Assembly (NCBI GenBank): GCA_900299145.1
Contig: OMIN01000134.1
Coordinates: 1-64,000, forward strand
Direction: 5' to 3'
Origin: Betaproteobacteria bacterium
GTDB taxonomy: Bacteria; Pseudomonadota; Gammaproteobacteria; Burkholderiales; SG8-41
DNA length: 64,000 nucleotides
Numbering within the stretch: the first letter of the stretch is position 1; each line of letters begins with the position of its first letter. Under the pieces are notes generated by a model. That model ran no database searches and was not told the origin of the DNA. It saw only the letters and a program-made list of their open reading frames with translations. A program made the position numbers and the translations under genes. This document shows, piece by piece, positions 1 through 64,000 of the stretch.

Positions 1-156
1 GCGCGCTATTTGCAATCGGCGTCGGCGAAGGAGCGATTGCTCAAGGCCGGCATCGAGGCCGTGGGCAACTCGCCGGCGGATTTCGCAGCGATTATTCGTG
101 AAGACATGCGGGTGAAGGGCAAGATTATTCGCGATGCCGGGATGCGGATGGAGTAA
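1..156 (+). CDS. Bug/TctC-family solute-binding protein, C-terminal fragment
   Basis: The window opens inside this gene. Frame 1 is open from base 1 to a TAA at 154-156 and gives 51 residues. The piece reads as the last helices of a Bug receptor: ERLLKAGIEAVGNSPADF, then an acidic/basic helix ending KIIRDAGMRME. It resembles the C-termini of the complete family members nearby (for example SPEQFRAQIRNDLAKWARII in the gene at 42,782). Bug proteins are periplasmic receptors that bind carboxylates and similar small acids. The N-terminus and signal peptide lie outside the window. Confidence 0.8.
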   Translation, partial: ARYLQSASAKERLLKAGIEAVGNSPADFAAIIREDMRVKGKIIRDAGMRME

Positions 157-190
157 GTCTGGAAGTATGGAAGATTGCTGACATACCGCC

Positions 191-218
191 GTCCCGTTCT
201 CGCCTGCGTGGGAACGAC
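191..218. repeat. Short palindromic intergenic repeat (partial copy)
   Basis: GTCCCGTTCTCGCCTGCGTG followed by GGAACGAC lies in the gap between the Bug fragment and dinB. It matches one arm of the 'CGTTCCCGCGCAGGCGGGAAC' type repeat seen more completely at 27,050 and 30,865, so it is probably a decayed single-arm copy. Confidence 0.5.
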
Positions 219-248
219 AAGCCAGCGGTAAGGTGATATTTTCTGCCT

Positions 249-1442
249 GTGCCGCCCACCCGCTACATCGCCCACCTCGACATGGATGCGTTTTACGCTT
301 CCGTCGAACTGCTGCGCTATCCGCAACTGCGCGGGCAACCTGCCGTGGTGGGCGGGCGGCGGCGTGTCGAGCCACCGCCGGGACAGGCATTCCCGCGCTT
401 GCGCGATTACACCGGGCGTGGCGTGATTACAACGTCCACCTATGAAGCGCGCGCGCTGGGCGTGCATTCCGGTATGGGCTTGATGAAGGCGGCGAAGCTA
501 GCGCCGGATGCGTGGCTGCTGCCGGCGGATTTTGACCAGTACCGGCATTTTTCACGGCTCTTCAAACAGGCGGTGCGCGCGATTGCGCCGCTGGTGGAAG
601 ATCGCGGCATCGACGAAATTTACATCGACCTTACAGAGCTGATCGAGAGCGGCGGCGCCGAGCCTTGGGCGCGCGCCCGCGAGGTTGCGCTGCAACTGCA
701 GGCGGCGGTGCGCGAGGCTACCGGGTTGTCGTGTTCCATCGGCGTAACGCCCAACAAGTTACTGTCGAAAATTGCCTCCGATTTGCAAAAGCCCGGCGGC
801 ATCACGGTGATCACCCACGACGACTTACAGCAACGCATCTGGCCACTGCCCGCGCGCAAGATCAATGGTATCGGCCCCAAGGCGGCGGCAAAGCTCACGG
901 CGTTGGGCATCCACACCGTAGGCGAACTCGCCAACAGTGATGCTGCCTTGCTGGTGCAACACTTCGGCAAAAACACGGGTGCGTGGCTGCTCGATGCCGC
1001 GCATGGGCGCGACGAACGTGTGGTCAAAACGTACAGCGAACCCAAATCCATCAGCCGAGAAACCACGTTTGAAGACGATCTGCACGCCGTGCGCGACCGC
1101 GACAAACTGTCAGAGATTTTCACCAACCTGTGCGTGCGCGTGGCGGAAGACTTAAAGCGCAAGGGTGTGGTCGGCAAAACCATCGGGCTGAAACTGCGCT
1201 ACGACAACTTCAAAACCGTGACACGCGACCACACCATCGAAGCGCCGACAGGCGACGCCGTCACGATCCGCCGCGCTGCGGGCGAGTGCCTGAAACGCGT
1301 GCCGCTCGACCGGCGCATCCGTTTGCTGGGCGTGCGGGTGGGCACATTGAGCAAGCCGGGCGAGGTTACGGCACAAGCAGCAGCGGCCAAGCCCCAACGC
1401 GCACCACGCCCGTTGGAACCCTCGTTATTTGATGATCTATAA
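249..1442 (+). CDS. dinB: DNA polymerase IV (Y-family translesion polymerase)
   Basis: A 397-residue Y-family polymerase that copies past damaged bases. Motifs seen: HLDMDAFYASVE at the N-terminus (metal-binding aspartates), YEARALGVHSGM, the DE-containing GIDEIYIDL (usual form S-x-DE-x-Y/F-LD), and SIGVTPNKLLSKIASDLQKP in the palm/thumb. The tail LEPSLFDDL looks like a beta-clamp-binding motif. About 20 extra residues (RRRVEPPPGQAFPRLRDYTG) sit between VVGG and GVITTSTYEA compared with E. coli DinB; from memory this variant occurs in Burkholderiales. The start is GTG at 249, with AAGGTGA about 12 nt upstream; no better start precedes HLDMDAF. Its stop codon lies inside an AT-rich repeat, and a MATE exporter gene follows. 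Confidence 0.9.
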   Translation: MPPTRYIAHLDMDAFYASVELLRYPQLRGQPAVVGGRRRVEPPPGQAFPRLRDYTGRGVITTSTYEARALGVHSGMGLMKAAKLAPDAWLLPADFDQYRHFSRLFKQAVRAIAPLVEDRGIDEIYIDLTELIESGGAEPWARAREVALQLQAAVREATGLSCSIGVTPNKLLSKIASDLQKPGGITVITHDDLQQRIWPLPARKINGIGPKAAAKLTALGIHTVGELANSDAALLVQHFGKNTGAWLLDAAHGRDERVVKTYSEPKSISRETTFEDDLHAVRDRDKLSEIFTNLCVRVAEDLKRKGVVGKTIGLKLRYDNFKTVTRDHTIEAPTGDAVTIRRAAGECLKRVPLDRRIRLLGVRVGTLSKPGEVTAQAAAAKPQRAPRPLEPSLFDDL

Positions 1443-1466
1443 GTATTTGTTTTTATTGGATATTTT
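1439..1466 (+). repeat. AT-rich dispersed motif, copy 1
   Basis: ATAAGTATTTGTTTTTATTG followed by GATATTTT. It fills the whole space between dinB and the MATE gene. The dinB stop TAA (1440-1442) is part of it, and the next start codon (GTG 1467) follows immediately. Family consensus by eye: RTAASTATYTGTTTTTATTG, then an A/T-rich tail. Confidence 0.85.
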
Positions 1467-2792
1467 GTGAGCTCTGCCGCGCCCGTCAGCACGCATCGCC
1501 AGGTATGGACACTGGCGTGGCCGATTATTGTGGCCAATGTCACCGTGCCGTTGTTGGGCGCAGTGGACACAGCCGTGGTTGGCCATCTGCCGGAGCCTTA
1601 CTACATTGGCGCGGTGGCCATCGGCGCGATGTTGTTCAATTACATTTACCACCTGTTCAACTGCCTGCGCATGGGCACCACCGGGCCGACGGCGCAGGCG
1701 CGCGGCGCGGGCGAGCACGCCGAAGTGCGCGCGATGATCGCACGTGCGTTGCTGCTGGCGGGCGTGATCGGCGGGGGGATCGTGGCGCTGCAACTGCCAA
1801 TCGTGGCGTTTGCATTCTGGCTGATCAACGCCAGCGCCGAAGTCGAACGCTACGCGCGCGAGTATTTTCTGATTCGCGTATGGTCAATGCCGGCGGTGCT
1901 TGCCACCTACGCCATCTTCGGCTGGTTCTATGGGCTGCGCAACGTCAAATTGCCACTCGCAATTCAAGTGTTTGTCAATGTGGTGAACATCGCGCTGGCG
2001 GTGCTGTTTGTGTTTGTATTCAAATGGGGCGTGCCGGGCGTGGCGGCCGCGTCGTTGATCGCGGAATACGCCGGCTTGCTGTGGGGTCTGTATGGCGTGT
2101 GGCGCACGCTGGGCGAATTGCCGCGTGAAAACACCAGCGGCACGCCCTCAAAGCTGCTCGATCCGGTGCAGTTGCAACGCATGGTGGCCATCAATAGCGA
2201 CATCGTGCTGCGTACCATTTGCGTGGTGTCGGTGCTGGGGTTTTTCATGGCAAAAAGCGCCGAGCTTGGCGACGTGCAACTGGCGGCCAATCAAGTGCTG
2301 CATCATTTCCTGATTTTTACGTCGTTCGCGCTGGACGGCGTGGCGCACGCGGCTGAAACCATTCTCGGCGAATCGGTCGGCCGGCGCGACCGCGCGGCGT
2401 TTCTGCACGACCGGGGCGTGGTGTTTCTGTGGGCTGGCGTGCTGGGCGCAATCAACATGGTGATTTACGCCGTGGCCGGCCACGCCATGATCGCATTGAT
2501 GACGAGTATTCCGGAAGTACGCGTGGCGGCGGCGAATTATCTATGGTGGCCGGTGCTGATGCCGCTCGCCTCGGTGTGGGCGTACACCTACGACGGCGTA
2601 TATCTTGCGGCCACGCGTACGCGCATCATGCGTAACACCATGATCGCATCGTTCATGATATTTTTAATGCTGCTGCACGCGTTGCTGCCATTGATCGGCA
2701 ACGCGGGGTTGTGGATCGCGGTGATGGGTTTTCTGACTGGGCGCGGGCTGTTGCTGCATGTGTTTTTTCCGCGCGTGTTGCGCACGATTTGA
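1467..2792 (+). CDS. MATE-family multidrug/toxin exporter (DinF-like)
   Basis: A 441-residue polytopic membrane protein with about 12 hydrophobic segments. The N-terminal region VWTLAWPIIVANVTVPLLGA then VDTAVVGHL is the typical MATE/DinF start (the 'P-x-x-x-x-x-x-x-D-x-x-x-v-G' pattern of the first helices), and the GTTGPTAQARGAG loop follows. MATE proteins exchange Na+ or H+ for drugs and metabolites across the inner membrane. The start is GTG at 1467. It follows dinB with only the AT-rich repeat between, so the two may be cotranscribed; a dinB-dinF-like pairing would fit a damage-response context (inference). A Bug gene follows 11 nt downstream. Confidence 0.88.
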   Translation: MSSAAPVSTHRQVWTLAWPIIVANVTVPLLGAVDTAVVGHLPEPYYIGAVAIGAMLFNYIYHLFNCLRMGTTGPTAQARGAGEHAEVRAMIARALLLAGVIGGGIVALQLPIVAFAFWLINASAEVERYAREYFLIRVWSMPAVLATYAIFGWFYGLRNVKLPLAIQVFVNVVNIALAVLFVFVFKWGVPGVAAASLIAEYAGLLWGLYGVWRTLGELPRENTSGTPSKLLDPVQLQRMVAINSDIVLRTICVVSVLGFFMAKSAELGDVQLAANQVLHHFLIFTSFALDGVAHAAETILGESVGRRDRAAFLHDRGVVFLWAGVLGAINMVIYAVAGHAMIALMTSIPEVRVAAANYLWWPVLMPLASVWAYTYDGVYLAATRTRIMRNTMIASFMIFLMLLHALLPLIGNAGLWIAVMGFLTGRGLLLHVFFPRVLRTI

Positions 2793-2803
2793 CAGGGCTG
2801 TCC

Positions 2804-3790
2804 ATGAATAAACCCACTGGGCGTTACGTGATGGCGGCATGGGCGGCGGCGTGCGTGCTGACGCCGTTGCCGGGCCATGCGCAGCAGGACGGGCCAAACT
2901 GGCCCAATAAGGCCATACGCTGCATCATTCCCACCGCGCCGGGTGGTGGTTCGGATCAGATCGTGCGTCTGCTCGGGCAGCGCTTCACCCAGGCGTGGGG
3001 GCAGCAGGTGGTGGTGGATCACCGGCCCGGCGCGGGGCAGACCATCGGCATTGATCTGGTGGCGAAGGCCACACCCGACGGCCATACCATCGCCGTGGTC
3101 AATCCGTCGCATGCGATCAACGCCACGCTGATGGCCAAGTTGCCGTACGACCCGGTGCGCGATCTCGCGGTGGTTACGATCATGGCAACCCAGCCCTACG
3201 CGATGGTGTTTACGCCGTCGTTCGCGCCCAAGAGCGTCAAGGAACTCATCGCGGCTGCGAAGGCCAGGCCGCGCGAACTGGTGTTCGTGTCATCCGGCCC
3301 CGGTTCGGCTTCGCATCTGGCGGCGGAAATGTTTGTTGCCATGGCGGGCATTGAAATGACGCACATTCCGTACCGCGGTACCGGATCGGTGATGCCCGAC
3401 TTGATCGCGGGGCGCGTGCCGATGATGATCAATCCGGTGCTGGCGATGATCAACCAGGTCAATGCCGGGCGCCTGCGCCTGATCGCTGTCACGTCCAGCA
3501 AACGGCTGGCGACTTTGCCGGATACGCCCACCATCGCGGAGACCGTGCCTGGCTACGAAGCGATTTCGTGGTACGCCATGATTGCGCCTGCGAAAACACC
3601 GCCGGCAATAATTGCGAAACTGCAAGGTGAAACGGTGCGCGCGCTGAAAGCGCCGGAAATTGTGGATGTCATGGCCAAGGCGGGCGCTGACCCGCTGGGC
3701 ACGACGTCACGCGAGGCCGAGGCGTTTGTGAAACTTGAAATCGAACGCTGGGGCAAGGTTATCCGGCAGGCGAAAGTGCAGATCAATTGA
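2804..3790 (+). CDS. Bug/TctC-family periplasmic solute-binding protein
   Basis: 328 residues. The start ATG at 2804 gives a normal Sec signal peptide (MNKPTGRYVMAAWAAACVLT then PLPGHAQQ, predicted cleavage after GHA); an upstream in-frame start would lengthen it into the MATE gene. Family landmarks: IIPTAPGGGSDQIVR (first ligand loop), DHRPGAGQTIG, ATPDGHT, YDPVRDLAVV, HIPYRGTGSVMPDL and a C-terminal ERWGKVIRQAKVQI helix. These receptors clamp a carboxylate between two lobes. No cognate TctA/TctB permease is in the window. The next Bug gene starts 1 nt after its TGA. Confidence 0.9.
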   Translation: MNKPTGRYVMAAWAAACVLTPLPGHAQQDGPNWPNKAIRCIIPTAPGGGSDQIVRLLGQRFTQAWGQQVVVDHRPGAGQTIGIDLVAKATPDGHTIAVVNPSHAINATLMAKLPYDPVRDLAVVTIMATQPYAMVFTPSFAPKSVKELIAAAKARPRELVFVSSGPGSASHLAAEMFVAMAGIEMTHIPYRGTGSVMPDLIAGRVPMMINPVLAMINQVNAGRLRLIAVTSSKRLATLPDTPTIAETVPGYEAISWYAMIAPAKTPPAIIAKLQGETVRALKAPEIVDVMAKAGADPLGTTSREAEAFVKLEIERWGKVIRQAKVQIN

Positions 3791-3791
3791 C

Positions 3792-4769
3792 ATGACCAAC
3801 TTGAGATTCATTCGCACAGCGGCCGTGGCGACAGCAATGGCCGGTATGGTGGCAGGCGCTTACGCGCAATCACAAAAATTCCCCTCGCGCCCGCTGCGCG
3901 CCGTGGTCAGCATCGCGCCCGGCGGCGGCATGGATATGATCTCGCGGGCGATGGCGCAAAAGCTCGGCGAAACGCTTGGGCAAACCGTGGTGGTCGACAA
4001 CCGGCCCGGCGCGGGCGGCAATATTGCCATGGAAATCGCGGCGGGTTCCGCGCCCGACGGCCACAATCTGCTGATTATCAGCGCGACTTCGGTGATTTTC
4101 CCGGTGCTCTACAAGGCGCGTTTTGACGTGCTGCGCGATTTTGCGCCAGTGTCGCAGATCAGTGCGCAAGGTTACGTGCTGGTGGTGATCCCCTCCATGC
4201 CCGCGCGCAGTGTTACGGAGTTGGTGCAACACTTGAAGGCGAATCCAGGCAAGATCAACTTTTCCTCGTCTGGCATCGGCAGCCCGAATCATCTGACTGC
4301 GGAACTCTTTAGCGCCATGTCGGGCACACGCATGACACACGTGCCGTATAAGGGCAGTGCGCCCGCGTTTGCCGACATGCTGGCGGGCCAGATCGACCTG
4401 GCGTTTCCCGCAATAATGTCTTCGCAGCCGCTGATTCGCAGCGGCAAACTGCGTGCGCTGGCCGTGACCACGCCAAAACGGTCATTCGTGGTCCCGGAGC
4501 TGCCCACGATAGTCGAGGCTGGCGTGCCGGGCGTGGTGGTGGTCAATTGGTACGGGTTGCTAGCGCCGCTCAACACACCGGCGTGGATCGTCGACCGGCT
4601 GTCGCGCGGCGTGGCGGCTTCGATGAACAGCCCCGAAGTCGTGAAGCGTCTGCAAAATGACGGCTCCGATGCGGCCACGAGTACGCCAGAAGAATTCCGC
4701 AAGCACATCACGGAAGAGCGCGACAAATGGACGCGCGTAATCCGCAATGCCAATATTCGCGTGCAGTAG
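3792..4769 (+). CDS. Bug/TctC-family periplasmic solute-binding protein
   Basis: 325 residues. ATG at 3792 lies 1 nt after the previous gene's stop, so translation is probably coupled. The signal peptide MTNLRFIRTAAVATAMAGMV leads to AGAYAQS. Landmarks: VVSIAPGGGMDMISR, DNRPGAGGNIAME, SAPDGHNL, HVPYKGSAPAFADML, RALAVTTPKR, and VVVNWYGLLAPLNTP. It forms a tandem with the preceding, clearly different Bug paralog, so this looks like an old duplication or assembly of two receptors rather than a recent copy. Confidence 0.9.
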   Translation: MTNLRFIRTAAVATAMAGMVAGAYAQSQKFPSRPLRAVVSIAPGGGMDMISRAMAQKLGETLGQTVVVDNRPGAGGNIAMEIAAGSAPDGHNLLIISATSVIFPVLYKARFDVLRDFAPVSQISAQGYVLVVIPSMPARSVTELVQHLKANPGKINFSSSGIGSPNHLTAELFSAMSGTRMTHVPYKGSAPAFADMLAGQIDLAFPAIMSSQPLIRSGKLRALAVTTPKRSFVVPELPTIVEAGVPGVVVVNWYGLLAPLNTPAWIVDRLSRGVAASMNSPEVVKRLQNDGSDAATSTPEEFRKHITEERDKWTRVIRNANIRVQ

Positions 4770-4810
4770 GTTTGCGCCGGTAACGCGTCGTTAGGTCGCA
4801 GGTAACATCC

Positions 4811-5926
4811 ATGGCGGAGCCGCTCAAAAATCAGTACGGCGCGGAGATTCCGCGGGCCATTGCGCGCATGATTCAGGCGGTGCATGCCGGGTTCGATGCG
4901 AATGCGTTTCTCAAGATGGCGCTCGACGGCTACGATGCGCTGGAACTCATGCAGCGTGGCCACAAAATCGCCGATGCCCTGCATACGCACCTGCCGAAAA
5001 GTTTTCCGCAGGCGATGAAGATTTTGATCGCTTCCATCGACGAGCCCACGGGCTTGCCGGAGAAAAACTCAATGGCGTCGTTCCTGTTTCTGCCTCACAC
5101 GCTGTATGTCGCCAAGCACGGGTTGAAGCATTTTGAAATTTCGATGCACGCGCAGCACGCGCTTACCCAGCGCTTTACCGCCGAAATCAGCATTAGAAAA
5201 TTTATTGAATTAAATCAGATACTTACCTTAAACACGCTCAAGCGATGGGCGAGCGACCCCAGCGAGCACGTGCGGCGTTTGGTGTCCGAAGGCACGCGCC
5301 CGCGCCTACCGTGGGCGCCGCGGCTGCGCGCGTTCCAGCGTGATCCTCGTCCTGTGCTGGAGCTGCTGGAAATGCTGAAAGATGATCCGTCGCTTTACGT
5401 GCGGCGTTCGGTGGCGAACAACTTGAACGATATCGGCAAGGATCATCCCGAACTGCTGTTCGCCACGGCCGCGCGCTGGATGAAAGACGCCAGCGATGAG
5501 CGGCGATGGATTGTTCAACATGCCCTGCGTTCGTCGGTCAAGCGCAACGAGGCAGGCGCGCTGCGTGTGCTGGGCTTTGGCAAGACGGCAAATGTTGTCA
5601 TCAAAAACGCCAGCATCTCGCCCGCACGCGTGAAGCCGGGCACGAGCGTGACAATTTCATTTGACGTGGCCGGCAAGTCAGCGCGTGCTCAGAATTTACT
5701 GGTCGATCTGCGGGTGCACTACGTCAAGGCCAACGGCAAGACCAGCGCCAAGGTGTTCAAGCTGCGGCAGATTGCACTGGCCGCAAATGCCGTGATGGCT
5801 TTCAGCAAACGCCTGTCACTCAATGACTTGACCACGCGCAAGCATTACCCTGGCGTGCATCGGGTGGAGGCGGTGATTAATGGACGGTTAACGGCCTTAG
5901 GAGAGTTCCTATTGGCGGCAAATTAA
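4811..5926 (+). CDS. AlkC-like DNA alkylpurine glycosylase with C-terminal Ig-like domain
   Basis: 371 residues. The N-terminus (MAEPLKNQYGAEIPRAIARM, then FDANAFLKMALDGYDALELM) and the HEAT-like repeats with DPSEHVRRLVSEGTRPRLPW match the AlkC branch of the AlkC/AlkD alkylation-repair family, enzymes that excise N3-methyl purines without base flipping. Residues from about 260 to 371 form a beta-rich Ig-like tail (SISPARVKPGTSVTISFDVA), known in the AlkC-alpha subgroup. An AT-rich dispersed motif lies in codons 129-139 (FIELNQILTL) and appears to replace, not lengthen, the usual sequence at that place. The gene stands alone; with dinB 3.5 kb upstream it adds to DNA-repair capacity. Confidence 0.82.
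   Translation: MAEPLKNQYGAEIPRAIARMIQAVHAGFDANAFLKMALDGYDALELMQRGHKIADALHTHLPKSFPQAMKILIASIDEPTGLPEKNSMASFLFLPHTLYVAKHGLKHFEISMHAQHALTQRFTAEISIRKFIELNQILTLNTLKRWASDPSEHVRRLVSEGTRPRLPWAPRLRAFQRDPRPVLELLEMLKDDPSLYVRRSVANNLNDIGKDHPELLFATAARWMKDASDERRWIVQHALRSSVKRNEAGALRVLGFGKTANVVIKNASISPARVKPGTSVTISFDVAGKSARAQNLLVDLRVHYVKANGKTSAKVFKLRQIALAANAVMAFSKRLSLNDLTTRKHYPGVHRVEAVINGRLTALGEFLLAAN
5196..5226 (-). repeat. AT-rich dispersed motif, copy 2 (inside the alkC-like gene)
   Basis: On the minus strand it reads GTAAGTATCTGATTTAATTC followed by AATAAATTTTC. It lies antisense within codons 129-139 of the AlkC-like gene, where local base composition falls sharply below the flanking GC-rich codons. Confidence 0.75.
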
Positions 5927-6056
5927 GACGCCTTGCTTCGTGGGAAGCCCCCGCGTTAACGTAGAATGGCTGCCAGTTCCGTAAACCTGCCTTTGCGTTG
6001 GGCTTCACTTTACCATTGGCTGTCACTGTTAATGCCTACTTACACAGGAAACCTCT

Positions 6057-6623
6057 ATGGCCCGCATTCCCATTCTTGATGAAAACAGCAATTTCAATCC
6101 GGTGCAGCGCCGCGTGGTCGACGGCATCCTCGGTCGCCGTGGCGGGCGTATTCCTGGCCCTTACCGGCTGTCGCTGCACGCGCCGGAAGTCACCGAGGTG
6201 TGGCATCCGCTCGGTGAAAAACTGCGATTGAATAGCAGCTTTCCTCTGCATCAATCTGAGTTCGCGATTCTTATCACCGCGCGCTGCTGGGACTGCGACT
6301 ACGTGTTCAATGCGCACGCCAAAATTGCCACCGACGCGGGGCTTGCGCAAGGCATTGTCGATGCGATGGTGAAAAACGAACGTCCGGCATTCGCCAAGCC
6401 CGAGGAAGAGGCAATTTACGATTACGGCGTCGAACTCTTCCGCAATCACGCCATCAGCGACAAATCGTATAACCGCGCAAAAGAGATTTTCGGCATTCCG
6501 GCGATTGTCGAATTGAGCTGCCTGATGGGCTATTACGGCATGGTGGCGATGACGCTGCTGTCGCACCAGATGCCTCTGCAGGCCAACGCGGTGATTTTGC
6601 AGGGCAAGGTCAAGGCGCCATAA
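6057..6623 (+). CDS. Carboxymuconolactone decarboxylase / AhpD-like family protein
   Basis: 188 residues, cytoplasmic, all-helical. The family active-site region is RCWDCDYVFNAHAKIA (CxxC plus a following histidine), the AhpD-type redox signature; it follows EFAILITA. The family includes 4-carboxymuconolactone decarboxylases and alkylhydroperoxidase-like reductases; the CxxC favours a redox or peroxide role, but substrate cannot be assigned. ATG at 6057 has AGGAAA about 9 nt upstream. A Bug receptor of the unusual WKP type begins 34 nt downstream, so the two may share a transcript. The 130-nt gap before it shows a TAGAAT (5962-5967) that could be a -10 element but lacks a convincing -35. Confidence 0.82.
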   Translation: MARIPILDENSNFNPVQRRVVDGILGRRGGRIPGPYRLSLHAPEVTEVWHPLGEKLRLNSSFPLHQSEFAILITARCWDCDYVFNAHAKIATDAGLAQGIVDAMVKNERPAFAKPEEEAIYDYGVELFRNHAISDKSYNRAKEIFGIPAIVELSCLMGYYGMVAMTLLSHQMPLQANAVILQGKVKAP

Positions 6624-6657
6624 CTGACATAGCGTTCATGACGTTTTAGCGCACCCA

Positions 6658-7641
6658 ATGAAACACGCACGATCTGGCATGCGCCTGCTGTGTGCGGCGC
6701 TGCTGCTTGCAAGCACGGCCAACGCGCAATCGTGGAAGCCCGCGAAGCACGTCGAGCTGGTGTCGGGCGCTGCCGCGGGCTCGGCCTCCGACGGCGCGTT
6801 GCGCACGATTGAGCGTCTGTTGCAGGAAAAGAAACTGGTTGACGTTGCCACCACGGTGATCAACAAGCCGGGCGGTGGCGGCACCGTGGGCTGGACGTAC
6901 CTGAGCCAGCAGCCGCCCGACGGTCACCACCTCACGCTGTTGATCGGTAATTTGCTCAGCAATTACATCACCGGCAGCAGCGCGTTGAGCTATGGCGATT
7001 TCACCTGTGCGGCGCAACTATTCAGCGAAGTCACCGCCGTCGCGGTGCGCGCGGATTCGCCGCTGCGCTCAGCGAAGGATTTGCTCGCCAAGCTGAAGGC
7101 CGATCCGTCGTCAGTAAGCGTTGCCGTTGGCACCGCGTTTGGCGGCTCCGGCCACATTGGTCTGGCTCTGGCCGCCAAGGGCGTGGGCGCCGATCCGAAA
7201 AAAATGAGCGCGGTGGTGTTTCAGGGTGTATCGCAGGGTTTCGCCGCGCTTTATGGCGGACACGTCGATCTCATCACCAATCCGCAGTCCAGTTTTGCAG
7301 GCCCCCTCAAGGAAGGGCGCGTGCGCGTGCTCGCGTTGACCGCGCCACAACGGCTCACCGGCGATTTTGCCGGAGTGCCGACATGGAAGGAACTGGGCAT
7401 CGATTCCACCGTAGAGGCTTTTCGCGCGATGGCCGGCCCGCGCGGCATGAGCGCGGCGCAAACGGCGTATTGGGAAAGCGTGATGCGCAAAATGGTGGAA
7501 ACCGTCGAGTGGAAACAGATGCTCGAAACCCGTTCGTGGCTCGACCGCTTCGCTGGCGCGGAAGGCTGCAAGGCGGGATTCAAGGTGCAATACGATCAAC
7601 TGCACGCGGGCCTGCGCGAATTGGGCCTGGCAAAGCGTTAG
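6658..7641 (+). CDS. TctC-like solute-binding protein, divergent 'WKP' subgroup
   Basis: 327 residues with a signal peptide (MRLLCAALLLASTANAQ after seven extra residues; a second ATG at 6679 is a possible start). The mature protein begins SWKPAKHVELV instead of the usual YPxKPIR. The first ligand loop is SGAAAGSASDG, and the second is INKPGGGGTVG rather than DNRPGAGG. The C-terminal half has the GPRGMSAAQTAYWESVMRKM helix shared with the genes at 8,674 and 35,351. These three form a subgroup that probably has a different ligand pocket (inference). It precedes a hydroxyacid dehydrogenase gene by 35 nt. Confidence 0.85.
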   Translation: MKHARSGMRLLCAALLLASTANAQSWKPAKHVELVSGAAAGSASDGALRTIERLLQEKKLVDVATTVINKPGGGGTVGWTYLSQQPPDGHHLTLLIGNLLSNYITGSSALSYGDFTCAAQLFSEVTAVAVRADSPLRSAKDLLAKLKADPSSVSVAVGTAFGGSGHIGLALAAKGVGADPKKMSAVVFQGVSQGFAALYGGHVDLITNPQSSFAGPLKEGRVRVLALTAPQRLTGDFAGVPTWKELGIDSTVEAFRAMAGPRGMSAAQTAYWESVMRKMVETVEWKQMLETRSWLDRFAGAEGCKAGFKVQYDQLHAGLRELGLAKR

Positions 7642-7676
7642 TCAGCGGGCGCTGCCCGCGAAACCTCCGAACAAAC

Positions 7677-8657
7677 ATGCCGCTCACCATCACCATCCTC
7701 GATGACTACGCCAGCATCGTCTCGACACTTCCGTGCCTGTCGCTGATCGGCGAACACCATTTGTCGATTTACACCGACTGCGAACGCGATATCGATCAAC
7801 TGGCAAACCGCCTGCGCGACACCGACGCGCTGGTACTGCTGCGCGAACGCACACCGGTCAGCGCAGCGCTCATCGCGCGGCTGCGGCAACTGAAACTCAT
7901 CACGTTGAACGGGCCGTATCCGCACGTCGATGTCGAGGCGTGTACCTCGCGCGGCATTGTGCTGTGCTCGGAACACGCGCGCACCTCTTACGCCACGGCG
8001 GAACTTACCTGGGGATTGGTGATTGCCGCCATGCGCCATATTCCGCAGCAAATGGCCAAGCTCAAAGCCGGCCAATGGCAAACGCGCGCCGGCACGGGCT
8101 TACGCGGCCGCACGCTGGGCATTTACGGCTATGGCCGCATCGGCAAACAGGTCGCGGGCTATGGCAAGGCGTTCGGCATGCGCGTGCTGGTGTGGTCGCG
8201 CGAGGCTTCGCGCGCGCAGGCGCAGGCCGACGGTTACGAAGTGGCCGCCACGCGCGAAGCGCTGTTTGACGAGGCCGATGTGCTGTCGGTGCACGTGCGC
8301 CTGTTGCCCGAAACACGTGGCATGGTCACCGCCGAAGACCTCGCTCGCATGAAACCGTCTGCGGTTTTCGTCAACACCAGCCGCGCCGAGCTGGTGGCCG
8401 CTGGCGCGCTGGAAGCGGCGTTGCGCGCGGGCCGCCCCGGAGCCGCCGCGCTCGACGTATTTGAAAGCGAGCCCATGCTCGACGCGAACCATCCGTTGTT
8501 GAAGCTCGACAACGTGGTGGCCACGCCGCACCTGGGTTACATGGAGCGCGATCAGATGAACAATTATTTTTCCGACAACTTCAAGCGCGTGCTGGCATTT
8601 GCCGGGGGCAAACCGTATGGCGTGGTGAATCCTGCGGCACTGGAAGCCAAGCGCTGA
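7677..8657 (+). CDS. D-2-hydroxyacid dehydrogenase family protein
   Basis: 326 residues. Rossmann motif GIYGYGRIGKQVA at 148-160; catalytic triad candidates R236 (in VNTSRAELV), E265 (in DVFESEP) and H285 (in ATPHLGYME). The family reduces 2-keto acids or oxidises D-2-hydroxy acids with NAD(P); members include 3-phosphoglycerate and glyoxylate dehydrogenases, and the exact substrate is unknown. The start ATG 7677 removes a long upstream extension that would overlap the preceding Bug gene. It lies between two WKP-type receptors (35 nt and 16 nt away), suggesting that it acts on the acid they import. Confidence 0.9.
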   Translation: MPLTITILDDYASIVSTLPCLSLIGEHHLSIYTDCERDIDQLANRLRDTDALVLLRERTPVSAALIARLRQLKLITLNGPYPHVDVEACTSRGIVLCSEHARTSYATAELTWGLVIAAMRHIPQQMAKLKAGQWQTRAGTGLRGRTLGIYGYGRIGKQVAGYGKAFGMRVLVWSREASRAQAQADGYEVAATREALFDEADVLSVHVRLLPETRGMVTAEDLARMKPSAVFVNTSRAELVAAGALEAALRAGRPGAAALDVFESEPMLDANHPLLKLDNVVATPHLGYMERDQMNNYFSDNFKRVLAFAGGKPYGVVNPAALEAKR

Positions 8658-8673
8658 TTGAGGAGGCGTTCTC

Positions 8674-9642
8674 ATGCGTATCGCCCTTGCTTTGCTTCTG
8701 TTCGCGGTCGCCGGTGCACACGGGCAGCCCGCCCCGGCCTGGCAACCCACGCGCGCCGTCGAAATTGTCGTCCCCTCCGGCGCGGGTGGCGGCAACGACC
8801 GCAATGCGCGCGGGCTGCACAAAATCATGCATGAAAACAAATGGTTACAGAACGTCACCGTGCTCAACAAAGTCGGCGGTGGCGGCACGCTCGCCAACAC
8901 TTACGTCAACAGTCATCCGGGTGACGGACACTATCTGGTGTTCGCGCGGCAGGGGCTATTGTCGAATCATCTGCTGGGGCGCAGCACCATCGGCCCCAAC
9001 GACCTGACCACGCTCGCCATGTTGACCAGCGAGCCGAGCGGACTCGCGCTGCGTGCCAACAATCCCACGCTGAAATCACTGCAGGATGTGATTGAACGTC
9101 TGAAACAGGATCCGGCATCGCTCACTACCTCGCTGGGCAGCACGCGCGCCGGTTCGCCACACCTGATGTTGGGCATGTTCGCCAAGGTAGCCGGCATCGA
9201 CGCGCGGCGCATGAAGACCGTCACCTTCAGCGGCGGCGCGGAATCGATGACGCAACTCATGGGCGGCCACATCGACATGTCAGCGGTGTCCATCGACAAC
9301 GCGGCGCCGCATCACAAAAGTGGCGCGCTGCGCATCATCGGCGTGTCCAGCGCGCAGCGTCTCGCTCCGCTGCCCGATGTGCCGACCTTCAAGGAGCAGG
9401 GTTACGACGTGCAAATGAGTGGCTTTACCATCGTGATGGGGCCGCGTGGCCTTAGCGCCGCGCAGACCGCGTATTGGGAAAGCATGATGGAACGCATCTC
9501 CAACACCGCCGAATGGAAGCGCATACTGGCCGCCGACCTGCAGGATTGGGATTTCCGCAAGGCGGCGCCCACGCGCGAGTATCTGCGCCAGCAGTATGAA
9601 ATGACGCGCGGCTTGCTGGCGGATATCGGCATGACGAAATAG
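8674..9642 (+). CDS. TctC-like solute-binding protein, divergent 'WKP' subgroup
   Basis: 322 residues, with a strong ribosome site (GAGGAGG at 8660-8666) before ATG 8674. Signal peptide MRIALALLLFAVAGAHGQP. The mature start is AWQPTRAVEIVVPSGAGGGN, followed by LNKVGGGGTLANTYV; near the C-terminus GPRGLSAAQTAYWESMMERI is nearly identical to the receptor at 6,658. The two flank the hydroxyacid dehydrogenase and may be paralogs serving related ligands. The stop TAG at 9640-9642 is followed by a gap with an AT-rich motif. Confidence 0.87.
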   Translation: MRIALALLLFAVAGAHGQPAPAWQPTRAVEIVVPSGAGGGNDRNARGLHKIMHENKWLQNVTVLNKVGGGGTLANTYVNSHPGDGHYLVFARQGLLSNHLLGRSTIGPNDLTTLAMLTSEPSGLALRANNPTLKSLQDVIERLKQDPASLTTSLGSTRAGSPHLMLGMFAKVAGIDARRMKTVTFSGGAESMTQLMGGHIDMSAVSIDNAAPHHKSGALRIIGVSSAQRLAPLPDVPTFKEQGYDVQMSGFTIVMGPRGLSAAQTAYWESMMERISNTAEWKRILAADLQDWDFRKAAPTREYLRQQYEMTRGLLADIGMTK

Positions 9643-9685
9643 ACGCGGCGCGTCATGGCGCAAGAGATCGTCATTCAGTTGCAAT

Positions 9686-9713
9686 AGAAAAGTCAATAAA
9701 AACAGATAGTTAT
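9686..9713 (-). repeat. AT-rich dispersed motif, copy 3
   Basis: On the minus strand ATAACTATCTGTTTTTATTG followed by ACTTTTCT. It lies in the 109-nt gap between a Bug gene and the maleate-isomerase-like gene. Confidence 0.82.
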
Positions 9714-9751
9714 AACACCACCACTGATTGCCCTTGCAAAACGAGACACCC

Positions 9752-10480
9752 ATGACCTACATCCGCAAAACCCATCGTTACGGTCTGCTCGTGCCTTCGT
9801 CCAACTCCACGCAGGAGCCGGAGTTTTCGCAGGCACTGCCCGATTTCGTGTCGCTGCACACGGGCCGGCTGTCGTGGTCGCGCATTGATGCCGACACCGT
9901 CATGCGGTCGGTGGAGGAAATCGAATTTGAAAGCCGCAAACTCGCCGATGCGGACGTGGACGTGATCGTGCTCGGCATCGCGGCGGCGAGCGTGGCGCTG
10001 GGCAAGGGTTACGATGAAACACTGATCGAACGCATGGAAAAGGCTTCGGGCAAACCGGCCACCACGGCGGCTACCGCGTACCGGCACGCGCTAACCGCGC
10101 TCGGCATTAAACGCGTCGCCATCGCCGCGCCTTGGAGCGAAGCCATCAACGTAACCATGGTGAATTTCCTCACGCAACACGGCTTCGAGGTGGTGCACAG
10201 CGAGGTGATGGGCTTTGTGCAGAACACCGAGCTCGGCCGCGTCGATCCGGAATCCGCCTATGACTTTGGCCGCCGTGCGGATCGCCCGCAAGCCGAAGCG
10301 GTGATTATCCCAGGCGGCAACTGGCCGACCATGAGCATTGCCGGGCGGCTGGAGCAGGATATCGGCAAGCCGGTGCTGACCAACAACTGCGTGTGCATCT
10401 GGGACGCGTTGCAAAAAATTGGCTGCCGCGCGAGCATTCCCGGCTATGGACGCTTGCTTGAGCGCTATCTGACGGCATAA
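9752..10480 (+). CDS. Maleate isomerase / arylmalonate decarboxylase-like protein lacking both cysteines
   Basis: 242 residues of the Asp/Glu racemase superfamily, maleate cis-trans isomerase branch. The N-terminal RYGLLVPSSNSTQEPEF is the family opening, and GYGRLLERYL the usual ending. In maleate isomerase two cysteines act on the substrate; here the first site reads VIVLGIAAASVAL (Ile near residue 76) and the second reads IIPGGNWPTM (Gly near 188), so by recalled alignment neither cysteine is present. Cysteines at 214-216 (NNCVC) are elsewhere. It may be a binding protein or use another chemistry. Start ATG 9752 restores the family N-terminus. It lies between two Bug genes; a paralog is at 18,812. 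Confidence 0.8.
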   Translation: MTYIRKTHRYGLLVPSSNSTQEPEFSQALPDFVSLHTGRLSWSRIDADTVMRSVEEIEFESRKLADADVDVIVLGIAAASVALGKGYDETLIERMEKASGKPATTAATAYRHALTALGIKRVAIAAPWSEAINVTMVNFLTQHGFEVVHSEVMGFVQNTELGRVDPESAYDFGRRADRPQAEAVIIPGGNWPTMSIAGRLEQDIGKPVLTNNCVCIWDALQKIGCRASIPGYGRLLERYLTA

Positions 10481-10508
10481 TGTCTCCGTTGCCAGGACGG
10501 AAAGGGCT

Positions 10509-11546
10509 ATGACGGTCATGAATCATCCACAGTATTGCCACGCTGCAATAAATCTCGCTACCGGATTCGCCATCAGTTTTGCCGTGGGTCTCGCCACCGG
10601 CCTTGGCGCCACCAACACCGCGCACGCGCAAGGCCGCCCAGCGGGTTATCCCGAACGCCCGGTGCGTTTCGTGGTGGCGCAAGCGGCGGGTTCGGGCGTG
10701 GATCTGCTGACACGCATCGTCGCGCGCAAATTGAGCGACAACTACGGCCAGCAATTCATCGTCGAAAATCGCCCCGGCGCCAACGGCATCATCGGCCTTG
10801 AGGGCGCGGCCAAGGCCAAGCCCGACGGCTACACGCTCGCCATGGGTTGGCCCGGTTCGATTGTGCTCAACCTGTTTATTTACAAGAGCCTGCCGTACGA
10901 CACCTTTCGCGATTTCGCGCCGGTGATACAAACTTCAACCAACACCTTCGGCTTCGTGGTCAATCCGTCGTTGCCCGCGCGTTCGGTTAAAGACGTGGCC
11001 GCGCTGGCGAAAAAACTCCCCGGTGAAATGCGCTACGGTTCGTTTGGCGCGGGCAACATGACGCATCTCGCGGCGGAACTGTTTGCGCAGGGCAGCGGCA
11101 CCAAGCTGCTGCATGTGCCGTTCAAGGGCGAAACGCCGTCGCTGGTGGCAGTGCTGGGCGGTGAAATCGGCGTGATGATGACGCCGATGCAGGCCTTCAC
11201 CCCTTACGTGCGCGACGGGCGCCTGCGCCTTCTCGCCACCATGGGTGAAAAGCGCCACGTGGCGTTCCCCGACGTGCCGACAATGGTCGAGGCCGGCTAT
11301 CGGGAGATGGTGATCTCCGGCTGGAGCGGCATACTCGCGCCTACCGGCACGCCGGCCGACGTCGTCAACCGTCTGCAACAGGAAGTCTCGCGCATCCTGC
11401 AGGTTGCTGAAACGCGTGATTATCTGATCCAGCAGGGCGCCGAGCCCATCAACAGCAACGCGGAACTCTTCGGCGCTTTCATCAAGGCCGAGGCCGCCAA
11501 ATGGTCGCGCGTCATCAAGGCGGTCGGGCTGGCGCAATCCCAATAA
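10509..11546 (+). CDS. Bug/TctC-family periplasmic solute-binding protein
   Basis: 345 residues, start ATG 10509 preceded by GGAAAGGG; a second ATG lies 9 nt on. The N-terminus is longer than in its neighbours (MTVMNHPQYCHAAINLATGF, then a hydrophobic stretch ending NTAHAQ). Landmarks: FVVAQAAGSGVDLLTRIV, ENRPGANGIIGLEG, AKPDGYTLAMG, YDTFRDFAPV, HVPFKGETPSLVAVL and KWSRVIKAVGL. It is followed 68 nt later by an enoyl-CoA hydratase-like gene, so the imported acid may be activated to a CoA thioester (inference). Confidence 0.9.
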   Translation: MTVMNHPQYCHAAINLATGFAISFAVGLATGLGATNTAHAQGRPAGYPERPVRFVVAQAAGSGVDLLTRIVARKLSDNYGQQFIVENRPGANGIIGLEGAAKAKPDGYTLAMGWPGSIVLNLFIYKSLPYDTFRDFAPVIQTSTNTFGFVVNPSLPARSVKDVAALAKKLPGEMRYGSFGAGNMTHLAAELFAQGSGTKLLHVPFKGETPSLVAVLGGEIGVMMTPMQAFTPYVRDGRLRLLATMGEKRHVAFPDVPTMVEAGYREMVISGWSGILAPTGTPADVVNRLQQEVSRILQVAETRDYLIQQGAEPINSNAELFGAFIKAEAAKWSRVIKAVGLAQSQ

Positions 11547-11614
11547 ACACCGCGCCTGGCGTCTACATCAGGCGTGATACGCTTACGCCATACATTTACT
11601 CACAGGAGACCCGC

Positions 11615-12385
11615 ATGAGCTATGAACATATACTGGTGGATCACGAAGATGGCGTGGCCATCATTACGCTGAACCGCCCCGAGAAAATGAACGCAATGAA
11701 CCGCAAGCTGGGGCTGGAACTGCACGCGGCGGTAAAGGCGGCGGAGGCCGATGACAACGTCGGCTGTATCGTCATCACCGGCGCGGGTGACCGCGCGTTC
11801 ACCGCCGGCGGCGATATCCACGAGCAACTGGAGCACGACAAAACCTTCAGCGACAAGCAGCTCGATGAAATGCGCGACAACAAAAACCGCTATGAAATTT
11901 CCGCCTGCGCCAAGCCCACCATCGGCATGGTCAACGGGGTGGCGTATGGCGGCGGCGCAGTGCTGGTGTCGTCGCTCGACATGCGCATTGGCTGCGAAGG
12001 CGCGAAGTTTCGTTTTCTGGCTGCCGCATACGGCCGTATCAACAGTACCTGGACACTGCCGAACCAGGTCGGCTGGCCCATCGCCAAGGAACTGCTGTTC
12101 ACCGCGCGCATCGTCGGCGCTGAAGAAGCCTATCGCATTGGCTTACTGAACCATCTGGTGCCGCGCGAACAACTGCGCGCCAAGACCATGGAAATCGCCA
12201 AAATGATCGCCGGCAACCATCGCGGCGCGGTGATGGGCGTAAAAAAGCTGCTGCTCAAACAAATGACGCAAGACCTCGAAGCACAATACATGGAAGAGCA
12301 TGAATACACCACCCATGTGATGCGTGGGGCGAAGGCGAAGGACGCGTTTCCGGAGTTTATGGCGAGGAAGGGGTTGAAGGCTTGA
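11615..12385 (+). CDS. Enoyl-CoA hydratase/isomerase (crotonase) family protein
   Basis: 256 residues. Crotonase landmarks: ITLNRPEKMNAMN, GAGDRAFTAGGDIHE (CoA and oxyanion loop) and MVNGVAYGGGAVLV. In rat crotonase two glutamates activate water. Here the first (normally in F-x-x-PE) is replaced by FRFLAAAYGR, while the second seems kept in IAKELLFTAR, so classical hydration is doubtful and another CoA chemistry (isomerisation, decarboxylation or hydrolysis) is possible. ATG 11615 has CAGGAGA just upstream and gives the normal family N-terminus. It ends just before a 110-bp palindromic repeat, perhaps its transcript end. Confidence 0.88.
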   Translation: MSYEHILVDHEDGVAIITLNRPEKMNAMNRKLGLELHAAVKAAEADDNVGCIVITGAGDRAFTAGGDIHEQLEHDKTFSDKQLDEMRDNKNRYEISACAKPTIGMVNGVAYGGGAVLVSSLDMRIGCEGAKFRFLAAAYGRINSTWTLPNQVGWPIAKELLFTARIVGAEEAYRIGLLNHLVPREQLRAKTMEIAKMIAGNHRGAVMGVKKLLLKQMTQDLEAQYMEEHEYTTHVMRGAKAKDAFPEFMARKGLKA

Positions 12386-12452
12386 GTTTCAAGGACTTGA
12401 GATTCGCCCATGCCCCACGTGTAACAGAATAGCGCAGCTTAAACTCCCCAAT

Positions 12453-12564
12453 CCGTCATTCCAGCGAAAGCTGGAATCTAGTACGTAAACCGATGCGAAG
12501 CATCTAAATGATGCCCCTGCGGGTCGAGTAACAACCTGGGTTCCAGCTTTCGCTGGAACGACGG
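12453..12564. repeat. 112-bp palindromic intergenic repeat, family A
   Basis: Left arm CCGTCATTCCAGCGAAAGCT (then GGAATC) pairs with the right arm GGTTCCAGCTTTCGCTGGAA (then CGACGG). The two copies at 25,909 and 45,962 have the same arms and related cores. No protein is encoded. It can fold into a long hairpin in RNA and may end or stabilise transcripts of the crotonase gene. Confidence 0.85.
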
Positions 12565-12631
12565 AGTTGGTATACCCGCGCATGAGCGATGATGCTTCCC
12601 CTTTTTACACAATCTAACCTACATCAACACC

Positions 12632-13090
12632 ATGATCTTTTCAAAATCCCTGCTCGCCATCGCCTCTGCAACCGCCCTGCTCCTTTCGGCAGCACCCCAA
12701 GCCCTCGCCCAATTCAAATCCGACGCGGTGCTGCTCGAAGCCGCAAAGGAACCCGGTGCCAAAGTCACTGACAGCGGCCTCGTCATCCGCATGTTGAAGG
12801 AAGGCAAGGGCGCGCAACCCAACGCCGCCTCCACCGTCCGCGTGCATTACAAAGGCACCTTCCCCGACGGCAAGGAGTTCGACAGCTCCCATAAGCGCGG
12901 CGAACCGATCGAGTTTCCGCTTAACGGTGTCATCAAGTGCTGGACCGAAGGGGTCGCGCTGATGAAAGTCGGCGCCACGGCCAAACTTACTTGTCCATCG
13001 TCAATAGCCTACGGCGCGCGTGGCGCGGGCGGGGTGATTCCGCCGAATGCTACTCTGGTGTTTGAGGTGGAGTTGCTGGGGGTTCGCTAA
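12632..13090 (+). CDS. Exported FKBP-type peptidyl-prolyl cis-trans isomerase
   Basis: 152 residues. Signal peptide MIFSKSLLAIASATALLLSA followed by APQALAQ, so the product is periplasmic. The FKBP domain covers about residues 45-152: VRVHYKGTFPDGKEFDSSHK, then PIEFPLNGVIKCWTEGVALM, then IAYGARGAGGVIPPNATLVF and EVELLGV. The Y-F/D-W-I pocket residues of FKBPs are recognisable. The role is folding of exported proteins by proline isomerisation. It stands alone, downstream of the family A palindrome and convergent with the minus-strand Bug gene 12 nt away. Confidence 0.92.
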   Translation: MIFSKSLLAIASATALLLSAAPQALAQFKSDAVLLEAAKEPGAKVTDSGLVIRMLKEGKGAQPNAASTVRVHYKGTFPDGKEFDSSHKRGEPIEFPLNGVIKCWTEGVALMKVGATAKLTCPSSIAYGARGAGGVIPPNATLVFEVELLGVR

Positions 13091-13102
13091 TCCGCGCCGG
13101 AT

Positions 13103-14116
13103 TTACGGCAACGAATCCACACTAATCTTCGTATCCTTGATCAGCTTGCGCCACATCTGCGTGTCGTTGCGGATCATGTCGGCGTAGCCTTGCGGCGTGG
13201 TGGTGGCGATTTCGAGGCCGCCGGCCTGAAAGCGCTGGATGGTTTCGGGCAGTTGCAGCCACTTGTTCATGATCGGGTTCAACTTGTCGACGATGGGTTT
13301 GGGCAAACCCGCCGGGCCGACCAGCCCCCACCAGCCGGTGGTGTAGTAACCGGGAATGGTTTCATTGACCGCCGGCAGATCGGGCAGCCACTTGATGCGG
13401 TGGGTGTGGCCAACGCCGAGTATTTTCAGCCGCCCGGCTTTTTCGTGCGGCACGGTGTTCATCAGGCCGGACACGCTTAACTGAATAGTGCCGGAAATCA
13501 GGTCGGACAACGACTGCGCGGCCATTTTGTACGGCACGTGCAGTAATTCGATGCCGGTCAAGGTGGTCAGCATGGCGCCGCCCAGATGATTGGGCGTGCC
13601 CACGCCGGGCGACGAGAAATTGAGTTTCGCCGGGGACGATCTGGCGTAAGCGATCAGCTCGCGTACATTGTTCACGCCGAGTTTGGCGTTCACCACCAGA
13701 CAGTACGGCACGTAGGTGGCGAAGCCGATGGGTGTGAAATCCTTCACCGGATCATAGGGTATGCGGCTACCCAGCAGCGCGGGGCCAGTAACAAGGCCGC
13801 CGATGGTGCCGAGTGTCAGCGTGTAGCCGTCAGGGGCTGCTTTCGCACCGATGCCGTGCCCCAGCGTCGCGCCCGCGCCGGGGCGATTGTCCATTACCAC
13901 GGGCTGGCCGGTACCCTCCGTAATCGCGCGGGCAATTTCACGCCCAGTGAAATCCGGCCCGCCACCGGAGGCATAGGGCACGATGATGCGTATGGGTTTA
14001 AACGGATACGCGCCCTGGCCTTGCGCGCATGCGATGCCCGCAGCCAGCGTGCAGGCCATCAGCGTCGCGCGGTTCATCAGCATGTTCCGGCGGACTGCCA
14101 TTGCGTGAAACCCCAT
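13103..14116 (-). CDS. Bug/TctC-family periplasmic solute-binding protein
   Basis: 337 residues. ATG at 14116 has AGGAGGGTGC directly upstream (4-nt spacer); the ATG at 14101 is the alternative. Signal region MNRATLMACTLAAGIACAQG. Landmarks: IIVPYASGGGPDFTGREIAR, DNRPGAGATLG, AAPDGYTLTLG, YDPVKDFTPIG, HVPYKMAAQSLSDLI (the usual KG is replaced by KM) and WWGLVGPAGLPKPIVDKL. It lies 56 nt downstream of another minus-strand Bug gene and may be cotranscribed with it. Confidence 0.9.
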   Translation of the reverse strand: MGFHAMAVRRNMLMNRATLMACTLAAGIACAQGQGAYPFKPIRIIVPYASGGGPDFTGREIARAITEGTGQPVVMDNRPGAGATLGHGIGAKAAPDGYTLTLGTIGGLVTGPALLGSRIPYDPVKDFTPIGFATYVPYCLVVNAKLGVNNVRELIAYARSSPAKLNFSSPGVGTPNHLGGAMLTTLTGIELLHVPYKMAAQSLSDLISGTIQLSVSGLMNTVPHEKAGRLKILGVGHTHRIKWLPDLPAVNETIPGYYTTGWWGLVGPAGLPKPIVDKLNPIMNKWLQLPETIQRFQAGGLEIATTTPQGYADMIRNDTQMWRKLIKDTKISVDSLP

Positions 14117-14172
14117 GCACCCTCCTAGTGAATTCCCGCGACTGCGTATGCAATCAACGCGCGCGCAGCCTG

Positions 14173-15183
14173 CTACTGCCGTAGCGCCAACCCCGCGCCC
14201 TTCACCACCGTCGCCCAGCGCCCGGTTTCGCTTTGCATGTATTTGCCAAGCTCCTCTGGCGTGGTGGGCGCCGGCTCCTGCCCTTGATCAACCAGCTTTT
14301 TGGCGAACGGCGGATCGTTGAGTATTTTGACCGTTTCACCGTTCAGCTTGCCGACAATCGCCGGCGGCACGCCACGCGGCGCGATCAACGCGTACCAGGT
14401 AACGCACTGAAATCCCGGCAGCGTTTCCGCCACCGTCGGCACGTCGGGCGCCGCGGATGAGCGTTTGACGCCACCATGTGCCAGCGCGCGCAGCTTGCCT
14501 GCCTTTGCCAGCGGCCACACTGCCGGCATGCTGTTGAACATGATGTGCACCTGCCCGCCGACGAGATCGGTCACTGCCGCCGAGGTGCCTTTGTACGGCA
14601 CATGGAGAAACTCCGCCTTGGTCATCACCTTGATCATCTCGCAGCCCAGATGGTTGGACGTGCCGGTGCCGGGCGAAGCGCAATTGAGTTGCTTCGGCTT
14701 GGCGCGCCCTAACGCCACCAGCTCCTCGACGTTGGTGGCGGGCACCGATGGATGCGCGACCAGCATTTGCGGGCTGTTCACCACCAGCGAAATCGGCGAG
14801 AAATCACGTGCCGATTCATACGGCACCTTGGTCAGCAGCGGCAAAATGATAATGCCAGCGGAAGTCGCCATCATGATCGTGTAACCATCGGGCGCCGCCT
14901 TGGATGTCACTTCCGCACCGATAATGCCGCTGGCGCCGGCGCGGTTGTCCACCACCACCTGCTGACCCCACGCATCGGTAAAGCGCTGCGCCACCATGCG
15001 CGCCACGGAATCGGTGGCGCTGCCCGCGAGATTGGGCACCACCATGCGGATCGGGCGCACGGGGTAGGTCTGCGCCGCTGCGCTGGCAGCCAGCAGCATC
15101 GCGGCTACGGCAGAAAGGCAAGCCGCCTGACTGCTGCGATAGATTCGGATGGTGCTTCGACTGGTGTTTCGAGGGGTGTTCAT
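14173..15183 (-). CDS. Bug/TctC-family periplasmic solute-binding protein
   Basis: 336 residues from ATG 15183, which has GGGAGGA about 9 nt upstream. The frame is open further upstream, but that would remove the signal peptide (AACLSAVAAMLLAASAAAQT) from the N-terminus. Landmarks: MVVPNLAGSATDSVARMVAQ, DNRAGASGIIGAEV, AAPDGYTIMM, YESARDFSPIS, HVPYKGTSAAVTDLV, and CVTWYALIAPRGVPPAIV. It is divergent from the TauD-like gene at 15,323; the 139-nt gap between them should hold both promoters, so the two may be co-regulated. Confidence 0.9.
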   Translation of the reverse strand: MNTPRNTSRSTIRIYRSSQAACLSAVAAMLLAASAAAQTYPVRPIRMVVPNLAGSATDSVARMVAQRFTDAWGQQVVVDNRAGASGIIGAEVTSKAAPDGYTIMMATSAGIIILPLLTKVPYESARDFSPISLVVNSPQMLVAHPSVPATNVEELVALGRAKPKQLNCASPGTGTSNHLGCEMIKVMTKAEFLHVPYKGTSAAVTDLVGGQVHIMFNSMPAVWPLAKAGKLRALAHGGVKRSSAAPDVPTVAETLPGFQCVTWYALIAPRGVPPAIVGKLNGETVKILNDPPFAKKLVDQGQEPAPTTPEELGKYMQSETGRWATVVKGAGLALRQ

Positions 15184-15322
15184 GGCAGATTGTCCTCCCG
15201 AGGGCACTGTAGCGCCGGGTTTACCGGCGGTCAATTGCCCGCCATGCATGATTGACGGCGGGCGCCCCGCCGGGATAATGTTTACCGTGAAGAATTCAAA
15301 AATTTTCATGAGAGCCGCCGCC

Positions 15323-16162
15323 ATGCAAGTCCACAAATTTTCCCCGCTGATCGGCGCCGAAGTCACCGGCATCGATTTGCGCCAGCCTATCGACGCTGAA
15401 ACGCGGCACCAGCTCAATACGGCGCTGGTGGAAAACGTAGCCCTCGTGATCCGCGATCAGGACTTTACGCCGCCGCAGTATCTGGCGGCGGTGTCGCTAT
15501 TCGGCGAGCCGATGCCGCAGCACTTTACACAATACGCGCTGCCGGATTGCCCGCTGGTACATGAGGTGTCCAATCGCCACAAGGATAAAGCCGGCAACCG
15601 CGTGAAACATGGTGCGGGCTGGCACACCGACCACACCAATCACCTGCGGCCGCCGAAATACACGTGTCTTTTTGCGGTGTCGCTGCCATCGAGTGGTGGC
15701 GATACCGCCGTGGTCAACATGCGCGCGGCGTACGAATCGCTGCCCGGCGACATGCAGCAAACGCTCCATGGCATGAAAACCGTCAACGTGTTTCAGGGCA
15801 GCGCCGCCGCAAATTACTCCGGGCAATCCGCCGACGCACAGGCCGAGCGCAAGCCCAAGCCGGTGCTGCAGCCGCTGGTGCGCGTGCATCCGGACAGCGG
15901 CAAAAAGGCGCTCTATTTTCACCCGGTAAAAACCGAGAACATTGTCGGCATGTCGCCCGCCAATTCGCAAAAGCTGCTCAACGATCTGCTCGAACGCTCG
16001 ATCAGGGATGAATTCATCTACCGGCACAAATGGCGCAAGGGCGACATGCTGATCTGGGACAACCGCGCCGCCATGCATAAGGCGCATTTCGATTACGACC
16101 CGAATGAATTCCGGCTGTTGTACCGTGTGCTGGTGCGTGGCGAACTGCCGATTGCGGCATGA
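15323..16162 (+). CDS. TauD/TfdA-family Fe(II)/2-oxoglutarate dioxygenase
   Basis: 279 residues. The Fe(II) facial triad is visible: HTDHTNH in GAGWHTDHTNHLRPPKYT (the HxD) and the distal histidine in DNRAAMHKAHFDYD; the 2-oxoglutarate arginine is in FRLLYRVLVRGE. The family hydroxylates sulfonates, aryloxyacids and similar acids, often cleaving C-S or C-O bonds. The start is ATG 15323 (MQVHKFSPLIGAEVTGIDL), chosen by the usual family N-terminus; ATG 15308 is the alternative, and neither has a strong ribosome site. It is divergent from a Bug gene and a close functional relative is at 17,472. Confidence 0.88.
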   Translation: MQVHKFSPLIGAEVTGIDLRQPIDAETRHQLNTALVENVALVIRDQDFTPPQYLAAVSLFGEPMPQHFTQYALPDCPLVHEVSNRHKDKAGNRVKHGAGWHTDHTNHLRPPKYTCLFAVSLPSSGGDTAVVNMRAAYESLPGDMQQTLHGMKTVNVFQGSAAANYSGQSADAQAERKPKPVLQPLVRVHPDSGKKALYFHPVKTENIVGMSPANSQKLLNDLLERSIRDEFIYRHKWRKGDMLIWDNRAAMHKAHFDYDPNEFRLLYRVLVRGELPIAA

Positions 16163-16221
16163 GTTCGCAAGTGAACAGAGCCGCCGAGTGCTCTCATGCG
16201 CTGTACCGCTGTCCTGGCATT

Positions 16222-16252
16222 GAAAAAATACTCAATTAAATCAAATAGTTAT
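16222..16252 (-). repeat. AT-rich dispersed motif, copy 4
   Basis: On the minus strand ATAACTATTTGATTTAATTG followed by AGTATTTTTTC. It lies in the 167-nt gap between the TauD-like gene and a Bug gene. Confidence 0.8.
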
Positions 16253-16329
16253 AATATCCCCGCGCTTGGCATTAAAGCGGGCGTTGAAGTAGCTCACACT
16301 AGCCGTCCGATGAAATCGCCAATTACGCC

Positions 16330-17337
16330 ATGACTGCCTTGCCCCGCACGACGCCTCCATTCGTGGCGGCGATTATTGCAGCCATTGCAGCGGCGCTGCT
16401 TGGCGCGAGCACTGCGCTCCATGCAGCCAACCCCGCCGCCAGCTATCCCATGCGCCCGGTGCGAGTGATCAGCGGTTCCCCTGGCAGCACCGCCGACATT
16501 ACCGCGCGCTTTATCGGACAAAAACTCTCAGAGCGCTTCAAACAGCAGTTCGTGATTGACAATCGCGCCAGCGGCGGTGGCATTGTCGGCGCTGAAATTG
16601 TCGCCAACGCGCCGCCCGATGGGCACACGCTCTACGTCACGGGCGTGAACACGCAAGTGAGCGCGCCGCTGCTCTTCAAGAAAGTGCCGTTTGATCCGCT
16701 GAAGGATTTCGCGCCGATTTCGCTTATCACCAACTCCGGCTTGCTGGTGGTGGTGATTCCATCGCTGGGCGTGAACAACATGAAGGAGTTCGTCGCCTAC
16801 GCACGCTCGCGCCCTCATGGCCTCTATTACGCCTCGGCCTCGGCGGGCACCAGCAGCCATCTCACCGGTGAATTGCTGGCGCAGATGCTGGGCCTCACTT
16901 TCATTCATGTGCCGTACAAAGGCGCCGGCTTCACGCTCACCGCGCTGATGACAGGTGAAGTGCAAGCGGCGTTTTTGTCCACCACCACTACCAGCGGACA
17001 GATCAGGGCGGGCAAGTTAAAAGCCATCGCACTCCTCAACGACAAGCGGTTTCCCGGGGCGCCAGATATTCAAACAGCGCTGGAACAAGGCTTCAAGGGG
17101 CTGGAATCGTACGTGTGGTTCGGCCTTTACGCGCCCGGTAAAACGCCGCGCACCATCATTGAGAAAGTCAACCGCGAAGTCGGCTCTGTCCTTAAACTGC
17201 CCGAAACCCGCGACGCCATGCTGGCGCAGGGCGCGGAAGTGGTCTACACCACGCCAGAAGAATTCGACCGCTTCCAGCGCGCCGAAATCGTCAAATGGAG
17301 CAAAGTCATCCGCGACGCCAAATTGCAGGCGCAGTAG
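16330..17337 (+). CDS. Bug/TctC-family periplasmic solute-binding protein
   Basis: 335 residues from ATG 16330. A long hydrophobic signal region (PFVAAIIAAIAAALLGASTA) ends near LHAANPAAS. Landmarks: VISGSPGSTADITARFIG, DNRASGGGIVGAEI (the usual PGAGG is ASGGG), APPDGHTLYVTG, FDPLKDFAPIS, HVPYKGAGFTLTALM, and SYVWFGLYAPGKTPRTII. It lies between two TauD-family dioxygenase genes on the same strand, which suggests that the receptor and at least one dioxygenase serve the same substrate class. Confidence 0.9.
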   Translation: MTALPRTTPPFVAAIIAAIAAALLGASTALHAANPAASYPMRPVRVISGSPGSTADITARFIGQKLSERFKQQFVIDNRASGGGIVGAEIVANAPPDGHTLYVTGVNTQVSAPLLFKKVPFDPLKDFAPISLITNSGLLVVVIPSLGVNNMKEFVAYARSRPHGLYYASASAGTSSHLTGELLAQMLGLTFIHVPYKGAGFTLTALMTGEVQAAFLSTTTTSGQIRAGKLKAIALLNDKRFPGAPDIQTALEQGFKGLESYVWFGLYAPGKTPRTIIEKVNREVGSVLKLPETRDAMLAQGAEVVYTTPEEFDRFQRAEIVKWSKVIRDAKLQAQ

Positions 17338-17471
17338 AGGCGCGTACAGCATATGAACCCTTGTGCCGCCACCGGTGATAGAGAGTATGATGTTCGCAAG
17401 TGTTGGCCCGGCTGGCCTGAGGCCACCAAACGCAAACCCGTTGTTCGTCCCTACCGTCAAGGAGACTAAAC

Positions 17472-18374
17472 ATGAGCGCCGTATTGAACACACAGCAACA
17501 AGCCCCCGTCCCGAACAGCCTGCAAAACCTGAAAATCACCAAGGTGAAGGAACACATCGGCGCCATCGTCACCGGCATCGATCTCGCCCAGCCCGTTGAC
17601 GCGGCGCTGCAAAAGAAGCTCTACGATGCGGTGGTGGAAAACGTGGTGCTGGTGATCCGCGAGCAGGCGCACCTCACATCCGCACAGGTGCAGGCCGCGG
17701 GTGAACTCTTCGGCGAGTTGATGGAAGATCAGAACCGGCGCTATCTGGTGGATGGCCATCCGCTGATCAGCGTGCTGGATAACCGCCACCTCGACAGTAC
17801 CGGGCAGCCGGCGAAAGTCGGCAAGAACAGCACGTGGCACACCGATCACACCAATCAGGAGCGGCCGCCGAAGTTCACCATGCTCTACGCAGTGGCCGTG
17901 CCGGACAAGGGTGGCGCTACCTCGGTTTGCAACTCGCGCGCGGCGTATAACGCGCTGCCGGAAGACTATCGCGCGAAAATCACGCCGATGAAAACCGAGA
18001 ACACACTGATCAGCAGCGCACGCTTCAAAATCGCCAATCCGGACATCCTGAAATCACAGCTCGAATCGAAAAAGCCGCCGACGGTGCAGCCGTTGGTACG
18101 CACTCATCCCGAATCCGGCACCAAGGCCGTGTGGTTTCACAAAAGCAAAACCGAAAAAATCATCGGCATGACGCCGGAAGATACGCAGGATTTCCTGCAA
18201 GACCTCACCGATCGCATCACCCAGCCGCAATTCTGCTACGCGCACGAATATCAAAAGGGTGACCTGCTGATCCTCGACGACAGGCAATCGCTGCACAAAG
18301 CGGGTTTTGATTTTGACCACAGCCAGCACCGGCGGCTTTACCGCATGCTGGTGCGCGGTGACAAACCCTATTGA
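17472..18374 (+). CDS. TauD/TfdA-family Fe(II)/2-oxoglutarate dioxygenase
   Basis: 300 residues. HxD in NSTWHTDHTNQERPPKFT, distal histidine in DDRQSLHKAGFDFD, and the 2-oxoglutarate arginine in HRRLYRMLVRGDKPY. It resembles the protein at 15,323 along its length (AHIGAIVTGIDLAQPVD versus IGAEVTGIDLRQPID), so they are paralogs. ATG 17472 has CAAGGAGA about 7 nt upstream, a strong ribosome site. The preceding Bug gene ends 134 nt upstream. The substrate is unknown; the family acts on small anionic compounds in the cytoplasm. Confidence 0.9.
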   Translation: MSAVLNTQQQAPVPNSLQNLKITKVKEHIGAIVTGIDLAQPVDAALQKKLYDAVVENVVLVIREQAHLTSAQVQAAGELFGELMEDQNRRYLVDGHPLISVLDNRHLDSTGQPAKVGKNSTWHTDHTNQERPPKFTMLYAVAVPDKGGATSVCNSRAAYNALPEDYRAKITPMKTENTLISSARFKIANPDILKSQLESKKPPTVQPLVRTHPESGTKAVWFHKSKTEKIIGMTPEDTQDFLQDLTDRITQPQFCYAHEYQKGDLLILDDRQSLHKAGFDFDHSQHRRLYRMLVRGDKPY

Positions 18375-18411
18375 GATGGTTATGGGGGCGGTCGTGTGAA
18401 AAGCGCTGGTG

Positions 18412-18768
18412 CTATTTTTCCAGCAGCACCAGCCCCACCCATATCAGCGCGCCTGTTACCACGGGCAGCCAGCACCAGAGCCGCCACGCCAGCGGCTCTT
18501 TGCCAACCCACGCCGCGCAAAACGCCACCGTCGACGCCGCGACTGCGAGCGCGGCCAAGCCGCAAATCCATACAAAAATCGCGATACTGTCGGCGAACGA
18601 ATTCAGCGATTCCAGCACCAAGCCCAGCGTTTCCCAGAAGCCGCGAGGATCCGGGCGAGGCGTGCGCGGCGGATTGAACCAGCGGTAAATCATTGGCACG
18701 AACGGCGCTGCGGTAATCGACAGCATGCCGATGGCGAAGAAAATTCGGCTGACGATGCGGGCGGTCAT
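18412..18768 (-). CDS. Small integral membrane protein of unknown function
   Basis: 118 residues with three hydrophobic stretches: residues about 8-28 (IFFAIGMLSITAAPFVPMIY), 58-82 (a long Ala/Val/Ile run) and 95-116 (WLPVVTGALIWVGLVLLEK). No family is recognised. Overlapping open frames exist on both strands here, but this one has membrane-like composition and lies between neighbours without overlap, downstream of and on the same strand as the isomerase-like gene at 18,812. Moderate confidence that it is real. Confidence 0.5.
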   Translation of the reverse strand: MTARIVSRIFFAIGMLSITAAPFVPMIYRWFNPPRTPRPDPRGFWETLGLVLESLNSFADSIAIFVWICGLAALAVAASTVAFCAAWVGKEPLAWRLWCWLPVVTGALIWVGLVLLEK

Positions 18769-18811
18769 GCGCGTTGCCCGACAATCTCGGCCCAGTCAGC
18801 CAAAAAGCAAA

Positions 18812-19522
18812 TCACAAGCTTGGCAACTGCTCCAGCAACCGCCCATACCCCTTTAACGGCGCCCCACCCAATTGCCGCGCCATCGCCCACAGCGCCGCTT
18901 GCGTGGACGTAACCACAGGTCTCTTAAACTCGCGCTCCCATTCGCTAATGGATGCCATGGTCGGAAAATTCGCACCTGGCACGACGAAGGCATCAATCTC
19001 TGGCCGGTCGACGCGCACAAAGGCATCGCGTGCCATTTCCGGGCCGAGGTTGCCGATCGCATAGGCGTCCGTGGCGGCGAAACCTTCGACCACCACCACT
19101 TCCAAGCCGTGCCGCCGTGAAAAGTAACGCTTCGCCCGTGCGCTGGCCTCCACGGAATAAGGAGACACCAGCGCAATGCGCTTTACGCCGAGCGCCCGCA
19201 GGCCACGGCCCACGGCATCGGCCGAGGTGGTAGCCGGCACGCCGTTGGCGGCGGCGCTCATGCGGCGGCTGACCACGTCATCGTAATCATCCGCGAACAG
19301 GCTTGCCGAGGTCTGCATCAGCATCACCATTTGCACGCGCGCGGTGCCCAGCAACTTCGACTGGTAGTCAATGTCTTCGTCGCGGCTGGGCGCAAACGGA
19401 TGCCCCGGCGTGCTGGTGTAAAGCCGCCCATAGTGGGCCTGATAGCCCGGCGGCAGCCGCGAGAGTTCGGTCTCGACGGTGGTGTTGGTGGAAGGAATCA
19501 GTACACCGAAATGAAGCGTCAT
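18812..19522 (-). CDS. Maleate isomerase-like protein lacking both cysteines (second paralog)
   Basis: 236 residues from ATG 19522 (MTLHFGVLIPSTNTTVETEL, the family opening with the PSTNTTVE loop); longer in-frame starts give unrelated residues. The first cysteine site reads VMLMQTSASLF and the second FVVPGANFPTMASI, so both catalytic cysteines of maleate isomerase seem absent, as in the paralog at 9,752. The second-site motif PG-x-N-x-PTM is shared by the two proteins, which argues for a conserved alternative site. It ends KGYGRLLEQLPSL. The promoter must lie in the gap shared with the divergent MFS gene. Confidence 0.8.
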   Translation of the reverse strand: MTLHFGVLIPSTNTTVETELSRLPPGYQAHYGRLYTSTPGHPFAPSRDEDIDYQSKLLGTARVQMVMLMQTSASLFADDYDDVVSRRMSAAANGVPATTSADAVGRGLRALGVKRIALVSPYSVEASARAKRYFSRRHGLEVVVVEGFAATDAYAIGNLGPEMARDAFVRVDRPEIDAFVVPGANFPTMASISEWEREFKRPVVTSTQAALWAMARQLGGAPLKGYGRLLEQLPSL

Positions 19523-19661
19523 GGAGCACCTGTGATTTAACGTAGCGCACATTGTAGAGCGGTTTGATTCAAAATGGGTCGCCATGGTCAGGCGCGCGTT
19601 CCCAGTGTATTGCGGCTGACACGCCATGCGCGTGATCGCTGCGTCCACGCGACGCTCGCGC

Positions 19662-19667
19662 TACAAT
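19662..19667 (+). promoter_or_regulatory. Possible -10 element next to the MFS start codon
   Basis: TACAAT ends 8 nt before ATG 19676. No Shine-Dalgarno sequence is present, so a transcript starting here would be leaderless or nearly so. There is no convincing -35 box, so this is tentative. Confidence 0.3.
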
Positions 19668-19675
19668 CGGCCGTC

Positions 19676-20962
19676 ATGTCTGAATCCCCCGCACCACGCG
19701 GTAGTACGTCCGCCGCCGCCACTGAACCGCACAAAAGTTTCGCCGCGCTGCGCCACCCGCAATACCGAATGTACTTCATCACCACCGCGCTGGCGATGAT
19801 GGCGGACAACATCGAACACGTCATCAGCTACTGGGTGCTTTACGAAAAATTCCACTCGCCCACGCTGGCTGGCATTGCCATACTGACGCACTGGCTGCCA
19901 TTCCTGCTGTTCTCGGTGTATTCCGGCGCGCTGGCCGATCACTACGACAACCGGCGCATCATCCAGTGGGCGATGGCGCTCTACATGAGCGCCTCCACCG
20001 GCTGGGCGCTGCTGTTTCTCACCAACAGCACGCAAGAGTGGCACGCGGTGCTGCTGCTCACCGTTCACGGCATCGCGGGTGTGTTGTGGATACCGGCAAG
20101 CCAGTTGCTGATACACGACATTGTCGGCGGGCAAAATCTGCAGAGCGCCGTGCGCTTGAATGCCACCAGCCGCCAGCTCGGCATTTTGATGGGCCCGGCC
20201 ATTGGCGGTGGACTGATGCTGTGGTTCGGCGCGGCGGCGGGGCTGATGATCAATGTGCTGATCTATTTGCCGCTGGTCGTCTGGCTGCAGAAAACGCCCT
20301 ATGGCCAGCGTAAACCGAAATCACCCGTCGAGGCCCGCGCGCCGCTGCGCGGCGGCCTCAGGGACACGCTCGAAACGCTGCGTCTGGCCCGTAGTAACGA
20401 TGGGAATCGTGTGCTGATCAGCATGATCGCGCTGGCGGGCGTGTCGTCGTTTTTTGTCGGCAACGCGTTTCAGGCGCAGATGCCGGAATTCGCGCATGAT
20501 CTGGGCACAGAGAAAGCGGATTTTTCCTACAGCACGCTGCTTGCAGCCAACGCCGCCGGTGCGTTTCTCGGCGGTCTCGCGCTCGAAAGCCGCAGCCTGC
20601 TTCAAGCCAGCCCGCGCACTGCGATTATTCTCACCATGCTATGGTGCGTGGCCATCGCGGGCTTTGCCTTGACCACCCATTACCCGCTGGCGCTAGTGTT
20701 GATGTTCGTGGCAGGGGTGCTCAACCTCGCCTACAACTCGATGGCGCAAACACTGGTGCAGGTGCATGCGCCGCCGCAGTTGCGCGGGCGCATGATCGGC
20801 CTTTACAACATGTCGAACAACGGTCTGCGCGCGTTCAGCGGCTTGACCGTGGGTTTGCTGGGTGCTGCCATCGGCATCCACTGGTCGCTGGCGTTGTCCG
20901 CGTTGGTGCTGCTGGTGTGTGCCAGCCTGTTACTGGCTTTTTCGCTACGGAACAATGCGTAA
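19676..20962 (+). CDS. MFS transporter (enterobactin-exporter-like MFS_3 type)
   Basis: 428 residues, about 12 membrane segments. The A-motif between helices 2 and 3 reads GALADHYDNRRII. The N-terminus HPQYRMYFITTALAMMADNI and the phrase GVLWIPASQLLIHDIVGGQN resemble MFS exporters that lack long cytosolic domains. It is probably an efflux carrier; the substrate is unknown. ATG 19676 is chosen because upstream residues are basic and uncharacteristic. The TAA stop at 20960-20962 is inside an AT-rich dispersed motif. Confidence 0.85.
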   Translation: MSESPAPRGSTSAAATEPHKSFAALRHPQYRMYFITTALAMMADNIEHVISYWVLYEKFHSPTLAGIAILTHWLPFLLFSVYSGALADHYDNRRIIQWAMALYMSASTGWALLFLTNSTQEWHAVLLLTVHGIAGVLWIPASQLLIHDIVGGQNLQSAVRLNATSRQLGILMGPAIGGGLMLWFGAAAGLMINVLIYLPLVVWLQKTPYGQRKPKSPVEARAPLRGGLRDTLETLRLARSNDGNRVLISMIALAGVSSFFVGNAFQAQMPEFAHDLGTEKADFSYSTLLAANAAGAFLGGLALESRSLLQASPRTAIILTMLWCVAIAGFALTTHYPLALVLMFVAGVLNLAYNSMAQTLVQVHAPPQLRGRMIGLYNMSNNGLRAFSGLTVGLLGAAIGIHWSLALSALVLLVCASLLLAFSLRNNA

Positions 20963-20988
20963 CTATCTGTTTTTATTGAATTATTTTT
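20959..20988 (+). repeat. AT-rich dispersed motif, copy 5
   Basis: GTAACTATCTGTTTTTATTG followed by AATTATTTTT. It begins within the MFS stop codon, so the gene's last codon boundary is set by the motif, as at the end of dinB. Confidence 0.85.
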
Positions 20989-21101
20989 GATCTATCAAAC
21001 TGCTGAACTGAGTGGTAAATCCGGCGTTTTTCAGAGCCTCGCCTCAAAATTCGTTGCCTAGACTGTAGCCGTCAACTTCACCAACCCGACGGGAGGCCAC
21101 G

Positions 21102-21269
21102 ATGTATGACGACTGGCAAATGACGCATTTGCATTCCGACATTCTTATTCGCGCGGGCGATATCAGCGCCGCAATCCGCGCCGCCGAAGAAGCGCAGTGG
21201 GACATGGACATCGAAGACGGCAACAGCATGTCCGAGCCGTTCGATCCGTTTGCGGACGATCCCGAATAG
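21102..21269 (+). CDS. Small acidic protein of unknown function
   Basis: A 55-residue reading frame, ATG 21102 to TAG 21269, with GGGAGG at 21091-21096 placed 5 nt before the start. It begins MYDDWQMTHLHSDILIRAGD and ends in an acidic tail (EPFDPFADDPE). An amphipathic helix covers about ISAAIRAAEEAQWDMDIE. The strong ribosome site, low pI and lack of shadowing by a larger gene support it. A Bug gene follows 63 nt later. The family is not recognised. Confidence 0.5.
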   Translation: MYDDWQMTHLHSDILIRAGDISAAIRAAEEAQWDMDIEDGNSMSEPFDPFADDPE

Positions 21270-21332
21270 CCGCAACAGCTTTTCCGGCGTACCGGCGCAG
21301 CCGGTGATACGATTCCTCCAGGAGGAATCGCA

Positions 21333-22307
21333 ATGCAATTTTGGGCAGGTTTGCTGGCAGCGGCATGCGTGCTGCAGGGCGCGACGGGCATGAACGCTCA
21401 CGCGCAACAAAAGTTTCCGGTAAAGCCGATCCGCATTGTCGCCTCGACCACCGCCGGCAGCCAGCCGGACGGCCTCGCGCGTTTTATCACGCAAAAAATG
21501 AGCGAGACCTGGGGCGTACCGGTGGTGATGGATAACCGCCCTGGCGGCAGCGGCACACTGGCGGCTGGGCCCGTGGCCAAGGCCGCGCCGGATGGCTACA
21601 CGCTGCTCTACGTGCTGCCGAACTTTGTCATCAGCACGGGCATGCTCACCAGCCTGCCCTACGATCCGGTAAAGGATTTCACCGGGGTTGCGCAAATCGG
21701 CGTCAGCACCAACATCATAGTTGCAGCGCCGTCACTGGGCGTGAAGTCGCTGAAGGATTTTGTCGCGCTGGCGCAGGCGCAACCCGGCAAGATGATTTTT
21801 TCCACCAGTGCGGCGGGCAGCGCCGCCAACCTTTCCGGCGTGCGCTTTAACCGGGCTGCCGGGCTGAAAGTCATACACGTCGCTTTCAAGGGCGGGCCGG
21901 ATTCGATGATCGAAGTACTGGGCGGACGCGCGCACTATCACCTCGGCACCCTGGGTGTAACCATTCCCTACATCAAGGACGGCAAGCTGACGCCACTGGC
22001 GGTCACCACGCCGCAGCGCACGCCGGTATTGCCCGACGTGCCTACACTCGGTGAAATCTACGCCGAATTCCAGCGGCCCGAAACGTCGCACGGACTGGTG
22101 GTGCCCACCGGCACGCCGCGCGCCGTCATAGAACAACTCAGCAGGGAAACCCTGCGCATCGTCAATTCGCCCGGAATGAAAGAACGCATGCAACTCATCG
22201 GCTTCGTGGGCACGCCCGGCGGGGCTGACGAATACACCAAAATTCTGCGCGCGCAGATTGAGGCCATGGGCAAACTGGTGCGCGACGCCGGGCTGCGCGG
22301 CAAGTAA
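21333..22307 (+). CDS. Bug/TctC-family periplasmic solute-binding protein
   Basis: 324 residues, with CAGGAGGAA 7 nt before ATG 21333. Signal peptide MQFWAGLLAAACVLQGATGM then NAHAQQ. Landmarks: IVASTTAGSQPDGLARFI (an unusual first loop without the PGG), DNRPGGSGTLAAG, AAPDGYTLLYV, YDPVKDFTGVA, HVAFKGGPDSMIEVL and HGLVVPTGTPRAVIEQL. It precedes a class III CoA-transferase gene by 92 nt, suggesting import followed by activation of the same acid. Confidence 0.9.
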   Translation: MQFWAGLLAAACVLQGATGMNAHAQQKFPVKPIRIVASTTAGSQPDGLARFITQKMSETWGVPVVMDNRPGGSGTLAAGPVAKAAPDGYTLLYVLPNFVISTGMLTSLPYDPVKDFTGVAQIGVSTNIIVAAPSLGVKSLKDFVALAQAQPGKMIFSTSAAGSAANLSGVRFNRAAGLKVIHVAFKGGPDSMIEVLGGRAHYHLGTLGVTIPYIKDGKLTPLAVTTPQRTPVLPDVPTLGEIYAEFQRPETSHGLVVPTGTPRAVIEQLSRETLRIVNSPGMKERMQLIGFVGTPGGADEYTKILRAQIEAMGKLVRDAGLRGK

Positions 22308-22399
22308 CGCGCATCAACGTTACGCGCTCTGCTTATTCAAGCGGGGGTGGGTAAAATAGCCGGTGACTGACTCAGTTCCCGCCACCATTGGGAGACCCC

Positions 22400-23620
22400 A
22401 TGAATCTGGACCCGCAAGCCTTCACCGGTATCAAAGTTCTGGCCGTTGCGCGCATCGTCGCCGCACCCTTTGCTGCGTATCAACTGGCGATGCATGGCGC
22501 GGACGTGATCCGCATCGAGCATCCTGAAAACGGCGACACCTCGCGCATTTCCGGCTTTCCGCCTACACCGTTCCAGAAGGCGCAGATGGGCCACAACTTT
22601 GTCGCCTATAACTCGAACACGCGATCAATGACGTTGCGCATTGACACGCCGGCGGGGCAGGAGGTGTTCCGCCGCATGGCCAAGACCGCCGATGTGGTGC
22701 TTGAGAATCTCAAGGGCGGCACCATGGCGCGTTACGGCATCGGCTATGAAGATCTGAAAAAAATCAATCCCGGCATAATTTTTTGCTCCGTCACCGGTTA
22801 CGGCCAAAGCGGCCCAAAGAAAAGCGACCCGGCCATCGACACCGTGATACAAGCCACCAGCGGCATGATGAGCATCACCGGCACAGCGGAGAGCGGGCCG
22901 CTCAAAACCGGCTCGACCATTGTCGATTACGCCACCGGTTACGCTGCGGCACTCGGCATCGTCACCGCACTGTTTCAGCGCAGCCGTACCGGCGTCGGCC
23001 AGACCATCGACGTTGCCATGCTTGAAACCGCCATCACGCTGATGGGCGGCGAAGTGCAGCGCGCGATCAACGATCGCGAAACACCGCCGCTGGTCGGCAA
23101 CGCTTCCGGCAAGGGCGGTTATGTCAGCGACACCTACCGTTGCAAGGAAGGCCACCTCTCGATCGCCGCCGGCGCCGCCAGCCGCCGCGCGCGCCTGTGG
23201 AAAGCGATCGACGGCGAAGACATCCCCGCCGATCCGCGCTTTGTGGATGACGCCACTGTCGCCAAAAACATGAAGGCGCTCAACGACGCCATTGAGCAAA
23301 AACTTGCCGCGAAAACCGCCGCCGAGTGGGAACAAATTCTCAACAAAGCAGGCGTGGCCGCCATGGAAGTATTACCGCTGTCACGTGCCGTACGCCATCC
23401 GCAACTGGAATACCGCAAGTTCTTTCACCGCTTTGACGACACGGGCGACACCGGCCTGCCGCCGTTTTCCGTGCCGACTGCGCCGTACCACTTGTCTGAT
23501 GGTCCGGCGAAAATTCGGTCATTGCCGCCGAAGCTGGGGCAGCATACGGACATTGTGTTGGCGGAGCATGGGTATAGTCGGGAAGAAATTGCGCAGTTGC
23601 GGGCGAATGGGATTTTGTAA
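22400..23620 (+). CDS. Class III (CaiB/BaiF-type) acyl-CoA transferase
   Basis: 406 residues. Family features: HGADVIRIEHPENGD near residue 32, DVVLENLKGGTMARYGIGYE, VTGYGQSGPKKSDPAID, and GSTIVDYATGYAAALGI, whose D176 corresponds to the catalytic aspartate that forms the acyl anhydride. These enzymes move CoA between carboxylates without ATP. ATG 22400 has GGGAGA 4 nt upstream; a start 12 nt earlier is possible. The gene follows a Bug receptor and precedes a broken enolase-superfamily gene, so it fits an organic-acid catabolic locus. Confidence 0.9.
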   Translation: MNLDPQAFTGIKVLAVARIVAAPFAAYQLAMHGADVIRIEHPENGDTSRISGFPPTPFQKAQMGHNFVAYNSNTRSMTLRIDTPAGQEVFRRMAKTADVVLENLKGGTMARYGIGYEDLKKINPGIIFCSVTGYGQSGPKKSDPAIDTVIQATSGMMSITGTAESGPLKTGSTIVDYATGYAAALGIVTALFQRSRTGVGQTIDVAMLETAITLMGGEVQRAINDRETPPLVGNASGKGGYVSDTYRCKEGHLSIAAGAASRRARLWKAIDGEDIPADPRFVDDATVAKNMKALNDAIEQKLAAKTAAEWEQILNKAGVAAMEVLPLSRAVRHPQLEYRKFFHRFDDTGDTGLPPFSVPTAPYHLSDGPAKIRSLPPKLGQHTDIVLAEHGYSREEIAQLRANGIL

Positions 23621-23694
23621 GTCGGAACGCGCAGCGGCTCCGACGCAGACACTCCTCGCCGCGACAAACGTCGGAACCGCTGCGCGTTCCGACC
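23621..23694. repeat. 74-bp inverted repeat (hairpin element)
   Basis: GTCGGAACGCGCAGCGGCTC (then CGAC) at the left is matched by GTCGGAACCGCTGCGCGTTC (then CGAC) at the right, 23,671-23,694. The arms are near-perfect reverse complements. It lies right after the CoA-transferase stop and could end its transcript; its sequence is unlike the other palindromic families in the window. Confidence 0.75.
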
Positions 23695-23740
23695 TGCGAA
23701 TATGCGGTTTGAAACGATTTAAATTCACAAGGAATCCAGC

Positions 23741-24834
23741 ATGAAAATTGTCGACGTAAAAACCTACCCCACCGTCTACCCGGTCAAGCAGCCTTTTTCG
23801 AACGGTATGCGCACCACGCGGCAACGGCCGTTTGGTATTGTTGAAATCATCACCGATGCGGGCATCACGGGCTGGGGCGAAGGCACGGGCGTAGCACCCC
23901 GTGCGGCGATTCAGTCGCAGGTGATCGGGCGTGATCTGTTTCACACCGAGGTGATCTGGGACGGGCTGGCCTACATGGGCGTGGATGCCGGCGCGATCAG
24001 CGGCATCGACATCGCGCTGTGGGACATCATGGGTCAGGCGCTGAAACTGCCGATACACACGCTGCTCGGCGGTGCGTTTCGCAGCGAGGTGCAGGCGTAT
24101 GCGAGGGGCTTTTCCGCCGCGATGTGCCTGATCACACGGCGGCACTCACGGCGGACGCCAAGGGTTACGCCGACGCGGGCTTTAAGGCGATGAAAATGAA
24201 AGTGGGCTTCGGCGCCGATTACGATATCAAGAACGTCGCTGCGGTGCGTAAAGCCATCGGTGACAAAATTCTGCTGGCGGTGGATGCCAACTGTGCGTAT
24301 GAACGCAGCAGCGCCATTGCCATCGGCCAGCGCCTGGTGGAAAACGATTTGCTGTGGTTTGAAGAGCCGATCAGCTCGGACGACGTGGAAGGCTACAGCG
24401 AAATTCGCCGCGCGCTGAAGGTGCGCATCTCCGGCGCGGAACAACTGCGCGGCCACCGCGCGTTTCGCCGCATGGTGCAGGAGCGCGCGCTGGATATCAT
24501 TCAGCCGGATGTGTGCATCTGCGGCGGCTTTACCGAATACCGCAAGATCGCCGCGATGGCGAGCGCCAACCACGTGCGCGTGATTCCGCATATGTTCGGC
24601 ACGGCGATCCGTCTCAACGCAACGCTGCACATGCTGGCGGCGCTGCCCAACTGGCCGCGCTCGCACGAGCCGTTCCCCACGCTGCTCGAATTCGACATGA
24701 GCGAGAACGCGCTGCGCACGGAACTGGCGAAGGAGCCCGTGCGTCATAACGCCGGTATGGTGGCGATACCGCAGGCGCCGGGGCTCGGGATCGAAATCAA
24801 TCGCGAGGTACTGGCGAGATACACACAAAGCTAG
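23741..24834 (+). pseudogene. Enolase-superfamily (mandelate racemase/dehydratase) gene, frameshifted
   Basis: Two frames together make one protein of about 364 residues. Frame A from ATG 23741 runs MKIVDVKTYPTVYPVKQPFS to VQAYARGF; frame B continues RRDVPDHTAALTADAKGYAD with KAMKMKVGFG (KxK base), VDANCAY, FEEPIS, GAEQ and PHMFGT, the metal and acid/base residues of the mandelate racemase group. The frames would join if the run of four T at 24110-24113 had five (RGFFRRD). A real one-base deletion, or an assembly error, is the simplest reading. Intact relatives dehydrate or racemise sugar acids. It neighbours a DenD-like dehydrogenase and a DapA-like aldolase. Confidence 0.85.
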
Positions 24835-24840
24835 TCAATT

Positions 24841-24867
24841 GTAAGTATCTGTTTTATTGGATATTTC
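24841..24867 (+). repeat. AT-rich dispersed motif, copy 6
   Basis: GTAAGTATCTGTTTTATTGG followed by ATATTTC, one T shorter than the consensus. It ends next to the ribosome site (TGGAGG) of the following Bug gene, so it forms most of that gene's leader. Confidence 0.82.
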
Positions 24868-24879
24868 TGGAGGTTCGCC

Positions 24880-25866
24880 ATGCACGGTAAACGCCTCGCC
24901 TTACTCGTCCCGGTTGTCCTGCTCGCCGCTACGTTGCTCTTTGCGGCGCAGGCGAACCACGCTGCCGAAAACTACCCCAATCGCCCGATCCGCATGGTCG
25001 TGCCGTTTGTGGCGGGCGGCGGCACGGATTTGCTGGCGCGGCTGGTTTCACCGCGCATGAGCGATCTGCTCGGCCAGCAAATCGTGGTCGACAACCGCGG
25101 CGGCGCGGGCAGCGTGCTCGGCACACAGATCGTCGCCAAGTCGCCCGCCGACGGCTACACGCTGGGCATGATGGATACGGCGTTTGCGATCAACCCCGGC
25201 TTCGCCGACAAGCTGCCGTATGACGCCGAGCGTGACTTTAATTTTGTCGCGATTATCGCCACCTCGCCCACGGTGCTGGTCGCCTATCCGGGACTCAAGG
25301 TGCGCACCATGCAGGAGCTGATTGCGTCGGCCAAAGCCAATCCGGGCAAGATCAGGGCTGCATCTGCCGGCGTGGGGTCGTCAAGCCACCTTACGATTGC
25401 GATGCTCAATGCCGCCGCCAAAATCAACCTGCTGCATATCCCCTACAAGGGCGCGGGTGCCGCGATTCTGGATATCCTCGGCGGGCATACGGATCTCACC
25501 TTCGTGGTGCCGGGCTCGGTGATGCCGCAGATTCAGTCGGGCCAGATGATTGCGCTGGCGCTCACCGGCAAAAAACCGTTTTCCGGCCTGCCCAACGTGC
25601 CGACGTTTGCCGCCGTGGGCTTGCCCGAAGTCGACCCCGAGGCCTTCCGATTTATTGTTGCGCCCGCCGGCTTGCCGGCCCACGTCGACAAACGGCTTAA
25701 CGACGTGCTGACCAAAGTGATGAACACGCCGGAATTTCGCACGCGTCTTATCGACAACGGCTTTGACCCGGAATTTCAGACAGGTAAACAGGCGCGCGAA
25801 TTCGTGTCGCGAGAGATTCGCAAATGGCGGCAGGCGGTGAAGGATTCCGGGGCGAAGACGAACTAA
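24880..25866 (+). CDS. Bug/TctC-family periplasmic solute-binding protein
   Basis: 328 residues from ATG 24880, with TGGAGG 6-7 nt upstream. Signal peptide with VPVVLLAATLLFAAQA then NHAAEN. Landmarks: MVVPFVAGGGTDLLARLVSP, DNRGGAGSVLGTQI, SPADGYTLGMM, YDAERDFNFVA, HIPYKGAGAAILDIL, and FRFIVAPAGLPAHVDKRL. It follows the broken enolase-superfamily gene by 45 nt and ends before a family A palindrome; it is probably the receptor of this sugar-acid-like locus (inference). Confidence 0.9.
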   Translation: MHGKRLALLVPVVLLAATLLFAAQANHAAENYPNRPIRMVVPFVAGGGTDLLARLVSPRMSDLLGQQIVVDNRGGAGSVLGTQIVAKSPADGYTLGMMDTAFAINPGFADKLPYDAERDFNFVAIIATSPTVLVAYPGLKVRTMQELIASAKANPGKIRAASAGVGSSSHLTIAMLNAAAKINLLHIPYKGAGAAILDILGGHTDLTFVVPGSVMPQIQSGQMIALALTGKKPFSGLPNVPTFAAVGLPEVDPEAFRFIVAPAGLPAHVDKRLNDVLTKVMNTPEFRTRLIDNGFDPEFQTGKQAREFVSREIRKWRQAVKDSGAKTN

Positions 25867-25908
25867 CTTTCGTAAGTCTCGCGTTCCACAAAGCCAAACT
25901 CATGCTAC

Positions 25909-26019
25909 CCGTCGTTCCAGCGAAAGCTGGAACCCAGAGCGTACCTCGATCCGCAGGATCAAATTTCAGGTGCTTTGCACTATATAACGTACTGGGTTCC
26001 GGCTTTCGCTGGAACGACG
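25909..26019. repeat. 111-bp palindromic intergenic repeat, family A
   Basis: Left arm CCGTCGTTCCAGCGAAAGCT (then GGAACCC), right arm GGTTCCGGCTTTCGCTGGAA (then CGACG). The core contains CGATCCGCAGGATCAAATTT, shared with the copy at 45,962. It lies between the convergent Bug and DenD-like genes, where a two-way transcript end would be useful. Confidence 0.85.
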
Positions 26020-26040
26020 CGGTAAATAAAGTCTAACTTG

Positions 26041-27006
26041 CTACCGTATCACCGCATCCGGGTAATCCGCCACATACTCCGCAATCAAATCATCCATCGC
26101 AGCCGGCCCGCGTAATCCCAGCGACTGCGCGCGTGCGGTATTAAAACGCCACGGCCAGCCGCCGACTATGGTTGAAATGGTGTCGTCCTTTTCCACCTGC
26201 ACGCGCGCCGCAACCTTGGCGCCCGCGTGACGCTCGAGCGCGGCGAGCATATCCGCCACGCGCACGGAAATTCCCGGCAGATTCATTGCAGTACGGCTGC
26301 CCCAGTGCTCGCGCGGCGTGTTGAACGCCGCAATCAAACCAGCAACCGCATAGCGCGGCGAGGTAATCCACACGCCCGTGGCTGGGTCGACCGGACACAC
26401 CGCTTCCACGCCCGCCAGCGGCTCGCGGATGATGCCGCTCATGAAGCTGGACGCGGCCTTATTGGGTTTGCCGGGACGCACCGTCACCGTTGGCAAACGC
26501 ACGCTGCGGCCGTCGACGTAACCCTTACGCGTGTAATCGGCGATGAGTTGCTCACAGATGAATTTTTGCGTGCCATAGGAATTTTGCGGCTGCGGCAGTG
26601 TGTTGTCGGCAATCACGTCAGGCATGTCGCCACCGTACACCGCCAGCGAACTGGAGAACACCAATCTTGGCGTTTGCTGCGTTGCGCGGCATGCATCGAG
26701 CAGCGCGCGCGTGGTGTCCAGATTCGTGCGCAAGCCCAGGTCGATATCCGCCTCGCACTCGCCGCTTACCGCCGCTGCCAGATGAAACACCCCGCCGATG
26801 CCCTGCATCAGCGCATCAGCGAGCAGCGCCTTCAAATCGCCGGTGACGCTGCGCACGCGCGGGTCGGCCAGCAACGCGGCATCTCGCAGCGGCGCGATGT
26901 CCGCCAACACCAGTGACGTAACTATCTGTTTTAATTCAGTTTTTAATAACTCTCGTGCGAGCTTTACACCCAAAAATCCCGCACCGCCGGTGACTAATAT
27001 GTTCAT
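26041..27006 (-). CDS. NAD-dependent epimerase/dehydrogenase, D-erythronate dehydrogenase-like
   Basis: 321 residues of the extended SDR fold. Rossmann motif MNILVTGGAGFLGVKLAREL; FHLAAAVSGECEADID; active-site serines in VFSSSLAVYGG and YGTQK (Y-x-x-x-K). The phrases VSGECEADIDLG, NSYGTQKFICEQLIADYTRK and RLPTVTVRPGKPNKAASSF strongly recall DenD, which oxidises D-erythronate in four-carbon sugar-acid breakdown. The product would be a 2-keto acid. An AT-rich motif lies antisense in codons 20-30 (KTELKQIVTS). It is divergent from the DapA-like gene. Confidence 0.85.
   Translation of the reverse strand: MNILVTGGAGFLGVKLARELLKTELKQIVTSLVLADIAPLRDAALLADPRVRSVTGDLKALLADALMQGIGGVFHLAAAVSGECEADIDLGLRTNLDTTRALLDACRATQQTPRLVFSSSLAVYGGDMPDVIADNTLPQPQNSYGTQKFICEQLIADYTRKGYVDGRSVRLPTVTVRPGKPNKAASSFMSGIIREPLAGVEAVCPVDPATGVWITSPRYAVAGLIAAFNTPREHWGSRTAMNLPGISVRVADMLAALERHAGAKVAARVQVEKDDTISTIVGGWPWRFNTARAQSLGLRGPAAMDDLIAEYVADYPDAVIR
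26918..26947 (+). repeat. AT-rich dispersed motif, copy 7 (inside the DenD-like gene)
   Basis: GTAACTATCTGTTTTAATTC followed by AGTTTTTAAT. It is antisense to the gene and encodes KTELKQIVTS, which resembles the IELNQILT stretch encoded by copy 2 in the AlkC-like gene. Confidence 0.78.
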
Positions 27007-27049
27007 GTGAAATTCAAAAGAGCTTCGTTAGGCCGAATACTAACCTTGT

Positions 27050-27128
27050 CGTTCCCGCGCAGGCGGGAACCCATAACACAGCAATACTTGAGACGGGCTT
27101 CTGAATACCCGCTTGCACGCGAAAGATA
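27050..27128. repeat. Palindromic intergenic repeat, family B
   Basis: CGTTCCCGCGCAGGCGGGAA followed by CCCATAACACAG, then a degraded right arm (ACCCGCTTGCACGCGAAAG). It is related to the copy at 30,865, which has the same CCCATAACA core start. It lies in the 281-nt gap between the divergent DenD-like and DapA-like genes. Confidence 0.75.
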
Positions 27129-27287
27129 AAGGTACTTTTCAAAATCCTGCAACTCTTGCTAATTACCTGGCAACCACGTCAGTTTGGATCACCGCCCCGC
27201 TATGGTATTCTCGATTGCAATCGCTGGCGCGTCGCGCGCCGCCTCATTGTTTCTGACCCCATCATTATTCGTTTCGAGGAGTTTCGC

Positions 27288-28229
27288 ATGAAATCCGCGC
27301 AAAAAATCAAAGGCGTGCTCGCGCCCGTGTGCACGCCGTTTAAAGCCGACTACAGCCCGGACCACAACCGCTTTGTCGCACAGTGCAAATGGATGCTGGG
27401 GCAGGGCTCCGGCCTCGCGGTGTTCGGCACCAACAGCGAAGCGAACTCGCTGTCGGTCAACGAACGCATCGCCCTACTCGATTCGCTGCTGCAAGCCGGC
27501 CTCGACCCCGCGCGCATGATGCCGGGCACGGGCTGCTGCTCCTTCACCGACACCGTGCGCCTCACCGAACACGCGGTCAAGGCCGGTGCTGCGGGCGTGC
27601 TGATGCTGCCGCCGTTTTACTACAAGGACGTGCCGGAAGAGGGGCTCTACCGGCACTTCAGCGAAGTAATCGAACGCGTGGGTGATGACCGGCTGCGCGT
27701 CTACCTCTATCACATCCCGCCAGTGGCGGTGGTGGGCATCACGCCCAAGCTCGTCGAGCGGCTGATGAAGCGCTACCCCAAGGCCATCGCTGGCATGAAA
27801 GACAGTTCCGGCGACTGGAAAAACACCAAAGTGTTCCTCGACGCGTTTGCGAAAGACGGCTTCGACATGTTCGTCGGCAGCGAATCGTTCCTGCTTGCCA
27901 ACATGCGCAACCACGGCGCGGGTTGCATCAGCGCCACCGCCAACGTCAATCCGGCCGCCATCGACAAGCTCTATCGCGAATGGAAAAACGCCGACGCCGA
28001 TGCGCAACAGGCGCAACTCGACGTCATCCGCAAAACGACAGGCCAGTACATCATGATCCCCGCGCTGAAAGCTGTCATCGCGCACTACGCCAATGATCCC
28101 GAATGGGCCACCGTGCGCCCGCCGCTGATGCCCTTGACGGCGGAACAGGCGAAAACCACTGTGGATAATTTGCTCAAGCTCGGATTTGACATGCCGGGGT
28201 TGGCCAAGGCGGGGGCGGTGGCGGCGTAG
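27288..28229 (+). CDS. DapA-family aldolase/lyase (dihydrodipicolinate synthase-like)
   Basis: 313 residues, a TIM-barrel of the class I pyruvate aldolase type. Schiff-base lysine K171 in AGMKDSSGDW and tyrosine Y141 in VYLYHIPP are in place; the VFGTNSEANSLSVNER loop replaces the classical GTTGE. Relatives include 4-hydroxy-tetrahydrodipicolinate synthase, N-acetylneuraminate lyase and 2-keto-3-deoxy sugar acid aldolases; the sugar-acid neighbours favour the latter (inference). ATG 27288 has CGAGGAG 7 nt upstream; an upstream in-frame start gives an atypical extension. Confidence 0.88.
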   Translation: MKSAQKIKGVLAPVCTPFKADYSPDHNRFVAQCKWMLGQGSGLAVFGTNSEANSLSVNERIALLDSLLQAGLDPARMMPGTGCCSFTDTVRLTEHAVKAGAAGVLMLPPFYYKDVPEEGLYRHFSEVIERVGDDRLRVYLYHIPPVAVVGITPKLVERLMKRYPKAIAGMKDSSGDWKNTKVFLDAFAKDGFDMFVGSESFLLANMRNHGAGCISATANVNPAAIDKLYREWKNADADAQQAQLDVIRKTTGQYIMIPALKAVIAHYANDPEWATVRPPLMPLTAEQAKTTVDNLLKLGFDMPGLAKAGAVAA

Positions 28230-28247
28230 CACCAACGCTCTGGCGCG

Positions 28248-29462
28248 CTATGGCAGTGCCTCCACCGCGCGCGGCACCAGACTTTGCACCGCCACAGCTT
28301 TTAGCGAAGGATCGCTGCTCGCCGCGGCGATCTGGCGCAGCGCGATAGTGGCTGCGCCAGCCACCGTTTCGCGCCAGAACCAGTGCTGCATGCTGGCGGT
28401 GGTGTGTGTGCCGGGCTGCATGGCCTTGGCCTCGGTGTAGAACGCGCGCAGTTCATCACAGGCGTGTTTTAGCGCTTCGCCTTCGGAAAGGTCAGCGCGG
28501 CATTTTGCGGGCGGGTTGCCCGCAAGCCACGCGCAGACGTATTGCACCAGCGCTTCGGGCGCGAGGCCCGTGACGCCCAGCGTATTGCCCGCGCGGTATT
28601 GCGTCGCCAGTGCGTGCCAGGCTTGCAGTTGTGAGCATTCATCGGCGAGATTTTGCGCGAGATCGCCTTCTTTTCTGACTGATGGAAAGTTCACCGGGCA
28701 CGACAGACCTTCCGGTGCGGCTTGCGTATCGGGCGGTGCGTTGTCCGCAAAATCCTCCAGCACGGGGCCTTGTTCGCGCGTTAAGAGTTGCAAGGCGGCC
28801 AGCAGCACACGGCGCTGAAACGCGGCATCGTTGGGCACGCCAAAGGGCCGGCCCAGCATGAATGGCACCCATAGCGCACGAGGCGGCGCAAGGGCCTCGG
28901 TATGTTCGCGCACCAGACTGATTTGCGTGGTGGCAATGCCCGCGGCTTCGAGGTAGTGGCCCAGTGCGCCGACGGCGCACGTGCAGTTGGGTCAAACGGG
29001 GCTTAGCAGGACGGCATCCACTTTATCCGCCTGCAGGTGTTGTGCGAGTTCTTTGGCTTTACCTTCGTAGTCCGTCACCGGCGACACCGCGCCCATGAAG
29101 GCATAGTGGTAACCGGCGGCTGACCCGATCACGCCGTCCCGCGCCAGCTCGCGCAGGCGGTCGAGCGGAAACGCCACGTTCCAGTCCTGCTGAAAGCCCG
29201 TGCGGTCAAAATTTACCGACATGTGGCTCATCACCAAATCGTTGGCCTGCGCATTGCCGGGGATAACGCGGTAATCCATCGCGCCCGCGCCAAACGGGCG
29301 GTCGCCGCGCGTGTGCAGCCCGGCAGTGGTGACAATGGCGACACGCCGCGCTTTCAGTGGTGCGCCCGTTACCCACGGCCTAGCGGTGAACTTGGGTAGC
29401 GTGGGAATTTTTTTCAGCATGTTGTCGCGGTCGGATTGCGCGAGGTCGGCGAGTCGTACCAT
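28248..29462 (-). CDS. GrdB/PrdB-like selenoprotein with in-frame TGA (predicted Sec157)
   Basis: One frame of 405 codons interrupted only by TGA at 28992-28994. Before it: MVRLADLAQSDRDNMLKKIP ... KVDAVLLSPV. After it: PNCTCAVGALGHYLEAAG, then ISLVREHTEALAPPRALWVP and MLGRPFGVPN. Together SPV-U-PNCT matches the UxxCT redox motif of the glycine/proline reductase B-subunit family. Read as a stop, the TGA would cut the active site in half. A hairpin just downstream fits a bacterial SECIS. The MFS gene at 29,626 lies upstream on the same strand and may be in the same operon. The reductase's substrate in this probably aerobic organism is unknown. Automated annotation would split it into two genes. 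Confidence 0.85.
28965..28979 (-). promoter_or_regulatory. SECIS-like hairpin for the GrdB-like gene
   Basis: In the mRNA, TGCGCC-GTC-GGCGCA forms a perfect 6-bp stem with a 3-nt loop starting with G. The loop begins 19 nt after the UGA (18 nt between), inside the 16-37 nt range reported for bacterial SECIS elements. The outer CCCA just after the UGA can also pair with TGGG. GC-rich DNA gives chance hairpins, so this is supporting evidence only. Confidence 0.6.
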
Positions 29463-29593
29463 GCGGTGATGCTCCTGGTTGATATTCGGTTCGTGCCGGG
29501 CGAGTGGTCACACTTTACCGTGCCGCCGCGCGGGATGTGCCATCACCGCATTTTGCGGCGATTCCGCGGCCCGCGTAAAGCAAGAGAATGATT

Positions 29594-29622
29594 ATAAGTA
29601 TTTGTTTTTGTTAACATTTTTA
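29594..29622 (+). repeat. AT-rich dispersed motif, copy 8
   Basis: ATAAGTATTTGTTTTTGTTA followed by ACATTTTTA. It lies directly downstream of the stop codon of the minus-strand MFS gene and upstream of the GrdB-like gene. Confidence 0.8.
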
Positions 29623-29625
29623 TAC

Positions 29626-30801
29626 CTAAGATGCTTTCGCGCGCGCAGTCTCTATCGCCGCCTTGGCCTTGCTTTGCAGATACCCGCCAAAAGCCAGCAA
29701 ACCCGAGTTCGACAGAAACACGGTTTTAAAACCAAACGCGGTACCCACACTGCCGAAGAAAATGGGGATCACCACGTGCGTGACGCTACGCAAAGTTTTA
29801 TAGAGGCCGATGGCCTCAGCAATGCGCCCGGCGGGCGCGAGCACATAAAGAAGTGACATGATCATCGGCTGCGCACAGCCCACGCCGAGGCCCAGCAAAA
29901 ACGCAATCACCGCCAGTGCGTAGGCGTTCACAAAAAACGGCAGCAGCAGATAGGCGGTGGCTGCGACAAATATGGCGGTGGTGAGGATGGTGGCCTCAGT
30001 GAGTTTTTTCGCCAGAAACGGAATTGCCGCGCGAATCACGAAGGCTGCCAGCGCCACCATCCCAAGCACGGTGCCGATGGCCGAAGCCGACAGCCCCACC
30101 GCGTGCCCATAGACCGGCATGTAAAACTGAAACAGATCCTGCGCCGAGCCGATGATGGCGCCGGCAATAAAAGTGGCGCGCAGCGCCGGGATGCGCCACA
30201 GGTCAAACACGCTCTTGCTGGCCTCGCCCTCGCCGTCCGCACTTCCGCTTTTCGCCACGGGTGGCCAGATGCGCGGCTTTAACCATAACAGAGGAATTGG
30301 CAACGCGACCAGCAGCGCCAGCACCCAAAATACGCGCTGATTTCCAATGGTGTCGATCAAAATGCCAGACATCAGCGGCCCCAAAAAATTCGCCACCGAC
30401 CAGGTCATGGTAATCCACGCGTAGTTACGCTGGCGGTACTGTGGCCCGCCCACGCCGCCGACGGCCGCCTCCAGCGGGATGCTGAAAATCAGATGTCCCA
30501 ACCCGTTGAGAAACGCCAGCACGCAGAGCATCACAAGACTGGGTGACGCCACTGGAATCAGCAGCGCCACCATCATCATTACCGAGCCGATGATCATCGG
30601 CCAATGGGGCGACACGCGATCAGACACGCGGCCGATCACAATCGAAAAAAACATCGGGCTTAACGAATACAGGGCGACGATTACGCCCACCGTGAATTGG
30701 TTCGCGCCCAGTTCAAGGGCGTACAGCGACACCGCGACACGGCTGCCGCCGAAACCCATCTGGCTGATGGTGGAAATTAAAACGACGAGGTAGATCGCCA
30801 T
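29626..30801 (-). CDS. MFS transporter
   Basis: 391 residues, about 12 membrane segments. The A-motif is IGRVSDRVSPHWPMIIG; the N-terminus MAIYLVVLISTISQMGFGGS is already the first helix. The long loop GSADGEGEASKSVFDLWRIP separates the two halves. The substrate is unknown. It is the first gene of a likely two-gene unit with the GrdB-like selenoprotein gene (164 nt gap, same strand), suggesting that it moves that enzyme's substrate or product. Confidence 0.85.
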   Translation of the reverse strand: MAIYLVVLISTISQMGFGGSRVAVSLYALELGANQFTVGVIVALYSLSPMFFSIVIGRVSDRVSPHWPMIIGSVMMMVALLIPVASPSLVMLCVLAFLNGLGHLIFSIPLEAAVGGVGGPQYRQRNYAWITMTWSVANFLGPLMSGILIDTIGNQRVFWVLALLVALPIPLLWLKPRIWPPVAKSGSADGEGEASKSVFDLWRIPALRATFIAGAIIGSAQDLFQFYMPVYGHAVGLSASAIGTVLGMVALAAFVIRAAIPFLAKKLTEATILTTAIFVAATAYLLLPFFVNAYALAVIAFLLGLGVGCAQPMIMSLLYVLAPAGRIAEAIGLYKTLRSVTHVVIPIFFGSVGTAFGFKTVFLSNSGLLAFGGYLQSKAKAAIETARAKAS

Positions 30802-30864
30802 GATTCAATGTTCGGTTATGACCTGCGCAATCCGAGACACGCCGAATTTATGGAATACCACCGC

Positions 30865-30948
30865 CGTCGTTCCCGCGCAGGCGGGAACCCATAACATAGT
30901 GCCATCTCAGACGGGATTGTGGGTTACCGCCTGCGCGGAAACGACAAG
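30865..30948. repeat. 84-bp palindromic intergenic repeat, family B
   Basis: Left arm CGTCGTTCCCGCGCAGGCGG (then GAACCCATAACA) and right arm GGGTTACCGCCTGCGCGGAA (then ACGACAAG). The best-preserved family B copy in the window; it lies between two minus-strand genes, upstream of the MFS start. Confidence 0.82.
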
Positions 30949-31022
30949 AATACTGTTGGGGACTATGGCAGTTGCAGTGGCACTCGGCGTTATGCATGCG
31001 CGAAAGCCAGTTCGGCAATCGA

Positions 31023-31949
31023 CTACTTCATCGCTACCAACTCCAAAGCTTCCCGGCTCGGCCCCTCGATCATTATCGCCCGCGTATCACCCAGCTTGTA
31101 AGGACCTTCCAGAAACGTCACGCCCTCACCCTTCAGCTTGGCAATCCATGCATCCAGATCGGCGACACCAAACGCCAGATGATCGTAACGTTGCCCGCGC
31201 GACCCCGCGAGTGGTGCATCGCCCTGCGGCGCGTACCATTGCACGGCCACGTCACCGAACATCACACCCGCGCGCGGCGTGCGGAACATGCCGTCCTGAG
31301 TGAGTGAAGGCCAGGTGCGGTCAGGGCCGCGCTTCACCTGGCACGTGTCTTCGGTGAGCGGATCGGTGTTGCCCCAGCCCGGCATCGGCGGCGCGTTCAA
31401 ATGTTTTTGATACCAGAGCTGCGCGCAAAACGGCTGCTCCTGCCACATGTGCACGTGGTTGAATCGCTCCACCGGATGATCGCCGATGTATTCCACCAAC
31501 GTGCCGTCAGGTGCCGACATGTAGGCAAAACCTCCGCCGCCCTTGGGCTGAAGATTCTTTGCCTTGGCTTCAGCGATCTGCGTCTTGGTAAGCCCCAACA
31601 CATTACCGACATTGGGCCAAGTGTCGCTGTTGATGTAGACGTAGCCGCCGCTGTCCTCGGTGTAAAGCGGCATCAGTGTTACTTCCGAACTGGTTTTGTA
31701 CTGAGCAAGTTTCTTGCGCACATCGGTGACATGCCAGCCGTAATGCCAGATCGCGCTTTGCGGCAGGAGAGGCGGCGCTTTTTCCACCTTGTCAAACAGC
31801 AGCATGACGTTATTCGGCGTGCGCAGCGCCGCGATGCCGTTCCATGTGGTCTTGGCAGTGCTGGCGAAAGCATGTGTATAAAATCCGATAGCCGCGTCGG
31901 GATCGGTCGAATTCAAATGCACATGGTGAAAGGTGGGGGTGGGCAGCAT
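31023..31949 (-). CDS. VOC-family (glyoxalase/extradiol dioxygenase fold) protein, two modules
   Basis: 308 residues. Two metal-site modules can be seen: HHVHLNSTDPDAAIGFYTHA near the N-terminus and FNHVHMWQEQPFCAQLWYQK in the middle, with later strands containing RYDHLAFGVADLDAWIAKLK and a final SREALELVAMK (candidate metal glutamate). The VOC superfamily includes glyoxalase I, ring-cleavage dioxygenases and epimerases; no specific activity is claimed. It is 33 nt downstream of the SDR gene and probably in the same operon. Confidence 0.85.
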   Translation of the reverse strand: MLPTPTFHHVHLNSTDPDAAIGFYTHAFASTAKTTWNGIAALRTPNNVMLLFDKVEKAPPLLPQSAIWHYGWHVTDVRKKLAQYKTSSEVTLMPLYTEDSGGYVYINSDTWPNVGNVLGLTKTQIAEAKAKNLQPKGGGGFAYMSAPDGTLVEYIGDHPVERFNHVHMWQEQPFCAQLWYQKHLNAPPMPGWGNTDPLTEDTCQVKRGPDRTWPSLTQDGMFRTPRAGVMFGDVAVQWYAPQGDAPLAGSRGQRYDHLAFGVADLDAWIAKLKGEGVTFLEGPYKLGDTRAIMIEGPSREALELVAMK

Positions 31950-31982
31950 GACAGTCTTCCTTTGAAAAATGAGCCGCGTGCG

Positions 31983-32795
31983 CTACCGCGACGGCCCCAC
32001 AATCGATGCGCCGCCATCCAGACAAATGCTCTGGCCGGTCATGAACTTCGACTGATCCGAAAGCAGAAAACGCACCAGATGGCCGGTATCCCAGCCGGTG
32101 CCTTCCTTTTTCATCAGCGAAGCTTCGGCGCGCCTTTGCCGCCGCTCCGGCGTGAGATTGCGGTTGATGTTGGGCGTAAACACCGGGCCAAGAATGATGC
32201 AGTTGGCGCGAATGCCCTGCGCACCGTGGTCGGACGCGAGCGTGGAGGTGAGTGCGACCACCGCGCCCTTGGTCACAGAATAAACGGTTGATTTCTGCGG
32301 ACGGATGCTGCGCAGCGAGCCGATGTTGACAATGGCGCCGCCGCCGGTTTTCACCATCGCAGGAATCGCGTATTTGCACATCATCATCATGCTGTCGACG
32401 TTCAGCGCAAACATATTGCGCCATTCGGCCACGCTCATCTCGGTAACATCCCCCGGCGCGCTGCGCCCGACGTTGTTGTCCAGACAATCGAGCCGGCCGT
32501 ACTTCGCCAGCGTGGCTTCCACGGCAGCCCGGCAATGCGCTTCCTGCGTGACATCGGCGACATGCGCAAACGCCTCGCCACCTTCTTTTTTGATGATATC
32601 GACGGTATGCTGGGCGAGATCCTGCGTGCGGCCCAGCACGCACACCTTTGCGCCCGCCCGTGCCAGCAAGATCGCGGCGGCGCGGCCGTTGGTCACCCCT
32701 TCTTCCAGCCCCTGCCCGATGGGGCCGCCCGCGCCCGAAACGATAGCTACCTTGCCAATCAGGCCATAGTCGTTGGTGATGGTTTCATATGCCAT
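31983..32795 (-). CDS. Short-chain dehydrogenase/reductase (classical SDR)
   Basis: 270 residues. Cofactor loop VAIVSGAGGPIGQG (residues 17-29), NNVG in place of NNAG, and the catalytic set S160 (NIGSLRS), Y172 and K176 (YSVTK). ATG 32795 has AGAGGAG 7 nt upstream; longer starts give low-complexity residues. It oxidises or reduces a hydroxyl/keto group with NAD(P). It is cotranscribed with the VOC gene downstream, so the two probably act in one pathway, perhaps on an aromatic or cyclic acid (inference). Confidence 0.9.
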   Translation of the reverse strand: MAYETITNDYGLIGKVAIVSGAGGPIGQGLEEGVTNGRAAAILLARAGAKVCVLGRTQDLAQHTVDIIKKEGGEAFAHVADVTQEAHCRAAVEATLAKYGRLDCLDNNVGRSAPGDVTEMSVAEWRNMFALNVDSMMMMCKYAIPAMVKTGGGAIVNIGSLRSIRPQKSTVYSVTKGAVVALTSTLASDHGAQGIRANCIILGPVFTPNINRNLTPERRQRRAEASLMKKEGTGWDTGHLVRFLLSDQSKFMTGQSICLDGGASIVGPSR

Positions 32796-33056
32796 GTGAT
32801 GCTCCTCTTTGGTGAATGCGGTGGATTGGGAGATAGTGTAGGGCGGGCGGCGTTGATCGAGCCGCGCGCCGGTTGATCGACTACAATTTGACCTCGCACG
32901 TCCGCGGGTAGTCTCTCGATTATAGGGTCTAAATTTGCAGAAGTTGTTGTTTACTTGCGTCCGTTCGTGCGCGCCATATGTCCGGCTTGCCCCTTGCGCC
33001 ATGTGGTCTGCGCCAGTGGTGTTGGGAGTACCATTCATTCCCGCCGTGTTTTCCCC

Positions 33057-34286
33057 GTGAGTCCACCTTCTCGATCACGCCTCGCCGATCCGTTGTACGC
33101 CGTGATCTGCGCGCTGGGCATTGCGCAGATTACCGCATGGGGCACCACCTACTACTGCCTCGGCGTGCTCGCTGCCTCCATCATCGCCGAGACCGGCTGG
33201 AGCCGTACGCTGGTATTTTCCGGGTTCACCGCCGGTTTGCTGGCGATAGGCCTGGTGTCGCCATGGGCTGGGCGGTTTATCGACCAATACGGCGCGCGCA
33301 CGGTGATGACCATTGGCACGGTGCTGGCTTCGCTCTGTCTTTACGCGTTGTCGCTGGTACGCTCCGAAGCCGAATATCTCGCGGTGTGGGCCTTTCTGGG
33401 CGTGGGAATGCGGCTGGTGCTGTACGACGCGGCGTTTGCCGCGCTGGTGCAGGTGGCGCCCTCGCGTGGTCGGCTGGCGATTTCGTATCTGACATTGTTT
33501 GGCGCGTTTGCCTCGACGGTGTTCTGGGTGATCGGTCATTACCTGAACGAAGCGCTCGGTTGGCGGCAGACGCTGGTGGCGTTTGCGGTGATTCAACTGC
33601 TGGTGTGTCTGCCGCTGAACTGGTTCGGCCTGTCGTGGCGCGAATCTGCGGGGCAGGCGGCTACACCCGCCGAAAAAGCCCGTGCCGCGCGCGAAGGCCC
33701 GCCGCTCACCGGGCGGTTGCGCACACTGACGCTGGTGCTGTTTGCGATGGTCATGTCGCTCAACGGATTCATTTTTGGCGTGATGTCTGTGCATCTGGTA
33801 CCGCTGCTCGAAGCCGCCGGCCTTACGGCGGCCAGCGCGGTGTGGATCGCTTCGTTGAAAGGATTCGCGCAATTTGGCGGACGCGTGGTTGAAATCACCT
33901 TTGGCCGTAATCTGCGCGCAATCACCGTGGCACGCATCGCCCTGGGCGTGTTGCCGCTGTCGTTCCTTGTGCTGCTGGCGGCGGGCGGCAAACTTTACGC
34001 GATACTGCTGTTCACGCTACTGATGGGGGCGGCGCAGGGCGTGATTACGATTGTGCGCGGCGCGGTGCCGCTGGCGCTCTTCGGCGCCGAAGGTTATGGC
34101 GCAGTGCTTGGCATGCTCGCCACGCCGTTCGTCATCGTCAATGCCACTGCACCGGCGATATTCGCGCTTGTCGTAGACCGTTGGGGCTGGCCCGCCGGCG
34201 AGTGGACGCTGCTGGGCACCTGCGCGACGTCGTGGATCGCAATGGAATTGATGGCGCGCTGGTATGCGCGCGCGCGCCGCGCCTGA
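33057..34286 (+). CDS. MFS transporter
   Basis: 409 residues if the GTG at 33057 is the start (VSPPSRSRLADPLYAVICAL); a longer in-frame start at 32955 adds residues unlike a membrane protein N-terminus. About 12 hydrophobic segments, A-motif SPWAGRFIDQYGARTVM, and a second-half loop RGAVPLALFGAEGYGAVLG. The type resembles MFS carriers of organic acids such as the monocarboxylate/oxalate group. It is divergent from the SDR gene; the 261-nt gap has a TACAAT at 32882-32887 that might be a -10 element but no clear -35. Confidence 0.82.
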   Translation: MSPPSRSRLADPLYAVICALGIAQITAWGTTYYCLGVLAASIIAETGWSRTLVFSGFTAGLLAIGLVSPWAGRFIDQYGARTVMTIGTVLASLCLYALSLVRSEAEYLAVWAFLGVGMRLVLYDAAFAALVQVAPSRGRLAISYLTLFGAFASTVFWVIGHYLNEALGWRQTLVAFAVIQLLVCLPLNWFGLSWRESAGQAATPAEKARAAREGPPLTGRLRTLTLVLFAMVMSLNGFIFGVMSVHLVPLLEAAGLTAASAVWIASLKGFAQFGGRVVEITFGRNLRAITVARIALGVLPLSFLVLLAAGGKLYAILLFTLLMGAAQGVITIVRGAVPLALFGAEGYGAVLGMLATPFVIVNATAPAIFALVVDRWGWPAGEWTLLGTCATSWIAMELMARWYARARRA

Positions 34287-34355
34287 TTGGGAATTGGGCG
34301 GGGAGAAACCAGGCGTGAATCGGAACGGCAAGCCGCATCGTCACGCCCCCACCAG

Positions 34356-35354
34356 TTATTCAGGCTTAAGCCCGGCAGCTTGCATTAACTTCGCCGTCTG
34401 ATCGATTTCGCGCGCGATCACGCCGGCGAAATCCGAGGGCGTACCGGTCAGTGGTACCATGGCCTGTTTATCCATGGCTTCGCGCACGTCGGGCACTTGC
34501 ACGGCTTTGGTGAGTGCAGCATTCAGCCGGTCGACAATCACGCGCGGCGTAGCCGCTGGCACGGCCACGCCATACCACACGCCATAGTTAAAGCCCGGTA
34601 CGATGGTTTCGTCTACCGTCGGCGTGTTGGGCAGCGACGCCACGCGCTTTAACGTGGTCACCGCCAGCGCGCGCACCTTGCCGGATTCCACCAGCGGCAG
34701 CATGCCCGCCACCGAGGGCAGCGATGCCATGGTTTGGCCAGAGGCCAGCGCCACCACCGCTTCGCCCGCGCCTTTGTACGGCACGTGCAGATATTTGAAT
34801 TGCGTGTGCATGGTCAGCAATTCCATCGCCAGATGGTTGGCGCTGCCCACGCCGGGCGAGGCCACCGACAGCTTGCCCTGCTGATCACGCGCGTAGGCAA
34901 TGAAGTCCTTGATGCTTTTCACCGGCAGCGACGGATTCACCAGCAGCACCAGCGGCCCGGTCGCCAATTGCGTGACGGCGGCGAGATCGCGCTTCAAGTC
35001 GTACGGCAAGCTTTTGCGAAACGCCGATTGCACGGCGGTTGAGATCGGTATCAGCAGCAGGGTGTAGCCGTCGGGCACGGCAGTCACCACGCGCTCCGCG
35101 GCGATCGACGTGGCGGCGCCGGGGCGGTTTTCGACCACCACCGGCTGGCCGAATTGCTCGTTCAACTTTTGCGCCATCAGCCGCGCGATGAAATCCACCG
35201 CTCCCCCCGGCACAAAGCCGACGACGATGCGCAGCGGCTTGTTGGGATAAGGCTGTACCGCGGGTGCTGCAGCAGGTTTCTGAGCCTGCGCGCCGCCGCT
35301 CACCACGCCGAGCACAACGAAAATGGAAAAACATAAGTGTTTGATTTTATTCAT
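34356..35354 (-). CDS. Bug/TctC-family periplasmic solute-binding protein
   Basis: 332 residues. The start ATG 35354 overlaps the TGA of the upstream Bug gene (ATGA), so translation is coupled. Signal peptide MNKIKHLCFSIFVVLGVVSG then GAQAQK; its first codons (NKIKHL) come from an AT-rich dispersed motif. Landmarks: IVVGFVPGGAVDFIARLMAQ, ENRPGAATSIAAER, AVPDGYTLLLI, YDLKRDLAAV, HVPYKGAGEAVVALA and YGVWYGVAVPAATPRVIV. It is the last gene of an enolase-Bug-Bug unit. Confidence 0.9.
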   Translation of the reverse strand: MNKIKHLCFSIFVVLGVVSGGAQAQKPAAAPAVQPYPNKPLRIVVGFVPGGAVDFIARLMAQKLNEQFGQPVVVENRPGAATSIAAERVVTAVPDGYTLLLIPISTAVQSAFRKSLPYDLKRDLAAVTQLATGPLVLLVNPSLPVKSIKDFIAYARDQQGKLSVASPGVGSANHLAMELLTMHTQFKYLHVPYKGAGEAVVALASGQTMASLPSVAGMLPLVESGKVRALAVTTLKRVASLPNTPTVDETIVPGFNYGVWYGVAVPAATPRVIVDRLNAALTKAVQVPDVREAMDKQAMVPLTGTPSDFAGVIAREIDQTAKLMQAAGLKPE

Positions 35355-35359
35355 TTTTT
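35333..35359 (+). repeat. AT-rich dispersed motif, copy 13, over an ATGA start/stop overlap
   Basis: ATAAGTGTTTGATTTTATTC followed by ATTTTTT. On the coding strand it covers the start of one Bug gene and the last codons of the other (DKK-stop), and so forms the translational coupling site itself. Confidence 0.75.
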
Positions 35360-36391
35360 ATCCGTCAGTCCGAGTTCACTCAAAAAACGCCGGAGCGCGG
35401 CGTTGTCGTTGTCCATAAACTGCCGCACCTCGCGCGCACCCATAAATTCGGCCACCCAGAAATTCTTTTCCAGATCGCGTTTCCATTCGTCGGCCTCGGT
35501 CATGCGCTTTAACGCGCGCTCCCAATACGCGACTTGCGCTTCCGGCATACCCTTGGGCCCCATCACGCCGCGCCATTGCGCCACCACCACGTCGTAACCG
35601 AGCTCGCGCCACGTCGGCACGTCGGCCAGCGCGCCATATAAACGCCTGGGTGACGAGGCTGCCAGCAATCGCACCTGCTTCGAGGCCGACAGCTGCGACG
35701 CAAGTGCACCGGTTACCGGCACCACGTCGACGTGGCCGCCCATCATCGCCGCGAGCGAAGCCGACCCCGCATTGAACACGACGTTCTTCAGCGATTTTAT
35801 GTCGACACCCTCCGCGCGCAACGGTGCGGCCACCGACTGGTGGATCGGATTGCCGAGACTGGTGGCAATGCCGAAACTCACACTCGATGGGTTTTTCTTC
35901 ACGCGCTCGACGAGATCCTTGCCATTCAGTATCGGCGAATCCGGTTTGACGGTGATCAGCATGTACTCGGTATACAACAGCGCCACCGGCGTGAACTCCG
36001 TGTAGCTCGGCCCGCGCCCGGCGATGTGATTGGAGAGCAGCGCCTTCGACGAAATAATCAGCGTATGGCCGTCGGCCGGCCGCGTGTTGAGATAGCTGTA
36101 AGCCACCGCGCCCCCACCGCCGACCTTGTTGCTGATGACGACTGGAACTTCGATTTGCTTCTTGTCCTGCACGATGCCCTGTATCACCCGCGCGGTGCGG
36201 TCCGGGCCGTTGCCCGGTACCGTATTGACGACAATCTCGACGGGCTTTTCGGGCTTCCAGTCGGCGGCGTGAACAGTCGTATTGATAGACAGAAAGCAAA
36301 AAACGATAAACCCAAAGACTGTCATTCCCGCGAAAGCGGGAATCCACGCGTGAGTGCCAGTGGCAACTTGGCTATCGCAAAACTTCTTCAT
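35351..36391 (-). CDS. TctC-like solute-binding protein, 'WKP' subgroup, repeat-modified N-terminus
   Basis: 346 residues from ATG 36391, chosen because it overlaps the enolase-gene TGA as ATGA. The first residues read MKKFCDSQVATGTHAWIPAF then AGMTVFGFIVFCFLS and NTTVHA. The THAWIPAFAGMT part is the translation of a palindromic repeat (36,321-36,348) common in intergenic DNA, so the signal region seems to carry an insertion. ATG 36325 (MTVFGFIVFCFLSINTTVHA) would give a clean signal peptide without it. The mature part, ADWKPEKPVEIVV, SNKVGGGGAVAYSYL and GPKGMPEAQVAYWERALKRM, puts it in the WKP subgroup with the genes at 6,658 and 8,674. Confidence 0.82.
   Translation of the reverse strand: MKKFCDSQVATGTHAWIPAFAGMTVFGFIVFCFLSINTTVHAADWKPEKPVEIVVNTVPGNGPDRTARVIQGIVQDKKQIEVPVVISNKVGGGGAVAYSYLNTRPADGHTLIISSKALLSNHIAGRGPSYTEFTPVALLYTEYMLITVKPDSPILNGKDLVERVKKNPSSVSFGIATSLGNPIHQSVAAPLRAEGVDIKSLKNVVFNAGSASLAAMMGGHVDVVPVTGALASQLSASKQVRLLAASSPRRLYGALADVPTWRELGYDVVVAQWRGVMGPKGMPEAQVAYWERALKRMTEADEWKRDLEKNFWVAEFMGAREVRQFMDNDNAALRRFLSELGLTDKK
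36321..36348. repeat. Palindromic repeat unit inside a coding N-terminus
   Basis: GTCATTCCCGCGAAAGCGGG followed by AATCCACG. A single-arm copy with its own small hairpin (CCCGC-GAAA-GCGGG). It is in frame within the Bug gene and contributes THAWIPAFAGMT. Confidence 0.75.
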
Positions 36392-37518
36392 ACGTAACAC
36401 GGCCCCGCAATTCCCGGCCATTTTTCAAACAGCGACTCATCCACCTCGAACCCCAGCCCCGGCTTTTCATTGGGCTCGATGTAACCATCGACAATCTTCG
36501 GGTAATCCGCGCATAAGTCATCGCGAAACGGATTGAACGCCGCCCCATCGGCTTCGTAAATCAACGCGTTGGACGCCGCGCATAAGAGATGCACGCACGC
36601 CGCCGAATCGATGGCGCTCATGCCCACGTGTGGCGCAAATGCACGCCGGAACGCCGCCGCGAGATCGGCGATTTTTTTGGTTTCGGTAATGCCACCCGCC
36701 TTGGCCGGATCGGGTTGAATCACGTCCACTGCCTTGCGTTCCAGCAGTTCGCGCGCCTGATAACGCAGGAAATGATTTTCGCCGCCCGCGAGCGGCACGT
36801 GCGTGCGCGCATTGAAATGGGCGTAATCGGCAATCGCGTCCGGCGCGAACGGCTCTTCGACCCAGAACACGCGGCATTCCTCGTAGCCTGGAAGTGCGCG
36901 CTGCAGATCCAGAAAGTTGTAGCGCGTGTTAATGTCCACCGCTATGTCGATTTTGTCACCCAGCCCCTTACGCACCGCGCGCACGCGCGCAAGGTCATTT
37001 TCCACCGTGTCGCCCATGCGCAGCTTGATCGCGGTAAAGCCTTTATCGACGAAACTTTGCGCTTCCTCAAGCAGCGCCGGCGGCGGCTTGAAACCCATGC
37101 ACACCCCGCCCGCGTAAGCGCGGATTTTCTTGCGTGAGCCGCCGAGCAGCCGATAAACCGGCTGCTTCAACGCCTTGCCGCGCGCATCCCACAACGCGAC
37201 ATCCACGCCCGACAGCGCCTTGTAAAGCGCGTTGCCCGGCCCATGCGTCTGCCCCTGCTTCAGATAAATGCGTTGCCAGATGTCTTCGACTTCCATTGCA
37301 TTGCAGCCCACCACAATCGGCGCAAGATTGGTGTTCACCAGATCGGCCACGAGTGTCGGCGCCAGCGCGTGATGCGCTTCGCCATAACCCACAATGCCGT
37401 CTTCGGTTTTCACGCGCACGATCACGGTGTCTTTCTTGACCGGCTGGCCGACACCACGCCGCGGCGCGTTTTCCAGCTTGAACGAGAGCGCGAAGGCTTT
37501 GACTTCGGTGATTTTCAT
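36388..37518 (-). CDS. Enolase-superfamily protein (mandelate racemase/muconate lactonizing type)
   Basis: 376 residues. Capping domain MKITEVKAFALSFKLENAPR; barrel residues K165 and R167 in AIKLRMGD (KxR instead of the KxK of mandelate racemase), metal ligands D195 (VDINTRY), E221 or E222 (VEEPFAP) and E247 (GGENH), and H297 in APHVGMSA. The family abstracts a proton next to a carboxylate and then dehydrates, racemises or cycloisomerises sugar acids; the KxR pattern argues for a dehydratase-like group, not further resolved. It is the first gene of an operon with two Bug receptors, each joined by an ATGA overlap. Confidence 0.88.
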   Translation of the reverse strand: MKITEVKAFALSFKLENAPRRGVGQPVKKDTVIVRVKTEDGIVGYGEAHHALAPTLVADLVNTNLAPIVVGCNAMEVEDIWQRIYLKQGQTHGPGNALYKALSGVDVALWDARGKALKQPVYRLLGGSRKKIRAYAGGVCMGFKPPPALLEEAQSFVDKGFTAIKLRMGDTVENDLARVRAVRKGLGDKIDIAVDINTRYNFLDLQRALPGYEECRVFWVEEPFAPDAIADYAHFNARTHVPLAGGENHFLRYQARELLERKAVDVIQPDPAKAGGITETKKIADLAAAFRRAFAPHVGMSAIDSAACVHLLCAASNALIYEADGAAFNPFRDDLCADYPKIVDGYIEPNEKPGLGFEVDESLFEKWPGIAGPCYV

Positions 37519-37831
37519 GTGAACGCAAGTATTTGTTTTGTTGTAATATTTTCAGATGGGTCTTACGCGACGAGCGAGCCGCACAGCAGCTTTCTGTGAT
37601 TATGTACTTACGATTTGGCGAGGTGCAATACGCAATATTCTGGACTACCGGCAGCAAGACACGCGAATTTTAGGGTACGCATCCATAGTGAGTGGGAACA
37701 AATGGCTTGGAAGTTATGCTAGGATTTTCGTGAAGGTTCCGTCGTATCAATGTCATTGCTTGTTTGCGGCACTGGTATCGCAGGATGCCCTACCCCTACA
37801 CGGTCGATGACTCGCTGTTCGAGAGCACCTT
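37519..37831. other. Intergenic region between divergent genes, low GC
   Basis: 313 nt without a convincing gene. It holds AT-rich motif copy 9 next to the enolase-gene start and otherwise sequence of lower GC than the flanks (for example around 37,600-37,680). Short open frames exist but have no ribosome site or recognisable product. It should contain both divergent promoters; none is clear by eye. Confidence 0.5.
37525..37552 (+). repeat. AT-rich dispersed motif, copy 9
   Basis: GCAAGTATTTGTTTTGTTGT followed by AATATTTT. It starts 7 nt upstream of the minus-strand enolase-superfamily start codon, in its leader. Confidence 0.78.
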
Positions 37832-40750
37832 ATGTCGATACTCAAACATTTGCGGCACGCCACTTTTCTACTGTCTGCTCTTTTCCTGATTTTCTCTAAT
37901 GGGTTGGCGCAGCCGCCAGCGCCAGCCGAGGCGCCATCACGCGAAGCAAGGATCGAAAAACTCAAAGCCGAATACGCGCAGGCAGAGAAATCCAATGATG
38001 GAGATGCGTTGTTACGGGCATTGGTGCCCTTAACAGAATTTCTCAAGGGAACGCCTGATTGGGGCGTCTGGCAACGCAGGCTGGTTTGGAGAGAGTATCA
38101 CTACGGCAGTCAGAATCGGGCTATTGAACTGGGCGAAGAATTCGTAGCTAAACAAGATATGCCGCCCATGACATATTCCAGAGGTGTCTCCGAATTGGCA
38201 TGGATGTATTTTGATATCAACCGGGTGCGCGAAGGCATCGTAACACTCGCAAAAGCCGAAGCGGCTTTTTCCGCACTGCCATCCACAATTTTGCCTGCAC
38301 AGCGCGCCGCCTTGGAAGCCAGTTTGATTGCAGCACGCGGCTACGGATTTTGGAGAAGTGGCGATCTGGAGACCTCTAGCAGTACGCTGCGTAGAGGATT
38401 GGCGCTCGCCATGCAAGCAGCTGTGGAAACTGCCGGGAAAGCAAGTAGCAGTGAATCCAATAGCGAAATATATTCTCGAGCGTCGGGTGAAATGTACCGG
38501 CTAGCAGGGCTGCTATTGTATGCCTTGCTAAGGGAAGGCAAAGTGGCTGAGGCTCACGCCATCGCGGAAGAATGGCTGGTACGCGCCAAAGCCGGTTCAC
38601 TAGACCGGAATCAATATGCAGTTTGGCAGCGGCGACTGGGCAGTACCTTGGCAGCACAGCGTAAATTTGAAGAAGCGTTGGCTGCAGTACGAGCTGGATT
38701 TGGCGAGCAACAGCAAATGGGGGCAGAAGACACCAGCCACAATGCCACCATAGGCTACAACCTGGAAATACGCGCACTTGTCGGCCTGCAAAGGTGGGCT
38801 GATGCCGACACTACATACAAGCAATATCGTGACGCTGCGCGCGGCGATTCAGTGGCATTACAGCGCGCGTCGAATGCGCCCCTGGAGTCAATCGTGGCGG
38901 CAAAAAACGGGCGTGTTGACGACGCGTTAAGGCGCATCGAAGGCAGCATCCGATCGCGAACCCGTCTTTACGGCGCCAGCCATTATCTGACTCGTGAGTC
39001 TCGAGGCATACGTGGTGCAGTGCAATTGATCGGCGGCGCCGCAGATAGCGCTCTAAGGGATTACGAGGAATTGTTTACTGTCTTGCTGGACACACCAAGC
39101 GGCTGGACTGATCTTAGCCCAACCGGTGTGCGTGGTTTTTACCTCGACGTTGTGCTGGACGAATATCTGGGGTACGTAGCAGCGCGATACCGCGCTGGCG
39201 GCGCATCAGCAGTCCCTACCGCTGTCGTCAACCGGGTAGTACAGCTTCTGGATCGCGTCGGCACGGGTGCGGCCCAGCAATCGATTATCGATGCTAGTGC
39301 GCGGGTTCGTGCGGTAAACCCGGAACTGAAGGCGCTGCTAGACAAGGAACAAGCATTGCGCGGGGCGGTGCAGATGGCTTTTCGGGAAATTTCCGATTTA
39401 CTGGCAAAAGATAACAGTAAAACCCCAAGTACCGAGCGTGAGAAAATATTAATACGAATCAAAGAATTACGAACAGCCACCGACAGAGCACAGCAGGATC
39501 TGGATGAAACCCGGAAGACGATTTCAAGCCGTTTCCCTGCCTATCGCGATCTTGTGACACCGGTAAGCCCGAAACCAGATGCAGTGCAGGCAGCTTTGGG
39601 CAACGGCGAGGCGTTCATCAGCATTCTACCCACGCGCCACGGCACGTTTGTGTGGGCTATCAATCAAAACGGGCAGCATGCATTGCATGTCTCTTCATGG
39701 ACAGAGCGCGATATCGCACAGCGCGTACAATTGCTGCGCAAAAACTTGGACATTGGTGCGATGCTGCCAGCAGCGCTGGCATTTTTTGAGTTCGCGCCGT
39801 TTCACGAGGTCTATAATGAACTCATTAAACCCGTGGCGTCCGCACTCAATGGTGCGAACACGCTGACTGTTGCTACGGCAGGGGCGCTGGCGAGCGTTCC
39901 CTTTGGCACGCTGTTGAAAGCGCCTGCGCAGGATTTTAAATCGGCGCAATGGTTGATCCACGATTTTTCGGTTGCGCAGCTGCCTGGTTCGTCGGCCCTG
40001 GTTGCGCAACGGCGGGCGGCGCGGCGCAATGCGGCTTCACAGCCACTCATCGCCTACGCCGATCCGGATTTTGGTATAGCGCCCTCCGCCCCGCACACCG
40101 TACCGGGCTCCACGCGAACGCTGGCCACGGGTGCCGTGGCGAAGACTGCCGGGGAATACGTGGCGCACCGTGGTTTTCGTTACGCGAATCTCCCAAGGCT
40201 GCCGGAAACACGCGATGAGGTCATGGCTATTGCAAAAGCTGTCGGCGCAGATACCTCGCGCGACTTGGTATTCGGTGAACAGGCCACGCGCCGAAATGTG
40301 CTTGGCAGCGACCTTTCAATCTACCGCGTGGAGGCGTTTGCCACTCATGGACTGCTGCCCGGCGAGATTCCCGGCGTGTCTAGACCATCACTGGCAATGG
40401 CGGTTGCACGCGATGTTGACGAGTCACCGCTTCTGGATCTGGATGACGTGCTCACGCTGAAATTGAATGCCGACTGGGTGGTACTGTCAGCCTGCAATAC
40501 CGCTGGCGCGGAAACAGGCGGTCAGGCGATGTCTGGGTTGGTACGCGGCTTTTTCTTCGCGGGCGGCAGATCGGTGCTCGCCACGCATTGGGGGGTGGAA
40601 TCCGACTCAGCCACCGCGCTGGTCGGCGAAGTGTTCCGCAGTCAGGCAAGCAACGCCGCGCAAAGCCGTGCCGCCAGCCTGCGCGAGGGGCAGCTCGCGC
40701 TGATTCAGGGCAAGATCGGCGGTGGCAAATATGCCCATCCGTTTTACTAG
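37832..40750 (+). CDS. Exported TPR-like/CHAT-domain protein (caspase-like peptidase fold), stops early
   Basis: 972 residues. Signal peptide LRHATFLLSALFLIFSNGLA then QPPAP, so it acts outside the cytoplasm. Helical, TPR-like repeats cover about residues 30-480, a charged helical region follows (about 500-580), and a CHAT domain covers about 640-972 with the dyad His839 (FATHGLLPGE) and Cys888 (LSACNTAG). CHAT domains are cysteine peptidases of the separase/caspase clan. It ends KYAHPFY then TAG, where the family has HPFYW; codons after the TAG read SPYALFGDPAK before a second TAG (40784-40786), so a Trp codon seems to have become amber. Only about 12 residues are lost. A small exported thioredoxin-like gene follows. 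Confidence 0.85.
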   Translation: MSILKHLRHATFLLSALFLIFSNGLAQPPAPAEAPSREARIEKLKAEYAQAEKSNDGDALLRALVPLTEFLKGTPDWGVWQRRLVWREYHYGSQNRAIELGEEFVAKQDMPPMTYSRGVSELAWMYFDINRVREGIVTLAKAEAAFSALPSTILPAQRAALEASLIAARGYGFWRSGDLETSSSTLRRGLALAMQAAVETAGKASSSESNSEIYSRASGEMYRLAGLLLYALLREGKVAEAHAIAEEWLVRAKAGSLDRNQYAVWQRRLGSTLAAQRKFEEALAAVRAGFGEQQQMGAEDTSHNATIGYNLEIRALVGLQRWADADTTYKQYRDAARGDSVALQRASNAPLESIVAAKNGRVDDALRRIEGSIRSRTRLYGASHYLTRESRGIRGAVQLIGGAADSALRDYEELFTVLLDTPSGWTDLSPTGVRGFYLDVVLDEYLGYVAARYRAGGASAVPTAVVNRVVQLLDRVGTGAAQQSIIDASARVRAVNPELKALLDKEQALRGAVQMAFREISDLLAKDNSKTPSTEREKILIRIKELRTATDRAQQDLDETRKTISSRFPAYRDLVTPVSPKPDAVQAALGNGEAFISILPTRHGTFVWAINQNGQHALHVSSWTERDIAQRVQLLRKNLDIGAMLPAALAFFEFAPFHEVYNELIKPVASALNGANTLTVATAGALASVPFGTLLKAPAQDFKSAQWLIHDFSVAQLPGSSALVAQRRAARRNAASQPLIAYADPDFGIAPSAPHTVPGSTRTLATGAVAKTAGEYVAHRGFRYANLPRLPETRDEVMAIAKAVGADTSRDLVFGEQATRRNVLGSDLSIYRVEAFATHGLLPGEIPGVSRPSLAMAVARDVDESPLLDLDDVLTLKLNADWVVLSACNTAGAETGGQAMSGLVRGFFFAGGRSVLATHWGVESDSATALVGEVFRSQASNAAQSRAASLREGQLALIQGKIGGGKYAHPFY

Positions 40751-40858
40751 TCACCGTATGCGTTGTTTGGCGATCCAGCGAAATAGTATTTACTGTGCAC
40801 TATTGAGTGCGATACGAATCTTGAAAGCCGTTTCTTCACAAACCAAGGGTGGGACGTT

Positions 40859-41326
40859 ATGTGGCGCTACATCATGATTTTGTTGCTCGCGACAACCAGT
40901 TCACTTGCGCAAGGCCAAGAGATTCCTTGGCGTTCCCAATCACTGAGTGCCGCAAGGGAAATTTGCCGGACGGATCCGTCGAAGCACATACTGGTGTTTT
41001 ATACGGATTACAAAACCTGAGCAGGGTGCGCCTACGTCAGTGGCGTTCTCTCCGGGGGAGAGATGAGAAAGTTGTATTCCAAAGATTTCGTGATTATAGA
41101 AGCAAAGCCGCCCAATCAGTATCCCGAAGGCCACGAAATGCGTAGCCTGACCAGCGCCCGCTACACCCCGCTGTTTGTATTTCTAGATTACAGGGGCAAG
41201 AAAGTTATGCAAACCCGTGGTTTTATGAACGAAGCTGAGGCCAAGGCACTTCACCAGTTTGTTAGCACGCGCGCTTACCGCAAGGGCACGTTTACCACCT
41301 TTACCGAAGCGCAGCCCGCCAACTGA
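40859..41326 (+). CDS. Exported thioredoxin-fold protein with in-frame TGA: candidate selenoprotein (Sec54)
   Basis: 156 codons open except for TGA at 41018-41020. Signal peptide MWRYIMILLLATTSSLAQGQ, then REICRTDPSK and the first strand HILVFYTDYKT-TGA-AGCAYV. The TGA is at the first position of a CxxC-like site (UAGC), where thioredoxin-fold proteins have a redox cysteine. After it come the helix ending EMRKLYSKDF, strand VIIEAK, the cis-proline strand ARYTPLFVFLD, and GKKVMQTRGFMNEAEAKALH. A perfect hairpin with a GGG loop lies 33 nt on. The same genome segment carries a GrdB-like Sec gene. Alternative: a recent nonsense mutation of a Cys or Trp codon. It lies 109 nt after the CHAT stop, on the same strand. 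Confidence 0.65.
41047..41063 (+). promoter_or_regulatory. SECIS-like hairpin for the thioredoxin-like gene
   Basis: TCTCTCC-GGG-GGAGAGA forms a perfect 7-bp stem with a 3-nt loop beginning with G. The loop starts 34 nt after the UGA (33 nt between), within the 16-37 nt window reported for bacterial SECIS elements. It lies inside the coding region, as bacterial SECIS do. Confidence 0.5.
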
Positions 41327-41330
41327 ATCA

Positions 41331-41365
41331 ACGGTACTATCCGAGCCGGACTTCGGCTGTACCGT
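41331..41365. terminator. Hairpin between convergent genes, possible terminator
   Basis: ACGGTAC...GTACCGT arms enclose an inner AGCCGGACTTCGGCT hairpin. There is no T-run, so it may be a weak or Rho-assisted end. It lies between the thioredoxin-like gene (+) and the OYE-family gene (minus). Confidence 0.45.
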
Positions 41366-41415
41366 GATTTAATCGCAGGTGCTTAAACGATGAAGAACAT
41401 CGAGGGCTGTTTCGG

Positions 41416-42534
41416 TCATGCGCCCAGTTTCCCCATCGTCTTCCCGGGCGGCCACAACCTGGGCGAGCCGCGATCGTACTGTTTCGCATAGGGCACGCCC
41501 GCGTCGTCCGCGCCCAGCGCCACCGCCGCATGCTGACCCCAGCGCGGATTGAATAGCAGCGCACGGGCAATGGAAATGAAATCCGCCTGGCCCGCGGCCA
41601 GAACGGCTTCGGCTTGATGGGGATCGGTGATGAGTCCTACCGCCCCGGTGCAAATGCCCGTCTCGCGCTTGACGCGCTCCGCGAATGGCACCTGATAACC
41701 CGGCGCCACCGGCACTTGCGCATCAAGCACGACACCGCCGCCGGAAACGGTTACATAATCCGCGCCGGCTTTTTTGAGTTCACCGGCGTAAACCACGGCA
41801 TCGTCCGGCGACCACGCACCTGGTACAAAATCGCTGCCGGAAATTTTTGCACCAATGAATTTATCCGCCGGCCACGCAGTGCGCATGGCGCGGAACACTT
41901 CCAGCGGCCAGCGCATGCGGTTTTGCAGACTGCCGCCGTATTCGTCGGTGCGCTTGTTTGAGAGCGGCGACAGAAACTCGGAAAACAAATAGCCGTGCGT
42001 GGAATGCACCTCGATGAAATCGAGCCCCACGCGCGCGGCGCGCTTTGCAGCCGCCACCCACGCCTCTTTCGCACGGTTCATTTCCTCGCGCGTCAACGCA
42101 TGCGGCACCGGCCAGTCGGTGGCCAGCGCCACTTCCGACGGCGCAACACACTGCCACGCGCCTTCGTTTGGCTTTAACGGCCCGCGCCCGTTCCAAGGCC
42201 GGTGCGACGAGGCCTTGCGCCCCGCGTGCGCGAGCTGTATGCCAGTAACGATCGGTGAAATACTGCGCACGAATTTCATCACACGCGCCAGCGCTTCTTC
42301 ATTGGCGTCGCTGTAAAGCCCCACGCACTGCGGTGTAATCCGCCCCTCCGGTACCACGCCAGCCGCCTCGATCACCAGCATCGACGCCCCCGACAGTGCC
42401 ATACTGCCCAAGTGCATGATGTGCCAGTCCGTCATCGAGCCGTCGACGGCGCTGTATTGGCACATGGGCGCTACAGAGATGCGGTTGGGCAGAGTGGTGT
42501 TGCCAATCTTGAGAGGAGAAAACAGGATACTCAT
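41416..42534 (-). CDS. NADH:flavin oxidoreductase, old yellow enzyme family (YqjM-like)
   Basis: 372 residues, an FMN TIM-barrel. Seen: PNRISVAPMCQYSAVDGSMT (the cysteine that tunes FMN in YqjM-type enzymes), GIQLAHAGRKASSHRPW, and EVHSTHGYLFSEFLSPLSNK then RTDEYGGSLQNR. FMN phosphate loops are TGAVGLITDPHQAEAVLAAG and ISIARALLFNP. These enzymes reduce activated C=C bonds such as enones using NAD(P)H. ATG 42534 has AAAGGA about 8 nt upstream. It seems to be a single-gene unit. Confidence 0.93.
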   Translation of the reverse strand: MSILFSPLKIGNTTLPNRISVAPMCQYSAVDGSMTDWHIMHLGSMALSGASMLVIEAAGVVPEGRITPQCVGLYSDANEEALARVMKFVRSISPIVTGIQLAHAGRKASSHRPWNGRGPLKPNEGAWQCVAPSEVALATDWPVPHALTREEMNRAKEAWVAAAKRAARVGLDFIEVHSTHGYLFSEFLSPLSNKRTDEYGGSLQNRMRWPLEVFRAMRTAWPADKFIGAKISGSDFVPGAWSPDDAVVYAGELKKAGADYVTVSGGGVVLDAQVPVAPGYQVPFAERVKRETGICTGAVGLITDPHQAEAVLAAGQADFISIARALLFNPRWGQHAAVALGADDAGVPYAKQYDRGSPRLWPPGKTMGKLGA

Positions 42535-42781
42535 GAAATGTCCTTTAAATTGAATTGCCTAATTCACAACAATATCTATCACAGATCCAAAGGCGAGTCC
42601 CGTTAATGCCAAGGGAGTCTAGCGTTTGTAGAGACTGCAGTGTAAGTGAGCGCCGCCGGAATTCCCGCAGTTCGGCAAATGTATCGTACTCTACAGCCTG
42701 TCTCGGCCTTGAGTGGCGCGCATCGTTTTGCCTGCCCTGCGCTTGCTAGAATTGCCGCTCGAATCCAGCGAGGTTACGGGC

Positions 42782-43768
42782 ATGATATGCATTGAAAGAA
42801 TATTGTTGTTTGTATTTGCTTCGGTATTGGTCGTGCCGCCTTTAGCGGCGCAATCCACTGCCGCCATCGGCTACCCGCAAAAAACCGTTCGCCTGATCGT
42901 GCCGTTTCCGCCGGGCGGCAGCACGGAAACACTCGCGCGCATGGTGAGTGTGAAGCTGGCGGAGATGTGGGGTCAGCAGATCATTATCGATAACCGGCCG
43001 GGTGCGGGCGGCATTATCGGCACTGAGTTGGGGGCAAAGGCCGTGGCGGATGGCTATACGTTGCTGATGGGTTCCGGCGCGCCGCTCACCATCATTCCCG
43101 GATTTCAGATGAAGCTCGGCTATGATCCATTGAAGGATTTTGCGCCGATCACCAATGTGGCCGCGGTGCCGAATGTGATTGCGCTGCATCCCTCCGTGCC
43201 CGCGCGCGACGTGAAGGCGCTGGTGGCGCTGGCACGCGCGCAGCCGGATCAACTGTCGTTCTCGTCGAATGGCGCGGGTTCGCCGGGGCATCTGGCAGGC
43301 GAGTTGTTGAAGTCGATGACCGGCACGCGCATGACGCATGTACCGTACAAAGGCTCCGCGCCCGCGACCATGGCGGTGGCCTCCGGCGAAACTTCAATGA
43401 CGTTTACCACCACCACGGCGGTGTTGCCGCATGCCAAGTCCGGGCGGATGAGGATTATTGCCATCACCACGTTGCAGCGCGTGCCGCAGTTTCCGGAATT
43501 TCCGACGGTGGCCGAATCCGGCTGGCCCGGCTATGAGGCGATTTCGTGGTTCGGGCTGGTGGCGCCGGCGGCGATCGCGCCGGAGCTGGTGAAAAAAATT
43601 CACGCCGATGCGGTGCAGGTGGCGGGCACGGCCGACATGCGTAGCCGCATCGATGGCTTGGGCGCAACACTCATTGCCAACAGCCCGGAGCAGTTTCGCG
43701 CGCAGATACGCAACGATCTGGCGAAGTGGGCGCGTATCATCAAGCAGTCGGGGGCGAAGCCTGAGTGA
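42782..43768 (+). CDS. Bug/TctC-family periplasmic solute-binding protein
   Basis: 328 residues from ATG 42782, chosen because it starts a clean signal peptide (ERILLFVFASVLVVPPLAAQ); the frame is open 69 nt further up but with no signal-like sequence. Landmarks: IVPFPPGGSTETLARMVSVK, DNRPGAGGIIGTEL, AVADGYTLLMG, YDPLKDFAPIT, HVPYKGSAPATMAVA, and EAISWFGLVAPAAIAPELV. It is the most canonical Bug sequence in the window. An AT-rich motif follows its stop. Confidence 0.92.
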   Translation: MICIERILLFVFASVLVVPPLAAQSTAAIGYPQKTVRLIVPFPPGGSTETLARMVSVKLAEMWGQQIIIDNRPGAGGIIGTELGAKAVADGYTLLMGSGAPLTIIPGFQMKLGYDPLKDFAPITNVAAVPNVIALHPSVPARDVKALVALARAQPDQLSFSSNGAGSPGHLAGELLKSMTGTRMTHVPYKGSAPATMAVASGETSMTFTTTTAVLPHAKSGRMRIIAITTLQRVPQFPEFPTVAESGWPGYEAISWFGLVAPAAIAPELVKKIHADAVQVAGTADMRSRIDGLGATLIANSPEQFRAQIRNDLAKWARIIKQSGAKPE

Positions 43769-43779
43769 GGGGATTAAAT

Positions 43780-43808
43780 GTAACTATTTGTTTTTATTGA
43801 ATATTTTT
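43780..43808 (+). repeat. AT-rich dispersed motif, copy 10
   Basis: GTAACTATTTGTTTTTATTG followed by AATATTTTT, an exact consensus match. It lies between the Bug gene and the DUF1080 lipoprotein gene. Confidence 0.87.
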
Positions 43809-43865
43809 GGAAGCACTTTTCGACAAGCTTAGCGGTGTTTGCAACAAACATTTCGGGGGGAAATC

Positions 43866-44465
43866 ATGCTGAAAAAACTTTTTGCTACGGTCAGTATTCT
43901 TGCTGTGCTGTTACTCGCCGCTTGTTCCACCGCGCCCATCGCACCCACTGGCCCTGGTTGGGTTACCTTGATCGACGGCGAAAGCGGTTTGCAGAACTGG
44001 AACCGCACTGGTGACGGCAACTGGCGCGCCACCGGCGGCGCGATTCAGATCGACGGCAAGACCAACAAGGACGCGGCGTTCCTCTACTCGAAGGAGTCGT
44101 ACCAGGATTTCGAGATGTATGTCGAATGGTGGGCCGGCGAGGATGCCAACAGCGGCGTGTTTTACCGCATAACCAACACCAAGACCATCAACACCAAGGG
44201 TGGCTATGAGGTGCAGATTTCCGACCGGAACGAGCCGTATCCGACGGCTTCGCTGGTGAACGTGGCCAAGGCGCCAACGACGTTCAAGGCGGCGGGTCTG
44301 TGGCACACATTTTTGATCACGGTGAGAGGCCCGCGCATGATTGTCAAAATGGACGGCGACACGGCGGTGGATGTCAGCAACTCGAACTTTCCCAACGGAC
44401 CGATCGGCTTGCAATACAACGCCGGCACGGTGAAGTTTCGCAAGCTGATGATCAAACCGCTGTAG
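43866..44465 (+). CDS. DUF1080-family lipoprotein (laminin-G-like fold), first of a pair
   Basis: 199 residues. Lipoprotein signal with lipobox LLAACS (cysteine becomes the lipidated N-terminus), so it is membrane-anchored in the periplasm. The DUF1080 / 3-keto-glucoside hydrolase-like domain shows GWVTLIDGESGLQNWNRTGD, SYQDFEMYVEWWAGEDANSG and KVKFRKLMIKPL-type ending (VKFRKLMIKPL). In related proteins this fold binds or cleaves 3-keto sugars; here activity is unproven. ATG 43866 has CGGGGGG 5 nt upstream. A paralog follows after 19 nt. Confidence 0.82.
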   Translation: MLKKLFATVSILAVLLLAACSTAPIAPTGPGWVTLIDGESGLQNWNRTGDGNWRATGGAIQIDGKTNKDAAFLYSKESYQDFEMYVEWWAGEDANSGVFYRITNTKTINTKGGYEVQISDRNEPYPTASLVNVAKAPTTFKAAGLWHTFLITVRGPRMIVKMDGDTAVDVSNSNFPNGPIGLQYNAGTVKFRKLMIKPL

Positions 44466-44484
44466 TGCGAGGGAGAGTGCCAAT

Positions 44485-45078
44485 ATGATGAGAGTATTTG
44501 CACGGCTGGCAATGTTGTTTGCGGCGGGCGCATTGCTGTGGGGCTGCACCGGCAACCCCGCGAGCGAAGGCTGGATCACGCTGCTCGACAAAGGCGGCAA
44601 CGGGATGGAAAATTTCTCGCGCGTGGGCGACGCCAACTGGCGTGTCGAAGACGGCGCGCTGGTGGCTGACAGGGGCGGCAAAACGTCGAGCTTTCTGGTG
44701 TCGCGGCAAAGCTATACCGATTTTGTCATTCACGCCGAGTTTTGGGTTAACGCGGAGGCAAATAGCGGCGTGTTCATCAGGCTGTCGGACCGGCAAGTCA
44801 TCACGGCGAAAAATTCCTATGAAGTGCAAATCAACGACAAGCACCCGGAGTGGCCCACCGGCACGGTTGCGTATTTCGGCAAGGTGGCTAAGCCGCACAA
44901 CGCGGGCGGGCGCTGGAACACCTTTGAAATCACTGCGCGCGGACCACGTCTTACCGTCAAGATGAACGGTGTTGAAACCACGCAGGTGAACGACCGTTCG
45001 TTTTTTCACGGGCCGTTTGCGCTGCAGTACGTGAGCGGCATCGTGAAGTTTCGCACGGTGCAGATCAAGCCGCTGTAA
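44485..45078 (+). CDS. DUF1080-family lipoprotein, second of a pair
   Basis: 197 residues with lipobox LLWGCT. Same domain as the gene before: GWITLLDKGGNGMENFSRVG, SYTDFVIHAEFWVNAEANSG, VFIRLSD, YEVQIND and VKFRTVQIKPL. The two are about equally long and align throughout, so they arose by tandem duplication and have since diverged strongly. ATG 44485 and 44488 are both possible; GGGAGAG is 7 nt upstream. An alpha/beta hydrolase gene follows after 34 nt. Confidence 0.82.
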   Translation: MMRVFARLAMLFAAGALLWGCTGNPASEGWITLLDKGGNGMENFSRVGDANWRVEDGALVADRGGKTSSFLVSRQSYTDFVIHAEFWVNAEANSGVFIRLSDRQVITAKNSYEVQINDKHPEWPTGTVAYFGKVAKPHNAGGRWNTFEITARGPRLTVKMNGVETTQVNDRSFFHGPFALQYVSGIVKFRTVQIKPL

Positions 45079-45112
45079 CGCTGCCGTTCCGACGCTATTG
45101 CGCGAGACCATC

Positions 45113-45916
45113 ATGGAATGGATGGATGTCAACGGCGCGTGCCTGCGCTACGAACTCGCCGGCAAGGCGGGCGCGCCCATTGTGGTGCTGATCCACGAAA
45201 TCGGTGGCTGCATCGAAAGCTGGGATGAAACCCTGCCGGCGTTGCGGCGCGAATTTCGCACGCTGCGCTATGATCAGCGCGGCTTTGGCCTGAGTGAAAA
45301 AGTTTCCGGCCCGTCAATGGCGCTTGATGATCTGGTGAACGACATCGTAGCCATGCTGGATGCGCTCGCCATCCACGAGCCGGTGCACGTGGCTGGCTCT
45401 GCGCTGGGGTCGGGCATCGCGGCAGCGTTCGCGGCACGGCATCCGGCGCGCGTGGCGCGGCTGGTGGTGCAGAGCCTGGTCGTGGGCGCCAACCCGGCCA
45501 CCCGCGATCACATGTTTGCGCGCGCCAGCGAAGTCGAGCGTACGGGCATGCGTGCGCAGGCAAAGGCGAGTCTGGATCGCTCGTATCCGCTGCATTTGCG
45601 CAGCGGCAACAATGGAGAAGCTGCGCGTTTCGAACGTTATCGCGCGCGCTGGATCGGGAATGACCCGCAAAGCTTTGCCGCGATCAACCGCATGCTGCTC
45701 GACATGAATATCGAGGGTGAGCTCGGCAACATCAAGGCGCCCACCCTGCTGATCGGCTGCAGGCACGACGTACTGCGCGCGCCGGCGCTGGTGCGTACCT
45801 ACGCGGATAAAATTCCCGATGTGCGCTACGTCGAGGCGGATTCCGCGCATTTCATGCATGCGCAGACGCCAGATTTGTTTACACGACTGGCGGTGCCGTT
45901 TTTGCTGGGAAAGTAG
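45113..45916 (+). CDS. Alpha/beta-hydrolase fold protein with a replaced nucleophile
   Basis: 267 residues. Typical fold: VVLIHEIGGCIESWDETLPA (oxyanion strand and loop), YDQRGFGLSE, the elbow HVAGSALGSG, acid D219 (GCRHDVLRAP) and base H246 (DSAHFMHAQT). The elbow normally reads G-x-S-x-G; here it is G95-S-A97-L-G99, so alanine is at the nucleophile position while Asp and His remain. It may be a non-hydrolytic member (for example a lyase or cofactor-free type) or an inactive binding protein. ATG 45113 is chosen over a TTG 15 nt upstream. It follows the DUF1080 pair, probably in one operon. Confidence 0.85.
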   Translation: MEWMDVNGACLRYELAGKAGAPIVVLIHEIGGCIESWDETLPALRREFRTLRYDQRGFGLSEKVSGPSMALDDLVNDIVAMLDALAIHEPVHVAGSALGSGIAAAFAARHPARVARLVVQSLVVGANPATRDHMFARASEVERTGMRAQAKASLDRSYPLHLRSGNNGEAARFERYRARWIGNDPQSFAAINRMLLDMNIEGELGNIKAPTLLIGCRHDVLRAPALVRTYADKIPDVRYVEADSAHFMHAQTPDLFTRLAVPFLLGK

Positions 45917-45961
45917 TGCGGATTGAGACACCGCTGCACTTGAACCGCCCAATTCTCCAGC

Positions 45962-46073
45962 CCGTCATTCCAGCGAAAGCTGGAATCCAGTTCGTAAGCC
46001 GATCCGCAGGATCAAATGTCAGACGCTACGCGTAAAGCTACGCTCTGGATTCCAGCTTTCGCTGGAATGACGT
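45962..46073. repeat. 112-bp palindromic intergenic repeat, family A
   Basis: Left arm CCGTCATTCCAGCGAAAGCT (then GGAATCCAG), right arm CTGGATTCCAGCTTTCGCTG (then GAATGACG). The core has CGATCCGCAGGATCAAATGT, as in the copy at 25,909. The arms are perfect over the outer 20 or so bases, the best-preserved copy. Confidence 0.88.
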
Positions 46074-46140
46074 TAAGTGGAAATTGACAGTCCTCTGCAA
46101 TAGCTATCACGCGCCGCTAGGAGCCGACCGCCGACGCGAG

Positions 46141-46146
46141 TACACT
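46141..46146 (+). promoter_or_regulatory. Candidate -10 element of rnpB
   Basis: TACACT lies so that transcription would start at 46153-46154, exactly the predicted 5' end of RNase P RNA. No consensus -35 is visible at the right distance; a TTGACA at 46084 is too far upstream for this -10. Confidence 0.45.
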
Positions 46147-46153
46147 ACCCGCC

Positions 46154-46527
46154 GAAGTCAGCCAGACAGCCGCTGCAGGTGGAAGAAACCCGGTGTCGCA
46201 AGATATCGGTGCCATGTGTAGAGGAAAGTCCGGGCTCCACAGAGCAGGGTGGCGGGTAACACCCGTCCGTTATAAGCCGCGCGCGCAAGCGCGTGGCGAA
46301 GGCGAGGAATAGGGCCACAGAGACGAGTCCTGGCGCGCAAGTGCCAGGGGTGAAACGCGGCAACCTCCACCCGGAGCAACACCAAATAGGCAAGCGTTGA
46401 AGCGGCTCGCCGAGCTTGCGGGTAGGTGGCTAGAGCCGTGGCGCAAGTCACGGCCCAGAGGAATGGCTGTCAGGGGCCTGCGGTATGGGGCCTTATACAG
46501 AACCCGGCTTATCGGCTGACTTCATCT
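46154..46527 (+). ncRNA. rnpB: RNase P RNA, bacterial class A
   Basis: The catalytic RNA that trims tRNA 5' ends. Helix P1 is GAAGTCAGCC (46154-46163) with GGCTGACTTC (46514-46523). Conserved core: GAGGAAAGTCCGGGCTCCAC near 46,220, the CAGGGTG of P8/P7, AACCTCCACCCGGAGCAA near 46,361-46,380, CAAATAGG, and the 3' ACAGAACCCGGCTTATCGG. Between them are the GNRA-type and variable arms. The 3' end is given at about 46,527; the exact end is not defined by the sequence. Short open frames on the other strand here are not genes. Confidence 0.96.
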
Positions 46528-46594
46528 TATTCGGCGCGGACGGCGGCGCTCATTACGCTTACCTCGCCCAACGTGCCTACTGTGTCTACCGTGC

Positions 46595-47902
46595 CTAACG
46601 TGAATTTGCCACGGCATCCTTCGACCAAATGGTCTTGCGCCAGCGGAACGCGATCAGCGCAAGGGCGACGATGCCAAATGCGCTCAAACACGTGGCCATG
46701 GTGGCATAACCAAAGTTCGCCACCATCGGCCCCGCGATCAAGAGGCCGGGGATGTTGGTGTAAATCGCCAGCATGCGTATGCCCATGATGCGCCCTCTGA
46801 ACGCCGGGTCGGTGTTTTTCAGCAGTGCGCCGAGCATCGGCACCAGCGCCGATGCTTGTGCAATGCCGGCGAGCATGATGAGGGGAATGCCCCATGCCGG
46901 CGAGGTAGTCTGCGCGAACACCATTTCCGCCGCCAGCCACAAAATCCCGCCGATGGTCATCATGCGCGCGGGACGCAGACGGTGTGCAATGCGCCCCATG
47001 AACAGCGAACCCATCATCGCACCGAACGCGCCCGCGGCGGCGAGGTGGCTCAGGCCCGTCTGCCCGGTGTGGTAAACCTCCTTGGCGACAATGGGCATCA
47101 GGCTATTCATCAGCGGAAACGCGGTGAAGTTCAGCACCAGCGCCATCGACATGGTGGCGAGCAAAAACGGCGTGCGCCAGACGTAAATCATGCCTTCCTT
47201 CAGATCGCGCCATGGCGAAGTGACGTCCGCGCGTGGCGCGCGTTCAGCGGGTTTCCCCACCGCGGCTGCACGCACGCGGCCGCCTTTTAGCGTAAACGCC
47301 ACCGCAAACGCGTAAAACGCCACCACCACGCAATAGGCCGGCCCCATGCCGAGCCACGCTACCAGCCCCGCGCCGAAGAGGGCACCCGCGCACTTGGCCA
47401 TGTCCTGCGTCGAACGTTGCATGCCCATGGCACTGACCAAAAGGTGCTTGGGCATGGTGTCGCTCATCAACGCCGCGCGCATGCCGACATCCGATGGACG
47501 GACGAGGCCCATGACGGCGGCTACTGCGATGACGTAGTACGGTGTGATCATTCCGCTATAGACCAGCACCAGCAGTGTCAACGCGCAGCCCGTGTAGACG
47601 CTGCGCATGGCGGCGAGCACGTTGCGGTGGCCGACGCGATCGCCCATCACACCAAACATCGGCGCGATCAGCGTACCCACGTACTGCAGCGAGGCGAAGA
47701 TGGTGAGCATGGTCACTGATTTGGTTTCGACCAGCACGTACCACGCCAGAATGATCATTTCCATGTCGAAAGCAAGCGATGTCGCCAGATCGGCCGGCCA
47801 CTGATAGCGAAAGCCCGGCTCGGCAAAAGGCGCCAGCATGCCGTGGCGTGGTGGTTCGCTTGCCGGCTTGGCGGAAGGGCTGGTTTCTGCGGTGGTGGAC
47901 AT
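46595..47902 (-). CDS. MFS transporter (MFS_3-type exporter)
   Basis: 435 residues with about 12 hydrophobic segments. The N-terminal tail (MSTTAETSPSAKPASEPPRH) precedes the first helix. A-motif GVMGDRVGHRNVLAA; central loop rich in charged residues (GKPAERAPRADVTSPWRDLK). The sequence DLATSLAFDMEMIILAWYVL resembles the TMH1 of MFS_3 permeases. The substrate is unknown. ATG 47902 has no clear ribosome site. Convergent with rnpB; between them are imperfect repeats of GTGCCTAC (46,566-46,602). Confidence 0.84.
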   Translation of the reverse strand: MSTTAETSPSAKPASEPPRHGMLAPFAEPGFRYQWPADLATSLAFDMEMIILAWYVLVETKSVTMLTIFASLQYVGTLIAPMFGVMGDRVGHRNVLAAMRSVYTGCALTLLVLVYSGMITPYYVIAVAAVMGLVRPSDVGMRAALMSDTMPKHLLVSAMGMQRSTQDMAKCAGALFGAGLVAWLGMGPAYCVVVAFYAFAVAFTLKGGRVRAAAVGKPAERAPRADVTSPWRDLKEGMIYVWRTPFLLATMSMALVLNFTAFPLMNSLMPIVAKEVYHTGQTGLSHLAAAGAFGAMMGSLFMGRIAHRLRPARMMTIGGILWLAAEMVFAQTTSPAWGIPLIMLAGIAQASALVPMLGALLKNTDPAFRGRIMGIRMLAIYTNIPGLLIAGPMVANFGYATMATCLSAFGIVALALIAFRWRKTIWSKDAVANSR

Positions 47903-48083
47903 GGAGGGGCGAAGATAACAGGTAACAACCCGCAAACGCGAGGCGCGACACGTTTTATTCTTGCCATTTGGCCCGTGCTGAACAGATGGCCACAACGTGA
48001 AAGCGAGACGCGCTACGGGCGTTCCACGTTTCGCCGCTGGCGTCTTCCGCTAGAATCTGCGTGACGAACGGGGAGAAACGGCC

Positions 48084-48884
48084 ATGCAAATCAAGCCTAC
48101 CGGCGGCGCGCTGGGTGCGGATGTGAGCGGCGTCGATCTGCGCGAGCCGCTGTCAGCCGATTCGCAATCACGGTTGCGCGAGGCTTTCGCGGAACACGCA
48201 CTGCTGCGCATACGCAGCCAGCAGCTAAGCCGCGATGATCTCACGCGCTTTAGCTGCTGCTTTGGCGAGCCGGTGGAGCACCCCACCAACCGGCGCGACC
48301 GCGACCCGCTGAATCCGCTGATCACCATCATTTCCAACATTGAGGAGAATGGTCGTGCCATTGGCGCGCTGGGTAACGCGGAACTGAAGTTTCACGCCGA
48401 TCTGGTGTTTCTGCATACGCCCGGCTCCGTGTCCATCCTCTATTGCGTCGAATGCCCGCCCACCGGCGGCGACACCTATTAGAGCAACAACTATCTGGCG
48501 CACGATGCGCTGGACGCCGCCACGCGTGAGCGTATTGCCAATCTGAAGGTGCGCTATGTTCACCGCAACCCGGCCTACAACCCCACCACGCCGCCCGCGC
48601 ACCCGCTGATCTGCACGCACCCGGACACGCGGCGCAAGATGCTGTTTGTCAGCCCCAGCAGCGCCAACGGCATCGAAGGCATGAATGATGAGGAAGGAAA
48701 ATCTCTTTTAAATCAATTGCTTGAACATGCCACACAAGACAAATTGGTGTGGCGCCACCAGTGGCGCGTGGGGGATGTCATGGTGTGGGACAACCGCGCC
48801 ACACTGCATCGGCGTGATGCGTTCGACCCGGCGGAGCGGCGCCTGATGTGGCGTACGCAGATGCTCGGGCCGCTGACGGTGTAG
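48084..48884 (+). pseudogene. TauD/TfdA-family dioxygenase gene interrupted by an in-frame TAG
   Basis: One frame from ATG 48084 (GGGGAGA 9 nt upstream) to 48884, 267 codons, with a single TAG at 48480-48482 (codon 133). Before it: MQIKPTGGALGADVSGVDLR and the HxD motif LKFHADLVFLHT, ending PPTGGDTY. After it: SNNYLAHDALDAATRERIAN, the distal histidine DNRATLHRRDAF and the arginine ERRLMWRTQM. The stop separates the iron ligands, so without readthrough the product is dead. The residue at the stop is often W, F or L in relatives; TGG to TAG is a one-base change. Third TauD-type gene in the window. Confidence 0.85.
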
Positions 48885-48905
48885 CAACCTTTGCGGGAGA
48901 ATGTG

Positions 48906-49868
48906 TTGAAACTCCACTACCTGCTGCCGTTGCTAGCGCTGGCCTGCGCCAATTTCACGCACGCGCAAAACTACCCCGCGCGCAATATCGTACTGATGGT
49001 GCCCGCACCCGCCGGTGGCCCAACGGATATCGTGGGCCGCCTCATCGGACAAATGCTCGCTGCGGAAATCGGCCAGCAAGTCATCATCGAAAACCGGGGT
49101 GGCGCGGGCAACATGATCGGCACAAGCGTAACCGCCAAGGCCAAGCCCGATGGTTACTCGCTGGTGGTAGGCAGCCCCAGCGCGCTGTCGATTTCGCCCA
49201 ACCTCTACAAGAGCGTGCCGTATCACCCGGTCAACGACTTCACACCCGTGGGCATGATCGCGCGCACGGGCACAGTGCTGGTCGCGCATCCGTCGCTGCC
49301 GGTGAAAACAGTGAAGGACACCGTCGCGCTCGCCAAATCGCGCCCCGGCGAATTCAATTTCGCCTCCGGCGGCAACGGCACGCTGTCACACCTGACAATG
49401 GAATTGTTCCGGCTTAATACCGGCATCAAGGTTTTGCACGTGCCGTATAAAGGCAGTGGCCCCGCCACCACCGATCTGCTGGCGGGCGAGATGCATCTGA
49501 TGTTTCATATCCTGCCGCTGTCGGTGCCGTTTGTGCGCTCCAATAAGCTGCGCGCCATTGCCGCCACCACGGCGGAGCGCTCGCCGCTGTTGCCCGATGT
49601 GCCGACCATGCTGCAAAGCGGACTCAAGGATTTCGAGGTCACCACCTGGTACGGCATTCTCGGCCCGGCGGGCTTGCCGCGTGATGTCGTTACGCGCCTG
49701 AACACTGCGTTGGGCGCGGCGGTAAAGTCACCCGCGAATGCCAAACGCTTGAGCGATAACGGTCTGGATCCGTCGCACGGCACGCCGGAGGCGCTGGCGC
49801 AGACTGTGGCTAGCGAGCTGGCGCGCTGGGCGGTAGTGGTGAAGGCGGCGGGGATTGTGGTGCAGTGA
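48906..49868 (+). CDS. Bug/TctC-family periplasmic solute-binding protein
   Basis: 320 residues if TTG 48906 is the start, 5 nt after GGGAGA; GTG 48903 and TTG 48891 are in-frame alternatives. Signal peptide KLHYLLPLLALACANFTHAQ. Landmarks: MVPAPAGGPTDIVGRLIGQM, ENRGGAGNMIGTSV, AKPDGYSLVVG, YHPVNDFTPVG, HVPYKGSGPATTDLL and VTTWYGILGPAGLPRDVV. It follows the broken dioxygenase gene by 21 nt, so receptor and dioxygenase formed one unit before the break. Confidence 0.88.
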   Translation: MKLHYLLPLLALACANFTHAQNYPARNIVLMVPAPAGGPTDIVGRLIGQMLAAEIGQQVIIENRGGAGNMIGTSVTAKAKPDGYSLVVGSPSALSISPNLYKSVPYHPVNDFTPVGMIARTGTVLVAHPSLPVKTVKDTVALAKSRPGEFNFASGGNGTLSHLTMELFRLNTGIKVLHVPYKGSGPATTDLLAGEMHLMFHILPLSVPFVRSNKLRAIAATTAERSPLLPDVPTMLQSGLKDFEVTTWYGILGPAGLPRDVVTRLNTALGAAVKSPANAKRLSDNGLDPSHGTPEALAQTVASELARWAVVVKAAGIVVQ

Positions 49869-50350
49869 GCGGTGAGGCAGGTCCCACTGCCCAGCGTGTC
49901 GATCCGTTTGGGTTGGATAAACGGTCGATTGAACGAACACTTCGTATCGTCAGATTCATAGCTTGCCAGGCTCTCTTAACGACATCATTTGGAGGATTTA
50001 ACTCGTTGTTGCGGGAACGAAAGCGAGTGGAAAGATCGGCCAGTACACTTTAACGCCCTATATTCAGCTACGCCACGACCGCTGAAATCAGCTCTGCCAT
50101 TCTTGATGCAGGAAGAGACTGCCCCGCTTAAGGGCAGTGCTTACTACGCGTCTGGCGCGGGAGGCCATTCCCCTAGGCTGCATTTGCTGAACATGCATCT
50201 TCACCTTCAGTTTCGCGTCAAAATCAGCCCAATACCGTGTTCCGCCAGATTCACCGGGAAATTTATGTTGCAGTACCGCAACGTACCGGGTTTCTCAATG
50301 TTTTCGTACACTCAGCGTACAGTCTTAATACTTTACTTTTCAATAATTTT

Positions 50351-50380
50351 ATAAGTATTTGTTTTTATTGAATTTTAATT
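50351..50380 (+). repeat. AT-rich dispersed motif, copy 11
   Basis: ATAAGTATTTGTTTTTATTG followed by AATTTTAATT. It lies about 130 nt upstream of the MraZ boxes. Confidence 0.82.
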
Positions 50381-50483
50381 TTTAGAATGAGCCGAATTTT
50401 CAGCGACTAATTCGCTGTTAAGTCTTTGTCAAATAAAGAAAATCTCCGTTTTTGGCCCGCCACAAAAATGTACGTTCACTTTG

Positions 50484-50513
50484 GTGGTAAAAAGTGGTAA
50501 AAAGTGGGAAAAC
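50484..50513 (+). promoter_or_regulatory. MraZ operator: three 10-bp direct repeats
   Basis: GTGGTAAAAA, GTGGTAAAAA and GTGGGAAAAC follow one another with exact 10-bp spacing, as in known MraZ-binding regions upstream of dcw clusters. MraZ binds them to repress its own operon. They lie about 135 nt before the mraZ start codon, leaving a long untranslated leader. Confidence 0.88.
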
Positions 50514-50647
50514 CTGCTGGAAACCGCTTAGCAGCCGTACCAAGGCGGTGCTTGTGAGTGAGTACCCACATAAATGAAGGCGATTGGGGCACGCACAGGC
50601 AGTTTTTCCAGCGGTTGGGGCGCAGTTTTATCCAATCGGGGATTTTT

Positions 50648-51094
50648 GTGTTTCGAGGCACTTCGTCACTCACGCTGGACAACAAAGGGCGGCTGATCGT
50701 TCCGTCGCGGCACCGTGACGCGCTGATCGAGCGCTGTGGCGGGCATTTGGTGATTACCGCCGATGCTGACCGTTGTCTGCTGATTTACCCGTTGCCCGAA
50801 TGGGAAGTCGTTCAGCAAAAACTCAGCAGCCGCTCCAACCTCGATTCGCGCGTGCGTGAATTGCAGCGGCGGCTGATCGGCTTCGCCGTGGATACCGAAA
50901 TGGATGCCGCCGGACGCCTGTTGATTTCCCCGGAGTTGCGCAAGTACGCCGACCTCGGCCCGAAAGTCGCCCTCGTTGGGCAAGACAATAAATTTGAATT
51001 GTGGAATCAGGAGCACTGGGACAACCGCATGCAGGCGCCGGGCGCACTCGCGCCGGATGCACTGCCGCCGGGACTGGAGGGCTTCTCTTTGTGA
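50648..51094 (+). CDS. mraZ: Transcriptional regulator MraZ
   Basis: 148 residues from GTG 50648 (CGGGGAT 8 nt upstream), matching the usual 140-150; an ATG 90 nt earlier would give a non-family extension. Two SpoVT/AbrB-like halves: [20 protein letters not shown] with [11 protein letters not shown], and [20 protein letters not shown] with [16 protein letters not shown]. It is the first gene of the dcw cluster and represses it through the GTGG boxes upstream. The rsmH start overlaps its stop as GTGA. Confidence 0.95.
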
Positions 51095-52068
51095 TTACGG
51101 GCGAGCACCAGGCAGTGATGCTGGCGCAAGCCGTTGATGCACTGAACATAACGGGTGAACGCGCGAACGGCGTGTATGTCGATGGCACCTTCGGGCGCGG
51201 CGGGCACAGCAGGCGAATTCTGGAGTTGTTGGGCAGCGGTGGAAGGTTGATTGCGCTGGATCGCGACGCGGATGCGATACGTGCGGGCGAGTCGATCAAC
51301 GATCAACGCTTTAAGTTGATCCACGGCTGGTTTGGCGAGTTGGGTGCGTTGTTGACAGGGGCAGGGGCAGGGGCGGGCGCGGGTGTGGCGAAGGTGGATG
51401 GAATTTTGCTGGATCTGGGCGTGTCGTCGCCGCAGTTGGACGATGCGGCGCGCGGTTTCAGTTTCAGGTTTGATGCGCCGCTCGACATGCGCATGGATAT
51501 CAGCCGCGGCATGAGCGCGGCGCAGTGGCTGGCAGTGGCGGAAGAATCGGAAATCAGGGAGGTCATTAAACATCATGGCGAAGAGCGGTTTGCTAAACAG
51601 ATTGCAGCAGCGATTGTTGCGGCTCGAGCGGTCGGGCCTGTCGGCACCACGCGACAACTTGCCGCGCTCGTGGCGCACGCCGTCCCGGCGCGGGAGCCAC
51701 GCCAGGACCCTGCGACGCGCACGTTTCAGGCTTTACGGATTCACCTCAATCGGGAGCTCGAGGAGTTGTCCCTAGTGCTTCCGCAGTGCGTTGACGCGCT
51801 AAACCCCGGCGGGCGGCTGGCGGTGATCAGCTTTCACTCCCTGGAAGACCGCATCGTCAAGCGCCATCTGCGCGAGGCAGCCGCAGGCGCCTACGTGCCG
51901 GCGCGGCTGCCACTGCGTGCGAGCGAAATGCTGTTGCCCGCGATGCGGCTTGTCGGAAAAGCACAACGCCCCGGCGCAGATGAAATTGCACGCAACCCGC
52001 GCGCGCGCAGTGCGATCTTGCGCGTGGCGGAGCGTACCGAACACCCGATGAATTCTATTGCCTCGTGA
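51091..52068 (+). CDS. rsmH: 16S rRNA (cytosine(1402)-N4)-methyltransferase
   Basis: 325 residues from GTG 51091, overlapping mraZ by 4 nt. S-adenosylmethionine site [72 protein letters not shown]. It methylates C1402 in the ribosomal P site. A Gly-Ala run (TGAGAGAGAG) is coded by tandem GGGGCA-like hexamers at 51,357-51,380 in a surface loop before the [10 protein letters not shown] motif and may vary in length. It ends with GTGA overlap with ftsL. Confidence 0.95.
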
Positions 52069-52397
52069 TCAACCGTCTGAATCTCGCCTTGCTGATGCTG
52101 CTGGTGGTGTGTGCGCTGGCGGTGGTGACCTCACAGCACAAGGCGCGCAAGTCGTACGTGGCGTTACAGCAGGAGCAGGAACAGGAACAGCGTCTGGAAG
52201 TGGAATGGAACCGTTTGCAATTGGAGCAGGGCCAATGGTCGATACACGCCCGGGTCGAGCAGATCGCGACCCAGCAGCTGCGCATGCGGGCGCCGTCGGC
52301 GGCGCGCACGCAACTCGTGGCGGCGCCTGCGACGCCGCGGTCTTCCGCGTCCGCCACGTCCAACCCCGGCGCCCAAAATCCTGTGCCGCAGCAATGA
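52065..52397 (+). CDS. ftsL: Cell division protein FtsL
   Basis: 110 residues. A short cytosolic start, one membrane helix ([18 protein letters not shown], residues about 5-22), then a coiled coil ([20 protein letters not shown]) and a variable tail. In the divisome it pairs with FtsB and FtsQ to activate FtsW-FtsI. The first 85 residues fit the family; the Pro/Ala/Ser tail is longer than in E. coli relatives. GTG 52065 overlaps the rsmH stop and its own TGA overlaps the ftsI start. Confidence 0.92.
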
Positions 52398-54136
52398 ACA
52401 CTGCCGCCCTTAACGCAACATCGCCCGCGCCGTCGCCGCATCTGTCGGGCCTGCGATCGTGGTTTGTGTTGGGTTTGCTGCTATTGTGCTTCGGCGGGTT
52501 GACCGGCCGTGCAGTTTATCTGCAGGGGCTCAACCAGGCGTTCCTGCAGGCGAAGGGCGAGGCGCGCTATGCGCGTTCGCTCGACATCACTGCCACGCGC
52601 GGCGTGATCGTCGACCGCAACAACGATCTGCTGGCCATTTCGACACCGGTGGAATCGGTGGCAGCCACACCCGCCTACGCTTCGGACGTCATGACGGCCA
52701 GTCAGCAGAAAAAGCTGGCGAAGGTGTTGCAAATGGAGCCCGCCGAATTGCAGCGCAAGCTCGCCGATACCGGGCAATTTGTATATCTCAAGCGCCAGCT
52801 CGCTCCGGAGCAGGCGGCGAACGTGGTGGAGCTGGATATCCCGGGCGTATTTTTGCAGCGCGAATTCCGCCGCGTTTATCCGGCGGGCGAAGAACTCGCG
52901 CACGTGATCGGCTTTACCAACATCGACGACAAGGGGCAGGAGGCGCTTGAGCTTGCGCTCGACGACAGTCTGCGCGGAAAGCCCGGCACGCGGCGCGTGC
53001 TGAAAGATCGCAAGGGCCACATCGTCGAAGACATCGAGGACGTCCGCGCGCCCCAGCACGGCGCGCGCGTGACGCTGACCATTGACGCCAAGATTCAGCA
53101 TCTGGCGTTTCGCGAACTGAAAAAAGCCATAGCCGAACATCGTGCCAAGGCTGGCGGTATTGTGGTGCTGGACGCACAAACCGGCGATGTGCTGGCGATG
53201 GCTAGCTTTCCGACCTATGACCCCAACCAACGCGCGGTGGTGGATCCGTCGCGCACGCGCAACCGCACGGTGACGGATTTGTTCGAGCCGGGCTCGACGC
53301 TCAAACCGTTCACCGTGGCCACCGCGCTGGAACAGGGCGTGGTGACGCCCGCCACGATCATTGACACCGCCGCGGGGCAATTGACCATCGGCAAGGCGAC
53401 GATTCACGATGCGCATCCGTCGGGCGCGCTGTCGGTGGCGCAGGTGATCCAGAAATCGTCGAATGTGGGCAGCGCCAAGGTGGCGCTGCGGCTGCCGCCG
53501 GAAAAAATGTGGCAGCTCTTCAACAGCGTCGGGTTTGGCACCATGCCGCAAAGCGGCTTTCCGGGCGAGGTGGCGGGGCGGCTGCGCGCGCACGCGAGCT
53601 GGAAGCCCATCGAGCAGGCGACCATGTCGTATGGCCACGGCATTTCAGTGTCGCTGCTGCAACTCGCGCGGGCCTATACCATCTTCGCCACCGACGGTGA
53701 ACTGAAAGCGCCGGCGCTGATCAAAAGGGACTACGCCACGCCGGCAAAGCGGGTGATTTCCGTCGAGACCGCGCAGGCGGTGCGCAAAATGCTCGAAATG
53801 GCGGTGCAGACTGGCGGCACAGCGCCGCGCGCGCAGGTGCCCGGTTACCGCGTAGCGGGCAAGACGGGCACCGCGCACAAACTCGAAGGGCGCGGCTACG
53901 CGGCCAATCGCTACATTTCCTCGTTTGTCGGCTTTGCACCCGTGTCCAACCCACGCATCGTGGTGGCGGTAATGGTGGATGAACCCGGCGCGGGGCAGTA
54001 CTACGGCGGGCTGGTGGCTGCGCCCGTGTTCAGCGAGGGGACAGGCGGCGCGTTGCGGCTGATGGGTGTCGCGCACGATGCGCCAGTTGAAAAAATCGTG
54101 CTGCCGGCGGCGCCGGTGATCAAGGAAGAAGTGTGA
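52394..54136 (+). CDS. ftsI: Septal peptidoglycan transpeptidase FtsI (PBP3)
   Basis: 580 residues. N-terminal membrane helix about 20-40; pedestal domain with RGVIVDRNNDLLAIS and LDIPGVFLQREFRRVYPAGE; transpeptidase motifs S301-TLK (FEPGSTLKPF), S355-SN (KSSNVGS) and K490-TG (AGKTGTAHK). It cross-links septal wall with FtsW. ATG 52394 overlaps ftsL TGA. A 22-nt gap with three GCGTGAG units (54,144-54,161) follows before murE. The spacing of motifs is normal. Confidence 0.97.
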   Translation: MNTAALNATSPAPSPHLSGLRSWFVLGLLLLCFGGLTGRAVYLQGLNQAFLQAKGEARYARSLDITATRGVIVDRNNDLLAISTPVESVAATPAYASDVMTASQQKKLAKVLQMEPAELQRKLADTGQFVYLKRQLAPEQAANVVELDIPGVFLQREFRRVYPAGEELAHVIGFTNIDDKGQEALELALDDSLRGKPGTRRVLKDRKGHIVEDIEDVRAPQHGARVTLTIDAKIQHLAFRELKKAIAEHRAKAGGIVVLDAQTGDVLAMASFPTYDPNQRAVVDPSRTRNRTVTDLFEPGSTLKPFTVATALEQGVVTPATIIDTAAGQLTIGKATIHDAHPSGALSVAQVIQKSSNVGSAKVALRLPPEKMWQLFNSVGFGTMPQSGFPGEVAGRLRAHASWKPIEQATMSYGHGISVSLLQLARAYTIFATDGELKAPALIKRDYATPAKRVISVETAQAVRKMLEMAVQTGGTAPRAQVPGYRVAGKTGTAHKLEGRGYAANRYISSFVGFAPVSNPRIVVAVMVDEPGAGQYYGGLVAAPVFSEGTGGALRLMGVAHDAPVEKIVLPAAPVIKEEV

Positions 54137-54158
54137 CGTGCTGCGTGAGGCGTGAGGC

Positions 54159-55694
54159 GTGAGAGGACAACATTCGGCGTACGGCGCTGAACCGATTGAC
54201 TGGCCTGCGATCAATGCGCTGGGTATCCGGCGGCTGGTCAGTGACAGCCGTGCGCTACGCGCCGGGGATACGTTTGTCGCCTATCCGGGGGAAAGCCGTG
54301 ACGGGCGGGATTTCATTGGAGACGCCATCGCAGCGGGCGCATCCGGCGTGCTGTGCGAAGCGCAGGGTTTGCACTGGACAAGCGGCTGGCAGACGAAACA
54401 TCTTGCCGTGCGCGGGCTGCGCCACAAGATCGGCCGCATTGCGAGCCATGTGTATGGTCGGCCGAGTTCGCGGCTGTGGATGATGGGTGTCACCGGGACG
54501 AATGGAAAGACCTCCTGCACGCAGTGGCTGGCGCAGGCCTTCAATCACGTGCAAATGCCGTGTGTCGTGGCAGGCACGCTGGGCAACGGTTATCCGCAAG
54601 CACTGGAACCCGCCATCAACACCACCCCCGATGCGGCGTGGCTGCACGGCAAATTGAACGACTGGTATCGCGGCGGCGCGCGCGCGGTGGCCATGGAGGT
54701 TTCTTCGCACGGGCTGGAGCAGGGGCGCGTGGCGGGTGTCGAGTTTGACGTGGCGATGTTCACCAATCTCACGCGAGACCATCTGGATTATCACGGTACC
54801 ATGGCCAATTACCGGCGCGCCAAGGAAAAGCTCTTCACGTGGGACACGCTGAAGTGGGCGGTGTTCAATTGCGATGACCGCTTTGGCGCGGCATTGGTAC
54901 AGAAGGCGCGCAAGACAACATCGGCGCAAGCGTTGGGCTACGGTTTTGATGCAAGGGCTGTCAGCGAAGCCACGGCGCGCGTGCAGGGCCGCAATCTGAA
55001 GCTGGGCCTCGACGGCATTCGATTTGACGCCGCCACGCCGTGGGGCAAGGCGCGTGTGCGAAGCGCGGCGCTGGGGCGTTTTAACGCGTCGAATTTGCTT
55101 GGCACGCTGGCGGTACTGCTGGCGAGCGGCGTCAGCGTGCGTGATGCAGAGCGCGCGCTGGCGGCGTTGCGGCCGGTGCCGGGCCGCGCGCAATTCTTCG
55201 GCGGCGGCATAGAACCGCTGGTGGTGGTGGATTATGCACACACGCCCGATGCGCTGGAAAAAATATTGCTGACGCTGCGCGAAATCGGCGGCACGGGCCA
55301 CGCAAAAGCTTCACGGCTGATCTGCGTATTCGGCTGTGGCGGCGACCGCGATCGCGGCAAGCGCGCAATCATGGGCCGGATCGCGTCGCGCCACGCGGAT
55401 CACGTGGTGGTAACCAGTGACAACCCGCGCAGCGAAGACCCCATGGCGATCATCGCCGGGATCCTCGAAGGCATGGTGAACAAGGCGGGACATCGTAGTC
55501 CTGTCGAAGTGATTGAATCCCGTCCTCTTGCGGTGCGCGAAGCCATAGCCCGCGCGCGGCGCGGTGACATCGTGCTGGTGGCGGGCAAGGGGCACGAGAC
55601 GTATCAGGAAATCCGCGGCGTTCGACACCGCTACAGCGATGCGTCGGCGGTGCAGGCTGCGTTGAAGGCACGGTCGCCGGAGCGGCGCGCATGA
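54159..55694 (+). CDS. murE: UDP-MurNAc-L-Ala-D-Glu : meso-diaminopimelate ligase
   Basis: 511 residues. ATP loop GVTGTNGKTSCTQWLAQA (112-119 core), VAMEVSSHGLEQGRV, FTNLTRDHLDYHGTMANY, and TSDNPRSEDPMAII: the DNPR sequence marks the meso-diaminopimelate enzyme rather than the lysine one. It adds the third residue of the stem peptide. Start GTG 54159; no better start lies between it and SDSRALRAGD. The stop overlaps the murF start (ATGATG). Confidence 0.96.
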   Translation: MRGQHSAYGAEPIDWPAINALGIRRLVSDSRALRAGDTFVAYPGESRDGRDFIGDAIAAGASGVLCEAQGLHWTSGWQTKHLAVRGLRHKIGRIASHVYGRPSSRLWMMGVTGTNGKTSCTQWLAQAFNHVQMPCVVAGTLGNGYPQALEPAINTTPDAAWLHGKLNDWYRGGARAVAMEVSSHGLEQGRVAGVEFDVAMFTNLTRDHLDYHGTMANYRRAKEKLFTWDTLKWAVFNCDDRFGAALVQKARKTTSAQALGYGFDARAVSEATARVQGRNLKLGLDGIRFDAATPWGKARVRSAALGRFNASNLLGTLAVLLASGVSVRDAERALAALRPVPGRAQFFGGGIEPLVVVDYAHTPDALEKILLTLREIGGTGHAKASRLICVFGCGGDRDRGKRAIMGRIASRHADHVVVTSDNPRSEDPMAIIAGILEGMVNKAGHRSPVEVIESRPLAVREAIARARRGDIVLVAGKGHETYQEIRGVRHRYSDASAVQAALKARSPERRA

Positions 55695-57067
55695 TGAAGG
55701 TGTCCGAAGCCGCGTTTGCACTCGGCGTGGCGCATCGCGGCGGCGATCCACTGTTCACTTCGGCGGGCACCGACAGCCGCGACGTGCGGCCGGGGCAGTT
55801 GTTCATTGCCTTGCGCGGCAAGCATTTTGATGCGCACCAATACATAGACGCCGCGCGTGGCGCGGGCGCGGTGGCAGTCATGGTGGATGTGCAGGGCGCG
55901 GCGCATGTGCCCGTGGACATGCCGGCTATCGTGGTGAACGACACGCGTCAGGGCCTCACACAATTGGCTTACGCATGGCGCAGCCGCTTCACCGGCCCGC
56001 TGGCGGCCTTGACCGGCAGCAGCGGCAAGACCACGGTCAAGGAAATGCTGGCGGCGATTATGCGCGAGGTGTATGGCGATGGCGTGCTCGCCACGCACGG
56101 CAATCTCAACAACGACATCGGCGTGCCCCTGACATTGCTGGAATTACGCGAACACCATCGCTGCGCGGTAATCGAGCTGGGCATGAACCATGCTGGCGAA
56201 ATCCGTGCGCTGACCCGGCTGGCTCGCCCCGACGTGGCCCTCATCAACAACGCGGGGCGTGCGCACATTGAGCATCTGGGCAGCGTTGAGGCCATCGCGC
56301 GCGCCAAGGGTGAAATTTTTGAAGGCTTGTCCGAACAAGGCGTGGCAGTGATCAACGCCGACGATGCCCATGCTCCGCTATGGCAAAAATTAGTCAATAA
56401 AAACAAATACTTAAAGTTTGGTCTGGAACAGCCCGCCGATGTCAGCGCACGCTATGAATTGCGCGCACTCGACACCACGCTGCATCTCACCACGCCGGTG
56501 GGCGCGATCACGGCGGTGCTTAACGCCCCCGGCTTGCACAACGTGCGCAATGCGCTGGCGGCCTGCGCCGCGGCCATTGCGTTGCAGGCGCCGCTGGCGG
56601 CGATCGCAGCGGGGCTGGCGAAGTATGGCGGCTACAAGGGCCGCCTGCAACGCAAGTCACTGCCCGGCGGCGTGACGCTGATCGACGACACGTACAACGC
56701 CAATCCGGAATCCATCCGCGCGGCAATTGATGTGCTGGCGCGTGCCGGCCATCCGCGCCTGCTGGTGCTGGGCGACATGGGCGAACTCGGTGCGCACGCA
56801 GCCGCCTGCCATCAGGAGGTGGGCGCGCACGCACGAGAGGCGGGCATCGAAACGCTGTACGCGCTGGGCGACCTGTCGGCGCACGCGGTGACGGCATTTG
56901 GCGCGGGTGCGCGGCATTTTTCAGATATCGACGCGCTGATTGCGCAACTGCGCATGACACTATCGCCCGGTGTTGCGGGCACGACGGTGCTGGTGAAAGG
57001 TTCGCGCTTCATGAAAATGGAACGCGTCGTCGATGCGTTGTCGGCGGGGGGCGCAACATGCTCCTAG
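55691..57067 (+). CDS. murF: UDP-MurNAc-tripeptide : D-Ala-D-Ala ligase
   Basis: 458 residues. ATP loop [12 protein letters not shown] (108-119), [25 protein letters not shown] and [11 protein letters not shown]. It adds D-Ala-D-Ala to finish the pentapeptide. Codons 232-241 ([10 protein letters not shown]) are an AT-rich dispersed motif read antisense; other MurF proteins have the same number of residues there, so the motif replaces native sequence in an essential enzyme. ATG 55691 overlaps the murE stop; it overlaps mraY by 10 nt. Confidence 0.96.
56385..56413 (-). repeat. AT-rich dispersed motif, copy 12 (inside murF)
   Basis: On the minus strand TTAAGTATTTGTTTTTATTG followed by ACTAATTTT. 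It encodes VNKNKYL on the coding strand. The match to the intergenic copies is nearly complete, which is unlikely by chance inside GC-rich murF. Confidence 0.83.
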
Positions 57068-58143
57068 ACCTCGCGCAATGGCTGGCGAAGGACATTCGCC
57101 TTTTCAATGTGTTCAATTACATCACGCTGCGCGCGGTGCTGGCATGTCTGACAGCGCTGGTGATTTCGTTCCTGGTAGGGCCGGCGATGATCCGCAAGCT
57201 CACCGCCTACAAGATCGGCCAGTCGGTGCGCGACGACGGGCCGCAGACACATCTTGTCAAGGCCGGCACGCCCACCATGGGCGGCGCGTTGATTCTGGTG
57301 TCCATCACCATCACCACGCTGTTGTGGGCGGATTTGCAAAACCGGTTTGTGTGGATTGTGCTGCTGGTGACGCTGGGTTTCGGCGCGGTGGGCTGGGTGG
57401 ACGATTACCGCAAGGTGGTTCATAGCAATCCGAAAGGCCTGTCGGCGCGCGCGAAGCTTTTCTGGCAATCGATCATTGGGCTTGCCGCTGCGTGCTACAT
57501 CGCCTATTCGAGCAACCTGGCCGCGCAGACGCAATTCATCGTGCCGTTCTTTAAAACCGTGGCGTATCCGCTGGGCGTGTTTGGATTCATCGCGATGACG
57601 TACGCGGTCATTGTCGGTAGCAGCAACGCGGTCAATCTGACCGACGGGCTGGACGGGTTGGCCATCCTGCCCACGGTGATGGTCGCCAGTGCGCTGGGCA
57701 TCTTCGCCTACGTTGCGGGCAACGCGGTGTTCGCGAAGTATCTGGTGTTTCCGTACATCCCCGGTTCGGGCGAACTGATGGTGGTTTGTGCGGCCATTGC
57801 GGGCGCGGGCCTGGCCTTTCTGTGGTTTAACGCTTACCCGGCGGAAGTGTTCATGGGAGACGTCGGCGCGCTGGCACTGGGCGCGGCGCTCGGCGTGATC
57901 GCCGTCATCGTGCGGCAGGAAATCGTGCTTTTCATCATGGGCGGCGTTTTTGTGGTGGAAACCCTGTCCGTGGTCATTCAGGTGACGTCCTTCAAGCTTA
58001 CCGGCAAGCGCGTGTTTCGCATGGCGCCGCTGCATCACCATTTTGAGTTGAAGGGATGGAAGGAAAATCAAGTCGTGGTGAGGTTCTGGATCATCACCAT
58101 GATGTTGGTGCTGGTGGGGTTGTCTACGTTGAAGTTGCGGTGA
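57058..58143 (+). CDS. mraY: Phospho-MurNAc-pentapeptide transferase
   Basis: 361 residues, about 10 membrane helices. Hallmarks: [20 protein letters not shown] (first catalytic loop), [20 protein letters not shown] (DDY metal site), [16 protein letters not shown], and the histidine cluster [13 protein letters not shown]. It moves phospho-MurNAc-pentapeptide to undecaprenyl phosphate, making lipid I. ATG 57058 overlaps the murF end by 10 nt. After its stop comes a 90-nt gap with an inverted repeat, the largest break within the cluster. Confidence 0.97.
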
Positions 58144-58161
58144 AGGGATGGTGAACGCTGA

Positions 58162-58213
58162 ACCGTTAACAGTGAACAGTATCCTTGGCACGTCACTGTT
58201 CACGGTTAACTGT
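58162..58213. repeat. Imperfect inverted repeat between mraY and murD
   Basis: ACCGTTAACAGTGAACAGT (58,162-58,180) against ACTGTTCACGGTTAACTGT (58,195-58,213): 19-nt arms with two mismatches around a 14-nt loop. More GTTAAC and TTTACGG copies flank it. It is a dyad with no T-run and could be a regulator site or a mobile palindrome. Confidence 0.7.
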
Positions 58214-58233
58214 TTACGGTTTACGAGCAGCAA

Positions 58234-59646
58234 ATGAGTTTTCATTTAAGCGGGAGAAAAGTACTGGTGCTCGGTCTCGGTGACACAGGGCTGTCGATGA
58301 CGCGCTGGCTGGCGCGGCAGGGCGCTGTCGTCTCGGTGGCCGACACGCGCAAGGCGCCACCCGGCGTTGCCGCGTTGTCGCAAGAACTGCCCGATGTGCG
58401 TGTGCATACCGGCGCGCCGGGGGGCTACGCGCGCGAGGATTTCGCCGGGATTGATCTCGTTGCCATCAGCCCCGGCGTCGACCCGCGCGTGGGCGAACTG
58501 GCGGCGGCGCTAAAGCGCGGTGTGCCTGCCGCGGGTGATGTGGAACTGTTCGCACGGGCGTTGCAAGGGTGGGCGAACGTGCAGCGCGCGCCACAAGTGT
58601 TGGCAATCACCGGTTCCAATGGCAAGAGCACGGTGACGGCCATGTGCGGCGCGATGTGCGAAGCCGCCGGCCGCAACACGGTGGTGGCGGGCAACATCGG
58701 ATTGCCGGTGCTGGATGTACTTACCCAAATCGACGATGCCGTGCGCGCAATGCCGGACACTTTTGTGCTGGAGTTATCGAGTTTTCAGCTCGAAACCATC
58801 ACGAGCCTCAAGCCGGCGGCGGCGGCCATGCTGAATCTTTCCGAAGATCATCTGGACCGTTACGACAGTTACGCTGACTACGGCAAGGCCAAGGCACGCA
58901 TTTTCGATGGCGGCGGCGTGCAGGTGTTGAACCGCGACGATGAACACAGCCTGGCCATGCGTCGCGCGGGGCAAGCGCTGACCACATTCGGTCTGTCCGC
59001 GCCGCTGTCGGACGACGAGTGGGGCCTGACGTACCGTACGAGTGACCACGCGAGTTTGTCGTTAGCGCATGGGGCACGGACACTGCTGCGCGTGGACGAA
59101 CTGCCACTGGCCGGGCTGCATAACGCCGCCAATGCCTTGGCGGCGGGCGCGCTGTGCGATGCCGCTGGCGTGCCGGCGGATGCTATTGCGCGCGCACTGC
59201 GCGGGTTTAAAGGATTGCCGCACCGCGTAGAAAAAATCAATGAAATCAAAAAGATAGAGTTCTTTGACGATTCCAAAGGTACCAATGTCGGCGCCACCGT
59301 GGCGGCGCTTGCCGGCATGCAGCAGCCGGTGGTGCTGATCGCCGGCGGCGATGGCAAGGGGCAGGATTTTTCACCGCTCTCGGCGGTGGTGAAACGGGCG
59401 CGCGCCGTGGTGCTGATCGGGCGCGATGCGGGTTTGATCGAACGAGCGATTGCTTCCACTGGCGTTACGCTCTTGCGCGCGGGAGACATGTCCGACGCAG
59501 TCGACGTGGCCTTCCGTGTAGCGCAAGCGGGCGATGCGGTGTTGCTGTCGCCAGCGTGCGCAAGTTATGACATGTTCCGCAGCTACGTGCATCGCGCAGA
59601 GGTGTTTGTCGACGCAGTGGCGCAACTGAAGCGGCGGGAGGGTTGA
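58234..59646 (+). CDS. murD: UDP-MurNAc-L-Ala : D-glutamate ligase
   Basis: 470 residues. N-terminal [20 protein letters not shown] loop [14 protein letters not shown] (126-133), [24 protein letters not shown], and [20 protein letters not shown]. It adds the second residue (D-Glu) of the stem peptide. The stretch [10 protein letters not shown] near 59,235 is AT-rich and might be a decayed AT motif, but this is weak. Its TGA overlaps the ftsW start by 1 nt. Confidence 0.96.
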
Positions 59647-60824
59647 TGGCGACCGCGACACTGCGATCACGCGCCACCAACGTGGGCGCAACCCCGCCAG
59701 CCGAATTCGACCGCAGCCTGGTTTGGGTGACCGCGCTGCTGCTGGGGTTGGGGCTTGTGATGGTGTACTCAGCCTCGATTGCGATTGCCGAGGCAGGGCG
59801 TCACACCGGGTATCAACCTTTGCACTATCTGATACGCCACGCGATTTTTATTGCCATCAGCGTGATCGCCGCGCTGGTGGCGTTTCAGGTGCCCGTGCGC
59901 GTGTGGCAGCAGTCTGCGCTGTATCTTTTCGGCATCGGGCTGGTGCTGCTGGTGCTGGTGCTGATCCCTGGCATCGGGCGTGACGTCAATGGTGCTCGGC
60001 GCTGGATACCATTGGTGTTTTTCAATCTGCAACCGTCCGAGTTGATGAAGGTATTCGCAGTGCTGTATGCCGCCGACTACACCGTGCGCAAGGCGGCGTT
60101 CATGCACAGCCTGCGCAAGGGCTTCATGCCGATGTTTATCGTCATGCTGCTCACCGGCGGTCTCTTGTTGCGCGAGCCGGATTTCGGCGCGTTTGGCGTG
60201 ATTACGGTGATCGCGATGGGCATTTTGTTTCTGGGCGGCATGAACTGGAAGCTCTTTGCGGGGCTCGTGGTGATGCTGATCGCGGGCTTCATCGCCCTGA
60301 TTTACGTCGCGCCCTACCGCATGGAGCGCATGCGCGGCTTCATGGACCCATGGTCGGATGAATACGGCAAGGGTTATCAATTGTCGCACTCGCTGATCGC
60401 CTTCGGCCGTGGCGAATGGTTTGGCGTGGGGCTGGGCGGTAGCGTGGAAAAGCTTTTTTATCTGCCGGAGGCTCACACCGATTTTCTGCTGGCGGTGATT
60501 GCCGAGGAATTGGGCTTCGTCGGCGTGCTGGCGATCACGTTGCTCTTCGTGTGGATCGTATGGCGCGCGTTTGCCATCGGCCGCCGCGCCGTGCTGCAGG
60601 AGCGCTACTACGCCGCGCTGGTGGCGCAGGGCATCGGCCTGTGGATTGGCGTGCAGGCGGTGATCAACATGGGCGTAAATATGGGGGTACTGCCGACCAA
60701 GGGACTGACGTTGCCGCTGATGTCGTTCGGCGGCAGCGCGATTGCGGCGACGTGTGTGGCGCTGGCGATACTTTTGCGGATTGACTGGGAAGGGCGGCAG
60801 TTGGCACGAGGCTTCAAGGTATGA
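59646..60824 (+). CDS. ftsW: Septal peptidoglycan glycosyltransferase FtsW (SEDS family)
   Basis: 392 residues, about 10 membrane helices. Signature regions: [20 protein letters not shown]-type loop as [58 protein letters not shown] and [19 protein letters not shown]. It polymerises lipid II at the septum with FtsI. ATG 59646 is taken; a TTG 3 nt upstream is the alternative. The end overlaps murG by 4 nt. Confidence 0.96.
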
Positions 60825-61906
60825 GCCGCACGCTAATGGTGATGGCGGGAGGCACCGGCGGCCACATCTACCCGGCGATCTGTGTCGCGGACTATCTGCG
60901 CGAGCAGGGTTGGAACATTGTGTGGCTGGGTTCGCGCGCGGGCATGGAGGCGCGCATCGTGCCACCCAGGGGCTATGCGATGGCGTGGATACGGTTTTCA
61001 GGGTTACGCAACAAGGGTTTGCTGCGCGCGCTGCTGCTGCCGGTGAATCTGCTGATCGCGTGCGCGCAAAGCGCCGCCGCGATGTTTGCGCACCGGCCCG
61101 ACGTGGTGTTGGGCATGGGCGGCTATGTGGCGTTTCCAGGTGGGCTGATGGCGGCGCTGTTGCAGCGGCCATTAGTGATTCACGAACAGAACTCGGCAGC
61201 GGGTCTCACCAATCGCGTGCTCGCGCGCATTGCGCGGCGGGTATTAATGACTTTCCCAAATGCCTTTAAAAACAAACACTTGCAAAGCAAGGCGCAGTGG
61301 GTGGGCAACCCGACACGCGGCGAAATCTGTGCGCTGGCCGCGCCAGAAGTGCGCTACGGTTCGCGCGATGGCGCGCTCAATGTGGTGGTGATGGGCGGCA
61401 GTCAGGGCGCGGCGGTGATGAACGACACCCTGCCGCGCGCGCTGGCACTGCTGCCGGCGGCTGAGCGGCCGCGCGTGACGCATCAATCGGGCGCTGCGCA
61501 TATCGACCGCGTGCGCGCGGCCTATGCGGCGGCGGGGGTTACCGCAGAAACGTTGCCGTTTTTCGAGGACATGGCCTCGCGCTATGCAGCGGCTGACCTG
61601 GTGATTTGCCGCGCGGGGGCTTCCACCGTCACTGAAATTGCCAATGCGGGTGTTGCAGCGATTTTCGTCCCTTTGCCATGGGCGGTGGACGACCATCAAA
61701 CCACCAACGCCCAATTTCTAGTGGACTGCGGCGCGGCGATACTGATTCCGCAGACCGAATTCACGCCGGAGAAAGTGGCGGGGCTGCTGCGTGAGCTCAA
61801 GCGCGACAAGTTGCTGGGCATGGCGCGCGCGGCGCGGGCAGTGGCGAAGCCGGATGCGACAAAAGTGGTGGGTGATATCTGTGTGGCACTGGCACATGCG
61901 GCCTAA
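60821..61906 (+). CDS. murG: UDP-GlcNAc : lipid I N-acetylglucosaminyltransferase
   Basis: 361 residues, GT-B fold. Glycine loop [19 protein letters not shown], then [56 protein letters not shown], and the donor site [20 protein letters not shown] with HQTTNAQFL. It makes lipid II from lipid I at the inner membrane. The segment [10 protein letters not shown] is coded by a weakly matching AT-rich motif. ATG 60821 overlaps ftsW. A 21-nt gap precedes murC. Confidence 0.96.
61258..61283 (-). repeat. Possible AT-rich dispersed motif, copy 14 (inside murG)
   Basis: On the minus strand GCAAGTGTTTGTTTTTAAAG followed by GCATTT. The left half fits the consensus, the right half does not. It encodes FKNKHL, close to the NKIKHL and NKNKYL of copies 13 and 12. 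Confidence 0.45.
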
Positions 61907-61927
61907 CGAAAATCGAGCTGGTCATCA

Positions 61928-63328
61928 ATGAAACACAGGGTAAAACGTGTGCACTTTGTCGGAATAGGCGGCTCCGGCATGAGCGGCATCGCCGAGGTGC
62001 TGCTCAATCTTGGCTATGAGATCAGCGGCTCTGATTTGTCGTCGAATGCAGCGACGCGCCGGCTGGCAAGCTTGGGCGCAACGGTGTTCGAGGGCCACAC
62101 CGCACAAAACATTGTGGCCGCCGACGCGGTAGTGGTGTCTACCGCAGTAAAGGCGGATAACCCCGAAGTCGCTGCTGCACGCGAAAAACACATTCCGGTG
62201 GTACCGCGTGCGTTGATGCTGGCCGAGCTGATGCGCTTGAAGCAGGGCATCGCCATCGCCGGCACGCATGGCAAGACCACCACGACGAGTCTGGTGGCGA
62301 GCGTGTTGTCCGAGGGCGGTCTTGACCCCACGTTCGTGATCGGCGGGCGGCTCAACAGCGCCGGGGCGAATGCACGGCTGGGCGCGGGCGAATTCATTGT
62401 GGTGGAAGCCGACGAGTCCGACGCCTCATTTCTGCATTTGCAGCCGGTGATGGCGGTGATCACCAACATCGACGCCGATCACATGGAGACCTACGGCCAC
62501 TCCATCGACAAGTTGAAGCAGGCGTTCGTTGATTTCACCCAGCATCTGCCGTTCTACGGCATGGTGGTGCTGTGCGTGGATGACGCCAACGTGCGTGACG
62601 TTTTGCCGCGCATAACCAAGCCGGTGACGACATATGGTCTCGCGGCGGAAGCGCAAATACGCGCCGTGGACATCATGCACAGCGGCGGGCAGATGCGCTT
62701 TCGCGTGGTGCGAAAAAATGGGGAAGGTGCGGAGGGCGCAGCCGATCTGCAAGTCACACTCAACCTGCCGGGCATGCACAACGTGCTGAACGCGCTGGCG
62801 GCAATCGCCATTGGCAGCGAAGCGGGTGTTGCCGACGACAAAATCATCAGGGCGCTGGCGGAATTCAAGGGCGTGGGGCGGCGCTTTCAGCGTTACGGCG
62901 AGGCGGCGCTGCCTGGCGGTGGCCATGCCACGGTGATCGACGACTATGGCCATCATCCGGCGGAAATGGCGGCCACCGTGGCGGCAGCGCGTGGTGCATT
63001 TGCCGGGCGGCGGCTGCTGCTCGCGTTTCAGCCGCACCGTTACACGCGTACGCGTGATTGCTTTGAGGATTTCGCCAAAGTCCTGTCGACGGTGGATGCA
63101 TTGGTGCTCACCGAAGTCTACGCCGCGGGTGAAGCACCCATCGTCGCCGCCGACGGCCGGGCGCTGGCACGCGCTGTGCGGCTGCAAGGGAAAGTCGAAC
63201 CGATTTTTGTGGATACCGTGGCGGCAATGCCGGAGGCGATACGTAATTGTGCGCGTGATGGCGACGTGGTGCTGGTGATGGGCGCGGGGTCTATCGGGGG
63301 CGTGGCGGGTCAGGTGGTGGGGCAATGA
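61928..63328 (+). CDS. murC: UDP-MurNAc : L-alanine ligase
   Basis: 466 residues. N-terminal [23 protein letters not shown] loop [18 protein letters not shown] (112-119), [31 protein letters not shown], and [20 protein letters not shown] with [16 protein letters not shown]. It starts stem-peptide synthesis by adding L-Ala. ATG 61928. Its TGA overlaps the murB start (ATGA). Confidence 0.97.
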
Positions 63329-64000
63329 ATATGGCGGATGCCAAGCCCCTGCAAAAACTGCGCGGCGAGCTGCGGCTGAACGAGCCGATGGCCAAGCACG
63401 TGAGCTGGCGCGCGGGCGGCGAGGCGGCGCGCACGTACGCACCGGCCGATCTGGACGACCTTTCGCTGTTTCTTCGCACAAATTCTTGTGCCGGGGGCTT
63501 GTACTTTGTCGGGCTTGGCAGTAATCTCCTGGTACGCGACGGCGGCCTTAAAGCCACCGTCGTGTTTACGCATTGGGCGTTGCGGCAGATCGCACTGCTG
63601 CCGCGCGCAAGTATGAATGTGGGTGAGGGGGAAAGCGAAATCGAAATTCACGCCGGAGCGGGCATCGCCTCGCCGAAGGTTGCACGTTTCGCCGCGCTGC
63701 ATGGCGCGGAAGGGGCTGAATTTCTCGCCGGCATCCCCGGCACCGTTGGCGGCGCACTGGCCATGAATGCCGGCTGTTATGGCGGCGAGACCTGGAATCT
63801 GGTGAAAGACGTCACCACCATCGACCACGCGGGTGCGTTGCATCACCGTGGGCGGGGCGATTTTGAGATTGGCTACCGTTCGGTGAAACCCATTCGTGCA
63901 GCGGCAGACGAGTGGTTCGTTGCGGCGACATTCGCGGTGCCAAAAGGCGACGGCGAAAAATCTCGCTATAAAATCAAAGACTTACTGAGCAAGCGCATCG
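63325..64000 (+). CDS. murB: UDP-N-acetylenolpyruvoylglucosamine reductase, 5' part
   Basis: Open from ATG 63325 to the window end (225 codons), so the C-terminus is missing. FAD-binding features: [34 protein letters not shown], the [20 protein letters not shown] loop then YGGETW, and GYRSVKP. It reduces enolpyruvyl-UDP-GlcNAc to UDP-MurNAc with NADPH. The start overlaps the murC stop. Start position and gene order are as expected for a dcw cluster. Confidence 0.94.

Follow-up and report, generated by a model that had tools for sequence, protein, structure and literature searches.

In Table 1 of a 2026 survey (PMC13188914), 119 families or subfamilies of prokaryotic selenoproteins are listed. 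The entry of that table that comes nearest to the gene described in this study is the 'Thiol:disulfide interchange protein' (PF13098 Thioredoxin_2, UxxC, WP_011366075.1). For the Sec-decoding Alpha- and Betaproteobacteria and the Pseudomonadales, the part of a 2006 survey (PMC1794560) that deals with these groups gave FdhA as the only selenoprotein. Here we describe a gene from a betaproteobacterial genome in which a UGA at codon 54 almost certainly encodes Sec, as judged by sequence comparison. The gene lies in a window of 64,000 nucleotides (contig OMIN01000134.1), by which we mean the whole stretch of DNA that was analyzed. Its frame runs from the ATG at 40859 to a TGA stop ending at 41326 and contains a single internal TGA (41018-41020). 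This confirms what the first-pass annotation, which was made from the letters of the window, had noted as a frame open on both sides of one TGA. Codon 54 stands in the context YKT-U-AGC-AYV. The protein opens with a hydrophobic N-terminus. After this come the first strand (HILVFYTDYKT), the segment U54-A-G-C57, a helix and the segment YTPLFVFLD, which includes Pro104; both the place of the TGA as the first codon of x-A-G-C after the first strand and the intact YTPLFVFLD are as described earlier. The annotated parts are, one per line:

40859..41326, + strand: putative selenoprotein gene of 155 residues plus TGA stop, with one internal UGA read as Sec (reading of the frame, and homologues with the same UGA)
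40859..40918, + strand: probable signal peptide, about residues 1-20 (N-terminus read by eye)
41018..41020, + strand: in-frame TGA, codon 54, very likely Sec and the first residue of UxxC (U-A-G-C) (TGA in 5/5 loci, Cys in 28/28 aligned distant relatives)
41027..41029, + strand: Cys57, presumed resolving partner of Sec54 (invariant in 32/32 alignment rows)
41047..41063, + strand: SECIS-type hairpin TCTCTCC-GGG-GGAGAGA, loop 41054-41056, encoding LSGGE (sequence, folding and conservation)
41168..41170, + strand: Pro104, the cis-proline position of the thioredoxin fold (invariant in 32/32 alignment rows)

Read with the usual code the gene ends at codon 53, or is started at 41063 by the list of open reading frames, and standard annotation would therefore miss it. 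The ATG at 41063, where the hairpin ends, is present in the window copy only. Since CTG takes its place in the other four loci, a separate start at this position is not a common feature. The protein is probably exported, since, judged by eye, it begins with what resembles a signal peptide, and two homologues show ...SGLAQA at their N-terminus, a usual cleavage pattern, likewise read by eye. In the structure model the putative signal peptide region is the part of lower confidence. Export had been claimed before, and the claim rests on this look of the N-terminus.

The same TGA recurs in relatives of the bacterium. We sampled 74 genomes from 9 genera of the bacterial family, the window's genome included, and searched them with a profile made from the four full-length proteins. 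At E 1e-12 the gene was found in five of these genomes, which belong to three genera and include the window's own. All five copies carry TGA at the aligned codon, and none of the matches at this threshold in the 74 genomes has a sense codon at the place of codon 54. Four copies are full length, three of them being 47-52% identical to that of the window. A read-through search over the window's genome and its relatives, 149 genomes in all, gave a match in 33 at E 1e-3; the four strongest matches after the window's own all contain at least one in-frame TGA (one in three of them, two in the copy of genome G056), and the remaining matches contain no stop. In the G056 copy the N-terminal part is preserved together with the TGA and the hairpin, but beyond GGELRKLY the sequence departs from the others and the 3' half is missing. 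This locus (L011, G056:C44:16706-16918) is a decayed remnant of the gene, and what follows it looks by eye like a gene for a TctC-type binding protein.

Substitution rates were calculated with our own script from Nei-Gojobori counts. For the closest pair (G023 and G043) the values were dN 0.09 and dS 0.62 upstream of the UGA and dN 0.08 and dS 0.39 downstream of it. In the other pairs synonymous change beyond the UGA is at or close to saturation (dS at least 1.64), with dN between 0.33 and 0.39 in this part. The codons on both sides of the UGA are under purifying selection, and since dN is well below dS after the UGA in the closest pair, the 3' half is maintained as protein. This substitution pattern indicates that translation passes the UGA. 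Could the TGA nevertheless have arisen by nonsense mutation, or by an error in sequencing, in what would be a Cys-type thioredoxin-like gene that recently became a pseudogene? The decay of the G056 relative in its 3' half points in this direction, as does the patchiness of the gene, since 69 of the 74 family genomes have no match to it at E 1e-12. However, the same TGA stands in five genomes of three genera, contradicting the mutation of a Cys or Trp codon that the first-pass annotation had kept in view, and selection acts beyond it in the closest pair. The hairpin and its spacing are conserved as well. We consider a pseudogene exceedingly improbable, and Sec at codon 54 is the reading that we follow.

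The hairpin has 7 bp and a GGG loop; its stem starts 26 nt and its loop lies 33 nt after the TGA. The first-pass annotation was right about the perfect stem and the loop but had the hairpin start 34 nt on. In all five loci a hairpin of the form CTCTCCGG[C/G]GGAGAG stands at equal distance, with the loop 33 nt after the UGA. According to section 5 of PMC13188914, the bSECIS model has a loop of 3-9 nt and a stem of 4-16 bp, with the loop 16-37 nt from the UGA. The same section gives a G within the first two loop positions and an energy limit of -7.5 kcal/mol. The geometry of all five loci agrees with this model (3-nt loop, 6-8 bp stem, GG, 33 nt), and the earlier statement that the hairpin fits the published geometry holds for loop size, position of the G and spacing. 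The energy of the bare hairpin is -8.8, -10.3 and -11.9 kcal/mol in three loci and -6.9 in two, the latter being weaker than the limit. Using our own coding of the published model, we found that 102 of the 1849 TGA triplets of the window (both strands) precede a model-fitting hairpin of equal or greater stability. Because so many triplets have one as good, the hairpin by itself is weak evidence; what goes beyond chance is its conservation in other genomes.

Where the four full-length copies have a residue in common that is encoded by degenerate codons, the codon is identical in 4 of 5 cases within the hairpin vs 8 of 50 elsewhere (Fisher p 0.006, which is only a guide as the sequences are related and had been seen side by side beforehand). 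The position of the hairpin had been given by the first-pass annotation before this comparison. The codon identity suggests that the hairpin is kept as RNA. Covariation adds little because the stem varies in one pair only: it shows one compensatory base pair, and 77 of 500 shuffles do as well. The hairpin encodes the glycine-rich LSGGE, which is present in all five UGA copies and accounts for the helix whose richness in glycine had been noted before. SGGE occurs in 4/4 Sec rows of our alignment vs 0/28 aligned Cys rows. Hence the RNA signal seems to have dictated the protein sequence here, LSGGE being found in the UGA copies and not in the aligned Cys relatives. An Rfam search over 40800-41400 gave no match. 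At 41028-41046 of the window, directly before the SECIS-type hairpin, a second stem is predicted in all five loci, although its register differs; it may have a part in SelB binding or none.

The window's genome (5.5 Mb, 158 contigs, 99.69% complete) encodes selA (PF03841, 514.7 bits), selB (442.7 bits), tRNA-Sec (74.5 bits) and selD (422.6 bits), with selA adjoining selB. Its selD (L080, G000:C129:8959-9888) contains one in-frame TGA in the context HGGG-U-GCK, and its fdhA (formate dehydrogenase alpha, 1438.8 bits) contains one in the context RI-U-HAPTV. Very probably, then, the organism decodes UGA as Sec in these two other genes. Together with the gene at 40859-41326 the genome holds at least three probable UGA-Sec genes. 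In the family sample tRNA-Sec was found in 67 of the 74 genomes, and being so common it carries little information when found together with the gene.

Between selB and the tRNA-Sec gene of the window's genome we noticed a gene for a thioredoxin-reductase-like flavoprotein (Pyr_redox_2; L075:5450-6361, G000:C110), which carries a CADC motif in this genome. A homologue lies in the same interval in all six sel loci examined (the window's genome and five others, L108-L112); in L112 about 2.4 kb separate it from the tRNA gene. This flavoprotein may be a source of reduced selenium, or it may be of service to Sec proteins. The main text of PMC5322559 is without the terms 'thioredoxin reductase', 'pyridine nucleotide' and 'FAD-dependent'.

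Searched by sequence, the window protein gave no match in Pfam, NCBIfam or PDB. With U read as C, the other three full-length Sec copies match PF13098 Thioredoxin_2 at 32.5, 27.1 and 30.9 bits (cut-off 27), a family to which the window protein itself has no match. When PDB was searched with the profile of the four sequences, 8 weak matches came up, the best being 2lst (thioredoxin) at E 1e-4. We aligned 32 proteins (4 Sec, 28 Cys), the rows being chosen from loci on hand and further matches being left out. All 28 aligned distant relatives have Cys where the four proteins have Sec, and Cys57, Pro104 and Gly113 are invariant in all 32 rows. In the tree the four Sec proteins form one group (94/89) beside the long-branched Cys rows L044 and L043, where the join is unsure. 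AlphaFold2 run on this alignment gave a model with a mean pLDDT of 90, a pTM of 0.81 and the strand-helix order of the thioredoxin type. The top rows of a Foldseek search with the model are mostly redox proteins of thioredoxin fold, the best being 4fyb of H. pylori (E 6.7e-6); DsbH (2ju5), C-terminal domains of DsbD and thioredoxins are among the other matches, and the query TM-scores are only 0.45-0.60 in the best 50 rows. A thioredoxin fold is thus predicted, and the model and the fold search support the earlier assignment to this fold.

A frame that stays open beyond the UGA would also be seen if a near-cognate or suppressor tRNA read the codon as Trp or another residue and no selenium were involved. 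The aligned relatives, however, have Cys and not Trp at the place of codon 54 (28/28), the genome holds the complete Sec machinery together with a TGA-containing fdhA and selD, and the SECIS-like hairpin is conserved. Read-through of this kind appears very improbable to us. The reading of the UGA as Sec, which had been proposed at the outset, is supported by the conserved TGA, the Cys relatives, the Sec machinery and the selection on the codons. As evidence against it the first-pass annotation had named homologues with neither Cys nor Sec at this place, absence of selB and selC, and an intact sense codon in close relatives with decay elsewhere in the gene. We found TGA in four more genomes and Cys in all aligned relatives, selA, selB, tRNA-Sec and selD all present, no sense codon in the family matches at E 1e-12, and decay in G056 with the window copy intact. 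Its interpretation is supported, since none of these tests came out against it.

Starting from what is established here (the conserved frame and UGA, the conserved hairpin, purifying selection on both sides, complete Sec machinery and the predicted thioredoxin fold), we infer the following course of events. When the ribosome reaches the UGA at codon 54, SelB with Sec-tRNA would bind the hairpin with its loop 33 nt further on, which would lead to insertion of Sec. The protein would be exported and would fold as a thioredoxin-like domain with the active site Sec-Ala-Gly-Cys beside the cis-Pro104 loop. In CxxC thioredoxins the first Cys is nucleophilic and the second is resolving. By this established mechanism Sec54 would be the attacking nucleophile and Cys57 would resolve the mixed selenenylsulfide. 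The oxidised enzyme would most likely be recharged by electrons from DsbD, and would act as a reductase and not as an oxidase. DsbD_TM is encoded in all five genomes with the gene, and also in 10 of 14 control genomes. The role of a periplasmic selenol/thiol-disulfide oxidoreductase recharged through DsbD seems to us reasonably likely. It might also be possible that the selenoprotein has the task of a specialised periplasmic peroxidase or repair enzyme, and not of general disulfide exchange. Selenols are good at peroxide chemistry, and the family is narrow and patchy. However, thiol-disulfide exchangers have just this layout of UxxC and cis-Pro, and to them also belong the protein's relatives and matching folds (PF13098; DsbD C-terminal domain, DsbH), which makes such a specialised task less likely. 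Taken as a whole, we hold our explanation to be highly probable, namely a selenoprotein with hairpin-directed Sec insertion that is an exported thioredoxin-like enzyme with probable recharge by DsbD.

In an order sample of 399 genomes, 38 besides the window's matched at E 1e-8, with no stop among the matches listed. In a phylum sample of 398 genomes there was no match at E 1e-9 except in the window's genome. Within the window's genus none of the 13 other genomes, one of them 62% complete, gave a match at E 1e-3. Searched against GTDB contigs, the single window protein had no match and the alignment had two, MERD01000091.1 and JACPTK010000016.1, which are the same contigs as those of G023 and G043 and are not counted twice. 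The viral contigs, plasmids and phages searched contained no match to the selenoprotein gene. The neighbouring FMN oxidoreductase has a full-length counterpart, 76-87% identical, in 10 of the 13 congeners (L083-L092); neither the selenoprotein gene nor the CHAT gene lies within 1.5 kb on either side of it in these ten. The CHAT gene is located directly upstream of the selenoprotein gene in the window (37832-40750) and encodes an exported-looking protein of 972 residues with a C-terminal CHAT domain. The full-length copies of genus g3 (G023, G043) have a ThiS-like protein, a BNR-repeat protein and a TPP enzyme as common neighbours, all of which are absent from the stretches of the window, G021 and G056. 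In both of them (L076 in G023, L074 in G043) the selenoprotein gene lies between the gene for the BNR-repeat/sortilin-like protein, with the ThiS-like gene beside it, and that for the TPP enzyme. In G043 this interval also holds an ornithine cyclodeaminase-like gene. We read the selenoprotein gene as an accessory gene that was lost, gained or moved. The neighbours do not point to a substrate.

Among the open-licence papers searched, no title or abstract opening describes this family. NCBIfam, which includes models for many selenoproteins, gave 0 matches for the window protein (E up to 10) and for L008 and L009 (E up to 1). The relative L010 matches two of the NCBIfam models weakly in its thioredoxin part, seleno_TsoB (NF045694) with 14.8 bits vs a cut-off of 805 and trx7_PDZ_seleno (NF041199) with 11.9 vs 300. 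As a small, probably exported and testable Sec enzyme, the protein could be a seed for finding more of its kind in environmental genomes. It would also extend the set of selenoproteins in a lineage for which the survey of 2006 (PMC1794560), in the part concerned, gave FdhA alone.

The Cys-type members of PF13098 from this bacterial family and its order (L013, L017, L044 and others) likewise have an invariant CxxC, Pro104 and Gly113, but they have Cys for Sec, are 18-31% identical to the window protein and are without SGGE. Among described selenoproteins, the GOS family 'Trx-like 2 (thiol disulfide interchange protein)' (cd02953, PMC2398784) is similarly a thioredoxin-like thiol-disulfide interchange protein with UxxC; its sequences come from marine metagenomes, as far as that paper's description goes, and the comparison is by description only. 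With the family of WP_011366075.1 the present gene has in common a Thioredoxin_2 domain, above cut-off in the other three full-length Sec copies, and Sec as the first residue of UxxC. In contrast, the members of that family given in the relevant part of PMC1794560 are from Geobacter (two species) and Syntrophus, with none from Betaproteobacteria. The two were compared by description and domain; below the level of the domain they may or may not share descent. In conclusion, this appears to be a new family of a well-known kind, the UxxC thioredoxin-like selenoprotein, with very strong comparative support; the novelty claimed in the first-pass annotation thus stands at the level of the family and not at that of the kind. 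It is quite likely that we have here a new selenoprotein family, seen in one betaproteobacterial family, with a periplasmic Sec at the N-terminal position of the thioredoxin active site and with an LSGGE helix that is set by the needs of the SECIS and not by those of the protein.
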